Positions 1-64,000 of a DNA stretch of 64,000 nucleotides are shown here, piece after piece. The notes below the pieces were generated by a model. That model did no database searches, was not told where the DNA came from, and saw nothing but the letters and a program-made list of their open reading frames with translations. The stretch is from NCBI GenBank assembly GCA_006739055.1, contig AP019702.1:3063388-3127387 (forward strand), written 5' to 3'. Positions within the stretch are counted from its first letter, which is position 1. Each line of letters begins with the position of its first letter. The translations under genes were made by a program, and so were the position numbers. Source of the stretch: Allostella vacuolata. Its GTDB lineage: Bacteria > Pseudomonadota > Alphaproteobacteria > ATCC43930 > Allostellaceae.

Positions 1-794
1 GCCACCTCGCCTACTATGCCTATCGGCACCTCGTGCGGCAGGGCCGGGAGACGCCGCTGCCGATCACCTTCCTGTTCGTGCCGGAGGAAGAGGTCGGCAG
101 CCCGACCTCGCGTGCCCATATCGAGGCCGCCGCCCGCGAGGCGCGCTACGTCCTGGTGCTGGAGCCGGGCCGCACCGGCAACGGCGTCGTCACCAGCCGC
201 AAGGCCTGGGGCCGTTTCGTCATGACGGTGACCGGCGTCTCCGCCCATGCCGGGAGCGGCCACGAGCACGGGCGCAGCGCGGTGGTCGAGCTGTCGCGCC
301 AGATCCTGCGCATCGAGGCGATGACCGACTATGCCCGCGGCATCACCACCAACGTCGGCGTCATCGCCGCCGGCGGCCCCGGCCGCGGCAACGTGGTGCC
401 GGCGCTGGCCACCGCCGAGATCGACCTGCGCGCGCCGGACGAGGCGACCGCCGACGAGATGGTCGGGCGCATCCTGGCGCTGCAGGCCATCGGCGCCGAT
501 GTGACCGTGACGGTCGAGGGCGGCCTCAACCGCCCGCCCTTCGTTCGCCACGAAGGCGTGGCCCGCCTCTACGGGCTGGCCCGCCAGGCGGCGGCCGACC
601 TCGGCATGGACCTGCCCGAGACCGCGACCGGCGGCGTCAGCGACGGCAACTTCGCCGCCGCGCTCGGCGTGCCGACGCTCGACGGGCTGGGGGTGCTGGG
701 CGCCGGCGCCCATGCCGAGCACGAGCACCTGCTGTTCTCGTCGCTGGAGCCGCGCACCCGGCTCCTGCTGCGTCTCTTCGAATCGCTGACCTGA
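1..794 (+). CDS. M20 family metallopeptidase (glutamate carboxypeptidase-like), 3' part
   Basis: The reading frame is open from the first bases of the window (frame 3) to the TGA at 792-794, so the start lies upstream and about 260 residues are visible. The visible part holds the catalytic-glutamate motif PEEEVGSPTSR, the dimerisation-domain signature HAGSGHEHGRSAV and a C-terminal metal-site region with TGGVSDGNFAAALGVPTLDG followed by HAEHEHL. These fit the M20A carboxypeptidase G2/ArgE group of zinc peptidases, which remove a C-terminal glutamate or an acyl group from small substrates. The exact substrate cannot be told from the fragment. It is followed after 35 bases by dnaE. Confidence 0.8.
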   Translation, partial: HLAYYAYRHLVRQGRETPLPITFLFVPEEEVGSPTSRAHIEAAAREARYVLVLEPGRTGNGVVTSRKAWGRFVMTVTGVSAHAGSGHEHGRSAVVELSRQILRIEAMTDYARGITTNVGVIAAGGPGRGNVVPALATAEIDLRAPDEATADEMVGRILALQAIGADVTVTVEGGLNRPPFVRHEGVARLYGLARQAAADLGMDLPETATGGVSDGNFAAALGVPTLDGLGVLGAGAHAEHEHLLFSSLEPRTRLLLRLFESLT

Positions 795-829
795 CCCGGT
801 AGAGTCGCCGGGCGGAGGAACCGTCCCCC

Positions 830-4276
<3,447 letters not shown>

Positions 4277-4278
4277 CC

Positions 4279-5121
4279 ATGGCAGCCGCCCGCGTCTCCG
4301 TCATCATCCCGGCCTATCGGGCCGAGGCGACCATCGGCCGCGCCGTCCGCAGCCTGCTCGACCAGACGCTGAGTGACTGGGAGGCGGTGGTCGCGGCCGA
4401 CGACGGGGCGGACTACGCGGCCGTGCTGGCGGCCAGCGGCATCGCCGACGCCCGCATCCGTCATGTCCGGACGCCCCGGCCACGGACCGGCGCGCCGGGC
4501 GCCCGCAATGCCGCCTGGGCGGCGGCCGCGGGCGGCGTGGCCGCGCCGCTGGACGCCGACGACGCCTGGTTCCCGCGCCGGCTGGAGGTGCTGCTGCCGA
4601 TCGCGGAAGGCCATGGCGCCGCCGCCGACAACGTCCGGGTGGTCGACGAGGCGACCGGCCGCGTGCTCGGGATGCTGTTCCCGGAGGCGGAGGGCGACCG
4701 GCTGCTTGACGCCGAGGCGTTCCTGGCGACGTCGGTGCCGATCATGGCACTGGTCCGGCGCGACCACATGGCGGGCTGGGACGCCGATGTCGATCTCTGC
4801 GACGACCTGCCGTTCAACCTGCGGGCGATCGACCGGGCCGGGGGGCTGCCGGTGACCGCCGAGCCCCTGCACGAGTACCGGGTGCGAGACGGCTCCATCT
4901 GCCATTCGCCGGACTCCGATCGCCGCGCCGACCGCGGCTACGCCACCTGCCTCGCCCGGCTCGAGGCGGACGGGATGGGCCTCGCCGACCCGGCGATCCG
5001 GGCGGCCTTCCGCCGATCGCTGGTCGCCAAACGCGCCCTCAATCGTGCCTATGCCGAATGGCGGGACCGCCGGCCGGGCGGGGGAACCTTCCAGGAGTTC
5101 GTCGCTGCCGCCCAAAGGTAG
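4279..5121 (+). CDS. family 2 glycosyltransferase
   Basis: A 280-residue GT-A fold glycosyltransferase. The N-terminal VSVIIPAYRAEATIGRAVRS strand-helix, the GAPGARNAAW helix and the LDADDAWFPRR motif (the DXD-type metal and nucleotide-sugar site) are plain. There is no signal peptide or membrane segment, so it should be cytosolic or loosely bound to the inner face of the membrane. It uses a nucleotide sugar, but donor and acceptor cannot be deduced. Its ATG lies 2 bases after the dnaE stop, which suggests co-translation with dnaE. It is followed by the rpsB promoter. No other sugar-polymer gene adjoins it. Confidence 0.85.
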   Translation: MAAARVSVIIPAYRAEATIGRAVRSLLDQTLSDWEAVVAADDGADYAAVLAASGIADARIRHVRTPRPRTGAPGARNAAWAAAAGGVAAPLDADDAWFPRRLEVLLPIAEGHGAAADNVRVVDEATGRVLGMLFPEAEGDRLLDAEAFLATSVPIMALVRRDHMAGWDADVDLCDDLPFNLRAIDRAGGLPVTAEPLHEYRVRDGSICHSPDSDRRADRGYATCLARLEADGMGLADPAIRAAFRRSLVAKRALNRAYAEWRDRRPGGGTFQEFVAAAQR

Positions 5122-5130
5122 CCCGATCGC

Positions 5131-5159
5131 TTGCAAATAGGCGCCGGGCCGGCTATCTA
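5131..5159 (+). promoter_or_regulatory. sigma-70-type promoter for rpsB-tsf
   Basis: TTGCAA at 5131-5136, a 17-base spacer and TATCTA at 5154-5159 lie just after the glycosyltransferase stop. Predicted transcription start is near 5166, giving a leader of about 110 bases before the rpsB ATG at 5278. The leader holds a small hairpin (CGGCA/TGCCG, 5221-5234). E. coli S2 represses its own mRNA through the leader; whether that happens here cannot be judged from sequence alone. Confidence 0.65.
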
Positions 5160-5277
5160 CCCGGCCATTCCTCACGCGGGCCATCGGGAGCCGGACGTCG
5201 TCTGGCCCCCTTCCGGTGTTCGGCAATCTTGCCGGATCACAAGGCCCGCGGCGGCAGAACCGGAAAAGGACCACGAC

Positions 5278-6159
5278 ATGGCGATGCCTTCCTTCACCAT
5301 GCGCCAGCTTCTCGAAGCGGGCGTACATTTCGGCCATCACACCCGTCGCTGGAACCCGAAGATGCGTCCGTACATCTTCGGCACGCGTAACGGCGTCCAT
5401 ATCCTCGACCTCGAGCAGTCGGTGCCGATGCTGCACCGCTCCATGCAGGCCGTGCGCGACGTCGTCGCCGGGGGCGGGCGGGTGCTGTTCGTCGGCACCA
5501 AGCGCCAGGCGCAGGAGCCGATCGCCGCCGCGGCGCGCCGTTGCGGCCAGTATTACGTCAACCACCGCTGGCTCGGCGGCATGTTGACCAACTTCAAGAC
5601 CATCTCGCACTCCATCAAGCGGCTGCGCGATCTCGAGGAGCGGCTGTCGCAGGACGCCTCGGGCTTCACCAAGCGCGAGCGGCTGGAGCTGACCCGCGAC
5701 CGCGACAAGCTCGACCGGGCGCTGGGCGGCATCAAGGAGATGGGCGGCCTGCCGGACATGCTGTTCGTGATCGACACGAACAAGGAGTCGATCGCCGTGC
5801 AGGAGGCCAACCGCCTGCATATCCCGGTGGTGGCGATCATCGACAGCAATTCGGATCCGGCCGGCGTGCTGCTGCCGATCCCCGGCAATGACGACGCGAT
5901 TCGCGCCATCAACCTCTACTGCGACCTGATCTCGGGCGCGGTGCTGGACGGCATCCAGGCCGAGCTCACCGCCGCCGGCGTCGACATCGGCAGCCAGATG
6001 GATGCCCCCGACGTCGACTTCGACGAGGAAGAGGCGGTCGCCGAGCTCGAGGCCGCCCCGGCCGTCGCCGAGGCCGCAGGCGAACCGGAAGCGGCCCCGG
6101 CGGAACCGGAAGCCGCCCCGGCCGCCGCCGAGGAAGCGGAGCAACCCGCCGGCGCCTGA
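5278..6159 (+). CDS. rpsB: 30S ribosomal protein S2
   Basis: 293 residues from the ATG at 5278, chosen because [20 protein letters not shown] is the usual S2 start and GGAAAAGGA precedes it; an in-frame start at 5131 would sit on the promoter. The S2 body is complete ([56 protein letters not shown]). The last 45 or so residues form an Ala/Glu/Pro-rich acidic tail that E. coli S2 (241 aa) lacks. First gene of the translation-lipid A cluster, followed by tsf. Confidence 0.97.
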
Positions 6160-6187
6160 CCCCAGGACGGGCCGGAACGATCGGGCG

Positions 6188-6211
6188 ACGGCGGCAGCCA
6201 CCTGCCGCCGT
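6188..6211 (+). terminator. hairpin between rpsB and tsf (attenuator or weak terminator)
   Basis: Perfect 10-base-pair inverted repeat: ACGGCGGCAG at 6188-6197, loop CCAC, CTGCCGCCGT at 6202-6211, followed by only a short T-poor run (TCGCTT). It sits in the 102-base gap between rpsB and tsf. A partial terminator at this place would let S2 be made in a different amount from EF-Ts, as is known for E. coli rpsB-tsf. The lack of a T tract makes full termination doubtful. Confidence 0.5.
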
Positions 6212-6261
6212 TCGCTTAACCAGACAGCATTTCGCGCAAACGAGAAACGAAGGAGACACCG

Positions 6262-7185
6262 ATGGCCGAGATCACTGCCGCCCTGGTCAAGGAACTGCGG
6301 GAGAAGACCGGCGCCGGGATGATGGACTGCAAGAAGGCGCTGGCCGAGAACTCGGGCGACATCGAGGCGGCGATCGACTGGCTGCGCAAGAAGGGCCTGT
6401 CGGCGGCGTCCAAGAAGGCCGGCCGCGTCGCGGCCGAGGGCCTGGTCGGCGTCGCGGCGTCCGGCAACCGCGGCGCGGTCGTCGAAGTCAATGCGGAGAC
6501 CGATTTCGTCGCCCGCAACGAGATCTTCCAGGGCTATGTCCGCCAGGTGGCCGACGGCGCGCTCCAGGTCGGTGCCGACCTCGACCTGCTGAAGGCGATG
6601 ATGCTGCCGACCGGCCGGACCGCGGCCGACGAGCTGACCCATCTCATCGCCACCATCGGCGAGAACATGGCCCTGCGCCGCGCGACCCGGCTCGAAGTGT
6701 CCGAGGGCGTGGTCGCCAGCTACGTCCACAACGCGACCGCGGCCGGGCTCGGCAAGATCGGCGTGCTGGTCGCGCTGGAGTCGGCCGGCGACAAGGCCCG
6801 CCTGGAGGCGCTCGGCCGGCAGCTCGCCATGCATGTGGCGGCCGCCAACCCGCTGTTCCTTGACGTGGCGTCGGTCGACGGCTCGGCGCTGGACCGCGAG
6901 CGCGACGTTCTGCGCGAGCAGGCGCGGGCGAGCGGCAAGGCCGAGGCGATCATCGACAAGATGGTCGAGGGGCGCCTGCGCAAGTACTACGAGGAGACGG
7001 TGCTGCTGGAGCAGGTGTTCGTCGTCGACGGCGAGACCCGCGTCACCAAGATCGTCGAGGGCGTCGCCAAGGAGATCGGCCAGCCGATCAAGGTGACCGG
7101 CTTCGCGCGCTACGCGCTGGGCGAGGGCATCGAGAAGGCGCAGTCGGACTTCGCGGCGGAAGTGGCGGCCCAGCTCGGCCGCTGA
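6262..7185 (+). CDS. tsf: translation elongation factor Ts
   Basis: 307 residues. EF-Ts exchanges GDP for GTP on EF-Tu. The N-terminal UBA-like domain ([40 protein letters not shown]) and the [10 protein letters not shown] core motif are intact, followed by two core subdomains with [17 protein letters not shown] and the usual [14 protein letters not shown] ending. The ATG at 6262 has a strong GAAGGAGA site 5 bases upstream. It follows rpsB across a hairpin-bearing gap and precedes pyrH by 23 bases. Confidence 0.97.
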
Positions 7186-7208
7186 CGTCCAGTCCCGGGA
7201 CCGGCTCC

Positions 7209-7922
7209 ATGACCGCCGCCTATCGCCGCGTCCTCCTGAAGATCTCGGGAGAGGCGCTTCTCGGATCCCGCGAATACGGTCTCGACGGAGAGACCGTGGA
7301 GCGGATCGCCAAGGAGATCCGGCACGTCCACAGCCTGGGCGTGGAGATCTGCGCCGTCATCGGCGGCGGCAACATCTTCCGGGGCGTGTCCGGGGCGGCG
7401 GCCGGCATGGAGCGCGCGAGCGCCGACTACATGGGCATGCTGGCGACGGTGATCAACGCGCTCTCGCTCCAGAACGCGCTGGAGCGGGAGGGCGTCAACA
7501 CCCGGGTCCAGTCGGCCATCCCGATGTCGACGGTGTGCGAGCCCTATATCCGGCGTCGCGCGGTCCGGCACATGGAGAAGAAGCGGGTGGTGATCTTTGC
7601 CGGCGGGACCGGCAACCCGTTCTTCACCACCGACACGGCGGCCGCACTCCGCGCCTCGGAGATGGGCTGCGACGCGATTCTCAAGGCGACCAAGGTCGAT
7701 GGGGTCTATTCGGCCGATCCCGTCAAGGTGAAGGACGCCGAGCGCTATGATAGACTTTCCTATATGGAGGTCTTGTCCCGGGATCTTAAGGTGATGGACG
7801 CGTCGGCGATCTCGCTGGCGCGCGAGAACCGGATCCCGATCGTGGTCTTCTCGATCTACACCCACGGCGCCTTCGCCGAGGTGGTGCAGGGGCGGGGACG
7901 CTTCACGATCATCGGCGAATGA
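7209..7922 (+). CDS. pyrH: UMP kinase
   Basis: 237 residues, amino-acid kinase family. It phosphorylates UMP to UDP in pyrimidine nucleotide synthesis. Visible signatures are [15 protein letters not shown] (ATP-binding lysine), the [11 protein letters not shown] loop, [19 protein letters not shown] (UMP site) and [20 protein letters not shown]. It ends in the last bases before frr in a tight cluster with tsf upstream. The bacterial enzyme is usually hexameric and regulated by GTP and UTP. Confidence 0.97.
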
Positions 7923-7936
7923 CGGGAGGAAGAGGG

Positions 7937-8494
7937 ATGGCAGGGGCGGACCTTGAGGAATATCGGCGCCGGATGGTGGGGGCGCTCGATGTGCTGCGCA
8001 AGGAATTCGCGGGGCTGCGGACCGGCCGGGCATCGGCCGATCTGCTCAATCCGGTGATGGTCGACGCCTACGGGCAGCACATGCCGATCTCGCGGATCGG
8101 CACCGTGAACGTGCCCGAGCCGCGTCTCATCACGGTACAGGTGTGGGACCGCGGCATGGTCAAGGCGGTCGACAAGGCGATCCGCGATTCGGGCCTGGGC
8201 CTCAATCCGATCAGCGAGGGCCAGACGATCCGTGTGCCGCTGCCCGACCTGACGAGCGACCGGCGCAAGGAACTGAGCAAGGTCGCGCACAAGTATGCGG
8301 AAGCGGCGCGGGTCTCCATCCGCAACATCCGGCGCGACGCCATGGACCTGCTGAAGCGGATCGAGAAGGACGGCGACATCTCGCAGGACGAGCAGCGCAA
8401 GTCCGGTGCGGAGGTACAGGCGTTGACCGACGAGCACATCAAGAAGGTCGACGAACTGTTGCACGCGAAGGAAAAGGACATCCTCCAGGTCTGA
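7937..8494 (+). CDS. frr: ribosome recycling factor
   Basis: 185 residues, the usual length. With EF-G it splits post-termination ribosomes. Motifs include [34 protein letters not shown] and the helical [17 protein letters not shown] region. The ATG at 7937 is preferred because GGGAGGA lies at 7924-7930; an in-frame ATG at 7919 overlaps the pyrH stop but would place the ribosome-binding site inside the gene. It follows pyrH and precedes uppS. Confidence 0.95.
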
Positions 8495-8507
8495 GACGGT
8501 GGTGGCG

Positions 8508-9227
8508 ATGGCGCCCGCTGACGTCCATGTGCCGCGGCATGTGGCAATCATCATGGACGGAAACGGCCGGTGGGCACGGGCGCGCGGCCTGCCGCGCGCG
8601 GCAGGCCACCGCCAGGGGGCGGAGGCCGTCAAGCGCACGGTGCGGGCGGCCGGCAATCTCGGCGTCCGCTACCTCACCCTGTTCGGCTTCTCGTCCGAGA
8701 ACTGGAAGCGGCCGGAGACCGAGGTCGCCGACCTGATGGGGCTCCTGCGCCACTACCTGCGGGCGGAGATCGCCGAGCTGCACGCCAATGGGGTGCGGCT
8801 CCGGGTGATCGGCGACCGCGACCGGCTCGCCCGCGACATCCGCGCCCTGATCGAGAACGCCGAGGCGACCACCCGGGCCAACGACCGGCTGCACCTGACC
8901 GTCGCCCTCAGCTACGGCGGGCGGCAGGAGATCGTGCTGGCTGTCCGGCGTCTGGCCGAGGAGGTCCGCGCCGGGCGGCTGTCGCCGGAGCAGATCGACG
9001 AGGCGGCGATCGCCCGGCGCCTCGACACCCACGACCTGCCGGACCCGGACCTGCTGATCCGCTCGAGCGGCGAGCAGCGCATCAGCAACTTCATGCTATG
9101 GCAGAGCGCGTATACCGAGCTCTACTTCACCCCCACCTTGTGGCCCGACTTCGCCGAGACGCATCTGGCCGATGCGATCCGTGACTTCGGGACGCGAGAG
9201 CGGCGCTTCGGCGCGGTCGCCCGTTGA
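8508..9227 (+). CDS. uppS: isoprenyl transferase (undecaprenyl diphosphate synthase)
   Basis: About 239 residues from the ATG at 8508 (a GTG at 8499 is also possible). It condenses isopentenyl diphosphate with farnesyl diphosphate to give the C55 lipid carrier for peptidoglycan and polysaccharides. The cis-prenyltransferase signatures are present: HVAIIMDGNGRWARARGLPR with the catalytic aspartate, LTLFGFSSENWKRP, and LIRSSGEQRISNFMLWQSAY near the C-terminus. It overlaps no known gene at its 5' end and is followed by cdsA after 31 bases. Confidence 0.95.
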   Translation: MAPADVHVPRHVAIIMDGNGRWARARGLPRAAGHRQGAEAVKRTVRAAGNLGVRYLTLFGFSSENWKRPETEVADLMGLLRHYLRAEIAELHANGVRLRVIGDRDRLARDIRALIENAEATTRANDRLHLTVALSYGGRQEIVLAVRRLAEEVRAGRLSPEQIDEAAIARRLDTHDLPDPDLLIRSSGEQRISNFMLWQSAYTELYFTPTLWPDFAETHLADAIRDFGTRERRFGAVAR

Positions 9228-9258
9228 GGCGGGCCGGCGCAGGCGGCGACGGTCGCCG

Positions 9259-10059
9259 ATGAGCCGGTCGCTCCTGCTGCGCATCCTGTCGGCCGCCATC
9301 CTGATCCCGGTCGCGGTCGCGGCGGTCTGGGCCGGCGGGCCCTGGTTCTCGCTGGTGGTCGGCGTCTTCGCCGTCGGCATGGCGTGGGAGTGGGGCGGCA
9401 TCTGCAACCGGGCCCAGCCGCTTGCCCTGCAATCGCCGGCGATCATCGCGACGATCGCCATCCCCACGGCTCTGGCCGCCGCCGGATGGCTGGTGCCGGG
9501 CCTGCTGGCTGCGGCGGCCGGCGCGGCCGCGATCGCCGTGCTGGCGGCAGGCCGGGTGCGGCGGGCCGCCTGGCTGGCGCCGGCCGGAACGCTCTACATC
9601 ACCGTCGCCGTCCTGGCGGTCCTGCATCTGCGGCTGGATGGCGGGCTGTGGCCGACCCTGTGGCTGTTCGTCGTGGTGTGGGCCACCGACATCGCGGCCT
9701 ATGCCGCCGGCCGCTCGATCGGCGGGCCGTTGCTGGCGCCGTCCCTCAGCCCGCGCAAGACCTGGTCGGGCCTGCTGGGCGGGGCCACGGCCGCCGCCGC
9801 GGCCGGCGCGGCCATGGCGGCCGACGGCGGGCCGCCCCTGGCACTGGCGGCGGGCCTCGGTTTTGCCCTGGCGGTGGTGTCCCAGGCGGGGGACCTCGCG
9901 GAATCGGCCGCGAAGCGCTACGTTGGGGTTAAGGACGCGAGCGGCCTGATCCCCGGGCATGGGGGCGTGCTCGATCGGCTGGACGGCCTGATGGCCGCAG
10001 CCCTGGCCTTCGTGGTCCTGCGACAGTGCTTGGGAGAGGAACTTCTCGGATGGCGATGA
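9259..10059 (+). CDS. cdsA: phosphatidate cytidylyltransferase
   Basis: 266 residues, polytopic inner-membrane enzyme that makes CDP-diacylglycerol from phosphatidate and CTP. The family signature lies near the C-terminus: [19 protein letters not shown] followed by [16 protein letters not shown]. Alternating hydrophobic segments fill the rest. The ATG at 9259 begins with [15 protein letters not shown]; an in-frame start at 9172 would add a very Arg-rich stretch lying inside uppS and is rejected. Its stop overlaps the start of dxr. Confidence 0.94.
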
Positions 10060-11258
10060 GCGAGGCGGCGCTCCCGGTGGCGCACGCGCCGCGCCGGCGT
10101 CGCACGGTCACCATTCTCGGTGCCACGGGGTCGGTCGGGCGCAGCACCGCCGATCTTCTGATGCGGCACCGCGACCGTTATGCGGTGGAGGCGCTGACCG
10201 CGCATCGCGACGTCCCGGGCCTGGTCCGGCTGGCGCGCGAGCTGCAGCCGCGGCTGGCGGTGATCGGGGACCCGTCGGGCTATGCCGCGCTGCGCGCCGG
10301 GCTGGCCGGGACCGGGATCGAGGCCGCGGCCGGGATGGACGCAGTGACGGCGGCGGCGGCCCGGCCGGTCGACTGGGTGATGGCGGCGATCGTCGGCATG
10401 GCCGGCCTGGCGCCGACCATGGCCGCGATCCGCGCCGGCACCACGGTCGCGTTTGCCAGCAAGGAATGCCTGGTGGCGGCCGGGCCGGTGATGCTGGCCG
10501 CCATCCGCCGCCACGGCGCGACCCTGCTGCCGGCGGATTCCGAGCACAACGCGATCTTCCAGGTCTTCGACTTCGACCGGCCGGAATCGATCGAGCGCAT
10601 CATCCTGACGGCGTCGGGCGGCCCGTTCCGCCAGTCGCCCCTGGCGAGCCTGCGTGACGTCACTCCCGAACAGGCGGTCGCACACCCCAACTGGCGCATG
10701 GGGGCCAAGATCTCGGTCGATTCGGCGACCATGATGAACAAGGGGCTGGAGGTCATCGAGGCCCACCACCTGTTCCAGATGCCGGACGAGCGGATCGAGG
10801 TGGTGATCCATCCGCAGTCGATCGTCCACAGCCTGGTCGCCTATGTCGACGGCTCGGTGCTGGCCCAGCTGGGGTCGCCCGACATGCGCACCCCGATCGC
10901 CCACACGCTGGCCTGGCCGGAGCGCATCTCCGCCCCGTCGCCCAGGCTGGACCTGGCCCGGATCGGGACGCTGACCTTCGAGCCGCCGGACGACGCGCGC
11001 TTCCCGGCGCTTGGCCTATGCCGCGAGGCGCTGGTCGCCGGGGGCGGCGCGCCGGCCGTGCTGAACGCCGCCAACGAAGTGGCGGTCGCCGCCTTCCTCG
11101 CCGGCCGCATCGGCTTTCTCCACATTCCCGCCATCGTCGCGGATACACTGGGGCGCATGAACATCCCCGTCCCCGACACCATCGAAGACGTCGTGGCGCT
11201 CGACGGCGAGGCGCGCCGCGTGGCGTCCGCGCTGGCCGGCGCCGGCACCCGCACCTAG
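10050..11258 (+). CDS. dxr: 1-deoxy-D-xylulose 5-phosphate reductoisomerase
   Basis: 402 residues. It makes 2-C-methyl-D-erythritol 4-phosphate, the committed step of the MEP isoprenoid pathway; ispD and ispF of the same pathway are fused at 56637-57836. The NADPH fold begins [42 protein letters not shown] (metal site), LTASGGPFR and [20 protein letters not shown] are all present. The ATG at 10050 has GGGAGAGGA 9 bases upstream and overlaps the cdsA stop; ATG 10056 is a close alternative. Confidence 0.96.
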
Positions 11259-11268
11259 GTCACAGGAA

Positions 11269-12402
11269 ATGGACGCGATTCTTCAGATACCCCACTACGG
11301 CCTGTCCTTCCTGCTGCTGCTCACCATTCTCGTCTTTGTCCATGAGTTCGGGCATTTCTGGGTGGCGCGGCGCAACGGGGTGCGGGTCGAGGTGTTCTCG
11401 ATCGGCTTCGGGCCCGAGCTGTTCGGCTGGAACGACCGCACCGGCACGCGCTGGAAGTTCAGCGTCCTGCCGCTGGGCGGCTACGTGAAGATGTTCGGCG
11501 ATGCGGGGGCCGCCAGCAACCCGGCCGAGGGCATCGACCGCATGACGGCCGAGGAGCGGGCGGTCGCCTTCCACCACAAGCGGCTCGGCCAGCGGGCGGC
11601 GATCGTCGCCGCCGGTCCGATCGCCAACTTCCTGTTCGCCATCCTGGTCCTGGCGGGCCTCTTCATGGTCCAGGGACAGCCCTACACCCCGGCCGAGATC
11701 GGCACGGTGCGCCCGGACAGTGCTGCGGCCGCGGCCGGCCTGCGCCCCGGCGACCGCATCACCGCCATCGACGGGCGCTCGATCGACCGCTTCGAGCAGG
11801 TCCAGCTCATCGTCCGCCTCAACCAGGGAACGCCGCTGTCGGTCGACGTGCTGCGCGACGGCCAGACGGTCAACCTGTCCGTCACGCCGCGGATCGTGGA
11901 GGTCGACGACCGGCTGGGCGGCACGCAGCGCGTGGGGCAGCTGGGCGTCGGCCGCAGCGGCATGGAGTTCCAGCGCCACGACCCCTTCACCGCCGTCGTC
12001 GCGGGCGCCGAGGAGACGGTGACGCTGACCGTCGGCACGCTGACCGCGGTGTGGCAGATGATCAGCGGGTCGCGTACCGCCGACGAGCTGGGCGGGCCGC
12101 TGCGAATCGCGCAGATGTCCGGCGAGGCGACCCGGTCCGGGGTCGCCGGATTCCTCTGGTTCACCGCGATTCTGTCGATCAATCTGGGGCTTATCAACCT
12201 GTTCCCCATCCCCGTGCTTGACGGGGGGCACCTGCTGTTCTACGCAGCGGAGGCGGTCCGGGGAAAACCGCTTGGCGAACGAGCACAGGAGTACGGCTTC
12301 CGCATCGGGCTCGCTTTGGTCCTGACGCTGATGCTGTTTGCGACCTGGAACGACCTGGTTCAGCTCCGGGTGTTCTCCTTTCTCAGAGGGCTCGTAACGT
12401 GA
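11269..12402 (+). CDS. rseP: RIP metalloprotease (site-2 protease)
   Basis: 377 residues, intramembrane zinc protease of the RseP/MmpA family that cuts membrane-anchored regulators and signal-peptide remnants. The zinc motif HEFGH is at residues 25-29 in the first membrane helix, a single PDZ domain covers roughly residues 130-200 (PDSAAAAAGLRPGDRITAID), and the third zinc ligand is in NLFPIPVLDGGHL. Several hydrophobic segments match the four-helix plan. It lies between dxr and bamA, and its stop overlaps the bamA GTG start by 4 bases. Confidence 0.95.
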   Translation: MDAILQIPHYGLSFLLLLTILVFVHEFGHFWVARRNGVRVEVFSIGFGPELFGWNDRTGTRWKFSVLPLGGYVKMFGDAGAASNPAEGIDRMTAEERAVAFHHKRLGQRAAIVAAGPIANFLFAILVLAGLFMVQGQPYTPAEIGTVRPDSAAAAAGLRPGDRITAIDGRSIDRFEQVQLIVRLNQGTPLSVDVLRDGQTVNLSVTPRIVEVDDRLGGTQRVGQLGVGRSGMEFQRHDPFTAVVAGAEETVTLTVGTLTAVWQMISGSRTADELGGPLRIAQMSGEATRSGVAGFLWFTAILSINLGLINLFPIPVLDGGHLLFYAAEAVRGKPLGERAQEYGFRIGLALVLTLMLFATWNDLVQLRVFSFLRGLVT

Positions 12403-14705
12403 GCGGTGCAGCCTCCGAGAAAGGGCAAGGGGTGCTTCGTACGTTCGTGATCGCCTTGGCGCTGGTGACAAGCGCTCTGGTCGCTGCGGTTCCCGCCATG
12501 GCCCAGTTCGGGCAGGGGACCATCCAGGAAGTTCGCATCGAGGGGACGCAGCGTATCGAGCCGGAAACGGTCCGCTCGTACCTGGCCGTCCAGCCGGGCG
12601 AACAGTTCGAATCCCAGGCGGTCGACCGCTCCCTCAAGGCCCTGTTCGCGACCGGCCTGTTCGCCGACGTGACGCTGCGCCGCGACGGCAATGCGCTGAT
12701 CGTGCGGGTGGTCGAGAACCCGATCATCAACCGGATCGCGTTCGAGGGGAACAAGCGGATCACCACCGAGGTGCTCAACACCGAGGTGCAGCTGCGGCCG
12801 CGCACGGTCTACACCCGGACCAAGATCCAGAACGACGTCAAGCGCATCCTCGACCTGTACCGCCGCTCCGGCCGGTTCGCCGCGACCGTCGAGCCCAAGG
12901 TCATCCAGCGCGAGCAGAACCGCGTCGACCTGGTCTTCGAGATCGACGAGGGTGCGCTGACCGGGGTCCGCCGCATCAACTTCGTCGGCAACAAGGTCTA
13001 CAGCGACGGCCGCCTGCGCGAGGTGATCCAGACCAAGGAGACCCGCTGGTGGCGGTTCCTCACCTCCGACGACAGCTATGATCCGGACCGGCTGACCTTC
13101 GATCGCGAGCTGCTGCGCAAGTTCTATCTGTCGGAAGGCTATGCCGACTTCCGCGTAGTCTCCTCGGTCGCCGAGCTGACGCCCGACCGCGAGGGCTTCG
13201 TCATCACGGTGACGATGGAAGAGGGCGAGAAGTACAAGTACGGCAAGATCGATGTCGTCTCGCAGCTCAAGGACCTGGATCCGGAATCGCTGCGCAGCAT
13301 GGTCGCCGCGGTCGAGGGCCGCGACTACAACGCCGACCAGGTCGAGACGACGATCACCCGCCTGACCGACGCCGTCGGCAATCGCGGCTACGCCTTCGTC
13401 GATGTCCGCCCGCAGATCCAGCGGGACCGCGAGAAGAAGGAAATCGCCGTCACCTTCGAGATCCAGGAGGGGCCGCGGGTCTTCGTCGAGCGGATCGACA
13501 TCGTCGGCAACGTCCGCACCCTCGACAAGGTGGTGCGCCGCGAGTTCCAGATCGTCGAGGGCGATGCCTTCAACGCCGCCAAGCTGCGCCGTTCCCGGCA
13601 GCGGGTGCGCGACCTGGGCTACTTCAAGAAGGTCGAGCTGACCAACGTTCCGGGCGGCGCGCCCGACCGCACCGTGGTGACGGTGGAGGTCGAGGAGCAG
13701 TCGACGGGCGAGATCGCCTTCGGCGCCGGCTTCTCCACCAGCGTCGGCGTGCTGGGCGACGTCAGCCTGCGCGAACGCAACCTGCTCGGCCGCGGCCAGG
13801 ACCTGCGGGTCGGCTTCGCCCTGTCCGAGCGGTCGCAGGAAGTCGACCTCAGCTTCACCGAACCCTACTTCCTCGACCGCAACGTCTCGGCCGGCTTCGA
13901 CCTCTTCCGCATCGTCCGCGACCTCCAGGACGAGAGCTCCTACGACGAAGAGATCACCGGCCTGTCGCTGCGCACCGGCTTCCAGCTCAGCGAGAACCTG
14001 CGCCAGTCGGTGCGCTATACGCTGCGCCAGGACGAGATCAAGGGCGTGCCGTCGACCGCGTCGCGCTTCATCGCCGAACTGCAGGGGTCGTCGGTCGCAT
14101 CCATCGTCGGCACGACGCTGACCTACGACCGGCGCGACAGCCGGACCGAGCCGACCGACGGCTACTACATCTCGCTGGCGGCCGATCTGGCCGGCGTCGG
14201 CGGCGACCGCCACTTCCTCAAGCCGAAGCTGACCGCCGGATACTATTTCCCGATCGCGCTGCCCTGGGTACTGAGCCTGCGCGGCGAGTTGGGTCATATC
14301 GTCAACTTCGACGACGAGGTGCGGCTGACCGACCGCTTCTTCGTCGGCGGCGACAATTGCCGCGGCTTCCGCAACTCCGGTGTCGGGCCGCGCGACACCA
14401 CCACCCGCGATGCGCTGGGTGGCAACACCTACTATGCGGCAACCACCGAGCTCAGCTTCCCGCTCGGCCTGCCGCAGGAATTCGGCCTCTCGGGCCGCGT
14501 TTTCGGCGACGCCTGCAGCCTCTGGGACTCGGACTCGAAGGGCCCCGAGGTTGCCGACAAGAACTCCATCCGGTTCGCGACCGGCTTCGGTCTTTCGTGG
14601 AAGTCCCCCCTGGGCCCGATCCGCATCGATTTCGCGGTCCCGGTGCTGAAGGAAGATTCCGACCGGTCCGAGAATTTCCGGATCAGCTTCGGAACGAGGT
14701 TCTAG
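12399..14705 (+). CDS. bamA: outer membrane assembly factor BamA
   Basis: 768 residues: a signal peptide ending at AVPAMAQ, about five POTRA domains (IQEVRIEGTQRIEPETVRSY onward) and a C-terminal 16-strand barrel ending in F (FRISFGTRF). It inserts beta-barrel proteins into the outer membrane. RFFVGGDNCRGFRNSGVGPR is the conserved loop 6 region that carries the VRGF/Y-type motif. The GTG at 12399 overlaps the rseP stop; a GTG at 12432 just before LRTFVIALAL, with a purine-rich upstream stretch, would give a more typical signal peptide and may be the true start. Confidence 0.96.
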   Translation: MSGAASEKGQGVLRTFVIALALVTSALVAAVPAMAQFGQGTIQEVRIEGTQRIEPETVRSYLAVQPGEQFESQAVDRSLKALFATGLFADVTLRRDGNALIVRVVENPIINRIAFEGNKRITTEVLNTEVQLRPRTVYTRTKIQNDVKRILDLYRRSGRFAATVEPKVIQREQNRVDLVFEIDEGALTGVRRINFVGNKVYSDGRLREVIQTKETRWWRFLTSDDSYDPDRLTFDRELLRKFYLSEGYADFRVVSSVAELTPDREGFVITVTMEEGEKYKYGKIDVVSQLKDLDPESLRSMVAAVEGRDYNADQVETTITRLTDAVGNRGYAFVDVRPQIQRDREKKEIAVTFEIQEGPRVFVERIDIVGNVRTLDKVVRREFQIVEGDAFNAAKLRRSRQRVRDLGYFKKVELTNVPGGAPDRTVVTVEVEEQSTGEIAFGAGFSTSVGVLGDVSLRERNLLGRGQDLRVGFALSERSQEVDLSFTEPYFLDRNVSAGFDLFRIVRDLQDESSYDEEITGLSLRTGFQLSENLRQSVRYTLRQDEIKGVPSTASRFIAELQGSSVASIVGTTLTYDRRDSRTEPTDGYYISLAADLAGVGGDRHFLKPKLTAGYYFPIALPWVLSLRGELGHIVNFDDEVRLTDRFFVGGDNCRGFRNSGVGPRDTTTRDALGGNTYYAATTELSFPLGLPQEFGLSGRVFGDACSLWDSDSKGPEVADKNSIRFATGFGLSWKSPLGPIRIDFAVPVLKEDSDRSENFRISFGTRF

Positions 14706-14706
14706 G

Positions 14707-15279
14707 ATGAGCAAGCTCGGTTTCTTTCGCGCGGCCGCGGCCGGCGCGCTCTTCGGCGCCGCGGTCGCCGGCACCGTCCTGCCGGCCGCCGCACAGACCC
14801 TGCCCACGCCGATCATCATGATCGTCGACATCCAGGGCGTGCAGCAGAGTTCGAAGGCCTTCAAGAACATCCAGGCGCAGATGCAGACGCATCGGCAGAC
14901 CTTCCAGAAGGAGATCAGCGACCAGGAAGGGCAGCTGCGCTCGGCCGAGCAGGAACTGCAGCGCCAGCGCACCATCCTCTCGCCGGACGCGTTCGGGCAG
15001 AAGCAGCGGGAGTTCCAGGAGCGCGTCAACAACGTGCAGCGCAACGCCCAGTCCAGGCGGCGCCAGCTCGAGGAGGCGTTCAACGACGCCATGCAGCAGG
15101 TGCAGCGCTCGCTCCTCCAGGTGGTCGGCAAGCTGGCCGAGGAGCGCGGCGCCACGGTCGTCCTGCCCAAGACCCTGGTGGTGCTGGTGGACAAGCGGTT
15201 CGACGTGTCCGACGAGGCGCTGAAGCGGCTCGACACCGCGATCACCCAGGTCGCCGTCAAGCTGCCGGCCAAGAAGTAG
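14707..15279 (+). CDS. skp: OmpH/Skp family periplasmic chaperone
   Basis: 190 residues. An N-terminal signal peptide with a hydrophobic core and AAAQ cleavage region is followed by a beta strand (PIIMIVDIQGVQQSSKAFKN), a long charged coiled coil (roughly residues 60-140, rich in Q, E and R) and a closing strand region (RGATVVLPKTLVVLVD). Skp trimers hold unfolded outer-membrane proteins for BamA, which is encoded directly upstream with a 1-base gap. The start is a clear ATG preceded by CGAGG. Confidence 0.92.
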   Translation: MSKLGFFRAAAAGALFGAAVAGTVLPAAAQTLPTPIIMIVDIQGVQQSSKAFKNIQAQMQTHRQTFQKEISDQEGQLRSAEQELQRQRTILSPDAFGQKQREFQERVNNVQRNAQSRRRQLEEAFNDAMQQVQRSLLQVVGKLAEERGATVVLPKTLVVLVDKRFDVSDEALKRLDTAITQVAVKLPAKK

Positions 15280-15303
15280 CCCCGAGCGGATCCGGCCGGT
15301 CCG

Positions 15304-16323
15304 ATGGCCGATCCCCGATTCCACGAGCTGGCCGGCCCCTGGTCGCTGGCGGACCTGGCCCGGCTGACCGGCGCGGAACCGCGCCCCGGCGAACGCGGCG
15401 ACATGTTCCACGACGTGGCCCCGCTCGACGCGGCCGGTCCGGGCGACGTCGCCTTCGTCGAGGACCGCCGCTATTTCGAGGCGCTCGGCGACAGCGGCGC
15501 AGGGGCCTGCTTCATCCATCCGGATGCGGCGGGCCGCGCCCCCGCCGGCATGGCCCTGCTCGTCACCAAGGGGCCGCAGCGGGCATTCGCCATCGCCGCC
15601 GCCGCCTTCCACCCGCCGGATCCGTTGACGCCCGGGGTCGCCGCTACTGCCTGGGTGGATCCCACGGCAGAGGTCGACCCGACCTGCCAGATCGCGCCCG
15701 GCGCGTGCGTCGGCGCGGGCGCCCGCTTGGCCGCCGGCGTGCTGGTCGGGCCCAATGCCGTGGTCGGCCGCAACTGCGTGCTCGGCGCCGGAACCAGGGT
15801 CGGCCCCGGGGCCAGCGTCACCCACGCGCTGGTCGGCGAGCGGGTGACGATCCATGCCGGCGTGCGCATCGGTGCGGACGGCTTCGGAGTCGTCCCCGGC
15901 CGCGACGGGCACGTCAAGATTCCGCAACTCGGGCGTGTCATCATCCACGACGATGTGGAGATCGGCGCCAACAGCACCATCGACCGCGGGGCGCTCGGCG
16001 ACACCGTCGTCGGACCGGGCTGCTTCATTGATAATCTGGTGCAGATCGGGCACAACGTCCGCCTGGGTCGAGGCTGCATCATCGCAGCCCAGGTGGGCAT
16101 TTCCGGCAGCGCCATCCTTGGCGACAACGTCATGATGGGCGGGCAGTCGGGCCTGACGGGGCATATTCGGATCGGCGACGGCGTCCGGGTCGCGGCCCAG
16201 AGCGGTGTGATGCGCGAAGTGCCCGCCGGCACGAGCATGGGCGGCAGTCCCGCCGTCCCGCTGCCGGAATTCCTGCGGCAGACCGCACTGCTTCGTCGGT
16301 TGGTGAAAGGGAAAGGCGCTTAG
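15304..16323 (+). CDS. lpxD: UDP-3-O-acyl-(amino)glucosamine N-acyltransferase
   Basis: 339 residues. It adds the second 3-hydroxyacyl chain in lipid A synthesis. An N-terminal uridine-binding domain is followed by a left-handed beta-helix of hexapeptide repeats (for example [20 protein letters not shown] and [20 protein letters not shown]) and the catalytic-histidine region [16 protein letters not shown]. The C-terminus forms the usual helical tail ending RLVKGKGA. It lies between skp and fabZ in the standard lipid A gene order. Confidence 0.96.
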
Positions 16324-16327
16324 GAGC

Positions 16328-16792
16328 ATGGACGGCAACGAGCCCGCGGTCACCGGGTTGACCATCGACATCGAGCGCGTGATGGCGATGATCCCGCACC
16401 GCTACCCGTTCCTCATGATCGACCGGGTGGTCGAGGTGGTGGCGAACGAAGGCTGCGTCGGCATCAAGAACGTCTCGATCAACGAACCGTTCTTCCAGGG
16501 CCATTTCCCGGGCAAGCCGGTCATGCCGGGCGTGCTGATCATCGAGGCGATGGCCCAGACCTCCGCTGTCCTGGTCGTCCACACGCTGGGCGAGGCGTCG
16601 GAAGGCAAGCTCGTCTATTTCATGTCGGTGGACGGGGCGCGCTTCCGCAAGCCGGTCGGCCCCGGCGACCAGCTGCGTGTGCATGTCCGCAAGGAGCGTA
16701 GCCGGGGCAACGTCTGGAAGTTCTCCGCCGAGGCCAAGGTCGACGGCCAGCTCGTCGCCGAGGCGACCTACGCCGCAATGATCCTCGATTAG
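16328..16792 (+). CDS. fabZ: 3-hydroxyacyl-ACP dehydratase
   Basis: 154 residues, hot-dog fold. It dehydrates 3-hydroxyacyl-ACP in fatty acid elongation and competes with LpxA and LpxD for the same 3-hydroxyacyl-ACP pool. The catalytic histidine and glutamate are in [35 protein letters not shown] is the N-terminal signature. The ATG at 16328 follows TAGGAG made partly from the lpxD stop (gap 4 bases). Located between lpxD and lpxA, the usual place. Confidence 0.97.
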
Positions 16793-16812
16793 GAGCCTCG
16801 GCTTCCCCTCTC

Positions 16813-17610
16813 ATGACCAATATTCATCCGACGGCCGTCGTGGCCCCGGGCGCCGAGATCGGCGACGGGGTGACGATCGGGCCGTTCTGCTGCGTCGGCG
16901 AGAACGTCCGGCTCGGCGATGGCGTCACGCTGGTTTCCCATGTCGTCGTCGACGGGCACACGACGATCGGGCAGGGGACGCGTGTCTTCCCCTTTGCCGC
17001 CCTTGGCCTGCCGCCGCAACACCTGCGCTACAAGGGCGAGCGGGTGCTGCTGGAGATCGGGCGCGACAACCAGATCCGCGAGCATGTCACCATGCACCCC
17101 GGCACCTCGTTCGGCAGCGGCCGGACGCGGATCGGCGACAATGGGCTGTTCATGGTGGGCACGCATGTCGCCCATGACTGCGAGATCGGCAACCACGTCA
17201 TCATGGCCAACAACGCCACGCTGGGCGGCCATGTGCATGTCGACGACCACGCCTATCTGGGCGGCCTGTGCGCCGTGCACCAGTTCGTCCGCATCGGCCA
17301 TCACGCCATGATCGGCGGCATGTCGGGGGTGGAAAGCGACGTCATTCCCTATGGCTCGGTGATGGGCGACCGGGGCCGCCTGTCCGGCCTCAACGTGGTC
17401 GGGCTGAAGCGCCACGGCTTCTCGCGCGAGGACGTGCACCGGCTGCGCAGCGCCTACCGGCTGCTGTTCGCGCAGGAAGGGACGATGGCCGAGCGGATCG
17501 TCGACGTGGCGGAGCTGTTCAACGATCACCCGCCGGTCATGGACATCGTCAACTTCATCCGCGAGGACTCGACCCGGTCGATCTGCCAGCCGCGGGCGAA
17601 TGGCGGGTAA
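16813..17610 (+). CDS. lpxA: UDP-N-acetylglucosamine (or GlcNAc3N) acyltransferase
   Basis: 265 residues, first enzyme of lipid A synthesis. Hexapeptide-repeat beta-helix from IHPTAVVAPGAEIGDGVTIG onward; the catalytic histidine is in THVAHDCEIGNHVIMANNAT. The helical tail begins LKRHGFSREDVHRLRSAYRL. The glycine equivalent to E. coli Gly173, in the VMGDRG stretch, is kept, which in known LpxA proteins goes with a long (about C14) hydroxyacyl chain. The nearby gnnA-gnnB pair suggests the acceptor could be UDP-GlcNAc3N. It overlaps lpxI by 11 bases. Confidence 0.96.
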   Translation: MTNIHPTAVVAPGAEIGDGVTIGPFCCVGENVRLGDGVTLVSHVVVDGHTTIGQGTRVFPFAALGLPPQHLRYKGERVLLEIGRDNQIREHVTMHPGTSFGSGRTRIGDNGLFMVGTHVAHDCEIGNHVIMANNATLGGHVHVDDHAYLGGLCAVHQFVRIGHHAMIGGMSGVESDVIPYGSVMGDRGRLSGLNVVGLKRHGFSREDVHRLRSAYRLLFAQEGTMAERIVDVAELFNDHPPVMDIVNFIREDSTRSICQPRANGG

Positions 17611-18427
17611 GCTCGGCATCATCGCCGGCCGCGGCCCCCTGCCGCGCCAGGCGGCCGCCGCCTGCCGGGCCGGGGAGCGGCCCTACTTCATCCTTGGCCT
17701 GGAAGGCGAGACCGAGCCGGAGACCCTCAACGAGGGCCCCAGCGCTATCGTGCGCATGGGCGCGGTCGGCACCGCGCTGAGCATCCTGCGCAGCAACGGG
17801 GTCGAGGAGGTGGTCATGGTGGGGCGGGTCCAGCGGCCGGCCCTGTCGGCGCTCCGCCCGGACTGGACGGGCACGCGCCTCCTGGCCCGCATCGGCATCC
17901 GGGCGGCCGGGGATGACGGCCTGCTGTCGGCGGTGGTGGCGGAACTGGAGCGGGAGGGGTTCCGGGTCGTCGGTATCGAGCAGATCCTGGAATCCCTGCT
18001 GATCGCCGAGGGGCCCGTCGGGCGCCATCGGCCCGACGCCACCGCCGCGGCGGATATCGAGCGCGGGCGCGAGGTGGCGACGATCCTGGGCCGGCTCGAC
18101 GTGGGGCAGGGCGTCGTCGTCCAGAAGGGAACCGTGCTCGCGGTCGAGGCGGTCGAGGGCACCGATGCCATGATCGCGCGGGCGGGGGCGATCCGGCTCG
18201 AGCCGCAGGGTGGCGTCCTGGTCAAGATGCGCAAGCCGCAGCAGGAGCGCCGGGTGGACCTGCCGACGATCGGCACCGCGACCATCGACCGGGCGGCGGC
18301 GGCCGGGCTGGCCGGGATCGCGGTCGAGGCGGGGGGCGCCCTGGTGGTCGACCGGCAGGCGGTGGCGGATGCGGCCGACGCGGCCGGGCTGTTCGTCGTC
18401 GGCATCCCGCCGCTTCCGGTCGCCTGA
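17600..18427 (+). CDS. lpxI: UDP-2,3-diacylglucosamine pyrophosphatase LpxI
   Basis: 275 residues, formerly the DUF1009 family. It hydrolyses UDP-2,3-diacylglucosamine to lipid X and UMP, the step done by LpxH in E. coli. The N-terminal KLGIIAGRGPLPRQAAAACR, the central RAAGDDGLLSAVVAELEREG and the C-terminal DLPTIGTATIDRAAAAGLAG and GGALVVDRQAVADAAD stretches are characteristic. The start overlaps the lpxA end and lpxB follows by 11 bases, so the lpxA-lpxI-lpxB order of alphaproteobacteria is kept. Confidence 0.94.
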   Translation: MAGKLGIIAGRGPLPRQAAAACRAGERPYFILGLEGETEPETLNEGPSAIVRMGAVGTALSILRSNGVEEVVMVGRVQRPALSALRPDWTGTRLLARIGIRAAGDDGLLSAVVAELEREGFRVVGIEQILESLLIAEGPVGRHRPDATAAADIERGREVATILGRLDVGQGVVVQKGTVLAVEAVEGTDAMIARAGAIRLEPQGGVLVKMRKPQQERRVDLPTIGTATIDRAAAAGLAGIAVEAGGALVVDRQAVADAADAAGLFVVGIPPLPVA

Positions 18428-18438
18428 GCGGCCCGCCC

Positions 18439-19614
18439 ATGGCCGGCCCGATCCCGACCATCTTCCTGATCGCGGCCGAGCCCTCCGGCGACGCCCTGGG
18501 CGGCCGGCTGATGGCGGCCCTGTCGCGGCAGTTGGACGGACAGGTGGCCTTCGACGGCATCGGCGGCGAGCGCATGGCGGCGGCGGGGCTCGTCAGCCGC
18601 GTCCCCCTGTCGGCCCTGTCGCTGTTCGGGGTGTTCGAGGTGCTGCCCCAGGCGATGCGGATCCTGCGCCTGGTGCGCGACACGGCCGACGCCATCGTGG
18701 CGGCGAAGCCCGCCGCCGTCGTCACCATCGATTCCTCGGGCTTCAACTTCCGGCTCGCCCGGCGCCTGCGCCAGGCGGGTTATGCCGGGCCGCTCGTCCA
18801 CTACGTCGCGCCGCAGCTGTGGGCCTGGTGGCGCCCGGCCAAGGCCCGCGCGCTCGTCGCCTGGTACGACCGGGTGCTGGCGCTGTTTCCCTTCGAGCCC
18901 GCCTTCTTCGCCGGCCACGGGATCGACTGCCGGTTCGTCGGCCATCCGGCGATCGAGGAGGGCTTCGGGGACCGGGCCGATCCCACGTTCCGCGAACGGC
19001 ACGGGATCCCGCCCGGGGTACCCGTGCTGGCCGTCCTGCCCGGCAGCCGCGGGTCGGAGATCAAGCGCCTGCTGCCGATCTTCGCCGACGCCACGGCCGA
19101 ACTGGCACGGCGGATTCCCGGCCTGCACGTCGTCCTGCCGACCGTGCCGACGGTGGCCGACCGGGTCGCCCAGGCGGTGGCCGGCTGGGGCGTTCCCGTG
19201 ACCGTCATCCGCGACCGGCGCGACAAGCCGGCCGCCTTTGCCGAGAGCACGGCCGCGCTCGCCGCCTCCGGCACGGTGACGCTCGAACTGGCGCTGAGCG
19301 GCACGCCCTTCGTCGTCGGCTACCAGCTGAACGCCCTGACCGCCTGGCTGCTGCGCCGCAAGGCGACCGTCCGCTACGCCACGATGGTGAACCTGCTGAT
19401 GGACCGCGCCATCGTCCCGGAGCTGCTGCAGGAGGCCTGCACGGCGGCGGCCCTGGCCGACGCGCTGGAGTCGCTGCTGACCGACCCCGCCGCTCGGGAG
19501 CGACAGCGCCGCGACCTGGCCGTGGCCATCGGCCGGCTCGGACTGGACGGCGCACCGCCCAGCGAGCGCGCCGCGGCAGAGGTCTTGTCGCTCATGGCCG
19601 CGCGGACGGGGTGA
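18439..19614 (+). CDS. lpxB: lipid A disaccharide synthase
   Basis: 391 residues, family 19 glycosyltransferase that joins UDP-2,3-diacylglucosamine to lipid X. Signatures: FLIAAEPSGDALGGRLMAAL, GIGGERMAAAGLVSRVPLSA, VHYVAPQLWAWWRPAKAR, AVLPGSRGSEIKRLLPIFAD and the donor-site GTVTLELALSGTPFVVGYQ. It is the last gene of the long plus-strand cluster. Its last 23 bases overlap the end of the convergent MFS gene. Confidence 0.96.
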   Translation: MAGPIPTIFLIAAEPSGDALGGRLMAALSRQLDGQVAFDGIGGERMAAAGLVSRVPLSALSLFGVFEVLPQAMRILRLVRDTADAIVAAKPAAVVTIDSSGFNFRLARRLRQAGYAGPLVHYVAPQLWAWWRPAKARALVAWYDRVLALFPFEPAFFAGHGIDCRFVGHPAIEEGFGDRADPTFRERHGIPPGVPVLAVLPGSRGSEIKRLLPIFADATAELARRIPGLHVVLPTVPTVADRVAQAVAGWGVPVTVIRDRRDKPAAFAESTAALAASGTVTLELALSGTPFVVGYQLNALTAWLLRRKATVRYATMVNLLMDRAIVPELLQEACTAAALADALESLLTDPAARERQRRDLAVAIGRLGLDGAPPSERAAAEVLSLMAARTG

Positions 19615-20863
19615 GGCGGGCGGCCGCCCGCTGGTCGCTGGGCCGCACGTCCGGCACCCGTGTATAGGCGGCCAGTCCCAGCACCAGGACCGCGGCCAGA
19701 TAGGCGAAGACGCAGCGATAGGCAGCCTCCGGATAGGCCCCGTCGCTGGCCCCGAAGGCGCCGACGATGACGCCTGACATGGTCTGGCCGATGGCGACCC
19801 CCAGCATCGTCGACATGTTGAGGACGGTCAGGCCGCGCCCGGCCATGGTGTCGGGCAGCAGGCCCCGGCTGTGGGTCTGCAGGATGATGGTGATCGAACC
19901 GCCGAAGGCCAGCGCCATGAAGAGCAGGGTCGCCAGCCACAGGGGCGGCGCGGACAGGAGCGCCAGCGTCGAGAGCACGCAGATGGTGACCGTGCCGCCG
20001 CACAGGACCAGGCGCTTGCGCGTATCGAAGATGCGGTCGAGCGGTCCGTAGGACAGGTTGCCGGCGATCGAGGCGATGCTCATCGCGAACAGCACCTGGC
20101 CGCGGCCGACCGCGTCCAGCCCGTGCACGTCCGCCAGGTAGGGGCCGCCCCACAGGCCGAGCACGGTCAGCACGGCCGACAGCGTGCAGAGGTGGATGGC
20201 GAAGAAGTACTTGATCGCCGGGATGCGCCAGACCCGGGGCAGGCCGCGCAGGATGACGCCGAGCGGCTCGGCGCGTCCGCCGGCCGGGGCCCATCCGGGC
20301 GGACCGTCGCGGACCAGGAAGACCAGCAGCAGCACCAGCAGGGCGGTCGCGACCCCGGCGCCGGCGAAGGTCGCCCGCCAGCCGATCGCCTCCACGGCGA
20401 GCGCCAGCGGCCAGGTGGCGAGGATGATCCCGCCCGCCCCGGTCGCGACCATGACGCTGATCGCGGTCGCCAGCCGGTCGGGCGGGAACCAGCGGGCGAA
20501 GGTCATGATGGAGCCCATCAGGACGCCGGCCGAGCCGATCCCCAGCAGGATGCGGCCCGCCACCAGCCCCGGCACCGTGTCGCTGGCCGCGAACACGAAC
20601 GCGCCCGCGACGGCGACCAGCAGCAGGCCGATATTGGTCAGCCGCGGGCCATAGCGGTCGAGCAGCACGCCGATCGGGAGCTGGGCCAGCGCGAAGGCGA
20701 AGAAGAAGGCGCCGGTCAGCGCCCCCATCGCGTCCGAGGTCAGCTCCAGCTCGCGCATCAGGTCGGGCGCAATGACCGCGTTGGTCGCCCGGAAGAACTG
20801 GCTGGCGATGTAGACGAGCCCCAGCGTCGGGACCAGCAGCAGGGCCCGACGGCGGGGCGTCAC
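19592..20863 (-). CDS. MFS transporter
   Basis: 423 residues with about twelve hydrophobic segments in two halves separated by a charged loop near residues 190-210, the usual major facilitator plan. GIGSAGVLMGSIMTFARWFP resembles the helix 4-5 motif and LPIGVLLDRYGPR is the motif A loop between helices 2 and 3. The substrate is unknown. The start is a GTG one base after the stop of the gnnB-like gene, so it is very likely the last gene of a gnnA-gnnB-MFS operon. Its end overlaps lpxB by 23 bases tail to tail. Confidence 0.85.
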   Translation of the reverse strand: MTPRRRALLLVPTLGLVYIASQFFRATNAVIAPDLMRELELTSDAMGALTGAFFFAFALAQLPIGVLLDRYGPRLTNIGLLLVAVAGAFVFAASDTVPGLVAGRILLGIGSAGVLMGSIMTFARWFPPDRLATAISVMVATGAGGIILATWPLALAVEAIGWRATFAGAGVATALLVLLLVFLVRDGPPGWAPAGGRAEPLGVILRGLPRVWRIPAIKYFFAIHLCTLSAVLTVLGLWGGPYLADVHGLDAVGRGQVLFAMSIASIAGNLSYGPLDRIFDTRKRLVLCGGTVTICVLSTLALLSAPPLWLATLLFMALAFGGSITIILQTHSRGLLPDTMAGRGLTVLNMSTMLGVAIGQTMSGVIVGAFGASDGAYPEAAYRCVFAYLAAVLVLGLAAYTRVPDVRPSDQRAAARLTPSARP

Positions 20864-20864
20864 C

Positions 20865-22013
20865 TCAGCCGGCCGCCGCCCGGACGATGCCGGCGATCCG
20901 CTCCACCGTCGCCTGGTCCAGTTCGGAATGCATGGGCAGCGACAGGTTGCGCTGGCCGAGCCGCTCCGTCACCGGCAGCGAGCCCGGCCCCTCGGACGTC
21001 GCCTTGAAGGCGGCGTGCAGGTGCAGCGCCTGCTCGTAATAGACCCGGCTCGGGATCTTCTCGGCCGCAAGCGCGGCCTGGATCGCGCTGCGGCGATCCG
21101 ACAGGATGGTGTAGAGGGCCCAGGCGGAGGTGTGGCCGGCCGGGCGGTGCGGCACCGCCACCACCCCTGCCAGCGCCCGGTCGTAGGCGCTGGCGGCCGC
21201 CTCGCGGCGCGCCAGGTCATCGGGGAACGCCTCCAGCTTGACCAGCAGGATCGCCGCCTGGAGGGTGTCCAGGCGCCCGGTCATGCCGATTTCCAGGCAC
21301 TCGCCGCGCGCGTCCTGCCCGTGCATGCGCAGGCGGCGATAGGTATCGGCGCGGTCGGCGTCGTCGGTGAAGAGCGCCCCGCCGTCGCCGGCCGCCCCCA
21401 GCGGCTTGGCCGGGAAGAAGCTGGTCATGGTGGCCGGCGCCAGGCGGCCGACGCGGCGGTTGCCGACGGTGGCGCCGAAGCTCTGGGCGGCGTCGGACAG
21501 CATGAACATGCCTTCGCTCTCGGCCAGCGCGCCGATCGCGGCGTAGTCGGCCGGCAGGCCGAAGATGTCGACCGGCATCACCGCGCGCGGCTTGTACAGC
21601 CCGGCCCGGCGCACGGCCGCCACGCGGCGCTCGAGGTCCGCCGGGTCCATGGTGAAGCTGCGCTCGTCGATGTCGACGAAGATCGGCGCCGCGCCGACCG
21701 AGGCGACCGCCTCCGCCGTCGAGACGAAGGTGAAGGCGGGCACGAAGACCGCGTCGCCGGGCCCGATGCCCTCGGCCATCAGCGCCAGCAGGATCGCATC
21801 ATGGCCGCTGCCGGTGGTCACCACCTGGCCGCCGCCGACATAGTCCGCCAGCGCCGCCTCGAGCTCGCGCACCTCCGGCCCGAGGATGAACTGGCCATGG
21901 TCCATCACCCGGCGGATGCGCTCGTCGAGCCGCTCGCGCAGGCGACGGACCTGGCCCGGGATGTCGACGAAGGGAATGGGAGCGGGAACGGGGGCGGGGG
22001 CTGTGTCAGGCAT
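20865..22013 (-). CDS. gnnB: DegT/DnrJ/EryC1/StrS aminotransferase, probable UDP-GlcNAc3N-forming GnnB
   Basis: 382 residues from the ATG at 22013, chosen because GAGAAGAG precedes it. It is a PLP-dependent sugar aminotransferase: the PLP lysine is about residue 203 in SFFPAKPLGAAGDGGALFTD and the ring aspartate about 184 in MLSDAAQSFGA. GnnB transfers an amino group to the 3-keto sugar made by GnnA, giving UDP-2-acetamido-3-amino-2,3-dideoxyglucose. The start overlaps the gnnA-like stop by 8 bases and the lpx genes adjoin. Family is certain; the GnnB role is inferred from context, and WlbC/WbpE-like roles remain possible. Confidence 0.7.
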   Translation of the reverse strand: MPDTAPAPVPAPIPFVDIPGQVRRLRERLDERIRRVMDHGQFILGPEVRELEAALADYVGGGQVVTTGSGHDAILLALMAEGIGPGDAVFVPAFTFVSTAEAVASVGAAPIFVDIDERSFTMDPADLERRVAAVRRAGLYKPRAVMPVDIFGLPADYAAIGALAESEGMFMLSDAAQSFGATVGNRRVGRLAPATMTSFFPAKPLGAAGDGGALFTDDADRADTYRRLRMHGQDARGECLEIGMTGRLDTLQAAILLVKLEAFPDDLARREAAASAYDRALAGVVAVPHRPAGHTSAWALYTILSDRRSAIQAALAAEKIPSRVYYEQALHLHAAFKATSEGPGSLPVTERLGQRNLSLPMHSELDQATVERIAGIVRAAAG

Positions 22014-22965
22014 GGCTCTTCTCGATCGGGACGGCGGCGCCGCCGCTGCGGATGGACTGGATGACGGCAAGCGCGGTCGCCAGCGCGTCGCGGCCGTCGC
22101 GGCCGCCGACCACCGGCCGGCGCCCGGTCGCGATGCAGCCGAGGAAGGAATCGATCTGGGCGCCGAGCGGGTCGGCGTCGGGCTGGGCGGCCTCGATCGT
22201 GGTCGGCGCGTCGCCGCGCACCGAGGCCCGGGTCGCCGACAGGCGGCGGCCCTGCAGGTCGATCGCGATCTCGCCCGAGCCCTGCAGGACCCGCAGGCTG
22301 CGCTCGGCCACCGGGCTGACCCGGCTGGCCAGCAGGGTGGCCCGGGCGCCGTTGGCGAAGCGCAGCTGGCCGGCGGCGACGTCCTCGCTGTCGGACACCA
22401 CCCGCCGCCCGACGCCCGAGGCTTCGACCACCGGCGAGCGGATCAGGGCGGTGACGAGGTCGATATCGTGGATCATCAGGTCGAGGACGACGCTGACGTC
22501 GGCGCCGCGGCCGCGGAACGCGGTGAGGCGCCGGGCATCGACGAAGGCCGGGTCGTCGAGCACGGCCTCGAAGCCGAGCCCGGCCATCGAGAAGCGCTCG
22601 AGATGACCGACCTGGAGCACGATGCCGGCCGCCTCGGCGCGCGCGATCATCTGGTCGGCCTCGTCCAGGGTGACGGCGACCGGCTTCTCGACCAGGACAT
22701 GGATGCCGGCCTGGATGCATTCGCAGGCGATGGCGAAATGGAAGGGGGTCGGGGCGCAGATGCTGACGGCATCGACCCGGCCGGCCAGCCGCGCCAGGTC
22801 GGTCCAGGCTTCTGCGCCGTGGGGCCGGCCGATGGCATCGGCACGCTGGGGATCGGTGTCGACGACCGCGACCAGGCGGGCGGCGGGATGGCGGGCATAT
22901 TTCTCGGCGTGGAAGCGGCCGATATGTCCGGCACCGATGACGGCGCAACGAACGGGCTGGGGCAT
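22006..22965 (-). CDS. gnnA: Gfo/Idh/MocA oxidoreductase, probable UDP-GlcNAc 3-dehydrogenase GnnA
   Basis: 319 residues from the ATG at 22965 (a TTG at 22983 would add six residues). The Rossmann motif VIGAGHIGRFHAEKYARH, the catalytic-lysine motif VEKPVAVTLDEAD, VGHLERF and LDLMIHDIDLVTAL identify the family. GnnA oxidises the 3-hydroxyl of UDP-GlcNAc with NAD+. Immediate coupling to a DegT aminotransferase and closeness to lpxA/lpxI/lpxB support that role, since gnnA-gnnB lies among lpx genes in other bacteria. No strong ribosome-binding site is seen. The nearest alternative is a WlbA-like dehydrogenase for an O-antigen sugar. Confidence 0.7.
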   Translation of the reverse strand: MPQPVRCAVIGAGHIGRFHAEKYARHPAARLVAVVDTDPQRADAIGRPHGAEAWTDLARLAGRVDAVSICAPTPFHFAIACECIQAGIHVLVEKPVAVTLDEADQMIARAEAAGIVLQVGHLERFSMAGLGFEAVLDDPAFVDARRLTAFRGRGADVSVVLDLMIHDIDLVTALIRSPVVEASGVGRRVVSDSEDVAAGQLRFANGARATLLASRVSPVAERSLRVLQGSGEIAIDLQGRRLSATRASVRGDAPTTIEAAQPDADPLGAQIDSFLGCIATGRRPVVGGRDGRDALATALAVIQSIRSGGAAVPIEKSHA

Positions 22966-23157
22966 GGATTCGCGACTGGCCAACGAGACGGGCGCAATCT
23001 AGCGACCGGCCGGCCCGACGGTAACCCGCAATCCGGTCAAAGATTGTGACCTTCGGTGACCGGAGAAGCGGGTTTATCCGGCCGCCGCCGGCCGCTACGA
23101 TGCAGGGCAGGACCGGTGCTCGACCGCCAGCCCGGTCGATGGAACGGAGCTCCTGCC
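22966..23157. other. divergent intergenic region gnnA / gloA
   Basis: 192 bases between the gnnA ATG and the gloA ATG. It must hold both promoters. I see no convincing -35/-10 pair; the best for gloA, TTATCC then TACGAT with a 16-base spacer (about 23073-23100), is weak. GGAACGGAG at 23141-23149 serves gloA as ribosome-binding site. Confidence 0.4.
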
Positions 23158-23604
23158 ATGAATGAAGTTTCCCCCGCCCCCACCGCTGCTGCGACGGCCG
23201 AGGCCGGCGGCGCCGGCCCCCGCTTCCTGCACACCATGCTGCGGGTATTCGACCTCGACCGCTCGCTCGCCTTCTATACCGAACAGCTCGGCATGAAGCT
23301 GATCCGCAAGAAGGACTACCCGACCGGCGAGTTCACGCTGGCGTTCGTCGGCTATGGCGACGAGGCCGACAGCACGGTGCTCGAGCTGACCCACAACTGG
23401 GGCCAGAAGGAGCCCTACGTCCTCGGCAGCGCCTTCGGCCATCTCGCCATCGGCGTCGCCGACATCTACGGGGTGTGCGAGCGCCTGGGTGCGGCGGGCG
23501 TCAAGATCCCCCGGCCGCCCGGCCCGATGAAGCATGGCGGCAGCGTCATCGCCTTCGTCGAGGATCCCGACGGCTACAAGATCGAGCTGATCCAGAAGGG
23601 CTGA
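23158..23604 (+). CDS. gloA: lactoylglutathione lyase (glyoxalase I)
   Basis: 148 residues. It converts the methylglyoxal-glutathione hemithioacetal to lactoylglutathione. Two beta-alpha-beta-beta-beta modules are seen: FLHTMLRVFDLDRSLAFYTE with the first metal histidine, then the ELTHNWG strand with a metal glutamate, FGHLAIGVADIYGVCERLG with the second histidine, and FVEDPDGYKIELIQKG with the second glutamate. An Ala-rich 25-residue N-terminal extension precedes the domain. The ATG at 23158 is preferred over in-frame upstream codons because of GGAACGGAG upstream. Confidence 0.93.
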   Translation: MNEVSPAPTAAATAEAGGAGPRFLHTMLRVFDLDRSLAFYTEQLGMKLIRKKDYPTGEFTLAFVGYGDEADSTVLELTHNWGQKEPYVLGSAFGHLAIGVADIYGVCERLGAAGVKIPRPPGPMKHGGSVIAFVEDPDGYKIELIQKG

Positions 23605-23635
23605 CCGGCCGAGGCCGGCTGGAGGGAGCGGCCGC

Positions 23636-23830
23636 CTAAACCAGCCAGTGGAAGGCGGCGATCACCGCCAGCGCGGTCAACCCCGCCAGCATGACCGGCC
23701 GCCGCAGCCTGACCGGCAGCGGCGGCCGGTTGTCGTTGACCGGGACCAGAATCCGGGGGCGGGCGGGGGGCTGGGAGCCGGGCGGCTTCCCGGGAACCCG
23801 CAGTTGTCGAACCACTCCGCCCCCCCTCAT
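23636..23830 (-). CDS. small membrane-anchored protein of unknown function
   Basis: 64 residues from the ATG at 23830, which has a good AGGGGAGCGGGA stretch upstream. The N-terminal half is basic and proline-rich, with RILVPVNDNRPPLPVRLRRP before a C-terminal hydrophobic helix (VMLAGLTALAVIAAFHWLV). It would be tail-anchored in the inner membrane. It lies 31 bases downstream of gltA on the same strand, so it may ride on the gltA transcript. I do not recognise the family. The stop is close to the gloA end in a tail-to-tail arrangement. Confidence 0.5.
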   Translation of the reverse strand: MRGGGVVRQLRVPGKPPGSQPPARPRILVPVNDNRPPLPVRLRRPVMLAGLTALAVIAAFHWLV

Positions 23831-23861
23831 CGTCGTTTCCCGCTCCCCTAGATTGCCGGCT

Positions 23862-25187
23862 TCACGAACGCTGGTCGAGCGGAACGTAGCTGCGCCGCGC
23901 CTGGCCGACATAGAGCTGGCGCGGGCGGCCGATCTTCTGTTCCGGATCCTCGATCATCTCTCCCCACTGCGCGACCCAGCCGACCGTGCGCGCCAGCGCG
24001 AACAGCGCGGTGAACATGCTGACCGGGAAGCCCATCGCCCGCAGGATGATGCCGGAATAGAAGTCGACGTTGGGATAGAGCTTGCGGTCGACGAAGTACT
24101 TGTCCTCGAGCGCAATCTTCTCCAGCTCCATGGCCAGCGCCAGCAGCGGCTCGTCCTTCACGCCGAGCTCGTCCAGCACCTCGTAGCAGCTCTGGCGGAT
24201 GACGGCGGCGCGCGGATCGTAGTTCTTATAGACGCGGTGGCCGAAGCCCATCAGGCGGAACGGGTCGTTCTTGTCCTTGGCGCGCTCCAGGAATTCCGGA
24301 ATCCGCTCCTTGCTGCCGATCTCGCCCAGCATTTTCAGAACGGCCTCGTTGGCGCCGCCATGGGCGGGCCCCCACAGCGAGGCGATGCCGGCGGCGATGC
24401 AGGCGAACGGGTTGGCGCCGCTCGAGCCCGCGAGCCGGACGGTGGAGGTGGAGGCGTTCTGCTCATGGTCGGCGTGCAGGACGAAGATCTTGTCCATTGC
24501 GCGGGCCAGGACCGGGTTCGGCTTGTACTCCTCGCACGGCACCGCGAACGTCATGTAGAGGAAGTTCTCGGCGTAGCTCAGGTCGTTGCGCGGGTACATG
24601 AACGGCTGGCCGACCGAGTACTTGTAGGCCATGGCCGCGATCGTCGGCATCTTGGCGATCAGGCGATAGGACGCGATCAGCCGCTGGTGCGGATCGTTGA
24701 TGTCGAGGCTGTCGTGATAGAAGGCCGAGAGCGCGCCGACCACGCCGCACATCACCGCCATCGGGTGCGCGTCGCGACGGAAGCCGCGGAAGAAGTGGCT
24801 GATCTGCTCGTGCAGCATGGTGTGATGGGTCACATCATGGACGAACTTCTTCTGCTGCTCGGGGTTCGGCAGGTTGCCGAACAGCAGCAGGTAGCAGACC
24901 TCCATGAAGTCGCTGTGCTCGGCGATCTCCTCGATCGGGTAGCCGCGATAGAGGAGCTCGCCCTTGTCGCCGTCGATGTAGGTGATGGCCGACTCGCAGC
25001 TGGCCGTCGAGGTGAAGCCGGGGTCGTAGGTGAACATCCCGGTCGCCGCGTAGAGCTTGCGGATGTCGATGACCTGGGGACCGACGCTGCCGTCCATGAC
25101 CGGCAGTTCGAGGGTGCGGCCGGACGGGTCGGTTAGGGTTGCTACCTGGGAGTTCTTCTTCGTCGCGGGGCTGGTCGAGCTGGTCAT
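23862..25187 (-). CDS. gltA: citrate synthase
   Basis: 441 residues, hexameric type II citrate synthase of Gram-negative bacteria. It joins oxaloacetate and acetyl-CoA, taking the product of the pdh complex encoded at 48913-54232. Catalytic regions seen: [20 protein letters not shown] (histidine), [15 protein letters not shown] (histidine and arginine) and [19 protein letters not shown] (aspartate). An N-terminal beta domain, [20 protein letters not shown], marks the NADH-regulated type. The ATG at 25187 has AAGGAGT 9 bases upstream and its own promoter at 25257-25285. Confidence 0.97.
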
Positions 25188-25256
25188 GCAGGCGACTCCT
25201 TCATACGGCCCGAAGGCAGGACGGCCAGGGGCCGTGGTCGCGGCGGGGTGAGCCGC

Positions 25257-25285
25257 AGGATAGTTGGCGGGGTTCCAGGTATCAA
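25257..25285 (-). promoter_or_regulatory. sigma-70-type promoter for gltA
   Basis: On the minus strand TTGATA (25285-25280), a 17-base spacer and TATCCT (25262-25257). Predicted start near 25250 leaves a leader of about 63 bases before the gltA ATG at 25187. It lies in the 120-base gap after gltX, so gltA can be transcribed apart from gltX. Confidence 0.6.
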
Positions 25286-25307
25286 ATGGCGCGATGCGGG
25301 ACGATCG

Positions 25308-26714
25308 TCAAACCGGCATGGCTGCATCCCGGATGCGGGCGAGCGACTCCTCCCGGCCCAGGATCTCCATGACCTCGAAAATACCGGGCGAAACGGCCGA
25401 TCCGGTCAGCGCCGCGCGCAGCGGCTGGGCGACGTTGCCGAGCTTGGCACCCTCGCGTTCGGCGAAGGCGCGCACCGCGGACTCGATGTCGCCGCCCGCC
25501 CAGCCATCGATCCGGCCCAGTTCCGGCAGCAGGCGGGCGAGCAGGGCGCGGGCGTCCGCGCCGAGCAGCCGGGTCGCCTTGTCGTCCATCGGCAGCGGAC
25601 GTGCCCGGACGTAGAAGGCCGCCAGCTCCGCCAGCTCCTTCAGGGTGCGGGCCCGGACCTTGAGCCCGCCCATGCCCTGGCGCAGGCGGCGCAGGCCCTC
25701 GTCGTCGGGCGCCGCGCCCGCGGCGGCGGCGACGAACGGAGCCAGGGCCTGCATCAGCCGCTCGTCGTCGGCATGGCGCAGATAGTGGCCGTTCAGGTTG
25801 TCGAGCTTGGCGAAGTCGAGCCGGGACGGCGACCGGCCGACGCCATCCAGGTCGAACAGGACGACTGCCTGCTCGGCGGAAATGATCTCGTCGTCGCCAT
25901 GGCCCCAGCCGAGCCGCAGCAGGTAGTTGCAGAGCGCCTCGGGCAGGTAGCCCATGTCGCGATAGGCCTCGACCCCGAGCGCGCCGTGGCGCTTCGACAG
26001 CTTGGCCCCGTCCGGCCCGTGGATCAGCGGGATATGCGCGAACTCCGGCACGCTCCAGCCCATCGCGTGATAGATCTGCGTCTGCCGGAAGGCGTTGGTC
26101 AGGTGGTCGTCGCCGCGGATGACGTGGGTGATGTCCATGTCGTGGTCGTCCACCACCACCGACAGCATGTAGGTGGGCGTGCCGTCGGCGCGCAGCAGCA
26201 CCATGTCGTCGAGCTGCTCGTTGGCCACCTTGACCTCGCCCTGGACGCGGTCATGGATCACCGTCTCGCCCGACTGCGGCGCGCGCAGGCGGATGACCGG
26301 CCGGACTCCGGCCGGTGCCTCGGCCGGATCGCGGTCGCGCCAGCGGCCATCGTAGCGGATCGGCCGGCCCTCGGCCCGGGCCGTGGCCCGCATCTCCTCC
26401 AGCTCCTCGGGCGAGGCCCAGCAGCGATAGGCGCGGCCTTCTTCCAGCATCTTCAGGGCGACCTCCGCATGGCGGGGGGCGCGCGCGAACTGGAACACGA
26501 TCGCGTCGTCCCAGGCGAGGCCGAGCCAGCCCAGCCCGTCGATGATCGCCTCGACCGCGGCGTCCGTAGAACGCTGCCGGTCGGTGTCTTCGATCCGCAG
26601 GCGGAAGATCCCGCCGTGATGGCGGGAGAACAGCCAGTTGAACAGGGCGGTGCGCGCGCCGCCGATGTGCAGGTAGCCGGTCGGCGAGGGCGCGAACCGG
26701 GTGACGACCGTCAT
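25308..26714 (-). CDS. gltX: glutamyl-tRNA synthetase
   Basis: 468 residues, class I aminoacyl-tRNA synthetase. The HIGH-type motif is in [20 protein letters not shown] and the KMSKS-type motif is [13 protein letters not shown]. The C-terminal anticodon-binding helical region ([20 protein letters not shown] onward) is present. It charges tRNA-Glu; in alphaproteobacteria one of the GltX forms often charges tRNA-Gln too, followed by GatCAB transamidation, which cannot be decided here. It lies upstream of gltA on the same strand and is divergent from comEC. Confidence 0.96.
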
Positions 26715-26850
26715 CGATCTGATCTTGTCTTCGGGAATGGGAGGCCTCGCTTACCACAGGCGCGCCATGCGGTCCAATCGGCTCGGCCGATCGGCTTGGC
26801 ATCGCGCGGCGTTCCCGGTCTAGGATCGCGACCGGGGCCGAACTCAGCGC

Positions 26851-28965
26851 ATGATTGCAGTCGACGCGGCAGCGGAGCGGGAAGGGCTGCTGGCGCGGGG
26901 CCTGGCGGCCCTGCGCGGCGATGCCGAACGCTGGCCGCTGTGGGTGCCGGTCGGCTTCGGCCTCGGCATCGCGGCCTATTTTTCCCTGGCGGACGAGCCG
27001 GCGCCGTGGCTGGGGTCGGCGGTCGTCCTGCTGCTCGCCCTGGCCGCATGGTGGCTGCGCCACCTCGCGCCCGCGCGGATCGCGATCGCCGTCCTGGCGG
27101 CCCCGGCGATCGGCTTCGCCGCCATCCAGATCTCGGCCCAGATCGCGGAGGCGCCGCGGGTCGAGCGGCGGATGGCGGCCACCGGCATCGAAGGCCGCAT
27201 CGTCCATGCCGGCCCGCGCGAGAACGGCATCCGGCTGACGATCGCGCCCGAGCGGATCGACGGCTGGACGGGGCCCCTGCCGCGGCGTCTGCGCATCACC
27301 GTCGGCCAGCGCCTCGCGGCGCCGCTGGCCGCCGGGGCCGAGCCTGGTCGCCGGGTCGCCATGCGGGCGGTGCTGCTGCCGCTGCCGCCGCCGTCGGCGC
27401 CCGGCGCCTTCGACTTTCCCCGTCAGGGATATTTCCAGGGCCTGGGCGGGCTCGGTTACGCCACCACGCCGCCGCGACTGCTGGAGATGGGCGAGGGCGG
27501 GGGTATCGGCGAGGCGATCGCCGGCCTGCGCCAGGCCATCACCAGCCGGATCCAGTCGACGATCGGCGGGGCGGCCGGCGCCGTCGCCGCCGCGCTGGTC
27601 ACCGGCGAGCGCGGCGCCATCCCCGAGGCGGTCAACGTCGCCATGCGCGACACCGGGCTTGCCCATCTCCTGTCGATCTCGGGCCTGCACATCAGCCTCG
27701 TGGCCGGCATCGTCTTTCTCGGCCTGCGCACGCTGCTCGCGCTGATACCCGGCCTGGCGCTCCACCGGCCGATCAAGAAATGGTCGGCGGCCGGTGCGAT
27801 CCTGGCGGCCTTCTTCTACCTGCTGCTGTCGGGGGCGGAGGTGCCGACGCAGCGGTCGTTCCTGATGTCGGCGATCGTCTTCGCCGCGGTGCTGGTCGAC
27901 CGGGAGGCCATCTCCCTGCGCCTGGTCGCCTGGGCGGCGGGCGCCATCCTGCTGCTCAGCCCGGAGGCGATGGTCGGTGCCAGCTTCCAGATGTCGTTCG
28001 CGGCGGTGCTGGCGCTGGTCGCCGCCTACGAGGCCGCGCGCGAGCGCATCCGCGGCCTCCGGGCCGGGCTGGGCGCACCGGGCCGCATCCTGCTCTATGT
28101 CGGGCTCGTCTGCTTCACCACGGTGATCGCGACCGCCGCCACCACGCCGTTCGCGCTCTACCATTTCAACCGCTTCGCCGCCTTCGCCATGCCGGCGAAC
28201 CTGATCGCGGTGCCGCTGACCAGCTTCTGGGTCATGCCGTGGGCGGTGATCGCCGTGCTCGCCATGCCCTTCGGGCTCGAAGCCTGGCCGCTCGCCGCCA
28301 TGGGGTGGGGGGTGGAGGCGATCCTCAGGGCAGCAGCCTGGATCGCCCGGTGGCCGGGGGCGGCCTGGACGGTCCCGGCCATGCCGGATTTCGGCCTCGC
28401 CCTGTGCGCGCTGGGCGGGCTCTGGCTCTGCCTGTGGCGCCATGCCATGCGCTGGGCGGGGCTGGCCGCGATCGCAGCCGGCCTGCTGGGCATCGGCTGG
28501 GTGCAGCCGCCGGACGTCCTGGTCGACGGCGATGGGCGTGCGGTCGCGGTCGGCGGGCCGGGGGGCTACTGGGTCTTCGAGACGCGCCAGGCGGAGATCG
28601 CGGTCGATACCTGGCTGCGGCGGGCAGCGGCCGACCGGCTGGAGTGGCCCGAAGCCGCGCGCGGCGGGCTGCCCAGCTGCGACGCCCGGCTCTGCCGCTT
28701 CCGCGCCCGCGGTGAGCGGATCGTGATCGCGCGCCGGCGGGACGCCCTGACCGAGGCCTGCCGCAGCGCCGACATCGTGATCGCGCTGGTGCCGATGCGC
28801 TGGGACTGCGGGCGCGGCGTGGTGGCGCTCGACCGGCGGGAGCTGGAGCGGGGCGGCGCCCATGCCATCCGCCTGGGCGGCGGCCGACCGCGCGTCACCA
28901 CCGTCGCCGAGCAGAGGGGCAGGCGCCCCTGGACCGGCACCGAGCCCGGCGCCGAGGACCAGTAG
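26851..28965 (+). CDS. comEC: ComEC/Rec2 family DNA-uptake membrane protein
   Basis: 704 residues. Three regions: N-terminal membrane helices plus an OB-like periplasmic part (about residues 30-200, DUF4131 type); a competence core with many helices and the signature NVAMRDTGLAHLLSISGLHI; and a soluble C-terminal part after GIGWVQPPDVLVDGDGRAVA. The C-terminal part lacks a metallo-beta-lactamase HXHXDH motif, so the nuclease domain found in Bacillus ComEC appears absent or degenerate. ComEC forms the inner-membrane channel for single-stranded DNA uptake. Divergent from gltX, convergent with lexA (21-base gap). Confidence 0.9.
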   Translation: MIAVDAAAEREGLLARGLAALRGDAERWPLWVPVGFGLGIAAYFSLADEPAPWLGSAVVLLLALAAWWLRHLAPARIAIAVLAAPAIGFAAIQISAQIAEAPRVERRMAATGIEGRIVHAGPRENGIRLTIAPERIDGWTGPLPRRLRITVGQRLAAPLAAGAEPGRRVAMRAVLLPLPPPSAPGAFDFPRQGYFQGLGGLGYATTPPRLLEMGEGGGIGEAIAGLRQAITSRIQSTIGGAAGAVAAALVTGERGAIPEAVNVAMRDTGLAHLLSISGLHISLVAGIVFLGLRTLLALIPGLALHRPIKKWSAAGAILAAFFYLLLSGAEVPTQRSFLMSAIVFAAVLVDREAISLRLVAWAAGAILLLSPEAMVGASFQMSFAAVLALVAAYEAARERIRGLRAGLGAPGRILLYVGLVCFTTVIATAATTPFALYHFNRFAAFAMPANLIAVPLTSFWVMPWAVIAVLAMPFGLEAWPLAAMGWGVEAILRAAAWIARWPGAAWTVPAMPDFGLALCALGGLWLCLWRHAMRWAGLAAIAAGLLGIGWVQPPDVLVDGDGRAVAVGGPGGYWVFETRQAEIAVDTWLRRAAADRLEWPEAARGGLPSCDARLCRFRARGERIVIARRRDALTEACRSADIVIALVPMRWDCGRGVVALDRRELERGGAHAIRLGGGRPRVTTVAEQRGRRPWTGTEPGAEDQ

Positions 28966-28986
28966 GCAGCGGTCAGCAGGCGGGGG

Positions 28987-29709
28987 TCAGTAGCGCCGCA
29001 TCAATCCGATCAGGCGCGCCTGCACCTGGACGCGGTCGGGGCCGAAGATGCGTGTCTCGTAGCCCTTGTTCGCCGGCTCCAGCGCCACCGACGCGCCCTT
29101 GCGCCGCAGCCGCTTCAGCGTCACCTCGGTGTCGTCGATCAGGGCGACGACGATGGTCCCGTTCTCGGCATTGTCGCAGCGCTGCACGATGATGGTGTCG
29201 CCGTCGACGATGCCGGCCTCGACCATCGAATCGCCGGCCACTTCGAGGGCGTAGTGCTCGCCCCGGCCGAGCAGCAGGCTCGGCACCTCGATGGCGCGCT
29301 GATGGTCGCGCAGCGCCTCGATCGGCGTGCCGGCGGCGATCCGGCCGTAGAGCGGCACCGACACCGCCTCGCCCGAGCCGCCGTTCGAATCGGCGACCAC
29401 CCCGGACAGGGCCGGCCGGAAGTCGCCCTTGATGACGGTCGGCCGGAAGCCGCGGCGGCTGCCCGCGCGGGCAGCCTGGGCGTCGGCCGCCATGTCGTCG
29501 GGCATCCGCAGCACCTCCAGCGCGCGCGCCCGGTGGGGCAGGCGGCGGATGAAGCCGCGCTCCTCCAGCCCCGTTATCAGGCGATGGATGCCCGACTTCG
29601 AGCGCAGCTTCAGCGCCTCCTTCATCTCGTCGAACGAAGGCGACACGCCGCTCTCGCGGAGCCGGGAATTGATGAAGGACAGCAGTTCGAACTGCTTGCG
29701 CGTAAGCAT
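28987..29709 (-). CDS. lexA: SOS repressor LexA
   Basis: 240 residues from the ATG at 29709 ([20 protein letters not shown] is the usual LexA start; a TTG at 29727 is rejected). An N-terminal winged helix ([20 protein letters not shown]) is followed by a linker and a self-cleaving S24 domain: cleavage site Ala126-Gly127 in [10 protein letters not shown], catalytic Ser161 in AGDSMVEAG and Lys199 in [11 protein letters not shown]. It represses SOS genes until RecA-ssDNA triggers autocleavage. Its own promoter carries a canonical alphaproteobacterial box at 29790-29804. Confidence 0.97.
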
Positions 29710-29731
29710 CTGGTTGCCCCCGGCCAAGTCC

Positions 29732-29757
29732 TGGGGTGACCAGTCAAACCCACCCCA
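29732..29757 (-). promoter_or_regulatory. inverted repeat in the lexA 5' leader
   Basis: TGGGGTG at 29732-29738 and CACCCCA at 29751-29757 form a 7-base-pair stem with a 12-base loop. It lies within the lexA leader, some 22 bases before the start codon on the minus strand. It could affect lexA translation, or be fortuitous in GC-rich DNA. Confidence 0.35.
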
Positions 29758-29764
29758 AGATCTG

Positions 29765-29779
29765 GAACAAAACCGAAAC
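29765..29779 (-). promoter_or_regulatory. degenerate second LexA half-site pair
   Basis: GAAC, seven bases, then AAAC, a one-mismatch version of the GAAC-N7-GAAC alphaproteobacterial LexA box, 10 bases from the perfect box. Possibly a secondary operator. Weak. Confidence 0.3.
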
Positions 29780-29789
29780 GACTACGCTT

Positions 29790-29804
29790 GTTCTAGTTTG
29801 GTTC
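29790..29804 (-). promoter_or_regulatory. LexA box (SOS operator) of lexA
   Basis: GTTC-TAGTTTG-GTTC on the plus strand (GAAC-N7-GAAC on the minus strand), an exact match to the direct-repeat LexA box known for alphaproteobacteria. It covers the whole -10 hexamer of the predicted lexA promoter and part of the spacer, the position expected for autorepression. Confidence 0.85.
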
Positions 29805-29818
29805 CGCGGATTCGTCAA
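29790..29818 (-). promoter_or_regulatory. sigma-70-type promoter for lexA
   Basis: Minus strand TTGACG (29818-29813), 17-base spacer, TAGAAC (29795-29790). The start would be near 29783, giving a leader of about 75 bases. The LexA box overlaps the -10 element, so repressor and RNA polymerase cannot both bind. Confidence 0.65.
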
Positions 29819-29822
29819 TCAA

Positions 29823-29841
29823 GCGCGACGGATCTTCGCGC
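29823..29841 (-). terminator. possible weak terminator after mepA
   Basis: Stem GCGCGA/TCGCGC of 6 base pairs with a 7-base loop, followed on the minus strand by TTGATT. It lies 44 bases past the mepA stop and just before the lexA promoter, so it could separate the trp-moa-mepA transcript from lexA. Short stem, weak T run. Confidence 0.3.
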
Positions 29842-29884
29842 AATTCGACCACCGGCCACTGCCAGGCGCACCGGCGCCCTGGAT

Positions 29885-30724
29885 CTAGGGAGCGGCCAGG
29901 ACGTCCGCACAGGCCGCCGGCAGGATCTTCGGCGGCGCCGGCTCGCGCGGCTTGAAGCGCTCCAGCGCGGCCTTCACCGCGTCGGCCGAGAACCACCAGG
30001 CGAGGTCCGTGCCGCAGCCGTCGCCGGGTGGGATGGCGGGGCCCGGCTCGCATTCCGCCTGCCCGGCCGGGCAGGAGATGCGGACATGGAAATGGGCGCT
30101 GTGGCCCCACCATGGCCGCAGGCGCCGGAGCCAGGCGCGGTCGCCGGTCGCCCGGGCGCAGGCAGCCTGCTTCAGCGCGGGGTTGATCAGGATGCGCTCG
30201 ACCTCGGGCCGGGTCGCCGCCTGGCGCACGAGCGCGAGCTCGACCGCGCCGAAGCGGGCCGGGTCGACCGTCTTGCCGTCCGGCCGCAGCATGTCGACGG
30301 CCAGGGGCTGGGCGCGCTCGGCATCCGACAGGGGCTGCGCGGCACGCCGGAACCAGATGTCGACGTCGAGACCCGACTGGTGGCTCGCATGCCCGGACGG
30401 GACGGGCCCGCCACGCGGCTGGCCCATATCGGCGATCAGCAGGGTTCCGTGGCCGCCGGCGGCCGACCAGCGGCCGAGCGCCTCCACCAGGCGGATCGTG
30501 TCGGGATGGCCGAACTGCCGCAGGCGGGCCGGGCGCAGCGTCTGGTAGCCGACGCCTTGCGGCGGCAGGGCCCGGGCGCCGCCGATGCAGCCCTGGGCGG
30601 TCTTGCCGATGACCCGGACCGGGCCGGGCGAGGGGGTGGTGACGGTGGTCCAGTCGGCCGCGATGGCCGGCGCGGCCGCCAGCAGGGCGGCCAGGGCTGC
30701 CAGAGGGCCCGCGACGACACGCAT
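29885..30724 (-). CDS. mepA: penicillin-insensitive murein DD-endopeptidase
   Basis: 279 residues with a signal peptide ([20 protein letters not shown] then IAAD). It is a periplasmic M74 zinc peptidase that cuts D-Ala-mDAP cross-links in peptidoglycan. The metal motifs are clear: SGHASHQSGLDVDIWFRRA (His and Asp ligands) and WWGHSAHFHVRISCP (third His). Paired cysteines match the family's disulphides. The ATG at 30724 overlaps the moeA stop as TGATG, so mepA translation is probably coupled to moeA, an unusual partner. A weak terminator follows. Confidence 0.92.
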   Translation of the reverse strand: MRVVAGPLAALAALLAAAPAIAADWTTVTTPSPGPVRVIGKTAQGCIGGARALPPQGVGYQTLRPARLRQFGHPDTIRLVEALGRWSAAGGHGTLLIADMGQPRGGPVPSGHASHQSGLDVDIWFRRAAQPLSDAERAQPLAVDMLRPDGKTVDPARFGAVELALVRQAATRPEVERILINPALKQAACARATGDRAWLRRLRPWWGHSAHFHVRISCPAGQAECEPGPAIPPGDGCGTDLAWWFSADAVKAALERFKPREPAPPKILPAACADVLAAP

Positions 30725-31941
30725 CACAGGCCGCCGAACATGCCGGCCAGCCGCACGATCCGGACCGGCTCCCCGGCGGCCGCGGGCGGGGCGTGGGGCG
30801 CGCGCACCACCAGGCAGTCGGCGGCGACCAGCCGCGACAGGTTGGAGCTGTCCTGGGTGGGGAAGGGCGTGGCCCGGAGGTGCCCGTCCGGGGTCCGGTC
30901 GAGGGTCGCCCGCAGGTAGTCCTGGCGCCGGTCGTTGGCGGCGAGGTCGGCGCCGAGCACCGCCTGCTCGTCCCCGGCCGGCAGGTCGTGCATGCCCGAC
31001 AGGCGCGCCATCGCCGGGCGCAGGAACAGCACCGCGCAGACGAGCGCGGAGACCGGATTGCCGGGCAGGCCCAGCATCGGCGTGCCGTGCAGCCGGCCGA
31101 ACATCAGCGGCTTGCCCGGCCGCATGGCGATCTGCCAGAAGTCGAGTTCGAGTCCGGCCTCGCCCAGGACGCTGCGCACCAGGTCGTGTTCGCCGACCGA
31201 CGCGCCGCCGGTGGTCACCAGCAGGTCGCAGCCGCGCGCCGCCGCCGCCAGCGCAGCCAGCGAGGCGCGATCGTCGCGCGCGATGCCGAGGTCGACCGGC
31301 TCCCCGCCCATCTGCCGCACGAAGGCGGCGAGCGCCAGGGCGTTGGAGCTGACGATCTGGCTGGGTCCGATCGGCTCGCCGGGCATGACGATCTCGTCGC
31401 CGGTCGGCAGGATCGCGACCCGCGGCCGGCGATGGACCTTGAGCCAGGGCACGTTCATGGCCGCCGCCAGTCCGACCGTGCGCGGGCCGACCAGGCTGCC
31501 CGCCCGGGCGCCGACGTCGCCGGCGCGGAAATCGAGCCCGGCCCGGCGGACATAGCGGCCGGCGGTTACGGCTTCGCGAACAGCGACGCTGTCGCCCTCG
31601 TGGTCGGCGTCCTCCTGGATCACGATCGCGTCCGCCCCGGCCGGCACCGGCGCGCCGGTGAAGATCCGCACGGCCTCGCCGGGACCGACGGTGCCGTCGA
31701 AATGCTGCCCGGCCGCGACATAGCCCGCCACCCGCAGCCGGCAGGGCACCGTGGCGACGTCGGCCGCACGAACGGCCCAGCCGTCCATCGCCGAGACCGG
31801 TGCCGGAGGCTGGGTCGTGCGGGCCACCAGGTCGGCCGCCAGGACGCGGCCGAGCGCATCGGTGAGGACCACCTGCTCTGCCGGCAGGACCGCCAGGCCG
31901 GTCAGGATCCGGCCGCGCGCTTCCTCGACTGAAATCATCAT
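30724..31941 (-). CDS. moeA: molybdopterin molybdotransferase
   Basis: 405 residues. It inserts molybdate into adenylylated molybdopterin to give the molybdenum cofactor. Seen: [20 protein letters not shown] at the N-terminus, [18 protein letters not shown], the MoCF-fold motif [20 protein letters not shown], and [20 protein letters not shown]. It starts with overlapping ATG codons at 31941/31938, the latter within the moaC stop region, and overlaps mepA at its end. It works after MoaC in the same pathway. Confidence 0.95.
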
Positions 31942-32414
31942 ATCTGCTCGTAAGTACCGGATTTTCCGCCAGACTTATGGGTCAGACGGATGGCGCCGAT
32001 GGTCATGCCGCGATCCACCGCCTTGCACATGTCGTAGACGGTCAGCGCCGCCACCGAAACCGCTGTCATCGCTTCCATTTCCACGCCCGTGCGCCCCCGG
32101 GTCCGGCAGGTCGCGACGATCTCCACCCGGCTCGTACCGGGGTCGCAGACCAGGTCGACCGTGACCGAATGGAGCGGGATCGGATGACACAGCGGAACGA
32201 GGTCGGCGGTGCGCTTGCTGGCCATGATGCCGGCCAGCCGCGCGATCGCCAGCACGTCGCCCTTCTCGACCGCGCGATCCATGATCCGGGCGAGCGTCTC
32301 GGGCGCCATGGCGACATGGCCGCGGGCGGTGGCGATGCGGTCGGTCTCGTCCTTGGCGGAGACATCCACCATCACCGCCCGGCCCTCGGCGTCGAAATGG
32401 GTCAGCGCGCTCAT
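31938..32414 (-). CDS. moaC: cyclic pyranopterin monophosphate synthase
   Basis: 158 residues from the ATG at 32414, which overlaps the trpC stop (ATGA). MoaC turns 3',8-cyclo-GTP into cyclic pyranopterin monophosphate, the first stable molybdenum-cofactor intermediate. Characteristic stretches: [60 protein letters not shown] and [11 protein letters not shown] near the end. moaA, its usual partner, is not in the window. The open frame continues upstream into trpC, but only this part is MoaC. Confidence 0.95.
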
Positions 32415-33220
32415 GCCGCGCGCGGCTCCGGGCCGGAGAGCAGGGCGCGGGTGGCCGCCGTCACGTCCGCCTGCCGCATCAGGGACTCCCCGATCAGGTA
32501 GGCGCGCGCGCCCACGGCGGCCATGCGCGCGAGGTCGGCCGGCGAGAACAGCCCGCTCTCCGCGACCAGGAAACGGTCGCGCGGCACCAGCGGCGCAAGT
32601 TCCTCCGTGGTCTTGATATCGACCACCAACGTCTTGAGATTCCTGTTGTTTATCCCGATCATCCCGAACGGAAGACGGAGCGCGCGTTCCAGTTCTGGGC
32701 GGTCGTGCACTTCGATCAGCACGTCCATGCCCCAGGCACGGGCGGCATCGGCCAGTTCGCCGGCCAGGGCGTCCTCGAGGGCGGCCAGGATCAGCAGGAC
32801 GCAATCGGCCCCGAGCGCCCGCGCCTCGGCGACCTGATAGGGATCGATCATGAAATCCTTGCGCAGGACGGGCAGGTCGACCGCCGCCCGGGCCGCCACC
32901 AGATCCTCGTCGCGGCCCTGGAAATAGGGCGTGTCGGTCAGCACCGACAGGCAGGTGGCCCCGCCCTCGCGATAGGCCCGGGCCAGCGCCGGCGGGTCGA
33001 AGTCCGGGCGGATCAGGCCCTTGCTCGGGCTGGCCTTCTTGATCTCGGCGATCAGCGCCGGCCGGCCGCTGTCGGCCACCGCGCGCAGCCGCCCGGCAAA
33101 GCCCCGGGTCGGCGCCTGGGCCCGGGCCGCGGCCTCGACGGCGGCCGGGGGACGTTCGAGGCGGCAGCGGGCGACATGCTGGCGCTTCTCCGCGTTGATC
33201 CGGGCGAGCACGTCGCTCAT
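32411..33220 (-). CDS. trpC: indole-3-glycerol phosphate synthase
   Basis: 269 residues, monofunctional TrpC (no fused PRAI domain). It decarboxylates and cyclises CdRP to indole-3-glycerol phosphate. Barrel motifs: [20 protein letters not shown] with the catalytic lysine, [39 protein letters not shown], and [15 protein letters not shown]. The ATG overlaps the trpD stop by 4 bases and the stop overlaps moaC by 4 bases. Confidence 0.96.
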
Positions 33221-34263
33221 GCGGCAGGTCCCTTGTTGGTGACGGCCACCAGCCGGTCCAGGGTGTTGGAAGCGGCGCCGGAATCAATGGCGTGTGCCGC
33301 GATCTGAACACCGTCTGACAGCTTTTCCGCCCGTCCGGCGATCACCAGAGTCGCGCCGGCGTTGTAGAGCACGATGTCGCGGAAGGCGCCCGGCGCGCCG
33401 TCCAGCATGGCCCGCATGGCGGCCGCGTTCGCCTCCGGATCGCCGCCGCGCAGGTCGGCCGGATTGGCGAGGAAGAGGCCCGCTTCCGCCGGCAGCACGT
33501 CGAAGGTGGAGATGCGCCCGTCCTTCAGCTCGGCGACATGGGAGGGGCCGGTGGTGGTCAGCTCGTCGCTGCCGTCCGAGCCGTGCACGACCCACACCCG
33601 CTCGCTGCCGAGCCGCTGCAGGACCTCGGCCAGCGGCCGGACCCATTCCCGGGCATAGACGCCGACCAGTTGCCGCCGCGCGCCGGCCGGGCTGCTGAGC
33701 GGCCCCAGCAGGTTGAAGATCGTCCGGGTGCCGAGCTCGACCCGGGCGGGGGCGACGTGGCGGGTGGCCGAATGGTGGCGCGGCGCCATCAGGAAGCCGA
33801 TGCCGACGTCGCGGATCGCCTCTTCCACCAGCGCCATGTCGCAATCGAGGTTGACGCCGAGGCGAGCCAGCACGTCGGCCGAGCCGGAGCGGGACGACAG
33901 CGCCCGGTTGCCATGCTTGGCGACGGGGACCCCGCAGCCCGCCACCACCAGGGCGGCCGCGGTGGAGACGTTGTAGGTGCCGACGCCGTCCCCGCCGGTG
34001 CCGCAGGTATCCACGGCATCGGGCGGGGCCGCGACCTTGACCGACTTGGCCCGCATGACCCGGGCGGCGGCGGTGATCTCCTCCACCGTCTCGCCGCGCA
34101 CGCGTAGCGCCATCAGGAAGCCGCCGATCTGCGACGGGGTGGCGTTGCCCGACATGATGATCTCGAACGCCGCCCCGGCCTCGGTCTCGGACAGGGGCTG
34201 GCGGGCGGCGACCTTGGCGATGAAGGGCTTGAGGTCGGTCGCGCCCGGCTGCACGGCCGTCAT
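33217..34263 (-). CDS. trpD: anthranilate phosphoribosyltransferase
   Basis: 348 residues from the ATG at 34263, which overlaps the trpG stop. It adds phosphoribose to anthranilate. Seen: [20 protein letters not shown] (PRPP site), [40 protein letters not shown] and [20 protein letters not shown]. The reading frame runs on upstream for a long way in the trpG region, but this does not code for trpD sequence. Not fused to trpG, unlike E. coli. Confidence 0.96.
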
Positions 34264-34862
34264 GCCGCGAGCGGCCGCGGCCATACGACCGGCCGGCCGG
34301 TGGCGATCGACAGGAAGTTGCCGAGCATCTCGTGGCCGAACTGCGAGGCGATGCTTTCCGGGTGGAACTGGACGCCGTGCACCGGGCGCTCGCGGTGCGA
34401 CAGTCCCATGATGAGTCCGTCGTCCGTCTCGGCGGTGATGCTGAGGGCGTCCGGCAGGGTTGCCCGCTCGACGATCAGCGAGTGGTAGCGGGTGGCGGTG
34501 AAGGGCGAGGGCAGGCCGGCAAAGATGCCGCCGCCGTCGTGGCGGATCTGGCTCATCTTGCCATGCATCGGCTCCGGCGCGCGGATGACCCGTCCGCCAT
34601 AGGCCTGGCCGATCGTCTGGTGCCCGAGGCAGACCCCCAGCAGCGGGATCGATCCCGCCTGGCGCACCAGCTCCAGGCAGATCCCGGCGCGGTCCGGGTC
34701 GCACGGGCCGGGCGACAGGACGATCCCGTCCGGCCGCATGGCGAGCGCCTCCTCGGCCGACAGCGCGTCGTTGCGCCGAACCTCGACCTCGGCCCCGAGT
34801 TCGCCCAGGAAGTGCCAGAGATTGAAGGTGAAACTGTCGTAGTTGTCGATCAGGAGGAACAT
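34260..34862 (-). CDS. trpG: anthranilate synthase component II (glutamine amidotransferase)
   Basis: 200 residues from the ATG at 34862 ([20 protein letters not shown], the usual start). Triad-type class I amidotransferase: nucleophile cysteine in [16 protein letters not shown], histidine and glutamate in [16 protein letters not shown]. It feeds ammonia to TrpE, whose gene lies at 36157-37659 beyond an inverted gene. Such a subunit may also serve folate synthesis (PabA). The gene heads the overlapping run trpG-trpD-trpC-moaC-moeA-mepA; no clear promoter is seen in the 130 bases shared with the divergent deacetylase gene. Confidence 0.95.
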
Positions 34863-34992
34863 CCACCGCGCCCGTGCTGCCAACTGCTCCAGCTATAGCA
34901 TGGGGGGAGGGTACGATGAAGCCGCTGCCGGGAGCCCGGTCCGCTATGATCCCCCGCCGCGGTCGAGTCGCAGCCAAGTTCGAAGCTCCCCG

Positions 34993-36141
34993 ATGCCGAA
35001 GCGCCCCAGATACAAGCGACGCCGAAGCGGCCGGTCCCGGCGTGGGACCACGGCATCGGTGCTGCTCGGCCTGGGGCTGGGCATCGCGCTGTCGGCCGCC
35101 GGGGTGCTGGGCTGGCTGGCCTGGAAGGACGGCGACGCGGAGCAGGCCGAGCTTCGCCCGCCGGCGGCGATGCCGCCGCTGAAGCCGGCCCTGCCGGATC
35201 TCCAGCCGGCGCCACCCGTTTCCGCATCCCTGGTCCAGGCTCCCGCCGGCACGGCCCCGCCGCCCGCACTCTTGCCCGCGCCGTCCTCTCCGCCCGGGGG
35301 CGAGGCGCCGGCCGTCCATCCCCCGGCCGTCCATGCTCCGAGGGGCACCGCGGCCACCGTCGCCGCCTTGCCGGCGGTACCGTCGCATCCGGCTCCGCCC
35401 GGCGTTCCGGCCTGGCGGCGGAACGCGGTCCAGGTGGCCCCGGCGCCGGCCGGGGTGCCGCGCATCGCCATCGTCATCGACGATCTGGGGCCGAACCAGC
35501 GGGGCAGCCAGGCGATCATCGCCCTGCGCGGGCCCCTGACCTTGGCCTTCCTGCCCTATGCCGGCGACGTGTCGCGGATGGTCGACACGGCGCGACGCGG
35601 CGGACACGAGATCCTGGTGCACATGCCGATGGAGCCGTTGAGCAGCACCGTCGATCCGGGCCCCCAGGCGCTGCTGCTCCACCTGACCAACGCCGAACTG
35701 CGCCGCCGCATCGAGGAGAACGTCACCCGCTTCCCGGGCCATGTCGGGCTCAACAACCACATGGGCAGCCGCTTCACCGCGGACAGCCGGGCGATGGGCG
35801 TGCTGATGGACGAGATCGCCGGGCGGGGGCTGATGTTCCTCGATTCGCGCACGACCGTGGACACGGTGGCCGAGGGGCTGGCCCGGGCGCGGAGCATCCC
35901 GTTCGTGTCGCGCGACGTCTTCCTCGACAACGACCAGGCCGCCGACAAGGTCGACCACCAGCTCCTGGAAACCGAACGGATCGCCCGCCGCAAGGGCCAG
36001 GCGGTGGCGATCGGCCACCCCCATGCGGCCACCCGGGACGCGCTCGCCCAGTGGCTGCCGCAGGCGGTGCGGCGTGGCTTCCAGATCGTGCCGATCAGCA
36101 GCCTGGCGCGGATCCAGCCGACCGAGCAGGCAAGGCAGTAG
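34993..36141 (+). CDS. divergent polysaccharide deacetylase family protein
   Basis: 382 residues from the ATG at 34993. A very basic N-terminus ([17 protein letters not shown]) and one membrane helix (about 21-43) are followed by a Pro/Ala-rich linker of some 110 residues and a divergent polysaccharide deacetylase domain (about 157-375): [58 protein letters not shown]. The domain should lie in the periplasm. The substrate is unknown. In related bacteria this gene often follows ctpA; here it lies inverted between trpE and trpG. An in-frame start at 34843 would overlap trpG and is rejected. Confidence 0.85.
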
Positions 36142-36156
36142 GGTTCGGGCGGAGAC

Positions 36157-37659
36157 TCAGCCGCGGCGGGCGAAGCGCACGGCCTCCTCGGCGGCGCGGA
36201 ACAGGGCCCGCGCCTTGTTGACGGTCTCCTGGTACTCGGACTCGGGGTCGCTGTCGGCGACCACGCCGCCGCCCGCCTGGACATACATGGTGCCGTCCTT
36301 GACGACCGCCGTGCGCAGGGCGATGCAGGTGTCCATCGAGCCGTTGGCCGAGAAATAGCCGATGCAGCCGGCATAGATACCGCGCCGCTCCTCCTCGACC
36401 TCCTCGATGATCTCCATCGCCCGCACCTTGGGCGCGCCCGACACGGTGCCCGCCGGAAAGCCCGCGACCAGGGCCGACAGCGCGTCGTAGTCCGGCGAGA
36501 TCTTGCCCTCGACGTGCGAGGAGATGTGCATGACGTGGGAGTAGAACTCGATCGCGAACTGCTCCTTGACCTCGACCGTGCCGACCCGGGAGACGCGGCC
36601 GACATCGTTGCGGCCGAGGTCGAGCAGCATCAGATGCTCGGCCCGTTCCTTGGGGTCGGCCAGCAGGTCCGCCGCCAGGGCCTGGTCTTCGGCGGCATTG
36701 GCGCCGCGGCGCCGGGTGCCGGCGAGCGGGCGGATGGTGACGGTCTCGTCGCGCAGCCGCACCAGGATCTCGGGGCTGGAGCCGACGATGGAGAAGCCGT
36801 CGAGGTCGAGGAAGAACAGGAAGGGCGAGGGGTTGAGGCGGCGCAGCGCGCGATAGAGGGCGATCGGCGGCAGGCGGAACGGGACCGAGAAGCGCTGCGA
36901 GGGGACCACCTGGAAGGCGTCGCCGGCCCGGATATATTCCTTGCAGCGCTCCACCATCCAGCGGAACCGCTCCGGGGCCATGTTGGACCGCGGCTCGGGA
37001 ATCTCGCCCTCGTAGGACCGTTCCCGGCGGTGCGGCAGGCTGCGCTCGAGGTCCGCCAGCACATCCCCCAGGCGCTCGCGCGCCCGGTCGTAGGCGGCAC
37101 GCGCGGCCACGCCCGCTTCCGGGCGGACCGGGGTGACCAGCGTCACGCGGTCGAGGATGTTGTCGAAGATGGCAATGACCGTCGGGCGCACGAAGATGCT
37201 GTCGGGCACGCCCAGCGTGTTGGGATTCTTGTCCGGCAGCCGCTCCATGAGCCGGACCATGTCATAGGACAGGTAGCCGAAGACCCCGGCTGCCATCGGC
37301 GGCAGCGCCGCCGGCAGGTCGATCTTCGACTCCTCGATGAGCGCCCGCAGCGCCTCGAGCCCGCCCAGTTCCATCGGCTCGAAGGCGTGGGGATCGAAGC
37401 GGGCGCTGCGGTTGATCTCCGCCCGGCCGTCGCGGTAGCGCCAGATCAGGTCCGGCTTCAGGCCGATCACCGAGTAGCGGCCACGGACAGCCCCCCCTTC
37501 GACCGACTCGAACAGGAAGCTCATCGGCCGCGAATCCGCCATCTTCAGGAAGGCGGAGACGGGGGTTTCCAGGTCGGCCACGAACTCGCACCAGACCACC
37601 TGCGGGCGGCCGGCGTCATAGGTCGCGGCGAAGGGCTCGAACTCCGGGGAGGCGTCCAT
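36157..37659 (-). CDS. trpE: anthranilate synthase component I
   Basis: 500 residues. It makes anthranilate from chorismate with ammonia from TrpG. A chorismate-binding C-terminal domain is plain: SSPEILVRLRDETVTIRPLA, AGTRRRGANAAEDQALAADL, LDLGRNDVGRVSRVG, FPAGTVSGAPKVRAMEIIEE and QAGGGVVADSDPESEYQET. The N-terminal region has the tryptophan feedback site type sequence LFESVEGGAVRGRYSVIGL. It starts 12 bases after ppiD on the same strand, so it shares the ppiD promoter; no leader peptide or attenuator is seen. Separate from trpG, unlike rhizobial TrpEG fusions. Confidence 0.96.
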   Translation of the reverse strand: MDASPEFEPFAATYDAGRPQVVWCEFVADLETPVSAFLKMADSRPMSFLFESVEGGAVRGRYSVIGLKPDLIWRYRDGRAEINRSARFDPHAFEPMELGGLEALRALIEESKIDLPAALPPMAAGVFGYLSYDMVRLMERLPDKNPNTLGVPDSIFVRPTVIAIFDNILDRVTLVTPVRPEAGVAARAAYDRARERLGDVLADLERSLPHRRERSYEGEIPEPRSNMAPERFRWMVERCKEYIRAGDAFQVVPSQRFSVPFRLPPIALYRALRRLNPSPFLFFLDLDGFSIVGSSPEILVRLRDETVTIRPLAGTRRRGANAAEDQALAADLLADPKERAEHLMLLDLGRNDVGRVSRVGTVEVKEQFAIEFYSHVMHISSHVEGKISPDYDALSALVAGFPAGTVSGAPKVRAMEIIEEVEEERRGIYAGCIGYFSANGSMDTCIALRTAVVKDGTMYVQAGGGVVADSDPESEYQETVNKARALFRAAEEAVRFARRG

Positions 37660-37671
37660 CGAAGTCGGGCC

Positions 37672-39549
37672 TCAGAGCAGGCGGTCGATCGCGGCGCGAT
37701 CGATCTCGACCGGGATGCGGTGCCGGATCGCCTGCGCCAGCTCGCTCGTCAGGTCGCCGGCGATGTCGCGCTCCAGCGTCTGGCGCAGCGTATCGACGGC
37801 GGCCTGGTCCTGCTGCGGGGCGACCGGCTCGAGCGCCGTCAGCACCCCGACCGCCACGCCTTCGGAGACCGTGCCCTTGGCGGCGGTTCCGATCGGGCCG
37901 GCGAAGAGGGCCGCCACCACCGACTGCGGCAGGGGGATCGCCTCGCGCCCGCCGGTGCGGATGAAGGGGCCCACCGGCTTCACCTCCAGCCCGCGCGCCG
38001 CCACCGCCTCGGCCAGGGTGCGGCCGGCCTTCACGGCGCCGAGGATCTCGTCGGCGGCCTTCTCGGCGGCCTCGGTCTGGCGCTCCTCGACCCAGGCCGC
38101 GGCGACGGCATCGCGAACCTCGGCCAGCGGCCGGACCCGGGCCGGCAGGGATTCGTCGACATGCACGACGAGATAGCCGCCTTCGGGCATCTCGATCAGC
38201 GGCGCGGTCTCGCCGACCGGGGTGTCGAAGGCGAGGCGGATCAGATCCTCGCCGCCCGGCAGGGGTGTCACCGGCTGGCCGGTGCCGTCGCGGCCGGACT
38301 GGTCGATCGGCGGCAGGGACAGGGCCTGGGTACCGACCACGGCGGCGGCCTCGTCCATCTTGGCGCCCCCGGCCAGGGAATCTTCGAGGCGGGTCGACTG
38401 GGTCGCGAGCGCATCCAGCGCCCGCTCCCGGCGCATCGCCTGGACGATGCCGGCCTTGACCTCGGCGAAGGGCTGCACCGTCTCGGGCAGGATCTCCACC
38501 ACCTTCAGGACGTGCCAGCCGAGCGCGCTGCGCAGGGCCTGGGTGGTCTGGCCGGCCGGGGTGTCGAACACCGGCGCCAGCTCCTCGGGAAGGCTCGCGC
38601 GCTCCATCAGGCCGGCATCGAGACCGGCGGGATCGACCTTGGCGACGTCGCGGGCGACCGCCTCGAACGCCTGCCCGGCCGCAAGGGCGTCCACCACCTG
38701 CTTGGCGACGGCCTCGTCGGAGACCAGGATCTGCTGCAGGCGGCGCTGTTCGGGACGGGTGAATTCGGTCCGGCGGGCATTGTACTCGGCCTCCGCGTCG
38801 GCATCGCTGATGGCGATCCCCTCGATCAGCATGTCCGGCGTCAGCGCGATGGCGGTGACCCGGCGCAGCTCGGGCGTGGAGAAGCGGTCCTTGAGCCGGT
38901 CGAGGGTCTGCTGCAGCTGGGCGTCGTCCGGGGTGCCGATATCCGGGAAGAGCGTCCGCGGCACGACCACGGCGTCGGCGCGGCGCTTCTCGTTGCGGTG
39001 GCGGTAGAGCAGTTCGGCCATCGTCGCGGGGGCGCCGGCGCCGGACGCGACCGGATCCGTCAGGGCGACCCGGGCGATGTCCTGGCGCAGCGAGGCGACA
39101 TAGAGCCCCTCGGTGGTGCGCATCTGCTGCAGGGCGGCCTGGAAGGTCCGCGCGTCGAACTGGCCGGCGTTGCGGAACTGCGGATTGGCCGCCAGCGTGC
39201 GGCGCACCGCGTCGTCGCCGACCAGGATGCCCAGGTCGGACGCCGCCTCGGCGTAGAGGCGGCGCTGCACGATCTGCTCGATCGAGCGGTCGACGATCCC
39301 GAGCTGGCGCGCCTGGGCCATGTCGAGCGTGCCGCCGAACATCGGCCGCAACTGGTCGACGTCGCGGCGGACCTGCTCGACGACCTCGACGCCGGTCACT
39401 TTCTGCGCGCCGACGGTGATGACCGTCGCCTCGGCGCCGGGCTGGCGGAAGATGTCGCCGATACCCCACACCCCGAAGCTCAGGATGAGGAGACCGAAGA
39501 GGAGCTTGACCACCCAGGAGGTGGCGCGACTGCGGATGGCCTGGAGCAT
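37672..39549 (-). CDS. ppiD: SurA/PpiD-type peptidyl-prolyl isomerase
   Basis: 625 residues. One N-terminal membrane anchor (WVVKLLFGLLILSFGVWGIG) is followed by a SurA N-like helical chaperone domain and a parvulin-like domain (SLPEELAPVFDTPAGQTTQA, LGWHVLKVVEILPETVQPF), then a second helical region. It is a periplasmic, membrane-tethered chaperone acting on newly exported proteins near the Sec translocon; secG lies about 1 kb away. Parvulin active-site residues look poorly kept, as is common in PpiD. A good promoter lies at 39591-39619. Confidence 0.9.
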   Translation of the reverse strand: MLQAIRSRATSWVVKLLFGLLILSFGVWGIGDIFRQPGAEATVITVGAQKVTGVEVVEQVRRDVDQLRPMFGGTLDMAQARQLGIVDRSIEQIVQRRLYAEAASDLGILVGDDAVRRTLAANPQFRNAGQFDARTFQAALQQMRTTEGLYVASLRQDIARVALTDPVASGAGAPATMAELLYRHRNEKRRADAVVVPRTLFPDIGTPDDAQLQQTLDRLKDRFSTPELRRVTAIALTPDMLIEGIAISDADAEAEYNARRTEFTRPEQRRLQQILVSDEAVAKQVVDALAAGQAFEAVARDVAKVDPAGLDAGLMERASLPEELAPVFDTPAGQTTQALRSALGWHVLKVVEILPETVQPFAEVKAGIVQAMRRERALDALATQSTRLEDSLAGGAKMDEAAAVVGTQALSLPPIDQSGRDGTGQPVTPLPGGEDLIRLAFDTPVGETAPLIEMPEGGYLVVHVDESLPARVRPLAEVRDAVAAAWVEERQTEAAEKAADEILGAVKAGRTLAEAVAARGLEVKPVGPFIRTGGREAIPLPQSVVAALFAGPIGTAAKGTVSEGVAVGVLTALEPVAPQQDQAAVDTLRQTLERDIAGDLTSELAQAIRHRIPVEIDRAAIDRLL

Positions 39550-39590
39550 GGGGCTTGCGGATCGCGTCGGGTGGTTGATTTGGGTGGCGG

Positions 39591-39619
39591 ATCATAGGGA
39601 TCAGGGGGATGGCCAGCAA
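39591..39619 (-). promoter_or_regulatory. sigma-70-type promoter for ppiD-trpE
   Basis: Minus strand TTGCTG (39619-39614), exact 17-base spacer, TATGAT (39596-39591). The start would be near 39584, giving a leader of about 35 bases before the ppiD ATG. It lies in the 138-base gap divergent to tpiA. Confidence 0.65.
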
Positions 39620-39687
39620 CTTCTAATGCCCGGACCCGTGTCCGGCCCGGTTGGCCGCCCCGATCCGGGCATGGTAAGGAGGGCGCC

Positions 39688-40443
39688 ATGGAACATGCAC
39701 GACGCCCGCTGATCGCCGGGAACTGGAAGATGAACGGCCTGCGCGCCGATGGCCTGGAACGGGCCCGGGCGCTGGCCGCGCTCGCCGGAGCGGCCGACGC
39801 GCCGCCCTGCGACTGGGTGGTCTGCCCGCCCGCCAGCCTGTTGCTCGCGGTCGGCCCCGCGCTCGCCGGCTCGCCGGTGACGCTCGGCGGCCAGGACTGT
39901 CACACCGCGGCGAGCGGCGCCCATACGGGCGACGTCTCGGCCGCGATGCTGGCGGACGCCGGCTGCCGCTACGTCATCGTCGGCCATTCCGAGCGGCGCG
40001 CCGACCATGGCGAGGGCGACGCTCTGGTCGCGGCCAAGGCGGCCGCGGCCCAGGCGGCCGGCCTGGTCGCCATCGTCTGCGTCGGCGAGACCGAGGCGGA
40101 GCGCGATGCCGGCCGGGCCCACGCTGTGGTCGCCCGGCAGATCGCGGGCTCGCTCCCGGCCGGGGCCAGCGCGCTCGACACGGTCGTCGCCTACGAACCG
40201 GTCTGGGCGATCGGCACCGGCCGCACCCCGACGCCGGACGACGTCCAGGCGATGCATGCGCATATCCGCAGCTGCGCGCCGCCGGCGATCGACGCCTCGG
40301 CCCTGCGCATCCTCTATGGCGGCTCGGTCAAGCCCGGCAACGCCGCGACCCTGCTGCGCCTGGCCGATGTCGACGGGGCCCTGGTGGGCGGTGCCAGCCT
40401 GGTCGTCGAGGACTTCTGGGCGATCGGCGAGGCGACCCGCTGA
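39688..40443 (+). CDS. tpiA: triosephosphate isomerase
   Basis: 251 residues, TIM barrel that interconverts dihydroxyacetone phosphate and glyceraldehyde 3-phosphate. Catalytic residues are visible: lysine in GNWKMNG, histidine in [17 protein letters not shown], glutamate in [20 protein letters not shown], and the phosphate-binding [21 protein letters not shown] precedes the ATG. Divergent from ppiD; secG follows at 113 bases, and tpiA-secG-pyrG is a common alphaproteobacterial order. Confidence 0.97.
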
Positions 40444-40556
40444 GGGCCGGCGCCCGGCGGAAAATCGGCCTGCCGGCAACTCCACTCTGGCGCATCCGGC
40501 ATCGAACGACTAAATAGCCGGCAACTTCCCGGTTCGATATTTCAGGAAACGCGTTC

Positions 40557-40874
40557 ATGGCGCAGGTCATCCTCGTCATCCACATGCTTATTGCGATCGC
40601 GCTCATCGTCGTCATCCTGCTGCAGCGCAGCGAGGGCGGGGCGCTCGGCATCGGCGGTGGGGGCGGCAGCGGCGGCATGGGCGGATTCCTGTCCGGCCGC
40701 GGACAGGCAAACCTTCTTACCCGGACGACGGCGATCCTGGCGGCCTGCTTCGTGGTCACCAGCCTGGCCCTCGTCCACCTGACGGGCGGCGCAACCCAGT
40801 CGCGCTCCATCGTCGACCAGCCCCCGGCCGCTCCCGCAGCTCCCGCCGCTCCGGCGGTGCCGCAGGCCAACTGA
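40557..40874 (+). CDS. secG: preprotein translocase subunit SecG
   Basis: 105 residues. Two membrane helices (about 3-20 and 58-78) flank a Gly-rich cytoplasmic loop (GIGGGGGSGGMGGFLSGRGQ) with NLLTRTT, the standard SecG plan. The C-terminal 25 residues are a Pro/Ala-rich extension ([18 protein letters not shown]). It helps SecYE-SecA protein export. AGGAAA precedes the ATG. Confidence 0.93.
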   Translation: MAQVILVIHMLIAIALIVVILLQRSEGGALGIGGGGGSGGMGGFLSGRGQANLLTRTTAILAACFVVTSLALVHLTGGATQSRSIVDQPPAAPAAPAAPAVPQAN

Positions 40875-40963
40875 TCTTCATCGTCCGTGCGGGCAGCCTG
40901 GCGACGGGCGGCCCGCTGGCCATTTCGCGGCTGGGCGAGACTCGGCCGCGGGGACTATCCTGA

Positions 40964-43323
<2,360 letters not shown>

Positions 43324-43327
43324 GCCC

Positions 43328-44740
43328 ATGTCCCAGCGCCGGCGCGTGCTTCTGGTGGTCTTCGACGGGCTCCGCCCGGACATGATCACCCCGGACCTGA
43401 TGCCGGCGCTGGAGCGCTTCCGGGCCCGCTCCGCCAGCTTTCCCTTGAGCCGGACGGTCTTTCCGAGCGAGACCCGGGTCGCCGTGTCCAGCCTGGTCAC
43501 CGGCTGTCCGCCGGGGCTGCACGGCCTCGTCGCCAACGCCTTCGTCAGCCGCCGCGCCGGCCGCGTGCAGACCGCGCGCCTCGACCATCTCGACCGGCTG
43601 GCCGCCAGCCGCGATGGCCGCCTGCTCGACCGGCCGTCGCTGGGCGAGCGCCTGGCCGCGGCCGGACGCCGCATGACGGTCATTTCCACCGCTTCGCCGG
43701 GCGCCACCCGACTCCTGAACCACCGCGCCGCCGAGCTGGGCCACGTCACCCTGTCGGCCCATGGCGAGGGCGCGACGCAGCCGCCGGACGCGATGGCCGC
43801 GGCCGAGGCGCGGGTCGGTCCGGTGCCGGCGGGCGCCATGCCCAACACCCCGCGCATGGACTGGGCGGCGGACGTGCTGCTGCGCCATGTCCTGCCGGAC
43901 CTCGACCCCGATCTCGCCGTCCTGTGGTTCTCCGACCCCGACACCACCTGGCACTATCGCGGCATCGGCACGGCCGAGGGCATCGCCGCGCTGGCGGGCG
44001 CCGACCGGGCCTTTGCCCGCGTGCTCGACTGGGCGGAGGCGGAGCCGGCCGGGCAGCGCCCGCTGGTCCTGGTCATGTCGGACCACGGCCATGTCACGAC
44101 GCGGGCCACGGTCGACGTTCCGGCCCTGTTCCAGGAACGGTTCGGCGAGGAGGATCACCAGCCCGGCTATTCGGGCGGCATCACGCTGGCGGACGACCGG
44201 CCGGAGGCCCGGGCCGAGGTCGCCCGCTGGCTGCTGGAGCAGCCCTGGTGCGGCCAGGTCTTCACCCGCGGCGGCGATGGGCGGGCCGGGCTGGTGCCGG
44301 GCAGCTTCGACCGCCGCCTGGTCGCCTGCGACCATGCCGATTCGCCCGACATCTATTATTGCCTGGCGACCGACGACGGCCTGGACGCCCACGGCATCGA
44401 CGGGGGCTGCCTGTTCCACAACAACATCCCGGTCGGCGGCAGCATGCATGGCGGGCTGCACCCGCGCGAGCTGGCCAACGTGCTGATGGTGGGCGGGGCA
44501 GGGGCCAAGGCCGGCTATGCCTCGCCGTTCCCGGCCGGCACCGTCGACGTCGCGCCGACCATCCTGACCCATCTCGGCCTGCCCTTCGGCGACGAGATCG
44601 CCGGCCGCGTCCTGGCTGAGGCCCTCACCGACGGCGCCGAACCCGGCGAGGCGCAGGTGGAGGAGATCCGTTCCGGCGACCGCCGCCTGGTCCGCCGGCT
44701 CTATGCCGGCCGGGCGTACCTGGACAGCGCGCACGCCTGA
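43328..44740 (+). CDS. alkaline phosphatase superfamily phosphodiesterase (NPP-like)
   Basis: 470 residues from the ATG at 43328. Metal- and nucleophile-site motifs fit the nucleotide pyrophosphatase/phosphodiesterase branch: Asp13 in VVFDGLRPD, probable nucleophile Thr49 in FPSETRVAVSSLVTG, Asp and His in FSDPDTTWHYRG, Asp-His in VMSDHGHV and a late His in GSMHGGLHPRELANV. No signal peptide is seen, so it may be cytosolic, which is less common for NPP enzymes. Substrate unknown. It sits 4 bases after the GDPD gene, so the two may act on related phosphodiesters. Confidence 0.8.
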   Translation: MSQRRRVLLVVFDGLRPDMITPDLMPALERFRARSASFPLSRTVFPSETRVAVSSLVTGCPPGLHGLVANAFVSRRAGRVQTARLDHLDRLAASRDGRLLDRPSLGERLAAAGRRMTVISTASPGATRLLNHRAAELGHVTLSAHGEGATQPPDAMAAAEARVGPVPAGAMPNTPRMDWAADVLLRHVLPDLDPDLAVLWFSDPDTTWHYRGIGTAEGIAALAGADRAFARVLDWAEAEPAGQRPLVLVMSDHGHVTTRATVDVPALFQERFGEEDHQPGYSGGITLADDRPEARAEVARWLLEQPWCGQVFTRGGDGRAGLVPGSFDRRLVACDHADSPDIYYCLATDDGLDAHGIDGGCLFHNNIPVGGSMHGGLHPRELANVLMVGGAGAKAGYASPFPAGTVDVAPTILTHLGLPFGDEIAGRVLAEALTDGAEPGEAQVEEIRSGDRRLVRRLYAGRAYLDSAHA

Positions 44741-44746
44741 CAGGGA

Positions 44747-45253
44747 TCAGCGACGGCGCAGGAGCAGGATGACGACCAGCAGCGGGAGCAGCAGCAGCCA
44801 GTAGCGCTCGTTGATCGCGAAGTAGACGGCGGCCGAGGCCGCGAAGGCGATCCAGAGCGGGCCGCGGGCGCCGGCGAGCGTGGAGGCGCGGTCGTAGAGC
44901 ACCAGCCCGAGCGCCAGGTTGGCGGCGAGGAAGAGCTGCGAGGCGGTGGCGTCCAGGCTGCCCAGCAGCGGCAGCTTGACCAGGGCGTAGCCGACCCATT
45001 TGCGCGACAGCAGGTCCGCCGCCAGATGGATGGCGAAGCCGCCGGCCAGCAGCCCCGCCGGCAAGGGCCAGCGCGCCAGGATCAGGAGCGGCACCAGCAT
45101 GCTGTGGGTGAGCGCCGAGCGGTGCTGCAGGAGCGGCAGCCACTGGTCGGTGTCCGGCATGGCCAGGCCGGCATGGATCAGCACCAGCGCCAGCAGGATG
45201 CTGGCCCAGGTCGCGGCGGCGCCGTGCCTCACGCCCGGGCTCGCAACGGGCAC
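44747..45253 (-). CDS. small polytopic membrane protein, DUF457/YdjM-like
   Basis: 168 residues from a GTG at 45253 (GTG 45232 is an alternative); no good ribosome-binding site. About five hydrophobic segments are seen. The pattern [18 protein letters not shown] with the later [15 protein letters not shown] resembles the HR-x-THS and H-x3-D motifs of membrane-bound metal-dependent hydrolases of the DUF457/YdjM type. The function of that family is poorly known. It ends 6 bases from the convergent phosphodiesterase gene and is divergent from kdsA. Confidence 0.6.
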
Positions 45254-45269
45254 GCGCTCGGACTATCTA
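45241..45269 (+). promoter_or_regulatory. possible promoter for kdsA
   Basis: TATCTA at 45264-45269, the same -10 sequence as in the rpsB and eno promoters, with a poor -35 (TCGCAA, 17-base spacer). The start would be about 37 bases before the kdsA ATG. Confidence 0.35.
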
Positions 45270-45312
45270 TCGGCGCAACGATGCGTCCCTTGTCGGAAAG
45301 AGCGGCTCTTCC

Positions 45313-46170
45313 ATGAATCACGCCCGGCCCCAGCCCCGGCACGTCCATGTCGGCAACGTCACCCTCGGCAACGACCGGCCGCTCGCGCTGATCGCCGGAC
45401 CCTGCGCGCTGGAGAGCCGGGCGCATGCGATGGAGATGGCTCACGCGCTGGTCGAGCTGACGGGGCGGCTGGGCATCGGCCTCATCTACAAGACCTCGTT
45501 CGACAAGGCCAACCGAACCAGCGCCGACAGCCCGCGCGGGCTCGGCATGGAGATGGCGTTGCCGATCCTGGCCGAGGTGCGCGAGCGCTGGGGCTGCCCG
45601 GTCCTGACCGACATCCATGCGCCGGAGCAGTGCCAGCCGGTGGCGGACGCGGTCGACGTGCTGCAGATTCCGGCCTTCCTCTCCCGGCAGACCGACCTGA
45701 TCGTCGCGGCGGCGAAGACCGGCCGCCCGGTCAACATCAAGAAGGGGCAGTTCCTCGCCCCCTGGGACATGGCCAACGTCGTCGCCAAGATGGACCAGGC
45801 CGGCAACCCGAACACGCTGGTGTGCGAGCGCGGCGTCAGCTTCGGCTACAACACGCTGGTCTCCGACATGCGCGCCCTGCCGATCCTGGCGGAGACGGGC
45901 TGCCCGGTCGTCTTCGACGCCACCCATTCGGTGCAGCAGCCGGGTGGGCAGGGCAAGACCAGCGGCGGCCAGCGCGAATTCGTGGCCGTCCTGGCCCGGG
46001 CCGCGGTCGCGGTCGGCGTCGCCGCGGTCTTCATGGAAACCCACCAGGACCCGGACAAGGCCCCCAGCGACGGGCCGAACATGGTCCACCTGGCGGACCT
46101 GCCCCGGATCATCGAGACGCTGATGGCCATCGACCGCATCGCCAAGGAGCGGCCGGTCGTGCGCGACTGA
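45313..46170 (+). CDS. kdsA: 3-deoxy-8-phosphooctulonate synthase
   Basis: 285 residues. It condenses phosphoenolpyruvate with arabinose 5-phosphate to Kdo 8-phosphate, for the Kdo that is added to lipid A. Motifs: [43 protein letters not shown] and [20 protein letters not shown]. Cys31 in GPCALES matches the metal-ligand cysteine of the metal-dependent class (as in Aquifex); the E. coli class has Asn there. PEP comes from enolase, encoded just downstream. Confidence 0.95.
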
Positions 46171-46183
46171 CCCCGGCCACCCC

Positions 46184-48342
<2,159 letters not shown>

Positions 48343-48409
48343 AGGCGGTCGCCGTCGGCGTTGACGGCATGGCCCCGGAGTGATTGCCTGAAGCGATGAC
48401 GATGAGGCC

Positions 48410-48739
48410 ATGACGATTCGGCGCGAATTCGGACGGGTGATGCGGATGGGGGTGGCGCCCGCGCTGGGCGTCGCCGTCATTGGCTACTTCGCCTATCACC
48501 TGGTGCATGGCGACCGCGGGCTGGTCGCCTGGCGGGACCTGAGCGAGCGGATCCGGGAGACCGAGGCGGTGGCGCGCCAGGTCACCGCCGAACGCCAGGA
48601 GCTGGAGCGAAGGGTTGCCCTGCTGCGCCCGGACAGCCTCGACCGGGACATGCTGGACGAGCGGGTCCGCGAGGTGCTGAACCTCGCGCACCCCGACGAC
48701 CTGGTGATCCTGCGCGCGCCCGGCCCGGCCACGAAATGA
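48410..48739 (+). CDS. ftsB: septum formation initiator protein (FtsB-like)
   Basis: 109 residues. A short cytoplasmic N-terminus and one membrane helix (about 13-32) are followed by a periplasmic coiled coil (LSERIRETEAVARQVTAERQ) and the DivIC/FtsB ending LDRDMLDERVREVLNLAHPD and DLVILR. FtsB bridges FtsL and FtsQ in the divisome. Position between eno and pdhA is the standard alphaproteobacterial one. Confidence 0.9.
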   Translation: MTIRREFGRVMRMGVAPALGVAVIGYFAYHLVHGDRGLVAWRDLSERIRETEAVARQVTAERQELERRVALLRPDSLDRDMLDERVREVLNLAHPDDLVILRAPGPATK

Positions 48740-48818
48740 CTTCGCTCCAGCGCGATTAGCCTGATTTTGGTTAATCGGCTGATTTCCATTGTGTTTCAAG
48801 GATTTGCGTTGGCCGCGG

Positions 48819-48846
48819 TTGCATTCCGCAGGCCAGTCGCTATGTT
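48819..48846 (+). promoter_or_regulatory. sigma-70-type promoter for the pdh operon
   Basis: TTGCAT (48819-48824), a 16-base spacer and TATGTT (48841-48846). The start would be near 48853, with about 60 bases of leader before the pdhA ATG. The 173-base ftsB-pdhA gap also holds an unusually AT-rich patch (about 48757-48806) with no other feature I can name. Confidence 0.55.
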
Positions 48847-48912
48847 GGCTCATGGGCACCGGCTGCCATTGCGGGAAGCCCTCATGATGTCGTCCCGAGG
48901 GGAGGAAGCTCT

Positions 48913-49941
48913 ATGGCCGTAGCCAAACGTCAGGCATCGGCGCCGAAGCGCACCGCCAAGACGGCGCGCCTCGACCCCGACGTACTTGTACAGATGTATC
49001 GCGACATGCTGCTGATCCGCCGCTTCGAGGAGAAGGCGGGCCAGATGTACGGCATGGGCCTGATCGGCGGCTTCTGCCATCTCTATATCGGCCAGGAAGC
49101 GGTCGTGGTCGGCATGCAGTCGGCCATCACCCCGGACGACGCGGTCGTCACCAGCTATCGCGACCACGGCCACATGCTCGCCTGCGGGATGGACCCGCGC
49201 GGCGTGATGGCCGAGCTGACCGGCCGGCGCGGCGGCTATTCGCGCGGCAAGGGCGGCTCGATGCACATGTTCAGCCGCGAGAAGAACTTCTATGGCGGCC
49301 ACGGCATCGTCGGCGCGCAGGTGCCGCTCGGCACCGGGATCGGCTTCGCGCTCAAGTACAAGGGCACGGACAACGCCTGCCTGACCTATCTCGGCGACGG
49401 CGCCGTGAACCAGGGGCAGGTCTACGAATCCTTCAACATGTCGGCGCTGTGGAAGCTGCCGGTCATCTACATCATCGAGAACAACCGCTACGCCATGGGC
49501 ACCTCGGTGCAGCGCTCCTCGGCCAGCCCCGACCTGTTCGAGCGCGGCGCGCCCTACGGCATCCCCGGCAAGCAGGTCGACGGCATGGACGTGGTCGCCG
49601 TCAAGGCGGCGGGCGACGAGGCGATCGCCCATGTCCGGGCCGGCAAGGGTCCCTACATCCTGGAGATGATGACCTACCGCTATCGCGGCCACTCCATGTC
49701 CGACCCGGCCAAGTACCGGACCAAGGAAGAGGTCAACAAGATGCGCTCGGAGCACGATCCGATCGACCGGATGCGCACGGCGCTGCTGGACAATGGCTGG
49801 GCCAAGGAGGAGGCGCTGAAGGCGATCGACCGCGAGGTGAAGGACATCGTCACCGCGGCGGCCGAGTTCGCGCAGGAGAGCCCCGAGCCCGATCCGTCCG
49901 AGCTGTTCACCGACATCCTGGTCGAAGCGAAAGCCGCCTGA
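48913..49941 (+). CDS. pdhA: pyruvate dehydrogenase E1 component, alpha subunit
   Basis: 342 residues. Thiamine-diphosphate enzyme that decarboxylates pyruvate together with PdhB. Seen: MLLIRRFEEKAGQMYGMGLI, TSYRDHGHMLACGMD, GGKG-type stretch SRGKGGSMHMF, and the ThDP motif region YLGDGAVNQGQVYESFNMSA to IENNRYAMGTS. The phosphorylation-loop-like RYRGHSMSDPAKYRTKEE is present as in mitochondrial E1 alpha. GAGGGGAGGAAG precedes the ATG. First gene of pdhA-pdhB-pdhC-lpdA. Confidence 0.97.
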   Translation: MAVAKRQASAPKRTAKTARLDPDVLVQMYRDMLLIRRFEEKAGQMYGMGLIGGFCHLYIGQEAVVVGMQSAITPDDAVVTSYRDHGHMLACGMDPRGVMAELTGRRGGYSRGKGGSMHMFSREKNFYGGHGIVGAQVPLGTGIGFALKYKGTDNACLTYLGDGAVNQGQVYESFNMSALWKLPVIYIIENNRYAMGTSVQRSSASPDLFERGAPYGIPGKQVDGMDVVAVKAAGDEAIAHVRAGKGPYILEMMTYRYRGHSMSDPAKYRTKEEVNKMRSEHDPIDRMRTALLDNGWAKEEALKAIDREVKDIVTAAAEFAQESPEPDPSELFTDILVEAKAA

Positions 49942-49962
49942 GGCGGACGCCATCTGCGGAGG

Positions 49963-49994
49963 CCGGCGCCGCCCCATCCGGGGCCGGGCGCCGG
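49963..49994 (+). promoter_or_regulatory. strong hairpin between pdhA and pdhB
   Basis: CCGGCGCC (49963-49970) pairs with GGCGCCGG (49987-49994), and inside it GCCCC (49971-49975) pairs with GGGGC (49980-49984) around loop ATCC, with a 2-base bulge (CG). In all 13 nearly all-GC base pairs. No T tract follows, so it is more likely a processing or stability element than a terminator. The pdhB ribosome-binding site (CGAGGAGAGG) lies just downstream. Confidence 0.55.
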
Positions 49995-50019
49995 ACCCTC
50001 CCCCCGAGGAGAGGTCTCG

Positions 50020-51405
<1,386 letters not shown>

Positions 51406-51416
51406 GGAAGCGTACG

Positions 51417-52754
51417 ATGCCCATTCCCATTCTGATGCCGGCGCTGTCGCCCACCATGACCGAGGGCAACCTCGCCAAGTGGCACAAGAAGGAAGGCGAC
51501 ACGGTCAAGGCGGGCGATGTCCTGGCCGAGATCGAGACCGACAAGGCGACCATGGAGGTCGAGGCGGTCGACGAGGGCCGGATCGGCCGCATCCTGGTCG
51601 CCGAGGGTAGCCAGGCGGTGAAGGTGAACACCGAGATCGCCCTGCTGCTGGAAGACGACGAGGAGGATTCCGCCCTCGACGGCGGCGCGAAGGCGCCGGC
51701 ACCGGCCAAGGCCGAGGCTGCACCCGCCCCGGCGGCTGCTCCCGCCAAGCCGGCCGCCGGCAAGCCCGCCGAGGCCAAGTCCAGCGACGAGCGCATCGCG
51801 GCTTCTCCGCTGGCCCGGCGCATGGCGGCCCAGGCCGGCATCGACCTGGCCGGGCTGACCGGTTCGGGGCCGAACGGCCGCATCGTGAAGTCGGACATCG
51901 AGGCCGCGCGCGGCAAGGCGCCGGCCCCGGCGGCTTCCGCCGCACCGAGGCCGGCGGAAGCCGCTCCGCCCGCGGCGCCCGCGGCCAAGGCGCCGGCGCC
52001 CGCCGCCGCCGCCGCCGCACCGGCCGCGCCCGCGGCCGGCAAGGACCATGTGGCGCTGCTGGCGGGGGGCATCCCCTACCGGCTCGACGCCCATACCTCG
52101 ATGCGCCGGACGATCGCCCGCCGCCTCACCGAATCGAAGCAGCAGGTGCCGCATTTCTACCTGTCGGTCGACTGCACGATCGACCGGCTGCTCGCCACCC
52201 GCAAGGAGCTGAACGGGCGGTCGGACGCCTACAAGCTGTCGGTCAACGACTTCGTCATCCGCGCCTCGGCGCTGGCCCTGCGCAAGGTGCCGGCGGCCAA
52301 CGCCTCGTGGAGCGACGACGGCATCCTGATGTGGGAGCAGGTCGACGTCTCGGTCGCGGTCGCCATCCCCAACGGCCTGATCACCCCGATCATCAAGAAG
52401 GCCGACCAGAAGGGGCTCGCTACCATCTCCGAGGAGATGCGCGACCTGGCCGCCCGGGCCAAGGACGGCAAGCTGAAGCCCGAGGAGTTCCAGGGCGGGA
52501 CCTTCAGCATTTCCAACCTCGGCATGTTCGGGATCCCGACCTTCTCGGCGATCATCAACCCGCCCCAGGCCTGCATCCTGGCTGTCGGCGCGGGCGAGCA
52601 GCGCCCGGTGGTGAAGGACGGCGCGCTGGCCATCGCCACCCAGATGACCTGCACGCTGTCGGTCGACCATCGGGTCGTGGACGGGGCGATCGGCGCCCGC
52701 TTCCTCGCCGCCTTCAAGGGCTACATCGAAGACCCGCTCAGCATGCTGCTCTAG
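51417..52754 (+). CDS. pdhC: dihydrolipoamide acetyltransferase (E2 of pyruvate dehydrogenase)
   Basis: 445 residues from the ATG at 51417, 11 bases after pdhB; GGTAAGGAAG precedes it. One lipoyl domain (residues 1-80), an Ala/Pro linker, a peripheral subunit-binding domain ([36 protein letters not shown]), a second Ala/Pro-rich linker and the acetyltransferase domain with the active-site region [19 protein letters not shown]. It forms the core of the complex and passes acetyl groups to CoA. Confidence 0.96.
51537..51574 (+). repeat. 38-base exact repeat in the lipoyl-domain code, copy 2 (pdhC)
   Basis: Identical to 50140-50177. See the copy in pdhB. Confidence 0.9.
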
Positions 52755-52764
52755 TGGCCCGATG

Positions 52765-52791
52765 CGGACGGAAGGTTCCCTTCCGTCCGCT
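52765..52791 (+). promoter_or_regulatory. strong hairpin between pdhC and lpdA
   Basis: GCGGACGGAAGG (52765-52776), loop TTC, CCTTCCGTCCGC (52780-52791): 12 perfect base pairs. CGAT and ATCG just outside can extend it past a 3-base bulge. No T tract follows. It begins 10 bases after the pdhC stop and could protect the upstream mRNA from 3' exonucleases, or lower read-through into lpdA. Confidence 0.6.
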
Positions 52792-52831
52792 GAATCGGAC
52801 CACTGACCATGCACCGGAAAGGACGCCTCCC

Positions 52832-54232
52832 ATGGCGGAAGATCGGTTCGACCTCGTCGTCATCGGCGGCGGCCCCGGCGGTTACGTCGCGGCGATCCGC
52901 GCGGCCCAGCTCGGCCTGAAGACCGCGCTGGTCGAGCGCGAGCACCTGGGCGGGATCTGCCTCAACTGGGGCTGCATCCCGACCAAGGCGCTGCTGCGCT
53001 CGGCCGAGGTCTATCACCTGATGACCCATGCCGACGCCTACGGCCTGTCGGCGAAGGAGATCGGGTACGACGCACAGAAGATGGTCAAGCGGTCGCGCGG
53101 CATCGCCGGCCAGCTCTCCGCCGGCGTCAAGCACCTGATGCGCAAGAACAAGATCACCGTGTTCGACGGCCAGGGCAGCCTGGCCGGCGCGGGCCGGGTC
53201 AAGGTCGAGAAGGACGGCAAGGCAGTCGCCACGCTCGCGGCCGGCAACATCATCCTGGCGACCGGCGCCCGTGCGCGGTCGGTGCCGGGGCTGGAGCCGG
53301 ACGGCAAGCTGGTCTGGACCTACAAGGAGGCGATGGTCCCGGACCGCATGCCGAAGTCGCTCCTGGTGATCGGCTCGGGCGCGATCGGCATCGAGTTCGC
53401 CAGCTTCTACCGTACCTTCGGCGCGGAGGTGACGGTGGTCGAGATGGTCGACCGCGTGCTGCCGGTGGAGGACGAGGAAATCTCCGCCTTCGCCCGCAAG
53501 GCGTTCGAGAAGCAGGGGATGAAGATCCTGACCGGCGCCCAGGTGAAGGGGCTGAAGAAGGCCGCCGACAGCGTCACGGCGACGATCGAGGCCGGCGGCA
53601 AGACCCAGGAGGTGACGGCCGAGCGGGTGATCGTCGCCATCGGCATCGTCGGCAACGTCGAGAAGCTGGGCCTGGAAGGCACCAAGGTCACGGTCGACCG
53701 TACCCATGTGACGATCGACCAGTGGTGTGCCACCGGCGAGAAGGGGGTCTATGCCATCGGCGACCTGGCCGGGCCGCCCTGGCTGGCGCACAAGGCCATG
53801 CACGAGGGCGTCATGTGCGTCGAGCGCATCGCCGGGGTGAAGGGCGTGCACCCGATGGACGTGACCAAGATCCCGGGCTGCACCTACTGCGCCCCGCAGG
53901 TGGCCAGCGTCGGCCTGACCGAGAAGAAGGCCCGCGAGCTGGGCCACGAGGTCAAGGTCGGCCGCTTCCCCTTCATCGGCAACGGCAAGGCGATCGCGCT
54001 CGGCGAGACCGAGGGGCTGGCCAAGACCGTGTTCGACGCCAAGACCGGCGAGCTCCTGGGCGCGCACCTGATCGGGCCGGAAGTGACCGAGCTGATCCAG
54101 GGCTACACCATCGCCCGGACGCTGGAATCGACCGAGGCCGACCTGATCGGCACGACCTTCCCGCACCCGACCATCTCCGAGGTCATGCACGAGGCCGTGC
54201 TTGACGCCTACGGCCGCACCCTCCACTTCTAG
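52832..54232 (+). CDS. lpdA: dihydrolipoyl dehydrogenase (E3)
   Basis: 466 residues from the ATG at 52832; GGAAAGGACG precedes it. FAD flavoprotein that reoxidises dihydrolipoamide with NAD+. FAD fold LVVIGGGPGGYVAAIRAAQL, redox cysteines in GGICLNWGCIPTKALLRSAE, NAD fold LLVIGSGAIGIEFASFYRT, GVYAIGDLAGPPWLAHKAMH and the C-terminal base region GTTFPHPTISEVMHEAVLDA. Fourth pdh gene, separated from pdhC by a strong hairpin; an upstream in-frame extension from 52307 lies inside pdhC and is rejected. E3 may also serve 2-oxoglutarate dehydrogenase. Confidence 0.96.
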   Translation: MAEDRFDLVVIGGGPGGYVAAIRAAQLGLKTALVEREHLGGICLNWGCIPTKALLRSAEVYHLMTHADAYGLSAKEIGYDAQKMVKRSRGIAGQLSAGVKHLMRKNKITVFDGQGSLAGAGRVKVEKDGKAVATLAAGNIILATGARARSVPGLEPDGKLVWTYKEAMVPDRMPKSLLVIGSGAIGIEFASFYRTFGAEVTVVEMVDRVLPVEDEEISAFARKAFEKQGMKILTGAQVKGLKKAADSVTATIEAGGKTQEVTAERVIVAIGIVGNVEKLGLEGTKVTVDRTHVTIDQWCATGEKGVYAIGDLAGPPWLAHKAMHEGVMCVERIAGVKGVHPMDVTKIPGCTYCAPQVASVGLTEKKARELGHEVKVGRFPFIGNGKAIALGETEGLAKTVFDAKTGELLGAHLIGPEVTELIQGYTIARTLESTEADLIGTTFPHPTISEVMHEAVLDAYGRTLHF

Positions 54233-54261
54233 TTCCATAGAACCAGGAGAATCCGCCGATC

Positions 54262-55209
54262 ATGGCGTCACCCGCGGACACGGTCCGGCATCCCGAGAAG
54301 GCCCACAAGCCCGACAACCCGATCCAGCGCAAGCCCGCCTGGATCCGTGTCAAGGCGCCGACCTCGCGCGTCTATGCCGAGACCCGCGACCTGATGCGCG
54401 GGCTCGACCTGCGCACCGTGTGCGAGGAGGCCGCCTGCCCGAACATCGGGGAATGCTGGTCGCAGAAGCACGCGACGGTGATGATCCTGGGCAGCGTCTG
54501 CACCCGGGCCTGCAGCTTCTGCAACATCGCGACCGGCCGGCCCGACCTGCTCGACCCGCATGAGCCCGAGCGGGTGGCCCAGGCGGTCGGCAAGCTGGCG
54601 CTGAAGCATGTCGTCGTCACCTCGGTCGACCGGGACGACCTGCCGGACGGCGGGGCCGACCATTTCGCCCGCACCATCGCTGCCATCCGCCTGTTCGCGC
54701 CCGGCACCACGATCGAGGTGCTGACGCCCGACTTCCTGCGCAAGGACGGCGCGATCGAGGTGGTCGCGGCGGCCCGGCCCGACGTCTTCAACCACAATCT
54801 GGAGACGGTGCCGCGGCTCTATGGCGAGGTCCGGCCCGGCGCGCGCTACTTCAATTCGCTGCGTCTGCTCGACCAGGTGAAGCGCATCGACCCCTCGATC
54901 TTCACCAAGTCCGGCATCATGGTCGGCCTCGGCGAAAGCAAGGAGGAGGTGCTGCAGGTGATGGACGACCTGCGCGCCGCCGACGTCGATTTCCTGACCA
55001 TCGGCCAGTATCTGCAGCCGACCCCCAAGCACCACGCGGTCGACCGCTTCGTCACCCCGGACGAGTTCGCCAGCCTGCAGACCCACGCCTACGCAAAGGG
55101 CTTCCTGATGGTGTCGGCGTCGCCGCTGACCCGGTCCTCCTACCATGCCGGCGACGATTTCGTCCGCCTGCGGGCGGCGCGCGAGGCGCGTCTGTCGGGC
55201 GCCGCGTAG
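54262..55209 (+). CDS. lipA: lipoyl synthase
   Basis: 315 residues, radical SAM enzyme that inserts two sulphurs into octanoyl chains on lipoyl domains. The auxiliary-cluster cysteines are in [12 protein letters not shown] and the SAM-cluster cysteines in [15 protein letters not shown] (CX3CX2C). [20 protein letters not shown] and [20 protein letters not shown] are family signatures. It follows lpdA by 29 bases with CAGGAGA before the ATG, so lipoylation and its main client are expressed together. Confidence 0.96.
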
Positions 55210-55227
55210 GCGCCCAGTCTCGATCGG

Positions 55228-55692
55228 ATGCCGACGCACGCCGAACAGCGGCTGCTCCCCTATACGCCGGAGCAGCTCTACGATCTGGTCGCCGACATCG
55301 AACGCTACCCGGAGTTCCTGCCGTGGTGCGTGGCGGCCCGCATCCGCACGCGCGAGGCCCGCCTAGTGGTCGCCGACCTGATGATCGGCTTCAAGATGGT
55401 GCGCGAGCGCTTCACCTCGCGGGTCGAACTGACGCCGAAGTCGCGGATCGACGTCGCCTACAGCGACGGGCCGTTCAAGCATCTGCACAACCACTGGATC
55501 TTCGAGCCCGCCGAGGGCGGCTGCCGGATCGACTTCTACGTCGAGTTCGAGTTCCGCTCGCGGACCCTGCAGAAGATCATCGAGGTGCTGTTCCACGAGG
55601 CGGTGCGCCGCATGGTGGCCGCCTTCGAGGGCCGGGCCCGGGCGCTCTACGGGGTGCCGGCTACCGCGCGGCCGCTTCCCGGATCATCCTGA
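55228..55692 (+). CDS. COQ10/RatA-like START-domain protein (ubiquinone-binding)
   Basis: 154 residues, polyketide cyclase/SRPBCC fold. YTPEQLYDLVADIERYPEFL and PWCVAARIRTRE match the COQ10/RatA start; SRIDVAYSDGPFKHLHNHWI and CRIDFYVEFEFRSRTLQKII follow. COQ10 proteins bind coenzyme Q and aid respiration; the E. coli homologue RatA was described as a ribosome-association toxin, so either label is used. The gene lies 18 bases after lipA and its end overlaps the convergent pncC by 32 bases. Confidence 0.88.
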   Translation: MPTHAEQRLLPYTPEQLYDLVADIERYPEFLPWCVAARIRTREARLVVADLMIGFKMVRERFTSRVELTPKSRIDVAYSDGPFKHLHNHWIFEPAEGGCRIDFYVEFEFRSRTLQKIIEVLFHEAVRRMVAAFEGRARALYGVPATARPLPGSS

Positions 55693-56161
55693 GGGCGATC
55701 GCCACCGACCGGCGCCGGATCGCCGCCCGGTCGCCCGGCAGGACATGGCGTTCGTCGACGGTGCTTCCGCCCCGCCGGCTGGTCGCGAAATGGACCAGGC
55801 CGACCGGCTTGGTGGCGGTCGAGCCGCCGGGCCCGGCGATGCCGGTGATGGCGACGGCGACGTCCGCCTCCGACGCCGCCACCGCGCCCTCCGCCATGGC
55901 GCGGGCGACCTCGGCGCTGACCGCGCCCACCGTCTCGAGCAGGGCGGTCGGCACGCCCAGCATGCTCATCTTGGCGGCGTTGGAATAGGTGACGAAGCCG
56001 CGGTCGACCACGTCCGACGAGCCGGCAATCTCGGTCAGGGCGCCGACGACCAGGCCGCCGGTGCAGGATTCGGCGGTGGCCGCCTTCAGCCCGCGTGCCC
56101 GGCACTCGGCGAGCGCGCGGACGGCGAGGTCGGCGAGCGGTTCGGTCCATTCATCGGTCAT
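55661..56161 (-). CDS. pncC: CinA C-terminal family nicotinamide-nucleotide amidase
   Basis: 166 residues from the ATG at 56161, overlapping the pgpA stop. Only the CinA C-terminal domain is present (no MoeA-like N-terminal domain). TAESCTGGLVVGALTEIAGS, FVTYSNAAKMSMLGVPTALL and ITGIAGPGGSTATKPVGLV carry the active-site serine and the Gly-rich stretch of PncC, which deamidates nicotinamide mononucleotide to recycle it. Last gene of ispDF-pgpA-pncC; its 3' end overlaps the COQ10-like gene by 32 bases tail to tail. Confidence 0.9.
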   Translation of the reverse strand: MTDEWTEPLADLAVRALAECRARGLKAATAESCTGGLVVGALTEIAGSSDVVDRGFVTYSNAAKMSMLGVPTALLETVGAVSAEVARAMAEGAVAASEADVAVAITGIAGPGGSTATKPVGLVHFATSRRGGSTVDERHVLPGDRAAIRRRSVAIALRMIREAAAR

Positions 56162-56640
56162 GGCAACAACCATAGCACGACGAAGAGCGCGAGCGCTGCC
56201 GTCACGCCGGCGAGCGCATCGTCCAGCATCGCGCCGATGCCGCCCGCCAGGTTACGGTCGACCCAGCCGATCGGTCCCGGCTTCCACACGTCGAACAGGC
56301 GGAAGAGGAGGAAGGCGAGGCCGATCGACAGGGGGTCCGGGAAGGCCGGCACCAGCGCCAGCCATTGGCCGCCGATCTCGTCGACCACCACGTAGGGGGG
56401 GTCGTGCTCGGCGCCGCTCGCCAGCAGCCTGTCGGTGGCGATCGCCCCCAGCGCGAGGACGATCATGGCCGCGACCGCCAGCCAGAGCGGGCCCAGCCAG
56501 TAGTGCAGCGCCGCGCCGGGCACGAGGGCGGCCAGCGAGCCCCAGGTGCCGGGCGCGACGGGCGCCAGGCCGATGCCGCAGCCGGTCGCGACCAGGCGGG
56601 CGGGATGGAAGAAGCGCAGCGGCGGCGGCGGAACCTTCAC
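56158..56640 (-). CDS. pgpA: phosphatidylglycerophosphatase A
   Basis: 160 residues from a GTG at 56640 that overlaps the ispDF stop. Inner-membrane phosphatase making phosphatidylglycerol. Signatures: [18 protein letters not shown] and [20 protein letters not shown] (acidic metal site), then [19 protein letters not shown] and [13 protein letters not shown]. Several hydrophobic segments. The open frame continues upstream inside ispDF but that part has no PgpA similarity. Its 3' end overlaps pncC by 4 bases. Confidence 0.92.
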
Positions 56641-57836
56641 GGCAGCCGCACCGTGGCCGCCGCCTGGGCCGCGATGCCCTCGCGCCGGCCGGTGAAGCCC
56701 AGCCCCTCGGTGGTCGTCGCCTTGACGCTGACCCGGTCCGGGTCGAGGCCCAGGATGGCCGCGATCCGCTCCACCATGGCCGCCCGGTGCGGCCCCACCT
56801 TGGGCCGCTCGCAGATGATGGTGAGGTCGACATGGACGATCGCGCCGCCGCGTGCGGCGACCAGTGCTGCGGCGTGGGCGAGGAAGCGGTCGGACGAGGC
56901 GCCGCGCCATTGCGGGTCGCCCGGCGGGAAATGCGCGCCGATGTCGGCCGCGCCGATCGCGCCCAGCACGGCGTCGGTCAGCGCATGGAGCGCCACGTCG
57001 GCGTCGGAATGGCCGGCCAGGCCGCGATCGTGCGGGATGGGCACGCCGCCCAGCCAGACATGGTCGCCGTCGGCGAAGCCGTGCACGTCGAAGCCGGTGC
57101 CGACCCGGGTTTCGCCGGGGGCCGCGGTTGCAAGAATCCGGGCCGCCCGGGCGAGGTCGCCGTCATGGGTGATCTTGATGTTGTCCTCCGCCCCCTGGAC
57201 CAGCGCTACGGCCTCGCCGGCAAGCTCCATAACCTGGGAATCGTCGGTTGGCTCCGCGCCTGCGGCGATGTGGCGATGGGCGGCCAGCAGCCGGTCGAAC
57301 AGGAAGGCCTGGGGCGTCTGCGCGCGCCACAATCCGTCGCGCGGCACGGTGGCGGCGATGGTCTGCCCGGGACCGGCGCGCTTCAGCGTGTCGGCGACCG
57401 GCACCGCGGGGATCGCGCCGGCATGGGTGCGGAGCGCGGCCAGGGCGCGGTCGATGACGGCCGGGTCGACCAGGGGCCGGGCGCCGTCATGGATCATGAT
57501 CCGGGTCGGCGGCGCACAGGCCATGCTCTCCAGCCCGTTACGGACGGACTCCCGGCGGGTCGTCCCGCCCGCGACCGGCGGCAGCAGGCCGAGGCCGGCG
57601 ACCGCCGCCTCGTAGAGCGCCCGGTCGTCGGGATGGATCACCACCCGGATGGTACCGATCGCCGGATGGGCCTGGAACCGTTCGACCGCATGGCGCAGCA
57701 CGGGCCGGCCGGCCAGCAGGGCATATTGCTTGGGAACATCGCCGCCGAAGCGCGCGCCGCGGCCGGCGGCGACGATGATCACGCCGGCGGCGTCCGCAGC
57801 GGGGGCCTTCGAGGCGACAGGCAGGGGCGGGTGCAT
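56637..57836 (-). CDS. ispDF: bifunctional IspD/IspF (MEP cytidylyltransferase / MEcPP synthase)
   Basis: 399 residues from the ATG at 57836. Residues about 17-235 are IspD ([57 protein letters not shown]); about 240-399 are IspF ([20 protein letters not shown] with metal Asp and His, [40 protein letters not shown]). The two non-consecutive steps of the MEP pathway are fused, as in many alphaproteobacteria. dxr of the same pathway is at 10050. Heads the overlapping ispDF-pgpA-pncC operon; no clear ribosome-binding site. Confidence 0.95.
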
Positions 57837-57942
57837 GGGGCGGGAACCTAGTCGCCCGGGGCGTCCGGGGAAAGGCCCGACCCGGCCCGGCGGAACGACG
57901 ACCGGCCTTCGCACCGGGCTTGCCGGCGATGTATAGAAGGCC

Positions 57943-58755
57943 ATGCCTGTCTCCGCCGTCCTGCCGTTCCTGGCCACGCTCGCCCTGGTGCCGGCCGTGG
58001 TTGCGGCATTCCGGCCGCCGCCGGGCGGCCGCGACCCGGCCTTCTGGTGGTCGCTTGCGGTCGCGATCGCCGGCCCCGCGGCGCTGGCGCTGCTGCTGGG
58101 CGACCATGGCTGGCGCACCGGCTTCGCCTACACCCTGTGGGTAACCGTCGCCGCGACGGCGGCGGCGTTCGCTGCCCTGGCGGCCTGCGACCGGGCGGGC
58201 GCCCGGCTGGCGCCCCTGCTGCTGCCGTACCTGCTGGTCCTGGCCCTCCTGGCGGTCATCTGGGGCCGGGCACCCGAGCAGCCCCTGCGCGCGCCCATGT
58301 CGGGCTGGCTGTGGGCACACATCGCGGTCGCGATCGTGACCTATGCCCTGGTCGGCCTGGCCGCGGTCGCCTCGCTGGCGGTGACGATCCAGGAGGCGGC
58401 GGTGCGCTGGAAGCGTCCGACCGCCCTCAGCCGGCGCCTGCCGGCGGTGGCCGAGGGCGACCGCATCGCCTTTCGGGCGCTGGGGGCGGCGGCCGTGGTC
58501 CTGGGTGTCGGCCTGGCGACCGGGATCGCGCTCGACGTGATCACCATCGGGCGCTGGATCCGGCTCGACCACAAGACGGTGCTGTCGATCGCGGCCTTCG
58601 TCGCACTGGTCGCGCTGCTGGCGGCCCATGCCCGCTGGGGCACCCGCGGCCGGCGCGGCGCGCGCGCCGTGCTGGTGGTCTGGCTGCTGCTGACGCTGGG
58701 CTATCCCGGCGTCAAGTTCGTCACGGACGTGGTCATCGCCAGGGGCGGGCAGTAA
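57943..58755 (+). CDS. CcsA/HemX-like cytochrome c assembly membrane protein (YpjD type)
   Basis: 270 residues, about eight membrane helices. The later half has the pattern of the cytochrome c assembly (CcmC/CcsA/HemX) family: [20 protein letters not shown], a conserved helix with a His, followed by a loop with [20 protein letters not shown] containing a second His. YpjD-type proteins of this family are linked to haem handling but their exact job is uncertain. It is alone between ispDF (divergent, about 106 bases) and the dusB promoter. Often found next to ffh in other proteobacteria; not so here. Confidence 0.75.
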
Positions 58756-58758
58756 GCC

Positions 58759-58773
58759 GGGGCAATTGGCCCC
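58759..58773 (+). terminator. possible weak terminator before dusB
   Basis: GGGGC-AATTG-GCCCC, a 5-base-pair GC stem right after the stop of the CcsA-like gene, followed by CCAGGTTGCTT. Weak because stem and T run are short. Confidence 0.3.
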
Positions 58774-58811
58774 CAGGTTGCTTGCCCTCCGGTCGATCGA
58801 CGTCCATTTCT

Positions 58812-58841
58812 TTGGTTGCAGTGCAGCAGAAACCGTATAAT
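58812..58841 (+). promoter_or_regulatory. sigma-70-type promoter for dusB-ntrBC
   Basis: TTGGTT (58812-58817), an 18-base spacer and a perfect TATAAT (58836-58841). The start would be near 58848, about 33 bases before the dusB ATG. A 9-base palindrome-like TGCAGTGCA (58817-58825) sits at the -35 edge and might be an operator. Confidence 0.65.
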
Positions 58842-58880
58842 CTGCCTAACTGTTGAGCATTGAGAAGGTCTGCCCAACGA

Positions 58881-59867
58881 ATGAGCATTGAAATCGGTCC
58901 GGTGACGCTCGAAGCCCCGGTCATCCTGGCCCCCATGTCGGGCGTGACCGACCTGCCGTTCCGTCGCCTGGTGAAGCGGCACGGGGCCGGTCTCGTCGTG
59001 TCCGAGATGATCGCCAGCGAGGCGATGATCCGGCAATCGCGCCAGACCCTGCGCATGGCCACCACCGAGGCCGAGGAGCAGCCGATGGCGGTGCAGCTCG
59101 CCGGCTGCGAGCCGCGCGTGATGGCCGAGGCGGCCAAGCTCAATGCCGATCGCGGCGCCCGGATCATCGACATCAATTTCGGCTGCCCGGTGAAGAAGGT
59201 GGTGAACGGCCATGCCGGGTCGGCCCTGATGCGGGACGAGGCCCATGCCGCGCGCATCCTGGAGGCGACGGTCAAGGCCGTGTCGCTGCCGGTGACGCTG
59301 AAGATGCGCACCGGCTGGGACGATTCCACCCGCAACGCGCCGCGACTGGCCCGGATCGCCGAGGAGTGCGGCATCCGGATGGTCACGATCCACGGCCGGA
59401 CGCGCTGCCAGTTCTACGCCGGCCGCGCCGACTGGAGCTTCATCCGTCAGGTCAAGGAGGCGGTGCGCATCCCCGTGATCGCCAACGGCGACGTCACGAC
59501 GCTTGAGGACGTGGCCGAGATCCGCCAGCAGTCGGGCGCCGACGGGGTGATGATCGGCCGCGGCGCCTATGGGCGGCCATGGTTCCTGGCCCAGGCGATG
59601 GAGTTCCTGCGCACCGGCCGGCGGCTGCCCGACCCGCCGCTCGCCGTCCAGCGCGACATCCTGCTCGAGCATTACGACGCCATGCTGGCCCATTATGGCC
59701 ACGAGCCGGGGCTGATGGTCGCGCGCAAGCATGTCGGCTGGTACAGCAAGGGGCTGCCGGGATCGTCCGAGTTCCGCGCCCGGGTCAACCAGGTGGCCGA
59801 GCCGGACCAGGTGCGCGGCCTGATCCGGGATTTCTACGATCCCCAGCTGGATCGGCTGGCCGCCTGA
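58881..59867 (+). CDS. dusB: tRNA dihydrouridine synthase B (NifR3)
   Basis: 328 residues from the ATG at 58881. FMN barrel enzyme that reduces uridine in the tRNA D-loop. [40 protein letters not shown] with the catalytic cysteine, and [18 protein letters not shown] mark the DusB branch. In alphaproteobacteria this gene (nifR3) heads the ntrBC operon, as here: its stop overlaps the ntrB ATG (TGATG). It may affect translation of nitrogen genes only indirectly. Confidence 0.95.
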
Positions 59868-60984
59868 TGGGCCGCCGCGCGATCGCCTGGGCCCGTCGGA
59901 CCGCCCGCCCCGAAGTGGACGCGACCGCCGTCCTGGCCACCCTGGCCGATCCGGTCCTGGTCGTCGACCAGTCCACCGGCATCCGCTTCGGCAACCCCGC
60001 GGCCGAGCAGTTCTTCGACATGGGCCTGCCGACGATGATCGGCCGCCGCCTCGACACGCTGCTGCCGGCCGACAGCCCGATCTGCGCCCTGCTCGCCAAG
60101 GTGCAGGAGGGCGGCGGGCGCATGGTCGAGCACGGGGTCGGCGTCGACACCCCGCGGACCGGGGCCCAGCTGGTGACCGTCCAGGTGGCGCCGCTCGGCG
60201 ACGGGCCGCCGCTCTACGTCGTCGCGCTGCAGCCGCGCTCGGTGGTCGAGCGCATCGACCACCAGCTGACCCACCGCGGGGCCGCGCGCTCGGTCAGCGC
60301 CATGGCCGCCATGCTGGCGCACGAGGTCAAGAACCCGCTGTCCGGGATCCGCGGCGCGGCCCAGCTCCTGGAGCAGAACGCGGGCGAGGCGGACCGCGAG
60401 CTGACCCGGCTGATCTGCGACGAGACCGACCGGATCTGCGCGCTGGTCGACCGCATGGAGGTCTTTTCCGACAGCCGCCCGATCCAGCGCACGGCGGTCA
60501 ACATCCACGAGGTGCTGGAGCATGTCCGCCGGCTGGCGGAGAGCGGGTTCGCCCGCAACGTCCGCTTCATCGAGCTCTACGACCCGTCCCTGCCGCCGGT
60601 TCTGGGCAACCGGGACATGCTGGTGCAGGTCTTGCTTAACCTCGTGAAGAATGCCGCCGAAGCCGTGCCGCAGCAGGGGGGGGAGATCGTCTTGTCCACG
60701 GCCTATCAGCATGGGGTCCGGCTGGCCGTTGCCGGAAGCGACAGCCGCCTGCACCTGCCCCTGGTCGTCACCATCCAGGACAATGGCAGCGGCGTGCCGG
60801 AGAGCCTGCGCGCCAACCTCTTCGACCCCTTCGTCACCACCAAGCATGGCGGCAAGGGCCTGGGCCTCGCGCTCGTCGCCAAGATCATCGACGACCATGG
60901 CGGCCTGATCGAGTTCGACAGCCAGCAGCGCCGGACGACCTTTCGGCTGAAGCTCCCGATGGTCGAGCAAGGGGACATGAACTG

Positions 60985-60985
<1 letters not shown>
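59867..60985 (+). CDS. ntrB: nitrogen regulation sensor kinase NtrB (GlnL)
   Basis: 372 residues, cytosolic kinase with no membrane segment. A PAS domain (about 20-125, [20 protein letters not shown]) is followed by a HisKA domain with the phospho-accepting His152 in [20 protein letters not shown] and a HATPase domain ([13 protein letters not shown] as N box, [33 protein letters not shown]). It phosphorylates NtrC under nitrogen limitation, switched by PII. The code for PQQGGEIV holds a run of eight G bases at 60676-60683. It overlaps dusB and ntrC by one base each. Confidence 0.96.
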
Positions 60986-62430
<1,445 letters not shown>

Positions 62431-62481
62431 GGTGGTCAGATTCGTGAGTTCTTCGCGGATCCCCCGCTGGCGGGCGCAACG

Positions 62482-64000
62482 ATGGCCACGGATTCCGCCG
62501 ACGGAGTGACGAAGTCGCCGAAGCGGCTACGAGGATGGTTGGCACGGTACGGCCTCGCGCGGAAGCTCGCGGTCGCGCTGGCCATCGCCGCCCTGGTTTC
62601 GGGCATCGCCACCTACGTCGTCATCAGCAGCAAGCCGCCCTTCGGGCCGGACCCGAACACGGTTCTGGTCCTGCTCAACCTCGACCTGATCCTCCTGCTG
62701 CTGCTGGGGGCGGTGGTGGCACGCCGGCTGGTGGCGCTGTGGGTCGAGCGGCGGCGCGGCATGGCCGGTGCCCGCCTCCATGTCCGCTTCGTCGCCCTGT
62801 TCAGCCTGCTCGCGGTCACGCCCACCATCGTGGTCGCGGTGTTCTCGTTCCTCTTCTTCCACTTCGGCATCCAGAACTGGTTCAGCCAGACCGTGCGCAC
62901 CGCGGTGGTCGAGTCGCGGGCGGTCGCCTACGCCTATCTGGAGGAGCATCAGAACGTCATCCGCGCCGACGTTTCGGCGATGGCGGCCGACCTCAACCGG
63001 GATTCCTCGCTGTTCATCGGCAACCCGCAGCGCTTCAACCAGATCGTCGCGACCCAGGCCCGGGTGCGCTCGCTGAGCGAGGCCATGGTCTTCGACCGCA
63101 GCGGTCGGGTCCTGGCCCGGTCCAGCATCAGCTTCGCGCTGGAGTTCGAGCCCGTTCCGGAATGGGCGATGGCGGAGGCGCGGTCGGGCATGATCGCGGT
63201 GCTGACCAGCGACACCGACGACCGCGTCCGCGCGCTGACCCGGCTCGACGAGGAGGGCAACGCGTTCCTCTATGTCGGCCGCTTCATCGATCCCCGGGTG
63301 ATCGGCCATCTGGAGCGGACCGAGCGGGCGGTGGCCGAGTATCGCGACCTCGAAGGGCAGCAATCGGGAATCCAGATCACCTTCGCCCTGGTGTTCCTGG
63401 TCGTCGCCCTGCTGCTGCTGCTGGCCGCGGTCTGGGCCGCGCTCATCCTGGCGAATCGCCTGGCGCAGCCGCTGGGCGCGCTGGTCGAGGCCGCCGAGCG
63501 GGTGCGCGGCGGCGATCTCGGCGTGCGCGTCGACGAGCGCCGCAACGGCGATGAGATGGACACGTTGAGCCGCGCCTTCAACCGGATGACCCGGCAGCTG
63601 CAGTCCCAGCGCAGCGAGCTGGTGGAGGCGAACCGGCAGCTGGAGACGCGCCGCCGCTTCACCGAGATGGTGCTGGCCGGCGTCTCGGCCGGGGTCGTCG
63701 GCCTCGATCGCGACGGCGCCATCAACCTGCCCAACCGGTCGGCGTCGATCCTGCTCGACATCGAGATGGAGCAATGGATCGGCGCCGACCTGGCTTCCGC
63801 CGTGCCCGAGATGGCCGACCTGCTGAACGCGGCGCGCGCCGGCGACGGGCGCTCGATCCAGGGCCAGGTGGAACTGCTGCGCGACGGACACAAGCGTACC
63901 CTGATCGTTCGCCTGGCGGCGGAGAAGGCGGGCGACGACACGCAGGGCTACGTCGTCACCTTCGACGACATCACCGAGCTGCTGTCGGCGCAGCGCAAGG
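62482..64000 (+). CDS. ntrY: nitrogen regulation sensor kinase NtrY, 5' part
   Basis: The frame is open from the ATG at 62482 to the window end (506 codons), so the kinase domain is cut off. Three membrane helices in the first 130 residues, a periplasmic region of about 160 residues, a fourth helix (about 290-318), a HAMP domain (LANRLAQPLGALVEAAERVR) and the start of a PAS domain (RFTEMVLAGVSAGVVGLDRD) match NtrY. The partner NtrX is expected just beyond. No in-frame start exists between the ntrC stop and this ATG; no strong ribosome-binding site is seen. Confidence 0.92.
   Translation, partial: MATDSADGVTKSPKRLRGWLARYGLARKLAVALAIAALVSGIATYVVISSKPPFGPDPNTVLVLLNLDLILLLLLGAVVARRLVALWVERRRGMAGARLHVRFVALFSLLAVTPTIVVAVFSFLFFHFGIQNWFSQTVRTAVVESRAVAYAYLEEHQNVIRADVSAMAADLNRDSSLFIGNPQRFNQIVATQARVRSLSEAMVFDRSGRVLARSSISFALEFEPVPEWAMAEARSGMIAVLTSDTDDRVRALTRLDEEGNAFLYVGRFIDPRVIGHLERTERAVAEYRDLEGQQSGIQITFALVFLVVALLLLLAAVWAALILANRLAQPLGALVEAAERVRGGDLGVRVDERRNGDEMDTLSRAFNRMTRQLQSQRSELVEANRQLETRRRFTEMVLAGVSAGVVGLDRDGAINLPNRSASILLDIEMEQWIGADLASAVPEMADLLNAARAGDGRSIQGQVELLRDGHKRTLIVRLAAEKAGDDTQGYVVTFDDITELLSAQRK

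What the first reader, a model, noticed from the sequence alone, without database searches (positions are those of the whole stretch)
16813..22965. Probable amide-linked (GlcN3N) lipid A: gnnA-gnnB operon facing lpxA-lpxI-lpxB
A Gfo/Idh/MocA dehydrogenase and a DegT aminotransferase overlap by 8 bases and lie tail to tail with lpxB, a few kb from lpxA. GnnA and GnnB are known to turn UDP-GlcNAc into UDP-GlcNAc3N for LpxA (shown in Acidithiobacillus ferrooxidans, where they are among lpx genes). I infer that this bacterium builds lipid A wholly or partly on diaminoglucose, with four amide-linked chains. The sequence proves only the two enzyme families and the position.
Basis: partly seen in the sequence, partly recalled or inferred. 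Interest (0 to 1): 0.6.

Follow-up and report, generated by a model that had tools for sequence, protein, structure and literature searches.

The report
Diaminoglucose lipid A genes beside lpxB
Next to its lipid A genes this bacterium carries a dehydrogenase and an aminotransferase that very likely make the diamino sugar through which lipid A chains are held by sturdy amide bonds; the chemistry is already known elsewhere, but here the aminotransferase seems to come from a different lineage than the usual one.

Summary
The genes are real. lpxD-fabZ-lpxA-lpxI-lpxB (+) face gnnA-gnnB (-), which overlap by 8 bases.

GnnA is secure: best PDB sequence 7bvj (A. ferrooxidans GnnA, recalled), 164 bits, next 73; 351/364 bits against GnnA profiles versus 101 against the dehydrogenase of WlbA-B-C-like clusters. 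GnnB is less clear: in the best trees it lies with WbpE and WlbC-like enzymes, not with the lpx-linked GnnBs of other phyla, but an AU test does not reject the latter placement (p 0.20).

Context supports the pathway. All 4 genomes of the genus hold the pair between lpxB and gloA; in the sister family lpxB and gloA are adjacent in 15 of 19 regions fetched and none shows gnnA or gnnB. LpxA of the genus has H74/R76 (E. coli numbers) in its GlcNAc pocket; 24 of 24 sister-family LpxAs keep D74/K76.

Most likely the pair makes UDP-GlcNAc3N for LpxA. No chemistry was tested; full versus hybrid backbone is open.

The parts
22006..22965 (-). gnnA: Gfo/Idh/MocA-family UDP-GlcNAc 3-dehydrogenase (first possible start TTG 22983)
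   Evidence: PF01408 E 1.4e-30; best PDB sequence 7bvj 163.9 bits, next 73.0; NF040723 UDP-GlcNAc 3-dehydrogenase best NCBIfam model, 181 bits, below its cut-off of 450; GnnA profiles 351.0 and 363.9 bits against 100.9 for the WlbA-B-C-cluster dehydrogenase profile
20865..22013 (-). gnnB: DegT-family, PLP-dependent nucleotide-sugar 3-aminotransferase, WbpE/WlbC-like lineage
   Evidence: PF01041 E 1e-95; best PDB 4qgr 362 bits, WbpE 3nu7 306 bits, with the motif of the WbpE PLP lysine conserved; tree
19592..20863 (-). MFS transporter, third gene of the block, role unknown
   Evidence: PF07690 E 4.1e-45; present at this place in G000, G001, G002, absent in G003
16813..17610 (+). lpxA, acceptor of the UDP-sugar; His121 kept, His70/Arg72/Gly138 in the GlcNAc pocket (E. 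coli 125; 74/76/142)
   Evidence: NF003657 372 bits, cut-off 226; residues
17600..18427 (+). lpxI, UDP-2,3-diacylglucosamine pyrophosphatase
   Evidence: PF06230 and PF17930 over cut-off
18439..19614 (+). lpxB, lipid A disaccharide synthase
   Evidence: TIGR00215 237.5 bits, cut-off 190
15304..16323 (+). lpxD
   Evidence: TIGR01853 341.8 bits, cut-off 242.5
16328..16792 (+). fabZ
   Evidence: TIGR01750 196.2 bits, cut-off 155
23140..23604 (+). gloA-like glyoxalase I, the other border of the site that holds the gnn block
   Evidence: TIGR00068 156.3 bits, cut-off 120; next to lpxB in 15 of 19 sister-family regions

Best explanation
gnnA and gnnB are the two-step route from UDP-GlcNAc to UDP-GlcNAc3N: GnnA oxidises the 3-OH of UDP-GlcNAc with NAD+, GnnB transaminates the 3-ketone, and the one LpxA of the genome acylates the new 3-amine, so that lipid A is built wholly or partly on 2,3-diaminoglucose with amide-linked primary chains at position 3. 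Shown here: the enzyme families, the pair's place beside lpxB in 4 of 4 genomes of the genus, the GnnA-type identity of the dehydrogenase, and an LpxA sugar pocket changed in this genus. Inferred: substrates, products, and lipid A structure. The aminotransferase probably derives from the WbpE/WlbC side of the family rather than from the lpx-linked GnnB of other phyla. Whether both sugars of the backbone or only one are diaminoglucose cannot be read from sequence.
For:: 7bvj 163.9 bits, next chain 73.0, WlbA-like chains 3q2k 62.6 and 3q2i 43.7 (chain identities recalled); profile scores 351.0/363.9 versus 100.9; 42.3% mean identity to 79 GnnA of named genomes, 38.8% to 7bvj, 30.5% to 13 dehydrogenases of WlbA-B-C-like clusters; of the 80 best GnnA loci kept (a capped list), 60 have lpxA, B, D or I in the stretch held and 27 have a gnnB match; pair in 4 of 4 genus genomes; empty site in the sister family. 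LpxA residue 142 is Gly in 48 of 49 gnnA-bearing and 37 of 99 gnnA-lacking genomes; Asp74 in 31 of 49 versus 90 of 99; Lys76 in 30 of 49 versus 94 of 99. PMC7072397 (passages) lists Asp74 and Lys76 (E. coli), and Ala138 of P. aeruginosa, which by the offset of 4 is E. coli 142, in the GlcNAc pocket, and notes that L. interrogans lacks the Lys. LpxC and LpxK each once in the genome; gnnB is one of two strong DegT matches in the genome; the other (L194) is a different type.
Against: No biochemistry. GnnB does not group with the lpx-linked GnnBs of other phyla in the best trees. The AU tests reject neither genus+classic GnnB (p 0.201) nor genus GnnA + WlbA-B-C-cluster dehydrogenases on one side (p 0.378). 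The LpxA differences are correlations: with a tree only 2 independent pairs on supported branches could be used, too few for a test; among 34 LpxAs of other phyla in gnnA loci, residue 142 is Ala in 26 and Lys76 is kept in 22; 37 of 99 gnnA-lacking alphas also have Gly142. GnnA is below the NCBIfam cut-off of NF040723.
Confidence: 0.82

Rival explanations
1. The pair belongs to a UDP-GlcNAc3NAcA-type (WlbA/WlbC, WbpB/WbpE) route for O-antigen or capsule, acting on the uronate form.
For: GnnB is 52.2% identical on average to 12 aminotransferases of WlbA-B-C-like clusters and 43.9% to WbpE, against 40.2% to 25 lpx-linked GnnBs, and falls on their side of the tree.
Against: GnnA is clearly not the dehydrogenase of such clusters. 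In 9 of 10 such clusters a WlbB/WbpD-like acetyltransferase gene lies between the two (one compared with PDB, best 3mqg 219.5 bits); here the genes overlap and none is adjacent. The place beside lpx genes fits lipid A. The WbpE two-sequence profile scores this GnnB lower (311.9) than the lpx-linked GnnB profile (335.6). I did not search the genome for a UDP-GlcNAc 6-dehydrogenase or for WlbB.
Confidence: 0.1
2. The pair makes UDP-GlcNAc3N, but LpxA uses it only in part, so that the backbone is hybrid GlcN3N-GlcN.
For: Hybrid backbones with gnnA/gnnB homologues are reported for Granulibacter bethesdensis and Capnocytophaga canimorsus (passages); LpxA here keeps the general catalytic residues.
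Against: C. canimorsus has two lpxA genes; G000 has one LpxA match. The changed pocket residues would fit specialisation, but this is untested.
Confidence: 0.4
3. The neighbourhood is accidental and the pair serves another sugar.
For: In 33 of the 36 alpha loci fetched outside the genus gnnA is not next to lpxB, so linkage is not obligatory.
Against: Same site in 4 of 4 genus genomes; a lone gnnA stands tail to tail with lpxB in 3 of those 36 (L061, L065, L070); lpx linkage in 60 of the 80 GnnA loci.
Confidence: 0.06

Closest known systems
GnnA/GnnB of Acidithiobacillus ferrooxidans
   Same: Two enzyme families, gene pair linked to lpx genes, GnnA clade (7bvj, identity as A. ferrooxidans GnnA recalled; the paper by Manissorn et al. 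2020 seen only as a reference line in PMC9132286).
   Different: Block on the opposite strand at the lpxB-gloA junction with an MFS gene; GnnB of another lineage in the best trees; GnnA 38.8% identical.
gnnA/gnnB of rhizobia and relatives (Phyllobacterium, Mesorhizobium, Bradyrhizobium, Brucella)
   Same: Alphaproteobacteria with the genes; GlcN3N lipid A shown chemically in Phyllobacterium (PMC5644692, abstract start and passages).
   Different: There the genes are reported away from lpxD-A-B; here they adjoin lpxB.
Granulibacter bethesdensis
   Same: gnnA and gnnB candidates by similarity; GlcN3N in lipid A (PMC8036547, passages).
   Different: Hybrid GlcN3N-GlcN backbone; two gnnB candidates; gene order not seen by me.
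WlbA-WlbB-WlbC / WbpB-WbpD-WbpE clusters
   Same: Aminotransferase of the same side of the family.
   Different: Different dehydrogenase type, an acetyltransferase between, uronate substrate (substrate recalled).

Membership tests
GnnA (UDP-GlcNAc 3-dehydrogenase) | Sequence groups with GnnA rather than with WlbA-B-C-cluster dehydrogenases | tested here: met
   the AU test does not exclude a basal position (p 0.378)
GnnA (UDP-GlcNAc 3-dehydrogenase) | Gfo/Idh catalytic EKP motif and His of the HD motif kept | tested here: met
   E99 K100 P101 and H172 invariant in 19 aligned sequences; their catalytic role is recalled
GnnA (UDP-GlcNAc 3-dehydrogenase) | NAD+-dependent oxidation of UDP-GlcNAc | not testable with these tools
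   needs an assay
GnnB of the lpx-linked (A. ferrooxidans-like) clade | Groups with lpx-linked GnnBs of other phyla | tested here: inconclusive
   Best trees place it on the WbpE/WlbC side (one search support 100), scores 335.6 versus 506.8-521.4 bits; AU test p 0.201. A. ferrooxidans GnnB itself was not available.
GnnB as a function (3-aminotransferase paired with GnnA) | DegT family, PLP lysine, operon with gnnA | tested here: met
WlbA-B-C / WbpB-D-E pathway | Acetyltransferase gene with the pair and dehydrogenase of that type | tested here: not met
GlcN3N lipid A | Diaminoglucose backbone with amide-linked position-3 chains | not testable with these tools
   needs chemical analysis
GlcN3N lipid A | LpxA able to acylate a 3-amine | tested here: inconclusive
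   Pocket residues 74, 76, 142 differ between gnnA-bearing and gnnA-lacking alphas but no phylogenetic test was possible

The most novel reading that the evidence does not exclude
In Alphaproteobacteria the second step of GlcN3N synthesis was taken over by aminotransferases of the WlbC/WbpE kind (uronate-sugar enzymes), paired with a true GnnA, and LpxA was retuned at the GlcNAc pocket (residues 74, 76, 142) in step with it; the block then sits at a fixed lpxB-gloA site that some families fill with gnnA-gnnB, some with gnnA alone, and some leave empty.
Probability: 0.4. Interest if true: 0.55.

Novelty: new member of a known kind. Interest (0 to 1): 0.38.

Why it matters
Amide-linked lipid A resists alkali and changes outer membrane properties and immune recognition. 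If the reading holds, this genus is a clean place to study how the trait comes and goes: the site is filled in all four genus genomes held and empty in the sister-family regions fetched, and LpxA differs between them at pocket residues that could be tested for selectivity between UDP-GlcNAc and UDP-GlcNAc3N. It also warns that annotating gnnB by similarity alone does not tell it from WlbC/WbpE.

Tried and rejected
Co-occurrence of gnnA and gnnB: 46 of 47 gnnA-bearing alphas have a gnnB-like hit at E <= 1e-85 against 53 of 242 without gnnA (counted by eye from the listings; Fisher). I do not use it as proof, because gnnB-like hits include aminotransferases of WlbA-B-C-like clusters: 10 of the 20 gnnB regions fetched hold that dehydrogenase type, two of them in gnnA-bearing genomes. 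First LpxA comparison (35 against 37) was enlarged (49 against 99); the gnnA-lacking set is not random (18 were the closest LpxAs loci, 19 then 40 picked from the listing mainly one per family, 22 sister family). Independent-pairs test gave 2 usable pairs: inconclusive. Rows dropped: L057 and L100 (apparent copies of one contig) and 8 partial duplicate dehydrogenases from the GnnA tree; L118 and L194 from the second GnnB tree, L112 not counted among lpx-linked GnnBs; named GnnAs thinned from 79 to 31. The GnnA tree had very long outgroup branches and was repeated without them. Promoter and terminator scan of 19400-23400: no promoter-like site and one weak terminator-like site inside the glyoxalase stretch, not used. 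Papers: searches.
Full report
What is there. The window shows lpxD, fabZ, lpxA, lpxI and lpxB on the + strand (15304-19614) and, on the - strand, an MFS gene (19592-20863), a DegT-family aminotransferase (20865-22013) and a Gfo/Idh/MocA dehydrogenase (22006-22965), followed across a divergent gap by a glyoxalase I gene. The 8-base overlap is right. The statement that the pair lies tail to tail with lpxB is not: the MFS gene lies between and ends inside the last 23 bases of lpxB. The genome (G000, 5.83 Mb, one contig) is unnamed. The class is Alphaproteobacteria by this reasoning: contig C238 of G258, a genome of the same class, has the same length (5376) and the same match position (4076-5011) as a record titled Alphaproteobacteria bacterium.

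GnnA. The best PDB sequence is 7bvj/7bvk (163.9 bits; next 73.0). That these entries are A. ferrooxidans GnnA is recalled; I saw the paper only as a reference line (PMC9132286). The best NCBIfam model is an archaeal UDP-GlcNAc 3-dehydrogenase, below its cut-off (181 of 450 bits). Against profiles built here the window protein scores 351.0 (GnnAs of named genomes), 363.9 (alpha GnnAs outside the genus) and 100.9 bits (dehydrogenases of clusters with the order dehydrogenase-acetyltransferase-aminotransferase); 7bvj behaves alike (336.8, 323.9, 139.4). Mean identity is 42.3% to 79 named GnnAs and 30.5% to 13 dehydrogenases of those clusters. In the trees those 13 are one side of a branch (support 99, 100) and the genus lies with the GnnAs and 7bvj (support 88). 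Holding the genus together with the 13 is not rejected (p-AU 0.378), which leaves a basal position open.

Clusters used as contrast. Of 20 regions fetched around gnnB-like genes, 10 hold the other dehydrogenase type upstream of the aminotransferase, and in 9 of these 10 the gene between is a hexapeptide acetyltransferase; one of the nine is closest to 3mqg (219.5 bits; recalled as WlbB). I call them WlbA-B-C-like; their substrates were not tested.

GnnB. The best PDB sequence is 4qgr (362 bits; recalled as Brucella), then WbpE (306 bits). In a tree of 73 rows, WbpE and its kin, 4qgr, the genus, other alpha aminotransferases next to gnnA and those of WlbA-B-C-like clusters form one set of 46 rows (support 100), apart from 26 lpx-linked or gnnA-linked GnnBs of other phyla. 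The nearest supported set of the genus holds 5 alpha aminotransferases that stand next to gnnA (96; not starred). Profile scores are 335.6 (other-phyla GnnB), 506.8 (alpha WlbC-like), 521.4 (alpha next to gnnA) and 311.9 (WbpE plus one relative, two sequences); identities 40.2, 52.2, 50.2 and 43.9%. The higher alpha scores may partly reflect shared class. The AU test does not reject joining the genus to the other-phyla GnnBs (log-likelihood 27.4 lower, p 0.201). One gammaproteobacterial pair, L112, has a gnnB on the WbpE side too (support 88). Residue 223 of WbpE is Arg in 14 of 14 WlbC/WbpE-like rows, never among the three commonest states in the other-phyla GnnBs, Arg in 7 of 8 alpha aminotransferases next to gnnA, and Ser or Glu in the genus; its role is unknown to me.

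Place and history. All 4 genus genomes hold gnnA-gnnB between lpxB and gloA; the MFS gene is there in 3. Of 27 sister-family genomes none has a GnnA above 30% identity at E <= 1e-20 (2 weak hits of the other dehydrogenase type). In 19 sister-family regions fetched, 15 have lpxB and gloA adjacent (within about 215 bases), 2 have lpxB then gltA without a gloA match, 1 has no gloA match in the stretch, 1 ends within lpxB, and none has a gnnA or gnnB match. In 36 of the 45 other gnnA-bearing alphas, gnnA is tail to tail with lpxB in 3 (two of them with gloA, gltA and gltX beyond, as here) and next to a gnnB in 8, never both. In the class sample 47 of 289 genomes have GnnA at E <= 1e-45, with at least 16 changes of presence on an LpxA tree.

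LpxA. G000, G001 and G002 have one LpxA match each; G003 has a second on another contig. At E. coli position 142 Gly stands in 48 of 49 gnnA-bearing and 37 of 99 gnnA-lacking alphas; Asp74 in 31 of 49 and 90 of 99; Lys76 in 30 of 49 and 94 of 99. By family majority: Gly142 22 of 23 against 25 of 66 (Fisher p 1e-6), not-Lys76 8 of 23 against 4 of 66 (p 0.0017), not-Asp74 7 of 23 against 7 of 66 (p 0.042). The genus has His74, Arg76, Gly142; the sister family Asp74 and Lys76 in 24 of 24, and Ala142 in 17, Gly142 in 7. Within family f110, gnnA-bearing G138 and G222 have Gly142 and gnnA-lacking G293 has Ala142. Two genomes of family f30, with a gnnB beside a divergent GnnA-like gene, share His74, Arg76, Gly142 though they count as gnnA-lacking. 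PMC7072397 (passages) puts these positions in the GlcNAc pocket, gives the Lys as a 6-OH contact in P. aeruginosa, and reports its absence in L. interrogans LpxA, which I recall to be selective for UDP-GlcNAc3N. Limits: the tree-based test had 2 usable pairs; in 34 LpxAs of other phyla from gnnA loci, 142 is Ala in 26 and Lys76 stays in 22. So this is a hint of adaptation, not a rule.

Reading. LpxC and LpxK are each present once, so the pathway enzymes looked for are there. The best reading is the GnnA/GnnB route to UDP-GlcNAc3N feeding LpxA. That route is reported for A. ferrooxidans (PMC8036547 and PMC3342949, passages) and GlcN3N lipid A is known in several Alphaproteobacteria. The genus therefore joins a known kind. 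What seems less known is the lineage of the aminotransferase and the LpxA pocket: searches listed no paper that treats either, but the library holds only openly licensed papers and I read passages, not whole texts.

Noticed in passing
window 19592-20863: MFS transporter gene between gnnB and lpxB, present in three and absent in one genome of the genus; no function assigned.
   Followed up: partly
L047 (G003:C222:1-16698): A second, different lpx locus with lpxA-lpxI-gnnA in the draft genome G003 (LpxA about 46% identical); second locus or contamination.
   Followed up: no
L103, L095, L108: gnnA-gnnB beside an lpxA; L103 (Ectothiorhodospiraceae) has a second lpxA nearby, reminiscent of the two lpxA genes of Capnocytophaga canimorsus.
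   Followed up: no
L282 and L287 (G167, G247): gnnB next to a divergent GnnA-like gene (33-34% identity), with LpxA residues His74, Arg76, Gly142 as in the window.
   Followed up: partly
L065/L297 (G050) and L068/L294 (G192): gnnA without a gnnB beside it, while the reported gnnB-like gene sits in a WlbA-B-C-like cluster: one aminotransferase might serve both routes.
   Followed up: no
L112: Gammaproteobacterial gnnA-gnnB pair whose gnnB falls on the WbpE side of the tree.
   Followed up: no
L035 and L038: gnnA matches reported with one in-frame TGA each.
   Followed up: no
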